DNA from: a virus
Virus record (IMG/VR): IMGVR_UViG_3300011114_000354
Location: 1 to 30,117 of that record
Reading direction: 5' to 3' (one strand)
DNA length: 30,117 bases
In this document: in pieces, positions 1 to 30,117 of the stretch
Numbering within the stretch: position 1 is the stretch's first letter
Layout of the letters: every line of letters begins with the position of its first letter
The notes under the pieces: generated by a model
What the model was told of the DNA's origin: nothing
Database searches by the model: none
The model's input: only the letters and a program-made list of their open reading frames with translations
Translations under genes and position numbers: made by a program

Positions 1-59
1 GGTTGCAAGACCTCGACCGCCTTTTTCCGACTGATTTTTCTGGCAACCTTTACGCATGA
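1..59 (+). CDS. C-terminal end of an upstream gene (partial)
   Basis: Reading from base 3, an open frame gives LQDLDRLFPTDFSGNLYA and stops with TGA at 57-59. This stop overlaps the ATG of the methyltransferase gene at 56 as ATGA, the same coupling seen at many junctions in this window, which is the main reason to believe the frame. The two other frames give either an earlier stop or an implausible peptide. Only 18 residues are visible, so the function cannot be named. Confidence 0.5.
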   Translation, partial: LQDLDRLFPTDFSGNLYA

Positions 60-1243
60 AACTCGAAACCATTGCCATCGCCGAAATTTCCCTCGACCCT
101 TCCAACGTCCGTAAGCACGGGCGCCGGAACCTCGACGCGATCAAAGCCAGCCTTCGCAAATTCGGTCAGCAGAAGCCCATCGTCGTGGATGCCAAGGGAA
201 TCGTGCTCGCCGGCAACGGAACGCTGACGGCGGCGCAGGAACTCGGCTGGACCGAGATCGAGATCACGCGGACCGAGCTGGCTGGTGTAGCGGCCACGGC
301 GTTTGCGATTGCGGACAATCGGACGGCGGAGCTGGCTGAGTGGGACGAAGACGGACTGACGAAGGTGCTTGAATCGCTCAAGGTCGAGGACGCGGATTTA
401 CTCGCGGCGACCGGCTACGATGCTGCGGAGGTGGACAAGATGATCGGTGCGGAAGTGACCGAGGACGAGGCGCCGGAACCGCCAGCTGATCCGATCACGA
501 AGACGGGCGACCTGTGGATTCTCGGATCGCATCGGGTGCTGTGCGGCGACTCGACAAGCGCGGACGATGTGGCAAGATTGATGCGCGGCGAGAAAGCTCA
601 ACTCATGTTTACCGATCCGCCTTACGGTGTCGGATATACGGGCGGCGTGCAATTTGATGGCAAGGGAGGATGCGTTACAAACAACCGAGAAGCACTTGTC
701 GCAGACGACGACGCAGGAATCTACGCTAAGTTTCTTCCTGTTGCATTGCCGTTCCTCGACGGTGCTTGCTATGTATGGTTTGCTTCTCGTCTTGCTCTTG
801 AAGTGTTTAGCGCACTCAAAGAAAACGCGGTCGCGGTTCGCTCGGTCATCGTATGGAACAAGACTAACGCTAAATACGCAGCGATGAACTCGCAATATAA
901 ACCAAGATACGAACCGTTAATATACGGCGTTCCGAAGGGAGCAAGCGTCGAATGGTGCGGCGCGACGACTGAAGCAACTGTATGGGATCACGACCGCGAT
1001 GGAACAAATACATATCACCCAACACAAAAGCCCGTTTGTCTCGCCGCTCACGCGCTCGGAAATCACAACGCGAAACTTGTACTCGATCTATTTCTGGGAT
1101 CAGGTTCCACGCTCATCGCTGCCGAGCAACTAGGCCGCAAATGCTACGGCATGGAGATCTCGCGGGCTTATTGCGACGTCATCGTGCAACGCTGGGAGAA
1201 CCTGACCGGCAAAAAGGCCGTGCTTGAAAATCGGATACAATGA
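56..1243 (+). CDS. ParB-domain / DNA methyltransferase fusion
   Basis: Predicted DNA amino-methyltransferase (N6-adenine or N4-cytosine) of 395 aa with a ParB-like N-terminal domain. Residues 1-110 carry ParB/Srx-type features (AGNGTLTAA at 52-60, ADNRTAELAEWDE at 86-98). The methyltransferase part has the catalytic DPPY at 187-190, HPTQKP at 321-326 and the SAM-binding FLGSGS at 346-351, so the catalytic motif comes before the SAM motif (beta-class order). It overlaps the small terminase gene by ATGA. ParB-methyltransferase fusions are common next to phage terminases; protecting phage DNA from restriction is the usual inference. The region around 660-1080 has visibly lower GC (about 50%) than either flank, including part of the putative target-recognition segment. 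Target sequence is unknown. Confidence 0.93.
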   Translation: MKLETIAIAEISLDPSNVRKHGRRNLDAIKASLRKFGQQKPIVVDAKGIVLAGNGTLTAAQELGWTEIEITRTELAGVAATAFAIADNRTAELAEWDEDGLTKVLESLKVEDADLLAATGYDAAEVDKMIGAEVTEDEAPEPPADPITKTGDLWILGSHRVLCGDSTSADDVARLMRGEKAQLMFTDPPYGVGYTGGVQFDGKGGCVTNNREALVADDDAGIYAKFLPVALPFLDGACYVWFASRLALEVFSALKENAVAVRSVIVWNKTNAKYAAMNSQYKPRYEPLIYGVPKGASVEWCGATTEATVWDHDRDGTNTYHPTQKPVCLAAHALGNHNAKLVLDLFLGSGSTLIAAEQLGRKCYGMEISRAYCDVIVQRWENLTGKKAVLENRIQ

Positions 1244-1878
1244 CCGAGCCCGAGCAATCACCTTCCGAGATCCTCGCGCGCCGCAACGTCGCGAACATCG
1301 CGGCGAAGCTCAAGGCCGGCAAGACGCTGACGACTTCGGAGCGCAAGGCGTTAAACGATTTCCAAACCGGCCAGCTCGACGGCTGGGTCAAGGACACGAC
1401 CACGCTTGCTAAGGAACTGAACCTCTCGCGCCAAGCCATCTACGACGCGCGCAACCGCTTCCCCGACGCACCGAAAAAGCACGAGGACGGACGACGCGAA
1501 AACCTTGCCGAGTGGCAAAAGTTTTGCGGCGACAACCTCATTGGAAAAGACCCGACGTCGAAGAACCTGGCTGAACTCAAGGCCGAGCTCATCAAGCGGG
1601 ACATCACCCTGCGCGACATGAAAATTGCGCGCGAGGCCGGCGACGCAATTGACCGCTCGGTCGTAGAGGAGATGCTGGTCACGCTCGGCCAAAAACTTGA
1701 CCTGCTCTTGCGGCTCAAGCTCGAGGTCGAACTCGGGCCGCGCGTCATGGGAAAAAACGCGGCCGAGGCGAACGTCGAGGGCGGCGTGATCTTGCAAGAG
1801 ATCCGCGAAGTCATCAACGCGAACATCGCGACCTTCGAGGGCGAGGCGTTGGATAGGTCGCGGGACGGGGAAGCGTGA
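1240..1878 (+). CDS. Terminase small subunit-like DNA-binding protein
   Basis: A 212-aa protein placed directly before a GpA-type large terminase, coupled to it by a GTGA overlap and to the methyltransferase before it by ATGA. A helix-turn-helix is visible around residues 52-72 (TTLAKELNLSRQAIYDARNR), as in Nu1-type small terminases, which recognise the packaging site. The rest is charged and helical with a Leu/Lys-rich segment near 145-170 that could make an oligomerisation coiled coil. The call rests on the HTH plus position; sequence similarity to a named small terminase is not certain from reading alone. Confidence 0.75.
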   Translation: MTEPEQSPSEILARRNVANIAAKLKAGKTLTTSERKALNDFQTGQLDGWVKDTTTLAKELNLSRQAIYDARNRFPDAPKKHEDGRRENLAEWQKFCGDNLIGKDPTSKNLAELKAELIKRDITLRDMKIAREAGDAIDRSVVEEMLVTLGQKLDLLLRLKLEVELGPRVMGKNAAEANVEGGVILQEIREVINANIATFEGEALDRSRDGEA

Positions 1879-3668
1879 CCGCCTCCGACCTCCTATGCTC
1901 CACGCTGCGCCTCTCGCAGCCCGACCTCGCGCCGATATACGACTGGGCGCGCAAGCACATCACGCTGCCCGAATCCTACGCGACCCCGGGGCCGTTTAAC
2001 GCGCGCATCACGCCCTGGCTAATCCCGATCTTCGACGCGCTCCAGAATCCGCTGGTGCGTCGCGTGCATTTCCGAAAGGCCGTGCAGATCGGCGGCACGC
2101 TCGTCGCAGATATTTGGATACCGTGGATCATCGCGAACGACGCGGGGCCGATATCCTGGACGATGCAGACCGAGGAGATGACCGAGCGACACGCAAAGTC
2201 GCGGCTCAACCCGATCCTCGAGCGCTGCCGGCCGGTGGCCGCAATGCTCCCGCGCCCAGGTCCGCATCGGATGACGACCGAGATTTATTTCGGTGGTTTC
2301 TTTCTGGTCATGAACGCGGCTTCCCTCTCATCGCAGCAGTCGCAGTCGATCCGGTTTAAGATAAACGACGAGATCTGGCTTCCGCGTTGGCAGGATATTT
2401 TCGCGCACGCCAACGCTCGCGTCAGCAAATTTGAGGAAGTCGGCCGGTCGAAAATCTACAACGTCAGCCAGGCGCCGGTGATGGATGCCGAGACCGGCAA
2501 CGTCGAGGACACCAGCTTCCGCCAGGGCAATCAGCAAGAGTGGTCGGCAAAATGCCCGGCGTGCTCGAAAATTCACCCGATCCAGTTTGCCCAGGCTACG
2601 ACCGAGGCCGGCAAATATGCTGGCGTCGTCTGGGATCGCAAAGCGAAGCGGGACGACGAGACCTGGGACGTGGCCAGAGCCGTCGATTCCTGCCGATTCC
2701 GCTGCGTCCATTGCGGCCATGAGACTCCAGACGCAGACACGACGCGCGAGGCTTGGAAACGCACAGGAATCTACGTTCCCGAAAACCCGACGGCGCCGAA
2801 AGAAGTTCAAAGTTTCCGCGTCGAGGCGCTCGTGGCTCGACCGATGCGGATGCTCGTCGAGGAGTTCGTCCAAGCCGAGAATCACGCGCAGCGCACCGGC
2901 GACGACCGACTGCGCATGGAGTTCAAGACGAAGCGCCAGGCTCTCCCTTGGTTGGTCGAGAAAAAGGTGGTCAACGTCTTCCTCGGGAAAAGCGATTACA
3001 AGGTCCACGACTACGCCGGCGCGCAGGGCATTCCGAACGAGGTTGCGCGCTTTATGACCGTCGACCGGCAGCAAGACCACTGGTGGGTGGAGATCGGTGC
3101 CTTCTCAACCTCGGAGGGTCCGCGGTATCGCCAGCTGTATTTCGGCCGCGTCGATACGCGCGACCAGCTGCGCGCACTCCAGCACCGGCTCAAGGTACCG
3201 GATGGATGCGTCGCGCAAGATCGCGGATACCGGCCGGCCGACGTCGATCGCGACTGCGCTGATTTCGGATGGCGATCAATGAAAGGTTTTGCACGCCGCA
3301 CCTGGCCGCTTAAGGACGACGCTACTGGGCAAATCGTGAATTACCCTTTTTCCGATCCACAGGTCAGCGACTACCGCGGCGGCGATGTCTTTTACTACAA
3401 CTGGTCGGGCGACTATTTCAAGGACGTGCTGTCATCTGCGCTCGAGGGCCGCGGCGATCTCAAGTGGGAGCTGCCGGCCGACGTCAACCCGCTATACCTC
3501 GAGCACATCCGCGGCGAGCACAAGGTCGAGATCCGCACCGGAGTATGGGAGTGGCGCGAGGTGAAAACGAATGCTCCTAATCACGGGCTGGACACGTCGG
3601 CGATGATGCTTTGCGTCGCGACGATCGCAGGGCTGATTCGTTATCACGCGCCACAAGCCACGACCTAG
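1875..3668 (+). CDS. Terminase large subunit, GpA family
   Basis: ATPase-nuclease that cuts phage DNA and pumps it into the prohead. The 597-aa length and N-terminal features (DWARKHITLPES near 23-34, HFRKAVQIGGTL at 65-76 in the Walker A position, INDEIW with the DE pair at 165-166) fit lambda GpA relatives. A zinc-ribbon-like set of cysteines lies at 227-230 (CPAC) and 277-280 (CVHC). The C-terminal nuclease half has MTVDRQQDHWWVEIG around 394-408 with a likely metal-binding Asp397, and a late GLDTSAMM motif. The start is GTG, overlapping the small-subunit stop as GTGA. The Walker A segment lacks the usual GKT/GKS lysine and reads QIGGT, a variation often seen in this family. Confidence 0.95.
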   Translation: MTASDLLCSTLRLSQPDLAPIYDWARKHITLPESYATPGPFNARITPWLIPIFDALQNPLVRRVHFRKAVQIGGTLVADIWIPWIIANDAGPISWTMQTEEMTERHAKSRLNPILERCRPVAAMLPRPGPHRMTTEIYFGGFFLVMNAASLSSQQSQSIRFKINDEIWLPRWQDIFAHANARVSKFEEVGRSKIYNVSQAPVMDAETGNVEDTSFRQGNQQEWSAKCPACSKIHPIQFAQATTEAGKYAGVVWDRKAKRDDETWDVARAVDSCRFRCVHCGHETPDADTTREAWKRTGIYVPENPTAPKEVQSFRVEALVARPMRMLVEEFVQAENHAQRTGDDRLRMEFKTKRQALPWLVEKKVVNVFLGKSDYKVHDYAGAQGIPNEVARFMTVDRQQDHWWVEIGAFSTSEGPRYRQLYFGRVDTRDQLRALQHRLKVPDGCVAQDRGYRPADVDRDCADFGWRSMKGFARRTWPLKDDATGQIVNYPFSDPQVSDYRGGDVFYYNWSGDYFKDVLSSALEGRGDLKWELPADVNPLYLEHIRGEHKVEIRTGVWEWREVKTNAPNHGLDTSAMMLCVATIAGLIRYHAPQATT

Positions 3669-3707
3669 CATGGCAGCGGCGTCAATTTGACGCTTTGCTC
3701 AGTTTGG

Positions 3708-3947
3708 ATGGCTAACGATAACCCATTCCAAGATCTCGACGCGGCGACTCTACAAACGCTCAAGACCAAAACGCTGGATGCGATCCAAGCGGTTCTACTT
3801 AACTCGAGCTACAGTTTGAACGGCAAAAGCGTAACGCGCGCGGATTTAAACTCGCTCAACCGAATGCTCGGGCAAATCACCAGCGCCATCGACGTCGTCG
3901 CAGGAAACACCACCGACGTTACCTTCGTGAGCTTCAACGGTAATTAA
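3708..3947 (+). CDS. gpW-like head-tail joining protein
   Basis: A 79-aa protein starting at ATG 3708 (MANDNPFQDL); an in-frame TTG at 3687 would add seven residues and is less likely. Size and position between large terminase and portal match lambda gpW, which sits at the portal after packaging so that tails can attach. Visible features are an N-terminal helix (AATLQTLKTKTLDAIQAVLL), a short SYSLNGKSVTRADLNSL segment resembling gpW-type hairpin-helix architecture, and a hydrophilic end. The call leans on synteny plus the NGKSVTRADL pattern common in gpW-like proteins. Confidence 0.7.
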   Translation: MANDNPFQDLDAATLQTLKTKTLDAIQAVLLNSSYSLNGKSVTRADLNSLNRMLGQITSAIDVVAGNTTDVTFVSFNGN

Positions 3948-3950
3948 AAA

Positions 3951-6900
3951 ATGGATACCTTCGACGCTTCGCAAATTGTCGCTCAGAAAACATGGCTGGA
4001 TAAAGCCATCGACAACGTCGCACCGTCCTGGGGTTTGAGCCGTCTGGAATCGCGCGTGAGCAAAGCTCTGTTCGAGTACAACGCGGCGCGCACAAATCGG
4101 ATCTACAACCCGAAACAATACGGTCAGCAAAGCGAGTCTCCGCAGACGGTCCGCGATCGCATTATCATGATGTGGGAAGCGCGCGACTTGGTAGAGAATG
4201 TTCCCGAGATGCGTGCATCGTCCCGGGTATTCGGTATCAACTTAACACCTACGGAGTATTCACCGATGACCGGAGACCGCGAATATAACGCGGAGATCTC
4301 GGAATATTTCCATTCGTGGTGCAAAAATGCGGACGTCACCGGCCGGCACAGTTTCAGAAAATTGGTGCAGCTCGCCGCCGAGGAAAGGCCGGTCGATGGA
4401 GACTGTGGATTCGTGATTCGTCGCAGCGGAGACGGCTTAAAGATTCAGCTGGTGCCGGCAACTCGTATCGGAAATCCGAATATGCAGGCCGATGTCTCGC
4501 AGAATTATTACCAAGGAATTGTCACCAACGATTACGGACAGCCGATCGCGTACCGGATCTTTCGCGTCGATCGCTCCGGTGTTTACTTCGATCCGGAGGA
4601 CGTTCCGGCGCAGAATTTTGCCCATTATTTTGATCCATTTCGAGTCGATCAATTCCGCGGAGTCACAGATTTTGCCTCTGGCATCCGCACCGCTCGCTCG
4701 CTTTACGAGATCCTCGAGGCCGAAAAGGCCGGCGTTCGTTTCGCGTCGCAGCAAGCAGCGCTTGTTTTCTCCGAGCGTGGCACCGCAAATCCTCGAAACC
4801 TATTCACGCCGAATCCCGCGGTCACTCTCGGCAACGGGCAGCAGCAGCAAAACGAATTGAGCGACGTCGGGATGATCCGCTACTTTGGCAACGCGGACAA
4901 AATTGAGGTGATGCCGTCGAGACCATCGCAGGCATTTACAGGTTTTGTTCAGCATTTAATGCACGAGATCAGTCTTGCCGTGGGCATTCCGCAAGCGGTC
5001 CTTTTCGGATCCCAGGGATATCAAGGCCCAAGCGTCCGCGCAGAGTTTGCCGCGGCTGATCGCGTATTTACCCGGCACCAGGGCGTGCTCACCGACAAGG
5101 TGCTGGACCCGATCAAAAATGCGGTGCTGATCGACGCGATCGCGCGCGGAGAGATTGCGGCGCCGAAGCTCAAGGCCGGCGAGACGATGGTGCAGGCGCT
5201 CCGGCGCGCGACGTGCGGCGAGTGGAGATTCCCGGCAAAGCTCTCCATCGACGTCGGCCGTGAGTCAGCGGCAAACCTCAACGAGAACCGCCAAGGCGCG
5301 AAGAGCCTGGCTGAGATCGCAGCGGAGGAAGGCACCGACGCTTTCTCTCGACTCGAGCAGATTGCGATCGAGGCAAGTTTCATCAAAGAACTTTCGACGA
5401 AATACAGCGTGCCAGAGACCGCGATCCGGTTGGTTACCAATTCGCTTCCATCGACACCAGCGGCCGCGGCCGCGGCCGGCGACAACGTCGGTGCATCGGC
5501 AGCGCAAGCACAGGTGGACTCGAGCGGATCCACGACCGTTGGCACGGGCGGAGCATCCGCTCCAGACGCGATCGCCGGAGTCGAGACGTTCCCAGATGTG
5601 AGCGAGGCCATCGCACCGCTCAATGGTGCGCAAATCGCGGCCGTGCTCTCGATCGTCGAGACGTTGCGCGCTGGCAATCTTACGCCAGAGGCCGCGGAGT
5701 CGCTGATGATTTCCGCCGGCATGGCGTCCGAGTCGGCGCGCATCGTTGCTCGTAGCGTCGCAGCAATTCCAAAGGTGCCGACAAAGATTACCAAAGCGGA
5801 AATGCATCGGAGGATTGCGCTGGCGAAGAGCGATTCGGATTTAATCACGATCAACCTAGCGGATGGCTCCTACATTCCGAACGACGCGATGGTTGCCAAC
5901 GCCAAGCGCTCGCTCGCAGTCCGCGAAAAAGCAACGCCATCGAATCGCGGAATGACCGCGGTCGGACTTGCGCGCGCTCGAGACATCATCAACAAACGGC
6001 CGCTCTCGGAGGACACGGTGCGGCGCATGAAAGCGTATTTCGACCGGCACGAAATCGACAAACAAGGCTCAACGTGGAGCGAAGAAGGCAAGGGCTGGCA
6101 GGCGTGGAATGGCTGGGGTGGCGACGCTGGGCAAACGTGGGCCAACGCTATCGTGGAGCGTATCAATAAAGCAGATACACGCACGCAAGCCGGAGACGAA
6201 ACACCTCGAGTCGAGCTGTCGGCGAAGATGGAAGTGGAGCGCATGATGCTTGGCAAAGTAGATCAGGACGACCGCAAGCAAAGCGCGGACGAATGGCTCA
6301 ACGCGGTTATCGATTACCGAGGGAAATTTGAGTCAAAGCTGGCCGACGTTTCTCGGCCGATTACCAATGGGCGCAGCATCATCGAGCTTTCTAAAAAACA
6401 GTTTGATCTTCCGACGCCGGACGCTGGAGAAAACCACGATGATTTTATGGTGCGTTGCATGGCCGATCCGGTCTCAACCGCTGAATTCCCCGACGCAGAA
6501 CAGCGCACGGCGGTCTGCATGAGACAGCACGAAAACCACTTTGCAAAGGTCGGCAAGCGTGGCGCAATCGTCGCGTCGGACAAAGCGCCGAAGTCGGACA
6601 CGCCAAACAAAAACCCGCAGGGTGAAGGCAGCGCAAAGGGCGACGCATCCGGCAAGAGCGCGGAGGTGACGAAAGAGCAGGAAGTAACGCTGCAAAATAA
6701 GGCCGACGAATTTAATGCGAAAGAGACCAACACGCGCAACGGACGCGCAACACTCGGCCAGCTTAAGTCGGTGTTTCAACGTGGTCTCGGCGCATTTACC
6801 GGATCGCATTCTCCGACTGTTTCATCTGCGTCGCAATGGGCTTTCGCTCGCGTCAACGCCTATCTCTACCTGCTGAAAAACGGACGCCCAGAAAATCCGA

Positions 6901-6956
6901 AATATGTGACTGATTACGACCTATTGCCGAGCGCGCATCCAAAGTCTGGGAAATAA
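3951..6956 (+). CDS. Portal protein, lambda family, with long C-terminal extension
   Basis: Residues 1 to about 500 look like a lambda gpB-type portal, the dodecameric ring through which DNA enters: RDIIMMW-like helix near 70, then HYFDPFRVDQFRGVTDFASGI and a GIPQAVLFGSQGYQGPSVRAE region typical of the family. At 1001 aa it is about twice the usual length. An Ala/Gly/Ser-rich linker (about 500-545) leads to an extension with three recognisable small phage modules: SRGM-TAVGLARARDI...WGGDAGQTWAN (about 660-740), a DDFMVRCMADP...EFPDAEQRTAVC module (about 828-858), and a final RATLGQLKSVFQRG...DYDLLPSAHP module (about 932-997). Start ATG follows TAATTAAAAA with no Shine-Dalgarno sequence. Confidence 0.92.
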   Translation: MDTFDASQIVAQKTWLDKAIDNVAPSWGLSRLESRVSKALFEYNAARTNRIYNPKQYGQQSESPQTVRDRIIMMWEARDLVENVPEMRASSRVFGINLTPTEYSPMTGDREYNAEISEYFHSWCKNADVTGRHSFRKLVQLAAEERPVDGDCGFVIRRSGDGLKIQLVPATRIGNPNMQADVSQNYYQGIVTNDYGQPIAYRIFRVDRSGVYFDPEDVPAQNFAHYFDPFRVDQFRGVTDFASGIRTARSLYEILEAEKAGVRFASQQAALVFSERGTANPRNLFTPNPAVTLGNGQQQQNELSDVGMIRYFGNADKIEVMPSRPSQAFTGFVQHLMHEISLAVGIPQAVLFGSQGYQGPSVRAEFAAADRVFTRHQGVLTDKVLDPIKNAVLIDAIARGEIAAPKLKAGETMVQALRRATCGEWRFPAKLSIDVGRESAANLNENRQGAKSLAEIAAEEGTDAFSRLEQIAIEASFIKELSTKYSVPETAIRLVTNSLPSTPAAAAAAGDNVGASAAQAQVDSSGSTTVGTGGASAPDAIAGVETFPDVSEAIAPLNGAQIAAVLSIVETLRAGNLTPEAAESLMISAGMASESARIVARSVAAIPKVPTKITKAEMHRRIALAKSDSDLITINLADGSYIPNDAMVANAKRSLAVREKATPSNRGMTAVGLARARDIINKRPLSEDTVRRMKAYFDRHEIDKQGSTWSEEGKGWQAWNGWGGDAGQTWANAIVERINKADTRTQAGDETPRVELSAKMEVERMMLGKVDQDDRKQSADEWLNAVIDYRGKFESKLADVSRPITNGRSIIELSKKQFDLPTPDAGENHDDFMVRCMADPVSTAEFPDAEQRTAVCMRQHENHFAKVGKRGAIVASDKAPKSDTPNKNPQGEGSAKGDASGKSAEVTKEQEVTLQNKADEFNAKETNTRNGRATLGQLKSVFQRGLGAFTGSHSPTVSSASQWAFARVNAYLYLLKNGRPENPKYVTDYDLLPSAHPKSGK

Positions 6957-6962
6957 AAACTT

Positions 6963-8819
6963 ATGAACGACACGCAGACTCAAATCGAACGGCTAATTGA
7001 ATTGGCTATCGTGCAGCGCACCGAGCTGCGGCAACTAGTCGAGCAGCTCCCGCAGTTGCGCGACCATCTCAACGCCGAGATCGAGCGCACGTTCGAGGAA
7101 GTGGAGCCGCAGATTCGCGTCGAACTCGAGGAGTTTTGCCGAGCGCGCGCGACCGACGAGCACGCGAAAACCGGAGCGGCGCTGGCAGCTAAAGTCGACG
7201 AACTATCGAAGAAGCTCGAGGCCACGACGTCGGCAAAATACTCGGTGCTGCTGGCCGAGCGCGCTCACAACGTAGAGCTGGAGCGGATCGCAACGGAGCA
7301 AGTCGCGCAGGCGGCAAATCAAATTCCGCAGCAGGTCAAAGCGATCGTTGCGGACGAGCTTTCTCGATTCCCGCGCGCAGGAGAAATCGACCAACTACGC
7401 AAAGAATTCGCGACTCCCGCGGGTCTCAATCCTCGCGGCAAGTGGCAAAGCGGCCAGACGTACCAGCGGCTCGATGTGGTCAGCTACAACGGAAACTCTT
7501 ACATCGCTAACGGCGCCACAAGCGAGAAGCCGAGCGTGACCTCGAGCGCATGGACCATCAACGCCGCGCGCGGAGTGGGCGGCGGCGGCCCGTCGTCGCT
7601 CAACGAGCTTACGCAGACGCCCAGCAACGGCTCGGTGCTGATCGGATCCGGCACGTCGTGGGTGACCTCGACGCTCACGGCCGGAACCGGCATCTCGATC
7701 GCGAATGCGGCGGGGTCGATCACGATCAACGCGACGGATGGAAACATCACGCTCGACGACGGCACGGCAGCGGCTCCATCGCTAAACTTCACGAACTACC
7801 CAACGACCGGATTTTATTCGAGTGCGGCAAATGCAATCGGATTCGCGACGAGCGGCGTGGCTCGCGGAAACATTTCATCGACGGGGCTCGCAGTCACCGG
7901 AACCGTTGTTCCGAGCGGATCGGTGCACGCGGCAAACGGTTCGGTAGGGAATCCGAGCATTGCGTTTAATTCGGATCAGACGACCGGCATCTATCGCATC
8001 GGCGCGAACAACCTCGGCGTCTCGGCAAACGGGGCGAAGGTTTTGGACGTCGCGACGACGGGGCTGGGCATAACCGGCTTGGCGACGATCTCCTCCTCCA
8101 CCGCCTCCACCGGCGTCGGCACCGGAGCCCTCCAAGTCGTGGGCGGCATCTATGCGGGAGCGGCGAGTGTGTTTGCCGCTGACTTGAGCGTGAATACTCT
8201 CCGCGTCGGCGCTGGAAATGGCACGGCAACATACAATACGGCTCTGGGTTATCAGGCGCTCAACGGCGCAAACAGCGGATCGGGACGGAATACTGCGATT
8301 GGTTACACAGCGCTTTTAAGCAATACGACCGGAGACAACAACACGGCGATCGGGTTTGAGGCTCTTGCGGTCGGAACGACGAACATTGGGAACGTCGGCA
8401 TTGGGTCGCAAGCACTCAAAAACACCACAGGAAATTACAGCGTAGGAATAGGTATGCAGGCTCTTTATACAGGAACTTCTGCAAACAAAAATACCGCGAT
8501 CGGATCCTTTGCGCTCTACACTACTAACGGAACGAACAATGTGGCGTTGGGCTATGGCGCAGGATCAGTAGCGACTGGATCGAACAAGTTCTATGTCGGC
8601 AACGTACAACAAACTACCGAAGCAAACGACGCCGCTTACTCCTTACTTTACGGCACGTTTTCTGGATCGGCTGGATCGACGACTGGCCAAACGCTGGCGA
8701 TCAATGCGGTCGTTTCGATCCTTAACCCAGTCGGCGCAGGCGCTGCCGTAGCCTCAACGCACAAAGTTACTATGGTGATCGGCGGCGTCACTTACTATCT
8801 CCTCGCCAGCAACGTCTAA
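6963..8819 (+). CDS. Fibre protein with coiled-coil stalk and YadA-like head repeats
   Basis: A 618-aa likely trimeric receptor-binding fibre or virion appendage. Residues 1-140 are charged and helical (coiled coil). Around 159-182 is a WQSGQTYQRLDVVSYNGNSY carbohydrate-binding-like motif seen in phage fibres. Residues about 265-370 contain two fibre repeats of the PS-aF-sdqTTGiYr type (NFTNYPTTGFYSS; AFNSDQTTGIYRIG). Residues about 427-538 contain repeated NTAIGYTAL / NTAIGFEAL / GIGSQAL / NTAIGSFAL units, like the head beta-roll of YadA-type trimeric autotransporter adhesins. There is no signal peptide or membrane anchor, so it is a virion-type protein rather than a secreted adhesin. Its place inside the head genes is unusual. 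Confidence 0.85.
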   Translation: MNDTQTQIERLIELAIVQRTELRQLVEQLPQLRDHLNAEIERTFEEVEPQIRVELEEFCRARATDEHAKTGAALAAKVDELSKKLEATTSAKYSVLLAERAHNVELERIATEQVAQAANQIPQQVKAIVADELSRFPRAGEIDQLRKEFATPAGLNPRGKWQSGQTYQRLDVVSYNGNSYIANGATSEKPSVTSSAWTINAARGVGGGGPSSLNELTQTPSNGSVLIGSGTSWVTSTLTAGTGISIANAAGSITINATDGNITLDDGTAAAPSLNFTNYPTTGFYSSAANAIGFATSGVARGNISSTGLAVTGTVVPSGSVHAANGSVGNPSIAFNSDQTTGIYRIGANNLGVSANGAKVLDVATTGLGITGLATISSSTASTGVGTGALQVVGGIYAGAASVFAADLSVNTLRVGAGNGTATYNTALGYQALNGANSGSGRNTAIGYTALLSNTTGDNNTAIGFEALAVGTTNIGNVGIGSQALKNTTGNYSVGIGMQALYTGTSANKNTAIGSFALYTTNGTNNVALGYGAGSVATGSNKFYVGNVQQTTEANDAAYSLLYGTFSGSAGSTTGQTLAINAVVSILNPVGAGAAVASTHKVTMVIGGVTYYLLASNV

Positions 8820-8834
8820 TTTCAAACCAATTTT

Positions 8835-9116
8835 ATGAACACCGTCGCCATTCAACCCGTCAGCATCTGGACGCCAACCGGTATCCAACTCGCCAATACG
8901 TTTGAGGTTCGCTATGTCAATTTTAACGGTATCACTGCCGTCGCCGATTGCCATCTCTGGACTGCCGAAAATGGCGGCGTCGAGCTGCAATCCTCGCTCG
9001 TAAACGCGACCGAGGATCAATGCGTGACGTGGGGCACGGACAACCAGCCGTTCTATCGTGAGCTTGCCGAGAACGCTGGCCTCACGCCCATCGTCGCTAA
9101 CGTGAAAAAGAAGTAA
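8835..9116 (+). CDS. Small protein downstream of the fibre, function unknown
   Basis: A 93-aa protein beginning MNTVAIQPVSIWTPTG, predicted mostly beta with a short helical end (PFYRELAENAGL), no membrane segment. It lies 15 bases after the fibre gene and six bases before the next small gene. Small proteins directly after fibre genes are often fibre-assembly factors or fibre-tip proteins, which is an inference from position only. No family was recognised. Confidence 0.75.
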   Translation: MNTVAIQPVSIWTPTGIQLANTFEVRYVNFNGITAVADCHLWTAENGGVELQSSLVNATEDQCVTWGTDNQPFYRELAENAGLTPIVANVKKK

Positions 9117-9122
9117 CCACCT

Positions 9123-9260
9123 ATGACCAAAGACGAACACAAAACCGTAGTGGTGCAGCAACTACAGCAGCAAAGTATCAACGTCCTGATTGACTCGCTG
9201 GCCGCTGCGCTCGCTGAGATCGAGTCACTCAAGGCAAAGCTGGAGCCGACGAAGGAATGA
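9123..9260 (+). CDS. 45-aa coiled-coil miniprotein
   Basis: Translation from ATG 9123 gives MTKDEHKTVVVQQLQQQSIN followed by an amphipathic Leu/Ile heptad-like helix (VLIDSLAAALAEIESLKAKL) and a charged end. The stop TGA at 9258-9260 overlaps the next start as ATGA (9257), which supports it as a real gene. No family recognised; a short helical protein before membrane proteins could be a chaperone or a regulator of lysis proteins, but nothing shows this directly. Confidence 0.6.
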   Translation: MTKDEHKTVVVQQLQQQSINVLIDSLAAALAEIESLKAKLEPTKE

Positions 9261-9724
9261 CCACGCGCGTCCGACAGATCCTCATCGGTTGCGGGTCTGT
9301 CGGGCTGCTCGCGTTTACGCTCTATTTGGGCTGGTCTTCGCAGCTAGTCTTGGAGTTGGGTCTCCCGCCGAAACAAAACGCCGCAAATCGCGTGGAAGCG
9401 CTGCTGTACGCGCAGCGGCACGTCGAGATACTCGGTGGAAACATCGTCGCGATCTGCGGCACGGGGTCGATGGCTCCGTACATACGCAAGGGGGACAAGC
9501 CGACAGACATCGTGGCCTATGGTTTGATCGGCTCGACGCTATTGTCGGAAGTGAAGCGGGGCACGGTCTGCATCTACGCTTACGGCGACATCGTCGCGAT
9601 CCACGGCGCAGCGGCAAAGAGCGGACAGGGCTGGATTATGTCCGGTTTGCACAACTCTCGCAGCGACATCTTAATGGATGAAAAGAATTTCAAGGGCATT
9701 GTATCAAAAGTCATTGTGTGGTGA
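9257..9724 (+). CDS. Membrane-anchored S24/S26-like peptidase
   Basis: A 155-aa protein with one N-terminal membrane segment (about residues 7-29, ILIGCGSVGLLAFTLYLGW) followed by a soluble domain with GTGSMAPYI at 68-76. The SMxPxI pattern is the catalytic serine motif of signal peptidase I/LexA-type enzymes (Ser71). A DIVAIHG motif follows at 111-117 and a SGLHNSRSD segment at 129-137 occupies the place of the GDNN..D box. The expected general base is His116, as in the Ser-His (S26B, ER/archaeal) type, rather than the bacterial lysine; this is an inference from alignment by eye. It is chained by ATGA and GTGA overlaps to its neighbours and precedes holin-like genes. Substrate unknown; processing of the fibre or of envelope proteins is possible. 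Confidence 0.7.
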   Translation: MTTRVRQILIGCGSVGLLAFTLYLGWSSQLVLELGLPPKQNAANRVEALLYAQRHVEILGGNIVAICGTGSMAPYIRKGDKPTDIVAYGLIGSTLLSEVKRGTVCIYAYGDIVAIHGAAAKSGQGWIMSGLHNSRSDILMDEKNFKGIVSKVIVW

Positions 9725-10128
9725 ATATACTCGATCTAGTTTCTAATGCTCTTGGCGGTGGTGCTCTCGGTGTGCTGCTGCGAATCGGGAATGGCTTCTT
9801 CGAGGAGTTCAAGGCAACCCGCGAGCACACGCGAAAGCTCGAAGAGGCGAAGGTGATGGCGACGATCGCAGCAGATGCAGCGGCGTGGACCGCGTTCACG
9901 GCGAGCCAGCAGGCCGCGACAGTTCCGGCCAACGTCTCACCGTGGTGCGCTAACGTCATCACGTTGTTCCGGCCGTTTATCACGCTCACGCTCGTCGTCA
10001 TCGCAACCGCGGTTTTCTTCCGATCCGCCGGCCTCGATCGCGCTCCGATGGTGGATCAGATTAATTTCGCAGCTTTTAATTGCGTGGGATGGTGGTTTGG
10101 CGACCGGATGGCGCGAAAAACCAAATGA
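9721..10128 (+). CDS. Holin-like membrane protein
   Basis: A 135-aa protein from GTG 9721 (GTGA overlap with the peptidase stop; GTG 9718 is an equally open start one codon earlier). It has a charged amphipathic N-terminal half (FFEEFKATREHTRKLEEAK), then a typical phage membrane block: FRPFITLTLVVIATAVFF (about 83-100), an acidic loop, and a WWFGDRMARKTK end. The RP...TL/FxFGxR layout resembles 3-TM holin-like families common in siphoviruses. Holins form the lesions that time lysis. No endolysin gene is visible next to it, so the role is likely but unproven. Confidence 0.65.
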   Translation: MNILDLVSNALGGGALGVLLRIGNGFFEEFKATREHTRKLEEAKVMATIAADAAAWTAFTASQQAATVPANVSPWCANVITLFRPFITLTLVVIATAVFFRSAGLDRAPMVDQINFAAFNCVGWWFGDRMARKTK

Positions 10129-10283
10129 ACAACTCACTTCCTAAAGACGTTTTAACAGCTGCTACGCCGACGATCGCGATGGTCTCGCTCGGGCAAATCA
10201 ACGAGATCGCGGCGTTGATTGGGTCGATCCTGGGGATCGCGTTTCTCATCTGGCGCTGGCGGCGGGAAGCGCGGGTCAAGTGA
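10125..10283 (+). CDS. 52-aa single-span membrane protein (possible second holin or lysis accessory)
   Basis: Start ATG 10125 overlaps the previous stop as ATGA, giving 52 aa; an upstream in-frame start would wrongly run into the holin-like gene. The sequence has one hydrophobic span at about 24-43 (INEIAALIGSILGIAFLIW) and a strongly positive end RWRREARVK, so the C terminus should stay in the cytoplasm. This pattern fits small holins or antiholins and follows another holin-like gene, but other small phage membrane proteins look alike. Confidence 0.65.
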   Translation: MNNSLPKDVLTAATPTIAMVSLGQINEIAALIGSILGIAFLIWRWRREARVK

Positions 10284-10307
10284 CGTTTTGACGTTTTCGG
10301 CTATGCG

Positions 10308-11243
10308 ATGGCATCTATCATCGCATTCTCCGCAGCGGTTGGCGCAATTGATACCGAACTCGGGATCATCCGTGGCGTCTCTCTAATCACCGAGGGGCCG
10401 GCTCTCGGGCACGGCGTGATGATCGACGCCAAGACGCTGCAACAGGTAAAGGCCGCGGCGGATCTCTACTCGGGCGGTCTCAAGGTAAAGCTGGATCACA
10501 ACAGTGGCGCCGGGGAAATCATCGGCTTCATCTCAAATCTGCGAATCGTCGGGCCGAAGCTGCTCGGTGATCTCAACCTCCTGGCGTCGTCTCCACATCG
10601 TGGATACGTTCTGGAAATCGCGCAGAAGATTCCCGACACATTCGGGCTTTCGATCGCGTTCTCTGGGCCGAGCGAACCATCGAGCGACAAGCTCACGACT
10701 TTGCAACGGTGCAGCGAAATCTACTCGGTAGATCTCGTTTCTGAACCCGCTGCCAACCCTGACGGATTCTTTTCTCGCAAGGCGAAACTCGCGACCGAAA
10801 AGAACGACCCAAAGGCATCTCCAAAAACTGAATACGCTATGACGCCAGAACCAGTCAAAACATACGCGGACGACATCCAGGCGGCACTCATGCCGATTCT
10901 CGATCGTCTCTCTAAACTCGAGGCCGCGATGGCCGACGATCCCGAAGCCGACGTTGCAATGAGCTCGAAGAAAAACGTGATCACGCTCGCTGCGAATGCC
11001 GCTGCGCTCGCGACCATCAAAGAGTTTTCCAAAACCTTAGGCGCGCCTGTCGCTTCCGTCGCTTCCGCTGAGGCCGTGAAGCCAGTCGCTCAAGTCGCAA
11101 AAACCTTTGCTCAGATCGTCGCTGAAAAAGCCGTCGAGCTGAAGAGCAAGTCCGAGGCAATTTCCTTCGCCGTTAAAAATCACACTGCCGAATACGCGGC
11201 TTACCGTGCGGCTGTTTCCGCCGGCGAACTGATCAAACTCTAA
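10308..11243 (+). CDS. Capsid maturation protease with C-terminal scaffold region
   Basis: A 311-aa protein in the lambda C/Nu3 position. The N-terminal domain (about 20-165) has a prohead-protease layout: LDH with likely catalytic His64, then GEIIGFISNLRIVGPKLLGD, then FGLSIAFSG with likely catalytic Ser115, and SVDLVSEPAANPDGFF at 140-155, a signature near the end of such domains. After residue 170 the protein becomes Ala/Lys/Glu-rich and helical, as expected of scaffold that fills the prohead and is later degraded. An in-frame ATG at 10839 (residue 178) lies at the domain border and could give a separate scaffold protein, as in lambda. The exact peptidase family (S78-type or relative) is not certain. 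Confidence 0.8.
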   Translation: MASIIAFSAAVGAIDTELGIIRGVSLITEGPALGHGVMIDAKTLQQVKAAADLYSGGLKVKLDHNSGAGEIIGFISNLRIVGPKLLGDLNLLASSPHRGYVLEIAQKIPDTFGLSIAFSGPSEPSSDKLTTLQRCSEIYSVDLVSEPAANPDGFFSRKAKLATEKNDPKASPKTEYAMTPEPVKTYADDIQAALMPILDRLSKLEAAMADDPEADVAMSSKKNVITLAANAAALATIKEFSKTLGAPVASVASAEAVKPVAQVAKTFAQIVAEKAVELKSKSEAISFAVKNHTAEYAAYRAAVSAGELIKL

Positions 11244-11255
11244 TCTCTAAAAATC

Positions 11256-11615
11256 ATGGCTACTCAATATCTAGGCGCAGGCACTTTCGTTGCCAACAGC
11301 GCTCTCACCGCCTTTCGCGCGGTAGTAATCTCGAACAATCGCGGTGTCGGTCTCGCTGCCACCGCTGGCTCCGTCGATGGCATCACGCAGATCGACGCTG
11401 CTTCCGGTGATTACGTCACCGTCGCTTTCCTGCACGGGCAGGGCACTCAAAAAATCTCTATGCTTGCTGGTCCGATTACGGTCGGCGACACGATCTACAT
11501 CGGCGCAAACGGGCTCGGTTCCGTCGCCGGCACGATCGTTCTCGGTAAAACTCTTACGACTGCGACCGAGGCCGGCGCGGTGGTCGAGTTCATTCCGAAA
11601 CTGAACAACCTCTAA
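11256..11615 (+). CDS. Head decoration protein, DUF2190-like
   Basis: A 119-aa all-beta protein between protease and major capsid protein, the position of lambda gpD. The run of features (AVVISNNRGVGLAATAGSVD, VAFLHGQGTQKISMLAGPIT, VGDTIYIGANGLGSVAGTIV, then a VVEFIPKL end) matches the DUF2190 type: repeated short strands with a 'Gd-iY-g-nG-v' turn. These proteins sit on the outside of the capsid at symmetry axes and stabilise it after expansion. The start ATG follows CTCTAAAAATC with no Shine-Dalgarno sequence. Confidence 0.8.
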   Translation: MATQYLGAGTFVANSALTAFRAVVISNNRGVGLAATAGSVDGITQIDAASGDYVTVAFLHGQGTQKISMLAGPITVGDTIYIGANGLGSVAGTIVLGKTLTTATEAGAVVEFIPKLNNL

Positions 11616-11634
11616 CACTTTAAATTTTACTACA

Positions 11635-12603
11635 ATGGCTTATTCAAATGCAGCCGCGGTATTTCGTGGCGATATCGCCGGTGTCCTCGAGCAGTCGAAA
11701 GATTGGTCAAATGGACTCATCGGAACCCAGGTAATGTCTGTGCTCAACGTGCCTGTGCGCGCTGGGCAGTATCCGACTTTCCTGCTCAAGGAAGGGCAAC
11801 TCCTGAAGCAAGGCGCGAAGCAGCGCTCCGTCGGTGGAGCTTATCCTCGCGCGACGCAATCGTTCAACCAGGACACATATACCGCGATCGAGTACGGAAT
11901 TGAAAACACTATCGACGACGTTGTGACCGCGGACATGGCTCGCTTTTTCGATGCCGAAGTAATTGCCGGGAAACTTTCTCAGCGTTCGCTCATGCTCTCG
12001 CACGAATTGCGCGTCGCGGCAAAGATCTTCGACAATACCGTTTTTACAACGACGACCTCGGCCACTGCCTATACTGCCGCGAACCTGGCTACGTTCGACT
12101 TCGGGGCGGACGTGGACGACTGCAAAGATCGGTTGTTGGCGAAGGGCGAAAGCATCGACAATCTGAAGGTCGTTCTTTCGAGTCCGGTTTACAACCGCAT
12201 CAAGGCATCGACGAAATTTCAAAACCGTTTGCGCGGCGCCGGAATTTCTACTGACACCTTTTTGAATGTTGGTCTTGCCGCCGCTGCCGAAGCTCTCGGC
12301 GTGAAGGAAGTCCTAATTGGTCGTTGTAGTTACGACAGCGCGAATGAAGGTGCCGCCTTCTCCAGCGCAAATATCTGGAGCAATACGTTGGTATGGGTTG
12401 GCTCGGTGTCCGACGGTGCAGCCGGCTATTTTGGAGGCGGCGCAGGCTTCACCCTTAACTGGTCGGAGTACGGTCCCGTTATCGGCGTGACGACCTACCG
12501 CGAAGAGGCCATCAAATCGAACGTCGTGCGTGCGTCGCACTATGTCGCTGAAAAGATCGTGAACAGCAATGCCGGCCAGCTGATCACCACGCAGTATACC
12601 TAA
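11635..12603 (+). CDS. Major capsid protein (HK97 fold expected)
   Basis: A 322-aa protein directly after protease and decoration genes and followed by a strong terminator, as expected for the most expressed virion protein. Visible features include a helical N-arm, a FLLKEGQLLKQGAKQRSVGG region, a long helix-rich spine (ARFFDAEVIAGKLSQRSLML), a DDCKDRLLAKGESIDNLKVVLSS segment that often precedes the A-domain in this class, and a C-terminal VASHYVAEKIV-type helix/strand. It forms the icosahedral shell. Assignment rests on length, synteny and overall pattern. Confidence 0.88.
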   Translation: MAYSNAAAVFRGDIAGVLEQSKDWSNGLIGTQVMSVLNVPVRAGQYPTFLLKEGQLLKQGAKQRSVGGAYPRATQSFNQDTYTAIEYGIENTIDDVVTADMARFFDAEVIAGKLSQRSLMLSHELRVAAKIFDNTVFTTTTSATAYTAANLATFDFGADVDDCKDRLLAKGESIDNLKVVLSSPVYNRIKASTKFQNRLRGAGISTDTFLNVGLAAAAEALGVKEVLIGRCSYDSANEGAAFSSANIWSNTLVWVGSVSDGAAGYFGGGAGFTLNWSEYGPVIGVTTYREEAIKSNVVRASHYVAEKIVNSNAGQLITTQYT

Positions 12604-12623
12604 TCGTCGCAAGTTAGTTTCGG

Positions 12624-12661
12624 AACCTCGCACCTTCACCGGTGCGGGGTTTCTTGTTTTT
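12624..12661 (+). terminator. Strong intrinsic terminator after the major capsid gene
   Basis: An 11-bp stem pairs 12624-12634 (AACCTCGCACC) with 12641-12651 (GGTGCGGGGTT), with one G-T pair and a six-base loop, followed by TTCTTGTTTTT. It sits 20 bases after the capsid stop and just before the glycosyltransferase cassette, so capsid-level transcription should drop here. Confidence 0.9.
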
Positions 12662-12679
12662 GACAGGTCGCAAAGCCTC

Positions 12680-14380
12680 ATGCGGATTTCTCTTTGCGTA
12701 ATTTGCGGCAACGAACGCGAGCACATCATCGCGATGCTCAACGCATTTGCTCCGATCTTCGAGGAGCTTTCGCTGGTGCGCGCAATCGGGATCAAACCAG
12801 CGGACGAGACGGAGCAGATGGCGCGCGACTGGTGCACGGCAAAGGGCGTTTCCTTCGTGTTTAACGAGCATAAAAACGAACTAGGGGCCGAGACCTGGGA
12901 GCACGTCGATTCGTTCGCAAAAGCGCGGAACGCGGCATTCGCTCAGGCGACCGGCGACTGGCTGATCTGGGCCGACTGCGATGACGTCGTTGAGCAGCTC
13001 GATGGATTCCGTCAACGGCTCGAGCAGCTGCCGGCCGACGTCCTGATGGTTCGGTGCTTTTACGATGTCCGCGGAACAAATAAGCGGCTCTACCGGGAGC
13101 GCGCGATCCGGCGGCACGCTTTCCGCGATCGGCGCGTCTGGCATCACGACGTTCACGAAAACCTGCTCCTGCTCCCGAATGATCACCACCAGGACTGGCC
13201 GGCGCCGGTTTGGGTTCACGCTCCGGTGGTGGTCAAACGCGAGAACCGCCGGCGCAATCTGCGCATCTTGGCGCACTCGGTGCGCGAGGTCGCGGCTCAG
13301 TACTTTTACATTCACCAAGAACATTTCTGCTCTGGCAATCGAGACGCCGCGATGGCTTTCGGAAAGATCGCGCTTTCGTTCCCAAACCTTCAGCCGGCAT
13401 TTCGGTATGAGTCGCTAATCAACTTGGCTAAACTGTGCGGCAATCACCGCGAGGCGCTCGGCTACCTGATGGAAGCGCACGCGGTTTACCCGTGGTGCCG
13501 CGAGGCTCTCGCGCATTTGATCCTGCTCTATTTCGAGAAAAACGATACGCATCGGGCCAGCTATTGGGCCGATAAAATGCTCGAGCGCGGAGAACCAACC
13601 GAAGCCGACCGGCCGTGGACGCACGAAGTGAAGTGGTACACCTGGGCCGGTCAGGATCTCGCGGCTCGAGCGTTTCGGCTGCACGGAAATCTGGCGCGCG
13701 CGGCTGTCTTGCAAGCTCAGTTTTATAATGGGAGAACGCCGCGGATCTCGCTCTTGCACGCGACTCGAGAACGATCATCGAAAGCGGTTGCGTGTCGCGA
13801 TGCCTGGCTGTCGTCGGCGAGCAACGCAGCGCAGATCGAGCACATCTTTGCCGTCGATGCAGACGACAAGGATTCAAAAGAAATGGCGGTGCAATTTGTG
13901 AGCGTCGTCTCCGAGAAAAAGTCCTGCGTCGCAGCGTGGAATCTCGCGGCAAAAAAAGCGACCGGCGACATCTTTGTGCAGCTGTCCGACGATTGGGTGC
14001 CGTCAATGAGATGGGACTCAAAAATTCTCGCAGAATGCTCCGAGAAAGATCCGGCATTCGACTCGTTCGTGATCGCAATCAACGACGGGCACCGGACCGA
14101 TAACCTGCTGTGCATGGCAATCTGCTCTCGCGCTCGGTACGAGCAGCAGGGCCGCGAGCTTTTTCACGATGGTTACGAGTCAATGTATTCGGATAATGAA
14201 TACAGCGCAAGGGCTTGGAAAGATGGCGTCGTCATCGACGCGAGAAGCCGCATCACCTTCGAGCATCTGCATCCGGCTTTCGGCCGTGCGCCGATGGATA
14301 AAACCTACGAACACAACAACGCGCCTGAGCGATACAAGGCCGGCAAGGAGTTGTTCGAGCTGCGCAACCCAACAAAATGA
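12680..14380 (+). CDS. Tandem GT2-type glycosyltransferase with helical-repeat linker
   Basis: A 566-aa protein with two GT-A-like domains. The first (about 1-200) opens with MRISLCVICGNEREHIIAML, has an acceptor-type ARNAAFAQATGDWLIWADCDD segment and the metal/nucleotide-binding DCDD at 99-102. Residues about 205-345 are helical with TPR-like pairs (AMAFGKIALSFPNLQPAFRY; ALGYLMEAHAVYPWCREAL). The second domain (about 355-560) starts ISLLHATRERSSKAVACRDAW and has AWNLAAKKATGDIFVQLSDDW with an Asp pair near 437. Such enzymes move a sugar from an NDP-sugar to an acceptor. It begins a three-gene chain with the methyltransferase and GT9-like genes. The acceptor may be a virion protein or a host surface glycan; the sequence does not decide. 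Confidence 0.85.
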   Translation: MRISLCVICGNEREHIIAMLNAFAPIFEELSLVRAIGIKPADETEQMARDWCTAKGVSFVFNEHKNELGAETWEHVDSFAKARNAAFAQATGDWLIWADCDDVVEQLDGFRQRLEQLPADVLMVRCFYDVRGTNKRLYRERAIRRHAFRDRRVWHHDVHENLLLLPNDHHQDWPAPVWVHAPVVVKRENRRRNLRILAHSVREVAAQYFYIHQEHFCSGNRDAAMAFGKIALSFPNLQPAFRYESLINLAKLCGNHREALGYLMEAHAVYPWCREALAHLILLYFEKNDTHRASYWADKMLERGEPTEADRPWTHEVKWYTWAGQDLAARAFRLHGNLARAAVLQAQFYNGRTPRISLLHATRERSSKAVACRDAWLSSASNAAQIEHIFAVDADDKDSKEMAVQFVSVVSEKKSCVAAWNLAAKKATGDIFVQLSDDWVPSMRWDSKILAECSEKDPAFDSFVIAINDGHRTDNLLCMAICSRARYEQQGRELFHDGYESMYSDNEYSARAWKDGVVIDARSRITFEHLHPAFGRAPMDKTYEHNNAPERYKAGKELFELRNPTK

Positions 14381-14997
14381 GAATACCAGACGGCTACGAA
14401 ATCTGCAAAGAGACCTGCGCGGTCAAATCTATTAGTCGAGAAATCACCGCAAATTACGATCACGCCTACGTCGCACGCTACGAGGATTACCCGCAGGCCG
14501 AGCTCTCAAGGATCCGAGCAAGCCTGATGATGAAATACGTCGGCGACTTCAAAACCATTTGCGACGTGGGATTCGGCACCGGCGCATTTCTCGCAGAGAT
14601 CGGACGAGTCAATCCATCTGCGACGCTGCACGGTTTCGATGTGTCGCCGTACCCGCCGCCGGACTTCGTCAAAGTGGAGTCAAACTGGCAGGAAAAAGAG
14701 TGGGACGTGGTAACATTTTTCGACTCGCTGGAGCACTTCGTTGACTTCCCGAAAGTGCACGCAAAATTCGTCGTGGTCTCGGTGCCGTGGTTTCATTCCT
14801 GCAACGGAAATAAATGGTTTCTCGAGTGGAAACATCGCAGGCCCGGTGAACACCTGTGGCACTTTAATTCGGCGACACTCCCTAGCGTATTCGAGAAGAT
14901 GGGAATGCGTAAAATTTACTGCGGCAATCCGGAGGACAAGATCCGCAAGGGCGACGGTGTACTGCCGAACATTTTGACGATGATCTTTACGCGATGA
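14377..14997 (+). CDS. Class I SAM-dependent methyltransferase
   Basis: A 206-aa Rossmann-type methyltransferase: motif I at 61-69 (ICDVGFGTG), an acidic residue after strand 2 at Asp88 (HGFDVS), and FFDSLEHF at 114-121 as motif IV. A KHRRPGEHLWHFN segment follows, as in methyltransferases of sugar/glycan clusters (UbiE/BioC-like architecture). It overlaps both flanking glycosyltransferase genes by ATGA, so it is probably made and works with them, for example methylating a sugar to cap or mask a glycan. The substrate is an inference. Confidence 0.85.
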   Translation: MRIPDGYEICKETCAVKSISREITANYDHAYVARYEDYPQAELSRIRASLMMKYVGDFKTICDVGFGTGAFLAEIGRVNPSATLHGFDVSPYPPPDFVKVESNWQEKEWDVVTFFDSLEHFVDFPKVHAKFVVVSVPWFHSCNGNKWFLEWKHRRPGEHLWHFNSATLPSVFEKMGMRKIYCGNPEDKIRKGDGVLPNILTMIFTR

Positions 14998-15695
14998 AAA
15001 TCTGCCTAGTCTACTCGCAGCGACTTGGGGACATCATCCGGATCCTGCCGATTGCGCGGCACTTTGCGGATCGCGGCCACGATGTCCGCATCGAGTGCTT
15101 GCCGCAGTACCACGATCTCTTCGACTGCGTGAGCTATTGCCGGCCATCGACCATCGGCGAACGCTCTGAGCATCGTTTCCTGATGGTGCTCGACCTTGAA
15201 ATCTGGCCGAACCGGTACGACGAGTTCATCCGATCCGGCCAGACCTGGCTCGATTTCATTTACAAAGCGACGCCGGAGTTCGCCGGCATCAATCGCAAAC
15301 CAGTTTTCGACGAGATCGACGAGATGCCGAGCCTGGCGGATTACGGTTTGCCGGCCGACGTCGCGATCTTTTCGCCGTTTGGTTACTCGCAGCGCAACCG
15401 TTACCCGCTTCAAAAGCTCGCCGAACAGGCAAGGAAACGAATCGGCGGGGCATTCGTGACGCTGGCCGACTCAGGACACGCGGATGCGCTTTTGAGGGCT
15501 GGAATCGCCAAGGAATCGATTCTCACCGCGCGCCGATCGTCGCATCTCCCGCGGTTGCTGCGGGACGCTCGAGCGGTTTTCACGATTAACTCTGCACCTT
15601 CGATCATTTGCGGCGCCGTGCGCTCGGAGTTTTGGCACGTTCTCGATAACGATCCGCAGAACGACGCGATCTCGCCGGCGTCTCGCATCGTTTGA
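14994..15695 (+). CDS. GT9-like (heptosyltransferase-type) glycosyltransferase
   Basis: A 233-aa protein beginning MKICLVYSQRLGDIIRILPI, the N-terminal RLGD...LP signature of ADP-heptose:LPS heptosyltransferase-like GT-B enzymes, then HFADRGHDVRIECLPQY. A late ARAVFTINSAPSIICGAVRSEFWHV segment occupies the place of the donor-binding ITvDTG..HLAaa box. At 233 aa it is shorter than usual GT9 enzymes (about 320-350), so part of the GT-B fold is reduced. It is the last gene of the glycosylation chain (ATGA overlap with the methyltransferase) and stops 16 bases before the head-tail joining gene. Confidence 0.75.
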   Translation: MKICLVYSQRLGDIIRILPIARHFADRGHDVRIECLPQYHDLFDCVSYCRPSTIGERSEHRFLMVLDLEIWPNRYDEFIRSGQTWLDFIYKATPEFAGINRKPVFDEIDEMPSLADYGLPADVAIFSPFGYSQRNRYPLQKLAEQARKRIGGAFVTLADSGHADALLRAGIAKESILTARRSSHLPRLLRDARAVFTINSAPSIICGAVRSEFWHVLDNDPQNDAISPASRIV

Positions 15696-15711
15696 CGAAT
15701 GGAGCTATAAT

Positions 15712-16032
15712 ATGGCCGCAGTCCGAGACTTCGATTCAACGCAACTCCAAGCAGATTATGATGCAATTTTAGCGCAGGCTGGCGTCACGTTCACTTATTT
15801 TGGAACGACCGTCACCGGTATCTGGTCGAGCTCTCGAAATATGTTCGATGAGTTCTCTGAGCAGCGCAGAGAGGAGGAGAAGTTTACCGTGTTTTTTACG
15901 ACCAACCAGGTTGTGACAACGCCGAAACAATCGCAGACCTGCGCTCGGGCCGGCATCACTTATTTTTTAGAGCAAGTGCGATTTGATACCGAGGGAACGG
16001 GCTGCGAGTTTGATATTTGCCGAGACATTTAA
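15712..16032 (+). CDS. Head-tail joining protein (gpFII position)
   Basis: A 106-aa protein between the capsid block and tail genes, in the position of lambda gpFII. Sequence MAAVRDFDSTQLQADYDAIL followed by beta-rich FTYFGTTVTGIW and FTVFFTTNQVV segments suggests a small beta-barrel adaptor. A GGAG at 15701-15704 is spaced eight bases before the ATG, one of the better ribosome sites in the late region. Assignment is mainly by order; sequence similarity is not obvious by eye. Confidence 0.6.
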   Translation: MAAVRDFDSTQLQADYDAILAQAGVTFTYFGTTVTGIWSSSRNMFDEFSEQRREEEKFTVFFTTNQVVTTPKQSQTCARAGITYFLEQVRFDTEGTGCEFDICRDI

Positions 16033-16034
16033 AC

Positions 16035-16925
16035 ATGATCTCGGTTACGCTAGACTCGAAAAAATTAGATTTTGCGCTCGAGCGTTTGGCTCAAGCCGCA
16101 AAGTTAGATCTTGGCAAAGTCATTAAACAGGAAGGCGGGAACGTCGCAAAATCCATCATGATGATCCTCCCGCCGACGGCGGTTGTCGCTCAAAAGGATC
16201 CGGCCAAAAAACCAAAAAGCCAGGGCTTGAGCCAGAAGGCTTACCAGCAGGGAACAAACGCCATCAAAGGCGATTTATTCGGCGGCAAAAAAAAGACCAT
16301 TGCTCGTTATTCTTCGGTCGGACTATTCCAAAGAATAGGATCATCCACGCAGATTCCTCCGAGAAAAACAGATGGAGCGACAATTGGTGTGCACCTCGGC
16401 TGGGAGCGCTCAAAGAGCGTGCGCATCATGCGTCAATTTTGGATACCAGGCGCGTCGATCGGCGCGATGAAAGCGTTTCACAAGCGATATAAAAACCCAA
16501 AGACGGGACGCACAGGACACATTTCACAAAGCGTCATCGGACGATGGAAAGTCCAAGACCAGATGTGGGTGGGCAACGATCAGGCCGAATCTTATTTCAA
16601 CGAGCTTAAAAGCAAAGTGGGCTGGGCCAAAGCTGGCTTCGCCGCAGCTGCTCTTGCGTGCGGGATCCGCGTTCCCGCGTGGGTACGACGGCACGCTGGC
16701 GATGCCGGGATAGAAGCGCACAACTTCAACGCAAATCCTTTCGTGACCGGAACTGCGAAGAACATCAAGGTGCCGGATCCGGAGCGCTACGTTAAGTCAG
16801 CTATGGAATTTAGAGAAAAAATAACCCTGCTAAAGGTTAAAGCGATCCTTGCTAATCGAGCCGTGAACCTCGGATTCGCGAAAATTGATGGCGCGGGAAA
16901 AGTCACAGAAAACATGCCGACATGA
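16035..16925 (+). CDS. Tail completion / HK97 gp10-like minor tail protein (gpZ position)
   Basis: Start ATG 16035 (MISVTLDSKKLDFALERLAQ) is preferred over an in-frame start six codons upstream that would overlap the previous gene. The 296-aa protein has the typical opening of tail-completion proteins: a strand, a helix (ALERLAQAAKLDLGKVIKQEG) and a helix leading to ILPPTA. The middle is Lys/Arg-rich. It is longer than lambda gpZ (192 aa), with extra sequence in the C-terminal half. It is coupled to the next gene by ATGA. Expected role: finishing the head-proximal end of the tail before joining. Confidence 0.65.
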   Translation: MISVTLDSKKLDFALERLAQAAKLDLGKVIKQEGGNVAKSIMMILPPTAVVAQKDPAKKPKSQGLSQKAYQQGTNAIKGDLFGGKKKTIARYSSVGLFQRIGSSTQIPPRKTDGATIGVHLGWERSKSVRIMRQFWIPGASIGAMKAFHKRYKNPKTGRTGHISQSVIGRWKVQDQMWVGNDQAESYFNELKSKVGWAKAGFAAAALACGIRVPAWVRRHAGDAGIEAHNFNANPFVTGTAKNIKVPDPERYVKSAMEFREKITLLKVKAILANRAVNLGFAKIDGAGKVTENMPT

Positions 16926-17359
16926 GCACACGAACCGACATTCGCAATGCGATCGGAACTAAGCTGACGACCGCGGCCGTCTGCGTAACCGCAAACCTGA
17001 TACGCGGACGAAACAACACGATCTCTTCGACGAGCTTTCCGGCGTGCGCAGTTTACGCGATCAACGAGCAAATCGAGGTGCGCTCGCTCGCGCCAAATAA
17101 TCGCACGCAATATCGGCAGCTCCAGGTTCAAGTCGATTATTTCACAGGAGAAGTAGCCGGATCAACGACCATAATTGACGATCTTTTCGATACCGGCAGC
17201 GCTGCCGTCGAGGCCGCGGTACTTGCGGACCCAACATTGAACGGGACTTGTCGCGATCTGCATTTGTCAAATGTGGACTATGTAATTGAGCCAGACGAAG
17301 AACGCCGCTGGGGCACCGCGAGGCACACCTTTAACTGCATCTATTTAACCACAGACTAA
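16922..17359 (+). CDS. Tail terminator-like protein (gpU position)
   Basis: A 145-aa protein with TDIRNAIGTKLTTA at the start, a FPACAVYAINEQIEVRSLAP strand region, TQYRQLQVQVDYFTGE, and an end of VDYVIEPDEERRWGTARHTF. This alternation (helix, strands, 'r.l.v.V.......' then 'w....~f.~.y') is typical of tail terminators such as gpU, which cap the tail tube and set its end. It lies one base before the tail tube gene and overlaps the gpZ-like gene by ATGA. Confidence 0.65.
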   Translation: MSTRTDIRNAIGTKLTTAAVCVTANLIRGRNNTISSTSFPACAVYAINEQIEVRSLAPNNRTQYRQLQVQVDYFTGEVAGSTTIIDDLFDTGSAAVEAAVLADPTLNGTCRDLHLSNVDYVIEPDEERRWGTARHTFNCIYLTTD

Positions 17360-17360
17360 A

Positions 17361-17747
17361 ATGGCAAACCATCTCGGCCGCGAAGGCACTCTCAAGATCT
17401 CGTCAACTACCGTCGGCGAATTGCGCAACTACTCACTTTCATCGTCGTCCGACGTCGTTGAGGACACGGTGATCGGCGACACCTTTCGGACACGCAAGGC
17501 CACGCTGAAAACTTGGTCTCTGAGCGGTGACGTTTACTGGGATCTCGCCGACCCTGGCCAGATCGCCGTCGTCGTTGGCTCTTCCGTCACCGCTAATTTG
17601 TACTTGGCCGGCATTGTGTCCGCGACGACCTACTACTCAGGAGGAGGCATCGTCACAAAATTCGACGTAACCGGAAGTTTTGACGGCATGATCGACGGTG
17701 CAATCACGATCGAGGGAAATGGTACGCTATCGGTTTTGACGGTATGA
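17361..17747 (+). CDS. Major tail tube protein
   Basis: A 128-aa beta-rich protein beginning MANHLGREGTLKISSTTVGE, with LRNYSLSSSSDVVEDTVIGD, then WSLSGDVYWDLADPGQ and an end FDVTGSFDGMIDGAITIEGN. The 'v....~w.i...~d~ved..~g' and 'w~ls~~~~~d~~d~~q' patterns are typical of siphophage tail tube proteins. Its place just before the G/GT chaperone and tape measure supports this. It would stack as hexameric rings to form the tube. Confidence 0.85.
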   Translation: MANHLGREGTLKISSTTVGELRNYSLSSSSDVVEDTVIGDTFRTRKATLKTWSLSGDVYWDLADPGQIAVVVGSSVTANLYLAGIVSATTYYSGGGIVTKFDVTGSFDGMIDGAITIEGNGTLSVLTV

Positions 17748-17755
17748 GCTGACGC

Positions 17756-18085
17756 ATGGCTTCATCTGCAATCGATCTTGTTCGCGATCACTTCGCCTCG
17801 CTCGGCACCAAACGCATCGAGGTGCCGGAGTGGAAACTTACGGTCTTCTCCGCTCCGGTTACGCTCTCGGAAAAAAGCAGACTCTACAAAAAGAGCCAGG
17901 CGTCGGAAATGGAGTTGCTGGTGGACATCATAATCATGAAAGCGACTGATGAAAACGGAGAGAAGCTGTTCACGATCGATAACAAAATTACGTTTCTCAA
18001 CAAGGCTGATTCAAACGTCATCGGCAGACTCGCAAATGCGATTTTATCGGAGGACGCGCCAAAGGTGGACGAGCTAAAAAACTAA
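17756..18085 (+). CDS. Tail assembly chaperone G
   Basis: A 109-aa protein between the tail tube and tape measure genes. Features: MASSAIDLVRDHFASLGTKR, VPEWKLTVFSAPVTLSEKSR, and a helical acidic C terminus ending DELKN. In lambda-like phages this protein binds the tape measure during tail assembly, together with a frameshifted longer form. The reading frame ends with the slippery heptamer A-AAA-AAC immediately before TAA at 18083-18085, which allows the GT product described separately. Confidence 0.85.
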   Translation: MASSAIDLVRDHFASLGTKRIEVPEWKLTVFSAPVTLSEKSRLYKKSQASEMELLVDIIIMKATDENGEKLFTIDNKITFLNKADSNVIGRLANAILSEDAPKVDELKN

Positions 18086-18243
18086 TATTTCGCGAAGAAG
18101 CCGGCGACTTCCTCGCGGTGTACGGACTCGCCGAAAGACTCGGCAAATTTGCACACGAAGTTCTGAAAATGCCGATGCAGGAAATGAACGGGTGGTTAGT
18201 TTATTTTCAGCATCAAAACTCGGTGAATAAAAAACATGGCTAG
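17756..18243 (+). CDS. GT fusion chaperone made by -1 frameshift
   Basis: If ribosomes slip back one base at 18076-18082, translation continues past the G stop: after Lys-Asn it reads CTA ATA TTT and then REEAGDFLAVYGLAERLGKF through to TAG at 18241-18243, adding 53 residues to G (162 aa in all). The extension contains KMPMQEMNGWLVYFQHQN, the 'E...W..yf' pattern typical of the T domain, which binds the tail tube protein. The extension has no start codon of its own, fills the 150-base gap before the tape measure and overlaps its start by eight bases. Frameshifting here is conserved in tailed phages (established for lambda G/GT); its use in this phage is inferred from the sequence. Confidence 0.85.
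18076..18082 (+). other. Programmed -1 ribosomal frameshift site (A AAA AAC)
   Basis: The heptamer AAAAAAC is in the correct X-XXY-YYZ phase with the G frame (CTA AAA AAC TAA), so both P- and A-site tRNAs can re-pair after a -1 slip. The stop codon immediately after the heptamer should favour pausing. The downstream frame is open for 53 codons and looks like a T domain. No clear downstream pseudoknot was worked out. Confidence 0.85.
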
Positions 18244-19585
18244 TGCGACATTTACTCTCCGAGCGGTTGACGCGACCAAGGCCGCGTTTGCTGGCGTGCA
18301 AAATTCTCTCGCGAAACTTGAGCAGTCGACCAAGAGCATTGCAAAAATTACCAAGCTCGCGTTTGGCGGCGAGGCTGTGCTCGGCGCGCTGAACATGATG
18401 AAGCAGCGACTGGAAAAAGTCGCAATGACGGGCGACGAAATGGGATTTGATCGCGATCAAATTGCTAATGCGATCCGAATGGAATCGGCAGTTGAAGGAG
18501 TGCTCAATTTCTTCACCAAAATACCTTTGGCGCTCTCGGCTTTAGGATTTCAGATCAAAGGGATATTTGATCCGATTGACCCAGATAAAATTGAAGCGAC
18601 GATTGCCGCATTCAAATTTGAAAAAGCCAAAAAAGAGATCGAGTCCACAGTTGATCAAACGGCAAAGTTAGGTGCGGAATTGGAAAGGCTTGGCATGAGC
18701 GCCGGAGAAGTTGGGGATCTGAAACTTGCTGAGTCGATGGAGCTTTTCAACAAGGCTAACGAAGCGTTTATTGCGTCGGATCCGGTCAAAGGTTTCTTGC
18801 TCCGAAAGCAGGGAGTCGAAGCCTACGTGGATGCTCAAAAGACATCGCTGGATCTAGAGAAGCAGATTAAAGCTGCGCAGGAAGAGCTCAACAAAGTTCT
18901 GCCGGAATCACAGCGCATCGGACTTACTCAAAAAGATTTGATCGCTGGTTTATCCTCACGATACGAGGCTTTGACTTATCAAATCACGGCCGCTCGAAGT
19001 GCGTTGATGGCGAAGAATGAAGGCGACATTTCATCTGGGTTTGCACAGGAGGATCTGCTGAAAAAGCTAAAGGAACAAGCAGCCGTCTCCGCTCAACTCA
19101 ATCCGCTTTTGGAAAAGCAAAAGGAGCTTGGCCGCGACGCCGGCCAAATGATCGCATCGTCTTTTGAAGATGCGATTTTTGCTGGTGCAAAACTGGGCGA
19201 CACGTTGCGATCGCTCGCTCAAGATCTGATGCGGCTTTTCTTTCGACAGGCTGTAACGGCGCCGTTCGCCGGCATTACTGGCGACTTCGTGAACAAGTTG
19301 CTTGGTCGAGCTGGTGGCGGTCCGGTCTCGGCCGGCACACCGTACATGGTGGGTGAAAAAGGGCCGGAGCTCTTTGTGCCTGGCGCATCTGGCTCAATTG
19401 TTCCGAACAACCGAATGAGCGCTGGAAGCGCGATCGGTGGTGGCGTGACCATTAACTACGCCATCGCGGCCGGCGTCAGTCGCGCCGAGCTGGTCCCGAT
19501 TCTCGAGTCCGAGCGCAAGCGCCTCAAGGCCGAGATCCCCGACATGGTGCGCCGCGGGGGCGCGTACCGGACCGCGTTTGCTTGA
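18236..19585 (+). CDS. Tape measure protein (short)
   Basis: A 449-aa protein beginning MASATFTLRAVDATKAAFAG, the usual tape-measure N terminus, followed by long helical segments (EKAKKEIESTVDQTAKLGAE; QKTSLDLEKQIKAAQEELNK) that span the tail lumen. The C terminus carries the lambda gpH-like signature GGGPVSAGTPYMVGEKGPEL at about 360-380, ending in an RLKAEIPDMVRRGGAYR helix. The protein sets tail length. At about 0.15 nm per residue, the usual approximate figure, this suggests a tail of under 70 nm, short for a siphovirus. No peptidase or lytic-transglycosylase domain is visible. Confidence 0.92.
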   Translation: MASATFTLRAVDATKAAFAGVQNSLAKLEQSTKSIAKITKLAFGGEAVLGALNMMKQRLEKVAMTGDEMGFDRDQIANAIRMESAVEGVLNFFTKIPLALSALGFQIKGIFDPIDPDKIEATIAAFKFEKAKKEIESTVDQTAKLGAELERLGMSAGEVGDLKLAESMELFNKANEAFIASDPVKGFLLRKQGVEAYVDAQKTSLDLEKQIKAAQEELNKVLPESQRIGLTQKDLIAGLSSRYEALTYQITAARSALMAKNEGDISSGFAQEDLLKKLKEQAAVSAQLNPLLEKQKELGRDAGQMIASSFEDAIFAGAKLGDTLRSLAQDLMRLFFRQAVTAPFAGITGDFVNKLLGRAGGGPVSAGTPYMVGEKGPELFVPGASGSIVPNNRMSAGSAIGGGVTINYAIAAGVSRAELVPILESERKRLKAEIPDMVRRGGAYRTAFA

Positions 19586-19599
19586 GAAATTAGACGCTT

Positions 19600-20181
19600 A
19601 TGGCCATCTCCTATCCTCTCACTCCTCCTTCTCCGTTTAAGGTCTCAAAATTGAGTCTGACGGGAATGTCCGCAACCTCGCGGAACATCTCGCCTTTCAC
19701 TTTTCAGACGCAGCAATACAACTGGAGCGGCCAGGCGTGGATGGGATCGGTCGAATGTCCGCCGATGGTGCGCGAGGATGCCGAGGAGATCATTGGCTTC
19801 CTGCTGGCGGCGCAGCGCGGCACGTTTTATTTCCAAGACTACGCAAACCCAAGTCCTCGAGGTGCCGTGACCGGAACGCTCACCGTCAATACTGCAACAG
19901 CGAACACGTCTACGCTTGGGATTTCTGGCGCCACAGGCAGCTTTGCGGTCGGCGACTGGCTGCAAATCTCAACGTCGCTTTACAAGGTAATCATCGCGAC
20001 ATCATCGAGCTCGGTGGAAGTGTTCCCTGCTCTGAGAAAGTCTTACGCAGGATCAACGCCGATCACAAAAACAAACGCAAAGGGAGTCTTCCGTCTGGCA
20101 GATCCAAAAACAGACTGGTCAATCGAGCTCGCTGGAATTTACGGCATTGCATTCGGAATCGTCGAGGACGTCGAAACATGA
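19600..20181 (+). CDS. Minor tail / distal tail protein (gpM position)
   Basis: A 193-aa protein directly after the tape measure. Features: FQTQQYNWSGQAWMGSVECP, then PPMVREDAEEIIGFLLAAQR and RGTFYFQDYANPSPRG, a pattern (strand ending in W, 'LPpm.r..A..w..fl..l.G..gtF') common in distal tail proteins of siphoviruses. A Thr/Ser-rich beta part follows, then WSIELAGIYGIAFGIVE. It should form the ring joining tube and tail tip. It overlaps the next gene by ATGA. Confidence 0.7.
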   Translation: MAISYPLTPPSPFKVSKLSLTGMSATSRNISPFTFQTQQYNWSGQAWMGSVECPPMVREDAEEIIGFLLAAQRGTFYFQDYANPSPRGAVTGTLTVNTATANTSTLGISGATGSFAVGDWLQISTSLYKVIIATSSSSVEVFPALRKSYAGSTPITKTNAKGVFRLADPKTDWSIELAGIYGIAFGIVEDVET

Positions 20182-20834
20182 GCATCACAAGCGCCGGCCG
20201 CGGTCTCTCGGCCAACATGGTTTCGGATGTCACCGCGTCGCAACTTGCCCCGGTGCTGCTGGCGAGCCTGCAATTTTCGACTCCGGTGTATCTCTGGACC
20301 GGATACGGAAACATCCCGAGCGGAGGCGTCACCTACCTCGGGCTCGGAACTTTTGGCAATCTCTCGCAGGTCGAAGAGACGACCGATCTGGCGGCACGCG
20401 GGATCTCGATGCAGATCTCTGGAGTGCCGACCGCAAACGTGGCGATCGCTTTGACGGAGCAGTATCAGGGCCGGAACTGCGCGATCCTGTTTGGGACGCT
20501 CTCACCGACTGCCGGAACGCTTGTCTCGTCACCGGTAACCGTGTTCTCGGGCCGCATGGACGTGATGCAGATCTCCGACGATGGACAGAGCGCGGACATC
20601 ACGATGACGGCCGAATCTCGTTTGATGGATTTTAAGCGTCCGCGAGAGGTGCGTTATACCGACGAGGACCAGCAGACATATTATCCGACGTACGCTTCGA
20701 TCACGCTGCCGGATCTCGGGCTCGAGTTCGTAAACGACATTCAGGAAAAAGCGATTTACTGGGGCAACCCAAACCAAACGCAGGCCACCAACTGGGATGC
20801 CGGATCGAAGACGTCCGTCATGGATTACGAATGA
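20178..20834 (+). CDS. Tail-tip protein (gpL position, DUF2163-like)
   Basis: The start ATG 20178 overlaps the previous stop as ATGA, giving 218 aa; the same frame stays open far upstream inside the previous gene, but that part is a shadow. The sequence PVLLASLQFSTPVYLWTGYG, then GLGTFGNLSQVEETTDLAAR, NVAIALTEQYQGRNCAILFG and MTAESRLMDFKRPREVRYTD follows the pattern of DUF2163/gpL-type tail proteins ('v.lwtg.g.......Y.glG.l..is.v.e......~g~~~~lsG'). It lies just before an NlpC-like and a J-like gene, as in lambda and gene-transfer-agent tails. Confidence 0.75.
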   Translation: MSITSAGRGLSANMVSDVTASQLAPVLLASLQFSTPVYLWTGYGNIPSGGVTYLGLGTFGNLSQVEETTDLAARGISMQISGVPTANVAIALTEQYQGRNCAILFGTLSPTAGTLVSSPVTVFSGRMDVMQISDDGQSADITMTAESRLMDFKRPREVRYTDEDQQTYYPTYASITLPDLGLEFVNDIQEKAIYWGNPNQTQATNWDAGSKTSVMDYE

Positions 20835-21250
20835 CGCGATCCGATCAATGGCCGAAACTGCTTGTGTCTTTTATCGAGGCACGCCGCGGCCGGCCGTTCG
20901 CCTGGGGCGAGCACGATTGCTGTTTATTTGCGGCCGACTGGATCCGAGAGGCAACCGGCCGCGACATCGCGTGCGACTACCGCGGACGATACGATTCCGC
21001 TCTATCCGCGGCACGCATTTTGCGAGATGAGGGCGGAGTGCTAGGTGTCTTTCGAAAGGCCGCAGAACGCGAAGGAATGATCGTTGTGACGCCGTCGCAC
21101 GCGCAGCGCGGGGACATCGTGGCTCGAGATTCCGAGGACGGTCCGTTGCTCGGCGTTTGCATCGGCGCCCTGGGAGCATTTGTGACCGAGCGCGGACTGC
21201 GCTTTGTGCAGGTGCAGGGCGAACGCGATATCGTCTGCTGGAGATTTTAA
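20831..21250 (+). CDS. NlpC/P60-type tail-tip protein (DUF6950-like, gpK position)
   Basis: A 139-aa protein with RPFAWGEHDCCLFAADWIRE at about 21-40, in which Cys30 matches the catalytic cysteine of papain-like NlpC/P60 proteins, then ATGRDIACDYRGRYDSALSA and HAQRGDIVARDSEDGPLLGV. The GD-V box is present but the expected catalytic His of the HVGI motif is absent; the corresponding segment reads LLGVCIG. It matches DUF6950-type proteins by eye. In gpK-like proteins this domain helps pass the cell wall; activity here is uncertain. ATGA overlap with the gpL-like gene. Confidence 0.75.
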   Translation: MTRSDQWPKLLVSFIEARRGRPFAWGEHDCCLFAADWIREATGRDIACDYRGRYDSALSAARILRDEGGVLGVFRKAAEREGMIVVTPSHAQRGDIVARDSEDGPLLGVCIGALGAFVTERGLRFVQVQGERDIVCWRF

Positions 21251-21252
21251 AC

Positions 21253-24200
21253 ATGCCACAACTTGCAATTGCTGAGGTAATTTTAAAGGCAACTCTTGCG
21301 CTAAAAGTTGCGATCTCCGTTAAGGTCGCAATGGCGGTCGCTGCCGTCGTGCAGTTCGTGGCGATCACGGCCGCAAGCATGGGAGCGAATAAGTTGCTCT
21401 CTCCAAAGCAACCGAGTTTTTCCGATGCTTCGCTCTCGGATCGCACGCAGATGGTCCGGTCACCGATTGCGGCGCGCCAGATCATTTACGGGCAAACGAA
21501 AGTCTCCGGCGTGATGGTTTACATCTCAACGACCGGCACCAAAAACGAGTATTTGCATCTCGTCATCGCGCTGGCCGGCCACGAGGTCGAAGAAATCGGC
21601 GACGTGTATTTCAACGACGAGCTCGCATTGACCGGCGGAGGGAGCGCGGCCAGTGGACGCTTTACCGGCTACGCAGAGATTTACAAAAAGCTCGGTTCAT
21701 CTACGCAGACCGCTGAGACAAATTTAATCAGCGCGACCTCTACGCTTACAAACGGAAAATGGACAGCAGCGCATCGGCTTCGGAGCATAGCTTACGTTTA
21801 CGTCCAGCTCCTTTGGTCGGAGCAAATCTGGGTCGGTGGCATTCCGAATATTTCCGCTATCGTTAAGGGTAAAAAGGTTTACGATCCGCGCACTTTAGGC
21901 ACCGCGTACAGCGCAAACTCGGCGCTCTGCCTGAGAGATTACCTGATGGATGCAACCTACGGTCTCGGCATGGATTCGAGCGAGATCGACAACACGGCAT
22001 TCACCGCGGCCGCGAATGTCTGCGACGAACAGGTTGAGGTGAAGCCGGTGACATCTCCAGCGACAAACGAAAACCGCTACGCGACAAATGGAGTGCTGTT
22101 CACGAGCTCGTCACCGGATGAGAACATCGGCAAGCTGCTGACGGCGATGGGCGGTCTTATTGCGTACTCCGCGGGATCAATCGTGCCTTACGCGGCTGGC
22201 TACCGGATCCCGACAATCACGCTCGACGAAAGCAATTTTGTAGGGCCAGTGAACATACAGACAAAAGTTAGCTCGAGGGATCGCGTCAACTCGGTCAAAG
22301 GTGTTTTTGTCTCTTCAAAAAGCGAATGGCAACCGACGGACTTTCCTTCGCAAACCTCGACGACGTATGTGAGCCAGGACAACTCGGTTAAATTCTGGCG
22401 GGACGTGGCGCTGCCGATGACAACCAGCAGCAGCGCGGCGCAACGGATCGCGCGCATCGAGCTTTTACGAGCACGTCAGGAGATCACGCTGGGCGCTCGA
22501 TTCCGACTCGACGCAATGCAGTTGCGCGCCGGCGACACGGTGATGATCACGAATGCAAAATTCGGCTGGAGTTCAAAAGTCTTTGAGGTTCTCGGCTGGA
22601 CTTTCGTCGCAACCGGAGAACCACCGCAGCTGGCGATTGAGATGACGCTCAAGGAAACGGCATCTAGCGTTTACGACTGGAGCACCAGCGACGAGATCGT
22701 GGTGGACACGACACCGACGACGACGCTGCCGAATCCATTCTCCGTGGCCGCACCGTCTGCGCTGGCACTTACCGCTGACGGCACGACGCAGCTGGTCCAG
22801 GCTGACGGCACCGCGATTCCTCGGATACAGGTTTCCTGGAGTGCTCCCGCAAACGAGTTCGTGCAATCCGGCGGCGTGGTCGTGATCGAGTACAAGCAAA
22901 GCACCGCGACCACTTATCTCACCTGGTCGAAAGTTGGCGGAGATCAGACGCTGGATTTCATTTCTTCCGACGTGAAAATCGGTCTGACTTACAACGTCCG
23001 GATCTTCGGCGAATCGTATTTCCAAGTCGCGACGAGCTACCTGACCGCGAGCGTGCTTGTCGCCAAGGACACGACCGCTCCCGCAACGCCCACCGGACTC
23101 ACCGCAAGCGTCGGAACGGGCAAAGCGGTGTCGCTCGACTGGGCCGATAACACCGAGGCGGACTTTTCCGAGTACGGAATTTATCGGCAAACGACATCAA
23201 CCACGCCGGCAAACGCGAACACTAGCAAGATTGCCGAGGTCCGCGCGTCGCGATTCGTCGATACAGAGGTGACCATCGGCACGACTTATTTTTATTGGAT
23301 CAACGCTTACGATTCGCTCGAGAATGTCAGCGGTTTTGCGGCTTATGTGCAGGCTATTCCGACGACGGTTGGCGGCACTTACGACGGCACGGCGCCCAAT
23401 ACACCCAATGCTCCGGGCTTCATTTCTCAAAGCGCTTACATTGCAAGCGACGGCACCGCGCTGGGCCGCGTGGCAATGACTGCACCGGCGATGCCGACTC
23501 TGGGCGCATCGCTCGAGATGATTTACAAGCGCTCTAGCGCGACGAATTACCTGATCGGCACGGTGCTTTACAGCGGTGGAGTGAGCTTTCAAATCGACGA
23601 TCTTTCCGTCGGCGAGGTCTACGATTTCGCAGCGCGCGCTGTATCCACTTATAACGTACCGAGTGCAATCAGCACGACGATGCAGCAGACGATTGGAGCA
23701 CCCGTGGCGCCGCCAGTTGTGAACATTGCTTCCATCACGCACTACGCTGGAGACTCAAACGGATTTAGTGCTTCGGTAATCTACCAAGGCGAAGTTGCGA
23801 TGGCTTCCGCGAGATCAAGCTGGGACGCAGTCGTCGGAGCAAATATCGTCGGGTACGATTGCAAGACGTGGACTGACAGTATCACGATTTCCCCTACCAT
23901 CAGCGGATCATCGCGCGTCGTTGATCCTACGATCATCACAGGCTCGATTGTGCTTATAGGTGAATACCTATGGATTAGGTCTGTGGATCGAAATGGAACG
24001 GTCTCGACGTTCGTCACCGACGGCACAAATTTAAACACAAAATGGGCTTATCCGGCTGGTGTTTTCGACATTGAAAGAGGCGGCACCGGAGCCTCGACGA
24101 CTGCCGACGCCGTAGAAAATTTGCTCCCGGATTACCTTGGAAACGCGACAAAATATCTCGCGCTTAATGACGGTGCGACCGATGTCGTCTGGACTACGGG

Positions 24201-25116
24201 CAGCGGCGGCGGCAGCGGTACTGTTATCTCGGTATCTGCCACGGGTACGGTCAACGGCATCACGCTCACAGGAGAGGTCACGACGGCGGGAACACTCACG
24301 CTTAGCGGCACGCTGACAGACGTGAGTTTGAGCACGGCGGTGACTGGGACGCTTGGCGTAAATAAAGGCGGGACGAATGCGAACACAGCGGAAAATGCGC
24401 GCACAAACCTTGGTCTTGGACTCGCCGATCTCGTTTCTTTCGGCAACGTGAAATCGTCAGGCTCGAGCCAATTCGGAGGCACGGTATCGGTCACCGGAAA
24501 CATCACCGCGACTGGCAGCGTATCGGTGACGGGCAACGTGAACGCAGTCGGCTCAATGTCGATGGGCTCGGGCTTTTCGTGCGTCGGCAGCGGCGTGATC
24601 GCATCGGGCGGACTCTCGGTTGACAACGGCATCACGACAACAGTCGTAACCGCGACGACGCGCATTTATTCACCATCCGCTTCTCTCGATGTGGTCACAG
24701 CCGCAACGCGCATTTATTCACCAGCAGCAAATCTCGGAGTCGTGACGGTGGATCGCGTGAACTTCGTCGGCGGCGATCCGGTCACGAAGATAGATGAAGA
24801 TTGGGGCATCACGCTCAACGGTGACGCAACGCATCCGGTGAGAGTTGTCGGTGCGGCGCTGGCAATGGGCAGCTTCGATCAAAACGTCGCGATGACCGCG
24901 GGACGCATTTACCTCGCCGACGATCGGTCGCTCTACACCAGCGGGACTGATCTGCTTTTCAACAACGGCAGCGTGACGATCAGCATCACGGCGGCTCCGG
25001 TCGTGACCACGGTTATTCTTGGCTATCCGATGTGCTCGGCTTACGGGGGATCCGATGGCGATTACCTGCGTCAGATCAGCTACAACAGCGTGACCTATCT
25101 TTGCTTCGGACCGTGA
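21253..25116 (+). CDS. Host-specificity / central tail-tip protein (gpJ-like)
   Basis: ATG 21253 follows the previous stop by two bases and gives 1287 aa; an upstream in-frame start would overlap the NlpC-like gene. The N terminus is hydrophobic (about 1-50), then PIAARQIIYGQTKVSGVMVY, the usual J-type opening, followed by a long beta-rich tail-hub region. Fibronectin type III-like domains appear at about 495-605 and 606-706 (PATPTGLTASVGTGKAVSLD; DFSEYGIYRQ), perhaps a third up to about 815. From about 940 it becomes fibre-like: IERGGTGASTTADAVENLLP and VNKGGTNANTAENARTNLGL, then VSVTGNITATGSVSVTGNVN repeats and a 16-residue duplication. It likely forms the trimeric tip that contacts the host receptor. 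Confidence 0.9.
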   Translation: MPQLAIAEVILKATLALKVAISVKVAMAVAAVVQFVAITAASMGANKLLSPKQPSFSDASLSDRTQMVRSPIAARQIIYGQTKVSGVMVYISTTGTKNEYLHLVIALAGHEVEEIGDVYFNDELALTGGGSAASGRFTGYAEIYKKLGSSTQTAETNLISATSTLTNGKWTAAHRLRSIAYVYVQLLWSEQIWVGGIPNISAIVKGKKVYDPRTLGTAYSANSALCLRDYLMDATYGLGMDSSEIDNTAFTAAANVCDEQVEVKPVTSPATNENRYATNGVLFTSSSPDENIGKLLTAMGGLIAYSAGSIVPYAAGYRIPTITLDESNFVGPVNIQTKVSSRDRVNSVKGVFVSSKSEWQPTDFPSQTSTTYVSQDNSVKFWRDVALPMTTSSSAAQRIARIELLRARQEITLGARFRLDAMQLRAGDTVMITNAKFGWSSKVFEVLGWTFVATGEPPQLAIEMTLKETASSVYDWSTSDEIVVDTTPTTTLPNPFSVAAPSALALTADGTTQLVQADGTAIPRIQVSWSAPANEFVQSGGVVVIEYKQSTATTYLTWSKVGGDQTLDFISSDVKIGLTYNVRIFGESYFQVATSYLTASVLVAKDTTAPATPTGLTASVGTGKAVSLDWADNTEADFSEYGIYRQTTSTTPANANTSKIAEVRASRFVDTEVTIGTTYFYWINAYDSLENVSGFAAYVQAIPTTVGGTYDGTAPNTPNAPGFISQSAYIASDGTALGRVAMTAPAMPTLGASLEMIYKRSSATNYLIGTVLYSGGVSFQIDDLSVGEVYDFAARAVSTYNVPSAISTTMQQTIGAPVAPPVVNIASITHYAGDSNGFSASVIYQGEVAMASARSSWDAVVGANIVGYDCKTWTDSITISPTISGSSRVVDPTIITGSIVLIGEYLWIRSVDRNGTVSTFVTDGTNLNTKWAYPAGVFDIERGGTGASTTADAVENLLPDYLGNATKYLALNDGATDVVWTTGSGGGSGTVISVSATGTVNGITLTGEVTTAGTLTLSGTLTDVSLSTAVTGTLGVNKGGTNANTAENARTNLGLGLADLVSFGNVKSSGSSQFGGTVSVTGNITATGSVSVTGNVNAVGSMSMGSGFSCVGSGVIASGGLSVDNGITTTVVTATTRIYSPSASLDVVTAATRIYSPAANLGVVTVDRVNFVGGDPVTKIDEDWGITLNGDATHPVRVVGAALAMGSFDQNVAMTAGRIYLADDRSLYTSGTDLLFNNGSVTISITAAPVVTTVILGYPMCSAYGGSDGDYLRQISYNSVTYLCFGP
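24658..24753 (+). repeat. 48-bp tandem duplication in the J-like gene
   Basis: Two imperfect 48-bp copies (24658-24705 and 24706-24753) each start with the identical 18 bases ACGCGCATTTATTCACCA. They encode TRIYSPSASLDVVTAA and TRIYSPAANLGVVTVD, a 16-residue unit in the fibre-like end of the protein. Confidence 0.8.
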
Positions 25117-25280
25117 TGTATCCGAAAACAGGATACGCCAAAAACTCTTTGACGATACGCAACGGCTCGCGTAATGGTGAGCGGATGAAATCAACGACGA
25201 CAAAAAAGAACTCGGCAGCGGCAAAGTTTGGGCGCATGGGCGGTCGCGCTGGCGTGGGAAAATGCAAAGCCAGGACATAG
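25116..25280 (+). CDS. Small basic phage protein, function unknown
   Basis: ATG 25116 overlaps the J-like stop (TGATG) and gives 54 aa; an internal in-frame ATG at 25185 would give 31 aa (MKSTTTKKNSAAAKFGRMGG...). The C-terminal half, AAAKFGRMGGRAGVGKCKART, resembles small basic phage proteins of the 'AAa-~GR-GG' type, often guessed to bind nucleic acid. The part between 25116 and 25185 is less protein-like, so the shorter form is possible. Confidence 0.5.
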   Translation: MYPKTGYAKNSLTIRNGSRNGERMKSTTTKKNSAAAKFGRMGGRAGVGKCKART

Positions 25281-25369
25281 GACCAGGCGCGTGCCGCGGT
25301 GCTTGTCCGGTGGGCTCGAGTTGCTGCGAAAAAAGCGGCTTAAAAAATAACTGCAGATTTTTATTTACA

Positions 25370-25387
25370 TACGCATCGGCTTGCGTA
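25370..25387. promoter_or_regulatory. TACGCA-N6-TGCGTA inverted repeat (possible operator)
   Basis: A perfect 6-bp dyad (TACGCA at 25370-25375 and TGCGTA at 25382-25387) with a six-base spacer lies in the longest gene-free gap, 54 bases before a small gene. Size and placement fit a repressor or activator site, but it could also be a weak RNA hairpin. No second copy was noticed. Confidence 0.3.
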
Positions 25388-25400
25388 CGGTGGTGGATGT

Positions 25401-25434
25401 CGGAGGGAAATAACCCAACGACGCAAAACCAAAA
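25401..25434 (+). repeat. 34-bp leader repeat, copy A
   Basis: This segment, starting CGGAGGGAAATAA and ending CGCAAAACCAAAA, aligns without gaps to 25678-25711 with 27 of 34 identical bases. It lies directly upstream of the ATG at 25441, so it is a 5' leader element. Confidence 0.7.
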
Positions 25435-25440
25435 AACAAA

Positions 25441-25611
25441 ATGAAATCCTCATCCGCCTCATGCTCCGCATCTTTAAACGACTACAAGACCGGAGAATTT
25501 ATTCGGCCGGCTACGCACGCCGAATTGGTTTGCAGCATTGCGGCCGGTGAGTCCGACGGCGGCCGCGGCGTGATCAGCGTAGACGGACGCCTCTGCTACG
25601 TCTCGGAATAA
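25441..25611 (+). CDS. 56-aa small phage protein, function unknown
   Basis: Translation gives MKSSSASCSASLNDYKTGEF followed by IRPATHAELVCSIAAGESDG and a short beta end, GRGVISVDGRLCYVSE. The 'tGefIRpAT..E...S...~~~dgG.GvI.vdG..cYV' layout recurs in small phage proteins of unknown role. It is led by copy A of the 34-bp leader and followed by a terminator-like hairpin, so it appears to be its own transcription unit or the first gene of the early region. Confidence 0.7.
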   Translation: MKSSSASCSASLNDYKTGEFIRPATHAELVCSIAAGESDGGRGVISVDGRLCYVSE

Positions 25612-25635
25612 CCGAGACGCTACCCTCCACCCTCG

Positions 25636-25666
25636 CCCTGCGCACTCTTCGGAGGCGCGGGGTTTT
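25636..25666 (+). terminator. Terminator-like hairpin with TTCG tetraloop
   Basis: CCCTGCGC (25636-25643) pairs with GCGCGGGG (25655-25662), one G-T pair included; inside, after one bulged A, CTC-TTCG-GAG (25645-25654) extends the stem with a stable TTCG tetraloop. It is followed by only four Ts, so it may act as a partial terminator or an RNA-stabilising hairpin between two genes. Confidence 0.65.
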
Positions 25667-25677
25667 CCGGTGCCAAC

Positions 25678-25711
25678 CGGAGCGAAACAACGCCGAGGCG
25701 CAAAACCAAAA
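25678..25711 (+). repeat. 34-bp leader repeat, copy B
   Basis: Second copy of the leader found at 25401-25434 (27 of 34 bases identical); it runs up to the first base of the ATG at 25711. It contains no clear Shine-Dalgarno, and ends with the A-rich CGCAAAACCAAAA. Confidence 0.7.
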
Positions 25712-26142
25712 TGAAAATCAAGATCAGCACTCAGAACACCGCGGCGCTAGAGGCCGCTTTGGCGAATGCCAACGGCCGGTCAACGGCGCATACTTTTAAG
25801 AGCGCGGGCGACATCATCGAATGCGCTCGGCAAGCCGAGGCGCAGCTGCAAAGCCTGAGCCTCGCCAAAGGCTCGCGCTCCGGCGCGATCGCCTCGGCGA
25901 TCAGCGGCGGGTCAATCCCAAACTCCTACAAATATACTAGGATCACATCAATCGCGATCCTTGAGCGCGGATCGGCCGCGTGGTTCTTGGTCGAAGTTGG
26001 AACGTGCGAAAGTTTCCGCCGCACGGCGGGCGCGGTCTACGTCAGCCTCACCGCATCGCAAGACAGCGAGGTCACGGCGACCTTTCGGTCGAAATTCGGA
26101 AAACAGCCGGTCACGACCGTGACCGTCGGAGGTGCCGCGTGA
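25711..26142 (+). CDS. 143-aa protein of unknown function
   Basis: A soluble protein with a Lys/Ala-rich start (MKIKISTQNTAALEAALANA), a helix around DIIECARQAEAQLQSLSLAK, an SG-rich loop, then beta strands (SAAWFLVEVGTCESFRRTAG; VYVSLTASQDSEVTATFRSK) and an end GGAA. No family recognised. It has the duplicated 34-bp leader upstream and is coupled to the next gene by a GGAGGTGCCGCGTGA junction, where the Shine-Dalgarno lies inside the codons for GGAA. Confidence 0.75.
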   Translation: MKIKISTQNTAALEAALANANGRSTAHTFKSAGDIIECARQAEAQLQSLSLAKGSRSGAIASAISGGSIPNSYKYTRITSIAILERGSAAWFLVEVGTCESFRRTAGAVYVSLTASQDSEVTATFRSKFGKQPVTTVTVGGAA

Positions 26143-26285
26143 GCACAATCGAAACACCCGCCACCGCGCGGGAATTTATCCGTCGCCGAAGCCGCGCTTT
26201 CGACGCGCACCGGCGCCGCACCTGGTGCTGCCGGATATTCGGGGATCGACTCGGCCTTGAGATTTTCAATCTTTTTTCTCAATGA
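26139..26285 (+). CDS. 48-aa small Arg-rich protein
   Basis: A GTG start at 26139 overlaps the previous stop (GTGA) and is preceded by GGAGGTG at a spacing of five bases, one of the strongest ribosome sites in the window. The product MSTIETPATAREFIRRRSRA, then FDAHRRRTWCCRIFGDRLGL and a hydrophobic end, is very basic in its middle. The stop overlaps the next gene by ATGA. The tight couplings at both ends are the main reason for the call. Function unknown. Confidence 0.6.
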   Translation: MSTIETPATAREFIRRRSRAFDAHRRRTWCCRIFGDRLGLEIFNLFSQ

Positions 26286-26578
26286 ACAACGAGACCACCG
26301 CGGCCAGGTGCCTCAGCCTGGTCGAGCGCCACGCCGCCCGGCTAATGCGAGAGGGCGGCGGCACTCTCCAGCAGGAGCAGCATCACCGATCTCACTTACC
26401 GCGGATGTCCGCGGAGGTCCGAGAAAAAGCGCTCGAGATGATTTTGGCCGGCAAACTCGGTGGGACCGAGATCGCCGCGGTGCTCCAGGTACTGCCTCGA
26501 CAAATTTTTAAATTGGCCGCGAAACACGCGGTCCGGCTACCCGACAAGAGAAACGAAAAAAAAGGACAACAACAATGA
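26282..26578 (+). CDS. 98-aa protein with helix-turn-helix-like region
   Basis: ATGA-coupled at both ends. After a basic N terminus (AARCLSLVERHAARLMREGG) comes SAEVREKALEMILAGKLGGTEIAAVLQVLP, with a second-helix/turn/recognition-helix pattern (GTEIAAVLQVLPRQIFKLAA) at about 58-80 like homeodomain-type HTHs of recombinases and regulators. A Lys/Gln-rich end follows. It may bind DNA as a regulator of this gene block; this is inferred from the HTH only. Confidence 0.65.
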   Translation: MNNETTAARCLSLVERHAARLMREGGGTLQQEQHHRSHLPRMSAEVREKALEMILAGKLGGTEIAAVLQVLPRQIFKLAAKHAVRLPDKRNEKKGQQQ

Positions 26579-26994
26579 CGACAGAACAGTATGACCGACT
26601 AATGGCCGCGATCGACGGCATCAAGACCGCGCTGGACGCGCGCCAACCGACCATTCCTTCGCAATCTAGGCCCATCCCGGCAGCGGGACCGGCCTTGATC
26701 CCAATGCCGTCCCAAATCGTGCCGGATGCGCAGCATTTCCAAATCCACTTTGGAAAAAATAAGGGCCGCGAGCTCGGTACGCTTTCGCCGAAAAGTCTCG
26801 AGTGGTACGCGGCCGACAAACCACCTCAGCTCCGGAACGACGGGACACCGTTCCCGCCGCGGTCGGAGGATATCCAGCTGCTCAACGCAGCCAGGACGCT
26901 GCACCACAGGCTCGGAGCGGCCGCTGCTCCTGAGACAGTCGCGACGCTCGTGATGAGCTCGGCGAGTAACGCAGACGACAATCTGCCGTTCTAA
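26575..26994 (+). CDS. ExoX-type C-terminal domain protein with SSB-like tail
   Basis: A 139-aa protein with AAGGA at 26562-26566, eight bases before the ATG. After a helix (DRLMAAIDGIKTALDARQPT) and a Pro-rich linker comes a compact domain HFGKNKGRELGTLSPKSLEW (about 59-78), which resembles the small domain at the end of ExoX-like exonucleases and related proteins ('~fGKhKG~~l~~lp~~yl~W'). The C terminus is SSASNADDNLPF: an acidic stretch ending in Pro-Phe, like the tail by which SSB recruits repair proteins. It precedes a RecT-like gene, so a role in recombination or replication is likely. No nuclease catalytic core is present. Confidence 0.7.
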   Translation: MTTEQYDRLMAAIDGIKTALDARQPTIPSQSRPIPAAGPALIPMPSQIVPDAQHFQIHFGKNKGRELGTLSPKSLEWYAADKPPQLRNDGTPFPPRSEDIQLLNAARTLHHRLGAAAAPETVATLVMSSASNADDNLPF

Positions 26995-27004
26995 TTTTGC
27001 TCAG

Positions 27005-27041
27005 AAAAAAACCTCGCACCGGCAACGACTCCGGCGCGAGG
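27005..27041. terminator. Hairpin flanked by A-tract (terminator in minus orientation)
   Basis: CCTCGCACCGG (27012-27022) pairs with CCGGCGCGAGG (27031-27041) with one A-C mismatch and an eight-base loop. Seven As at 27005-27011 precede it, so in minus orientation it is a hairpin plus T7, a classical terminator. On the + strand no T-tract follows. Its first arm shares AACCTCGCACC with the capsid terminator at 12624. Confidence 0.6.
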
Positions 27042-27057
27042 CAAACGAAACAACAAC

Positions 27058-27720
27058 ATGACTACAGAAAACGTAAAAAACGAAGAGATCGCGGTCCAAA
27101 AAACCGTTGTTACGAGTATCAAAACGCCGATTAATTTTGGCATCCAAGGCGTGCAACTTTCCTCAATGGAGGACGCATTCCGTTTTGCAAACGCGGTTTC
27201 GATGTCAGGTTTCGCGCCGCGCGGAATGGAGAAGCCGGAGGCTATTTTGGTTGCGATCCAGCTGGGAGCGGAGCTCGGGCTCACGCCGATGAGCGCGCTC
27301 CAGAATATCGCCGTGATCAACGGCCGGCCGGCGATCTACGGTGACGCTGCTCTGGCGCTCGTTCGCTCCAGCGGTCTTCTGGAAATCTTCCGCGAGGACG
27401 AAATCGGCGAGGTCGGCAAGGACACGCACGGCTATAAGGTCATCGCAAAAAGAAAAGGTTTCTGCGAGGCTTTCGAAACATTTACCGTCGCAGACGCGAA
27501 GCTCGCAAAGCTGTGGGGGAAGTCTGGACCTTGGAGCGACCACCCGAAGCGCATGCTCAAATTTCGGGCACGCGGGTTTATGTTGCGCGATCTTTTCGGA
27601 GACGTTCTCAAGGGGCTGCGAACGATGGAAGAAGCGCGGGACATCCCGGCGGAAGTCAACGTCACGCCGCTGTCCGAAAAAGTGACGCAAAATCTTAGTC
27701 ATTCAGTGCAGCAAAACTAA
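27058..27720 (+). CDS. RecT-like single-strand annealing protein
   Basis: A 220-aa protein whose core follows a phage recombinase pattern: FANAVSMSGFAPRGMEKPEA, then AILVAIQLGAELGLTPMSAL, QNIAVINGRPAIYGDAALAL, FTVADAKLAKLWGKSGPWSD, and PKRMLKFRARGFMLRDLFGD with an LRTMEEARD end. The 'GLtPm.alq.i.vInGrP..yGD' and 'W..~PkrML..RAR...lRd.F.d.l.Gl' signatures are shared with RecT-type families, which anneal ssDNA ends produced by a partner exonuclease. A RecE-type exonuclease starts less than 2 kb downstream, which supports the call. Starts at CAACAACATG with no clear Shine-Dalgarno. Confidence 0.75.
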   Translation: MTTENVKNEEIAVQKTVVTSIKTPINFGIQGVQLSSMEDAFRFANAVSMSGFAPRGMEKPEAILVAIQLGAELGLTPMSALQNIAVINGRPAIYGDAALALVRSSGLLEIFREDEIGEVGKDTHGYKVIAKRKGFCEAFETFTVADAKLAKLWGKSGPWSDHPKRMLKFRARGFMLRDLFGDVLKGLRTMEEARDIPAEVNVTPLSEKVTQNLSHSVQQN

Positions 27721-27735
27721 ACAGGAATCAAAAAA

Positions 27736-28041
27736 ATGATTAACGAAAAACAGATTATTAAATCCAAAATCATTGAGTCGGCGACGGCTCAACTTTCCGA
27801 GATGCTTCGGCATCATTTCGACCAAATTACCGGAGCGGCTGCGGCTGGTTTTATTTACGACGAGGACACCGTCGAGCCAAATGCCAAGGTCAATTTTTCC
27901 ATCGAGTGGGATTCCCTTTCGACGACGCCGACCGTGTATGTTAAAATCAAATACACGACCTCGTACAAAGATGAGTCAGAGGCGATTGTTAACTCGCCGC
28001 AGGGCAATCTTAAATTCGAGGAAAAAGGAGGTGCCGCATGA
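27736..28041 (+). CDS. 101-aa protein of unknown function
   Basis: Begins MINEKQIIKSKIIESATAQL, with AGGA at 27723-27726 as ribosome site. The N-terminal half is helical (QLSEMLRHHFDQITGAAAAG), the C-terminal half beta (NFSIEWDSLSTTPTVYVKIK), ending in KGGAA. No family recognised. It couples to the next gene through AAGGAGGTGCCGCATGA, in which a perfect Shine-Dalgarno is embedded in its own last codons. Confidence 0.75.
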   Translation: MINEKQIIKSKIIESATAQLSEMLRHHFDQITGAAAAGFIYDEDTVEPNAKVNFSIEWDSLSTTPTVYVKIKYTTSYKDESEAIVNSPQGNLKFEEKGGAA

Positions 28042-28319
28042 TCGCCGAGACGCAGCAATTCATCCGGGACGAAATCGGAAAGCTGGATACGACCGGCATC
28101 TGCGAGCTCGAAATTTCGATCAGCAATAACATGATCCAAGCCTGTGCCTGGAGCGCGAAAAAGTGCCGCTACAAGATCGGGCAGGGCAAGACCATCGAGG
28201 AAGCCTTTTCCGAATTACGGAAATTACTCCCCGACACCGAGGCGCAGCAGCTGCGAGTCGAGGCTGCGGAGCTTATTGAGCGCGCGAATCGGCTGGAGGG
28301 GGGGGGAATGAAGACATGA
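28038..28319 (+). CDS. 93-aa protein of unknown function
   Basis: Starts at ATG 28038, five bases after AAGGAGGT (28025-28032), the strongest ribosome site seen here, and overlaps both neighbours by ATGA. It has ETQQFIRDEIGKLDTTGICE, a beta part (LEISISNNMIQACAWSAKKC), and a C-terminal helix (EAQQLRVEAAELIERANRLE). It ends GGGMKT, where GGG-GGG-GGA lies in a run of nine Gs. Function unknown. Confidence 0.7.
   Translation: MIAETQQFIRDEIGKLDTTGICELEISISNNMIQACAWSAKKCRYKIGQGKTIEEAFSELRKLLPDTEAQQLRVEAAELIERANRLEGGGMKT
28298..28306 (+). repeat. Run of nine Gs at a gene junction
   Basis: A G9 homopolymer lies in the last codons of the 93-aa gene, ten bases before the next ATG (28316). The downstream gene is in the -1 frame and that frame stays open through the tract, so slippage could fuse the two products. 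It may also act as a Shine-Dalgarno-like sequence. It is also a place where sequencing errors are common. Confidence 0.8.
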
Positions 28320-28750
28320 CACCACGCACTGACATACTAGCAAAACTCGATCTCACCACTGATGGAACGTGGATTGCTCACTCTCGCACGCTGGAGCGCG
28401 AACTCACCGCGCTCACCGCCGAGCGCGACCAACTCCGCGCCGAGGTGGAGCTAGACGAGGCTTTGCAGCTTGCGACCGAGAGGACCTTGAAAACTGCTAT
28501 TGCCCGCGCCGAGTCAGCCGAGGCTGAACTCGCCGAGCAGAAATACATTAAGCGGTCTGCGGTAAAGCGAGCGAAGGAACTGACCGAAGAACTCGCCACC
28601 GAGCGCGAGAAGGTGCGGGAACTCCGCGAATGCCTCGAAAACCTCCTCGGTGAGCAGAACGGTGCTCCGCTGGAACGACGGCGCGAGCAGTGGCAGGCGA
28701 CGATGGATCAGGCTTTCGCCGCAATAGCTGCAACGGAGGCTTCAAAATGA
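28316..28750 (+). CDS. 144-aa coiled-coil protein
   Basis: Mostly one long charged helix: LERELTALTAERDQLRAEVE, ARAESAEAELAEQKYIKRSA and RAKELTEELATEREKVRELR show heptad Leu spacing from about 23 to 120. A more globular end follows (ERRREQWQATMDQAFAAIAA). Such proteins are common in early phage regions and often have no known role. Coupled by ATGA at both ends. Confidence 0.7.
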   Translation: MTPRTDILAKLDLTTDGTWIAHSRTLERELTALTAERDQLRAEVELDEALQLATERTLKTAIARAESAEAELAEQKYIKRSAVKRAKELTEELATEREKVRELRECLENLLGEQNGAPLERRREQWQATMDQAFAAIAATEASK

Positions 28751-29310
28751 ACACAATCATCGTCGCAGAATTCTGCAAAAAAATTAAACCGTGCAAAGAA
28801 TGGCAAGAATTCGTTTTGCTGCATCCGACGATGGCCGACGCTTGGGGGAATTGTCCAAGCGCCGACTGGATGCTTTGGGTTTTGGAGATATTGAAAATCC
28901 AAATTGAGCCCAAGGCTTTTCGCCTGTTTGCGGTGTGGTGTGCTCGCAACACTCCGCTGCCAGATGGACGGAAAACAGGGGAATTGATAAAAGATCCGCG
29001 CTCGCTCGCTGCGCTGGAGATCGCGGAGCGATACGCGCTTGGCAGAGCGACGATCCAAGAATTAAATGAGGGAATTGATGCGGCACGGGCTGCGGCATCG
29101 GCTGCGTTAGGGGCTGCAGTATGGGATGCGACATGGGCTGGGGAATTGCTTGCGGCACGGGCTGCGGCAGGGGCTGCGGCTGCGGCAGGGGCATGGGCTG
29201 CGGCAGAGGTTGCGGCAGAGGTTGCGTTAGGGACTGCGGCACGGGCTGCTCAAGCCGACCAACTGCGCAAAATGATCCCGAATCCGTTTGCGCAAAAGGG
29301 CACAAAATGA
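28747..29310 (+). CDS. 187-aa protein with Ala-rich repeat tail
   Basis: ATG 28747 overlaps the previous stop as ATGA (the frame is open further upstream but inside the coiled-coil gene). The first 110 residues form a folded-looking domain (FCKKIKPCKEWQEFVLLHPT; DWMLWVLEILKIQIEPKAFR; RSLAALEIAERYALGRATIQ). From about 113 to 170 the protein is a low-complexity Ala helix with regularly spaced Trp, Glu and Arg (AARAAAGAAAAAGAWAAAEV), then ends QADQLRKMIPNPFAQKGTK. The 'W/A/D-rich helix followed by QaD.lRk.ip.p' layout recurs in phage proteins of unknown function. Confidence 0.75.
   Translation: MNTIIVAEFCKKIKPCKEWQEFVLLHPTMADAWGNCPSADWMLWVLEILKIQIEPKAFRLFAVWCARNTPLPDGRKTGELIKDPRSLAALEIAERYALGRATIQELNEGIDAARAAASAALGAAVWDATWAGELLAARAAAGAAAAAGAWAAAEVAAEVALGTAARAAQADQLRKMIPNPFAQKGTK
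29084..29250 (+). repeat. Imperfect short tandem repeats (GCTGCGGCA-type)
   Basis: The Ala-rich part of the preceding gene is built from imperfect six- to twelve-base units such as GGCTGCGGCACG, GGCTGCGGCAGG and GTTGCGGCAGAG. The repeats are in register with the reading frame, so gain or loss of units of a multiple of three would only change the length of the Ala helix. Confidence 0.75.
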
Positions 29311-29353
29311 GCTTCCGCCTTCCCCTGAAAATTTAGTTTCCTATCAATAATAA

Positions 29354-29425
29354 ATGAATGAGCTGGCAGTTCCAGCAGTGGCTGCGCTCGCATGCAGGAT
29401 ATTGAGCAGCGAGGCGGCAAAATGA
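29354..29425 (+). CDS. 23-aa mini-ORF (doubtful)
   Basis: ATG 29354 opens MNELAVPAVAALACRILSSE and stops at 29423-29425, overlapping an ATG at 29422 as ATGA. That second ATG is in frame with the exonuclease gene at 29470. It may be a leader peptide, a gene remnant, or chance; the only support is the ATGA coupling that is common in this genome. Confidence 0.25.
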   Translation: MNELAVPAVAALACRILSSEAAK

Positions 29426-29469
29426 ACACCTTTACCTGTCTGCACAACAACGACCGGATAATCCAAAAA

Positions 29470-30117
29470 ATGAATACAACTGAATCAATCCACGACTACC
29501 ACGCCAACGACGCGCTCTCGCATTCTAAACTCGAGACATTCCGGCGCCGGCCAGCGTTGTTTTACAAAAAGTACATCGAAAAAAGTTTGCCGCCGGTCGA
29601 GCCGTCATCCGCCTTCCGCATCGGATCCGCGGCGCACGTCGCGATCCTCGAGCCGGATAAGTACTGGGAGCGCTACGCTCGCCGGCCGGATGGTATCGAC
29701 CGGAGGACTACGGCCGGCAAAGCCGCGTTTGCCGCGTTTGAGGCCGCGCACGTCGGAAAAATCATCATCGACGGCGACGAGGATGATCAAGTCGGTTGCA
29801 TGGAGCGAGCCGTCCGCGATCACCCGCTAGCGTCGCAGCTGCTCGATGATGGTGTTGCCGAGGCAACCTGGCGCACCACCGGATCAACTCCTTTGCAATG
29901 CCGCACCGACTCGTACAATCAATCTGGCTGCGAGTTGAGCCAAGGCCGGCCGTATGTCGCCGACCTCAAGACCGTCGAGAGCCTGGACGACGATGCGTTT
30001 AGCAATTCTGAGAAAGCCGTTTTCCGTTTCGGATACCACCGGCAAGCGGGCTTTTACTTGCCGCTCATCACCGAGATCACCAGCGCGCCGGTTTTCGATT
30101 TTTTCTTTATCGCAGTC
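29470..30117 (+). CDS. RecE-type PD-(D/E)XK exonuclease (partial, runs off the end)
   Basis: The frame opens at ATG 29470 (MNTTESIHDYHANDALSHSK) and is still open at the last base, 216 codons visible. Features of the RecE/DUF3799 exonuclease family: YHANDALSHSKLETFRRRPA at the start, SAFRIGSAAHVAILEPDKYW (about 52-71), then CRTDSY and YVADLKTVES, which supply the D and (D/E)XK of the nuclease site, and FGYHRQAGFYLPLI after it. It would degrade one strand of double-stranded ends and hand the other to the RecT-like protein. An in-frame ATG at 29422, preceded by GAGGCGG, could add 16 residues; the family start favours 29470. Confidence 0.85.
   Translation, partial: MNTTESIHDYHANDALSHSKLETFRRRPALFYKKYIEKSLPPVEPSSAFRIGSAAHVAILEPDKYWERYARRPDGIDRRTTAGKAAFAAFEAAHVGKIIIDGDEDDQVGCMERAVRDHPLASQLLDDGVAEATWRTTGSTPLQCRTDSYNQSGCELSQGRPYVADLKTVESLDDDAFSNSEKAVFRFGYHRQAGFYLPLITEITSAPVFDFFFIAV

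Follow-up and report, generated by a model that had tools for sequence, protein, structure and literature searches.

The glycan-enzyme cassette directly behind the major capsid protein (MCP) gene of the phage studied here probably assembles a glycan on one of the head proteins of that phage's own particle. Its leading enzyme looks to be of a protein-glycosylating type and lies behind the capsid gene, the helper genes that follow it are swappable, and phages of this kind therefore most likely sugar-coat their own heads. The acceptor is most likely a head protein, with both the MCP and the decoration protein as candidates.

Layout of the locus

The window, by which we mean the whole stretch of DNA analysed, is a 30,117-base IMG/VR virus record with a siphovirus-like late region, in which terminase, portal, protease, decoration protein and MCP genes are followed by the cassette and then by connector and tail genes (Table 1). 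The cassette comprises three open reading frames, all on the plus strand, that encode proteins of 566, 206 and 233 residues and are joined by ATGA overlaps at 14377 and 14994; the sequence-only reading had placed three such genes after a capsid terminator, and its coordinates and overlaps were exact. Beyond the Hc1-like gene, an open reading frame without assignment (16017-16925) precedes the tail terminator gene (16922-17359). The decoration protein also matches Pfam Phage_cement_2, with an E of 7e-4 that is below the Pfam cut-off.

Table 1. Positions in the window of the cassette and its neighbours
Feature	Positions	Strand	Basis
Head decoration/cement-like protein, 119 aa; candidate acceptor	11256..11615	+	PHROG 673 E 2e-9
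MCP, 322 aa; candidate acceptor	11635..12603	+	PHROG 1005 major head protein E 1.4e-30
Intrinsic terminator in the gap between MCP gene and cassette	12622..12660	+	13-pair stem (hairpin 12622-12653) and T-run
GT2-TPR-GT2 fusion, 566 aa; core cassette enzyme	12680..14380	+	Pfam GT2 E 6.5e-14
N-terminal GT-A domain, SunS/GmaR-like, residues 1-200	12680..13279	+	PDB profile matches
TPR-like helical domain, residues 201-348	13280..13723	+	TPR-protein profile matches; helices in model
Second GT-A domain, about residues 350-566	13727..14377	+	PHROG 14945 E 1e-19
SAM methyltransferase, 206 aa; optional member	14377..14997	+	Methyltransf_23 E 5e-12; PHROG 6564 E 1e-13
Compact GT9-fold glycosyltransferase, 233 aa	14994..15695	+	AF2 model fold
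Head-closure Hc1-like protein; bounds the cassette downstream	15712..16032	+	PHROG 82 E 4e-3, Phage_attach E 0.02 (weak)

Two further genes of the window were noted. A 618-residue protein encoded between portal and protease (6963-8819) matches virion structural, tail-spike and tail-fibre families; the position is unusual for such a spike-like gene, which varies among relatives. At 56-1243, a fused ParB-like nuclease and DNA methyltransferase adjoins the terminase genes.

A terminator-like site is present in 101 of 110 distinct intergenic regions between MCP and glycosyltransferase (GT) genes, against 11.5 expected from mononucleotide shuffles. Such a terminator would hold capsid output high, and read-through would supply the enzymes at a catalytic level. 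Purifying selection acts on all three cassette genes (dN/dS 0.07-0.26), and this, together with the recurrent terminator-like site and the recurrence of the arrangement in hundreds of contigs, shows that the arrangement is not due to chance.

The core enzyme

Both halves of the 566-residue protein have PHROG glycosyltransferase matches, and its AF2 model, built from an alignment of 28 relatives, has a mean pLDDT of 90.7. A GT-A domain with a DxD motif is followed by a TPR-like helical domain, as in SunS, ThuS and GmaR, although those enzymes have a single GT domain and the window protein has a second. By sequence profile, the best solved relatives of the N-terminal domain in the PDB are GmaR (E 2e-15, residues 3-203) and SunS (E 1e-9). 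In the model, residues 1-292 superpose on SunS and ThuS, helical part included, with Z of 21.8-23.4 and rmsd of 2.7-3.1 over 263-272 residues (for SunS, Z 23.4 and rmsd 2.7 over 263 residues, query residues 1-284). The DxD and HE motifs line up with those of SunS/ThuS, and R83, N84, D99, D101, D102, H159 and E160 are identical in all 239 distinct N-terminal domain sequences.

The second GT-A domain, at residues 353-566 in the model, is predicted to fold like those of WrtF, RmlT, TarS and ppGalNAc-T (Z 15-17). Transferases for polysaccharide and teichoic acid (TarS, RmlT, WrtF) share the GT-A fold too, so we can only infer the class of acceptor. The two-domain architecture had been taken to suggest a processive or scaffolded enzyme, an idea that comparison did not support: it is peptide glycosyltransferases that the N-terminal GT matches jointly with the helical repeats, and the dual-domain polysaccharide synthases K4CP and heparosan synthase fit both domains together only at 17-21 Å rmsd, with domain placement in the single-chain model being uncertain. 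Relatives of the second domain occur as stand-alone proteins in Verrucomicrobiota genomes. In a large sub-lineage of the phages, judged from the examples read (L120, L146, L182), the second domain is truncated, its DDW motif is lost and a separate GT gene lies directly behind; in L140 this decay has gone only part of the way.

Methyltransferase and GT9-like enzyme

Judged from its sequence, the 206-residue protein is a class I methyltransferase. The 233-residue protein has no match to Pfam, PDB or other curated sequence families, and no glycosyltransferase-9 match was found across 20 members. An R-L-G-D motif, shared with the GT9 heptosyltransferases, lies close to its N-terminus. Its AF2 model (mean pLDDT 93.4) has the two-Rossmann GT-B fold of WaaC and WaaF and matches GT9 folds over the whole chain (WaaF Z 16.3, WaaC Z 15.1, TibC Z 12.5). 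The domain and fold matches support the proposal that these are glycan enzymes, and the predicted fold bears out the GT9-like assignment of the sequence-only reading.

Linkage to the capsid gene

A scan of IMG/VR with the GT returned 283 relatives. To avoid circularity, the loci surveyed for linkage were picked by MCP similarity alone, in three MCP lineages that are 36-38% identical to the window MCP. A GT2-TPR domain was found behind the MCP in 226 of these 227 places among the best 80 matches per query (77/77, 72/73 and 77/77 by lineage set), where a place was counted if it had at least about 330 bases downstream of the MCP in the first set and at least 400 bases in the other two. As the best 80 matches each, these sets sample near neighbours of each query, and the majority of the contigs are fragments. 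The sole miss, contig L310, ends 664 bases past the MCP inside a gene classed by eye from its translation as lectin-like (LamG), the type of gene that precedes the GT in some relatives. A survey for linkage at the locus had been proposed in the sequence-only reading, and the contrary picture that it named, homologues scattered without linkage to capsid genes, is not what we observed.

The window MCP had no match among the records of the phage collection. A GT is neither annotated nor detected directly behind the distant MCPs (about 22-27% identity) of the cultured phages Laroyevirus and Enterobacter phage Mulvp2, and none was detected behind the related MCP of a prophage-like region in Verrucomicrobium sp. 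BvORR034 (L417, reverse strand, MCP 10471-11442), which is a possible outgroup; the cassette is therefore not tied to this MCP family as such. A GT search of genome contigs returned mostly relatives of the second domain, in Verrucomicrobiota; the others were two short contigs of phage-like character, from MAGs labelled Betaproteobacteria and Thermoleophilia. That the hosts might be Verrucomicrobiota is a guess, for which the Verrucomicrobium region gives a hint.

The cassette stays with the head module

All three lineages have homologous genes for portal, protease, decoration and capsid proteins; when lineages 2 and 3 were aligned to lineage 1 with hhalign, the probabilities were 100 for the MCP, 99.9-100 for the protease and 97-98 for the decoration protein. 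In contrast, none of the downstream gene families of lineage 2 (nine) or lineage 3 (three) matches a lineage-1 connector or tail family (best probability about 12), and the downstream genes of lineages 2 and 3 have no match to each other (best probability 16). The majority of these downstream genes carry no annotation; a PHROG search named none of the lineage-2 genes downstream of the cassette, so these are tail genes by position only. With head genes homologous and downstream genes not, it is the head that the cassette stays with, although this linkage could in part be due to an old insertion and to tail swaps downstream of the cassette.

Comparison of the window with its closest relative, L002, revealed an MCP dS of 1.8 (L002:3536-4501) flanked by low values in near-identical genes, 0.31 for the decoration protein and 0.27 for the GT. 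Judging from this difference, a recombination event confined to the stretch between the decoration and GT genes seems to have replaced the MCP by itself, which hints at a partnership between those two. Mirror-tree tests singled out none of the MCP, decoration and connector genes as encoding the acceptor. The decoration protein had the highest overall correlation, but its rho of 0.68 was a block effect that arose from the presence of two types of second domain; the MCP comparison carries a selection bias, since similarity to MCP or GT decided which loci were included; and in lineage 1 the distances of Hc1 follow those of the GT, with rho values within types of 0.53 and 0.73.

A constant core and an exchangeable periphery

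We compared 83 distinct complete intervals between MCP and Hc1 genes in lineage 1, GT-selected loci included. Methyltransferase and GT9 genes are both present in 32; nine have the GT9 gene without this methyltransferase, and eight have neither. Another 33 belong to the sub-lineage whose examples, where read, combine a truncated second GT domain lacking the DDW motif with a separate GT gene, and the remaining one is intermediate. The cassette is thus not the self-contained three-gene system that had been envisaged: the core is limited to the SunS/GmaR-like half with GT2 and TPR, one sub-lineage shows decay of the second GT, and the methyltransferase and GT9 genes can be absent or have others in their place.

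Most of the genes exchanged around this core are glycan genes, among them those for DUF5672, GT2-like and GT7-like enzymes, FkbM and Methyltransf_24/TylF-like methyltransferases and an NDP-sugar epimerase (L221:13381-14277). Other methyltransferases and a B12 radical-SAM protein (L232:3304-4608) are also among the variable members; the latter and the epimerase are encoded inside the cassettes of relatives. One cassette also holds transketolase-like and alcohol-dehydrogenase genes (L128:10560-13662). The presence of these four gene types suggests unusual sugars made by the phages. In lineage 2, LamG/concanavalin-like genes that likely encode carbohydrate-binding head decoration proteins lie between MCP and GT genes (L242, L243, L213, L310), and some lineage-1 contigs have an HNH-like gene in that position (L019:974-1702, L134:9019-9702).

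Proposed function and alternatives

We propose that the N-terminal GT-A and TPR half would add the first sugar to a peptide in either the capsid protein or the decoration protein, a step modelled on SunS, ThuS and GmaR acting on their own acceptors. The GT9-like enzyme, and with it the second GT-A domain at the C-terminus, may then extend the glycan, and the methyltransferase would cap it. The invariant catalytic signature, the predominance of glycan genes among the exchanged neighbours, the appearance of TibC among the matches of the GT9-like enzyme, the LamG genes next to the MCP and the gene order of Podoviridae sp. ctSlx955 (see below) are all counted in favour of this proposal. It is also possible, although we regard this only as a tentative extension, that a large lineage of uncultured phages depends on protein glycosylation as an obligatory step in assembling its heads or keeping them stable, with GT2-TPR as a hallmark of the head module and its exchangeable partners giving a lineage-specific glycan coat.

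Enzymes of these types are typical of O-antigen and lipopolysaccharide loci, and the cassette might instead act on the host's surface glycans, changing its lipopolysaccharide or capsule and thereby blocking superinfection or changing serotype, and have come to lie in the late operon by chance. The matches of the second domain to WrtF, RmlT and TarS and of the GT9-like model to WaaC and WaaF fit this idea, as do the stand-alone second-domain relatives in Verrucomicrobiota. We nevertheless consider it unlikely, given that among the best 80 matches per query the GT is near-universal behind the MCP in three lineages and goes with the head rather than the tail module, that the first domain resembles peptide glycosyltransferases, and that expression from the late operon would come late for exclusion. 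The sequence-only reading had left the target between virion and host surface; the linkage to the head module makes the virion, and putatively its head, the better target and speaks against the host surface. If the virion is modified, a connector or tail protein rather than a head protein could be the acceptor. This is improbable in our view because the cassette is kept although downstream genes are unrelated between lineages, even if Hc1 and GT distances do correlate in lineage 1 and, in PMC12363180 and PMC12619734, the mycobacteriophage tail tube is described as glycosylated besides the capsid.

Frequent exchange of the distal genes is what would be expected of non-essential cargo hitch-hiking between capsid and tail genes, but the retention of the core domain in all but one of the places surveyed (best 80 matches per query), its invariant catalytic residues and the low dN/dS make this account very improbable. 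The idea that the glycosyltransferases modify phage DNA, as some phage enzymes do (Pyle 2024, as cited in PMC12619734), is barely credible here: the folds resemble peptide and glycan transferases, the 30-kb record, which may be incomplete, has no thymidylate synthase-family gene, and the window genes scanned include none for base hydroxymethylation.

Antibody shielding, the usual account of phage virion glycosylation, is hardly applicable to environmental phages. In many uncultured phages, as seen here, a glycosyltransferase of the protein type belongs to the core and is tied to the head module, with the first enzyme constant and the later ones exchangeable. The question of why phages glycosylate their heads thereby becomes testable with recombinant head proteins. 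A GT2-TPR gene directly behind the MCP gene can also serve as a marker for finding further viruses of this kind.

Comparison with known systems

PMC12363180 and PMC12619734, citing Freeman et al. 2023, report that the mycobacteriophages Che8, Corndog and Myrna carry glycosylated virion proteins, capsid and tail tube, and that this shields them from antibodies. As described there, phage-encoded GTs act on capsid and tail-tube acceptors; the window cassette also has phage-encoded GTs, with a head protein as the likely acceptor. The GT genes of Che8 (108-110) lie near the right genome end, away from the capsid gene, whereas that of the window is directly behind the MCP gene. Alignment of Che8 gp108-110 with the window GT by hhalign gave probabilities of 0.5-4.8 over short generic GT stretches only, and homology to the Che8 glycosyltransferases was rejected on that ground. 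We know of no TPR-GT2 fusion, methyltransferase or GT9 in mycobacteriophage glycosylation. Virion glycosylation as such is known from these phages; a capsid-locked core GT2-TPR cassette was not found described in the literature searched, which consisted of open-licence papers.

SunS (from the SPbeta prophage) and ThuS are S-glycosyltransferases that modify small peptides and share the GT-A and helical fold of residues 1-292; unlike them, the window enzyme carries a second GT domain in the same chain, and its gene is linked to that of a capsid protein. GmaR of Listeria, which acts on flagellin, is a cellular enzyme, and its likeness to the window protein spans the solved GT-A domain only. WaaC, WaaF and TibC have about 320-390 residues, compared with 233 for the GT9-fold enzyme of the window, and the predicted GT-B fold is common to both.

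Among phages, the groundwater phage L428 (MW202497) encodes a 567-residue GT2 protein between terminase and portal genes, beside an additional glycosyltransferase and a gene annotated groEL. In Pseudomonas phages D3 and PMG1, as in the window, a terminator lies behind the MCP gene, followed by a gene annotated as a sialyltransferase, and a related methyltransferase gene lies ahead of a gp10-like gene, although no GT2-TPR-GT2 gene is annotated. Podoviridae sp. ctSlx955 (MW202743), also from groundwater, differs in being a podovirus, in its 761-residue GT and in an MCP without detectable relation to that of the window; yet its gene order runs from the MCP through one gene to a GT2-TPR protein, further GTs and a methyltransferase, and this GT2-TPR protein matches that of the window with a probability of 98.7 over GT and TPR.
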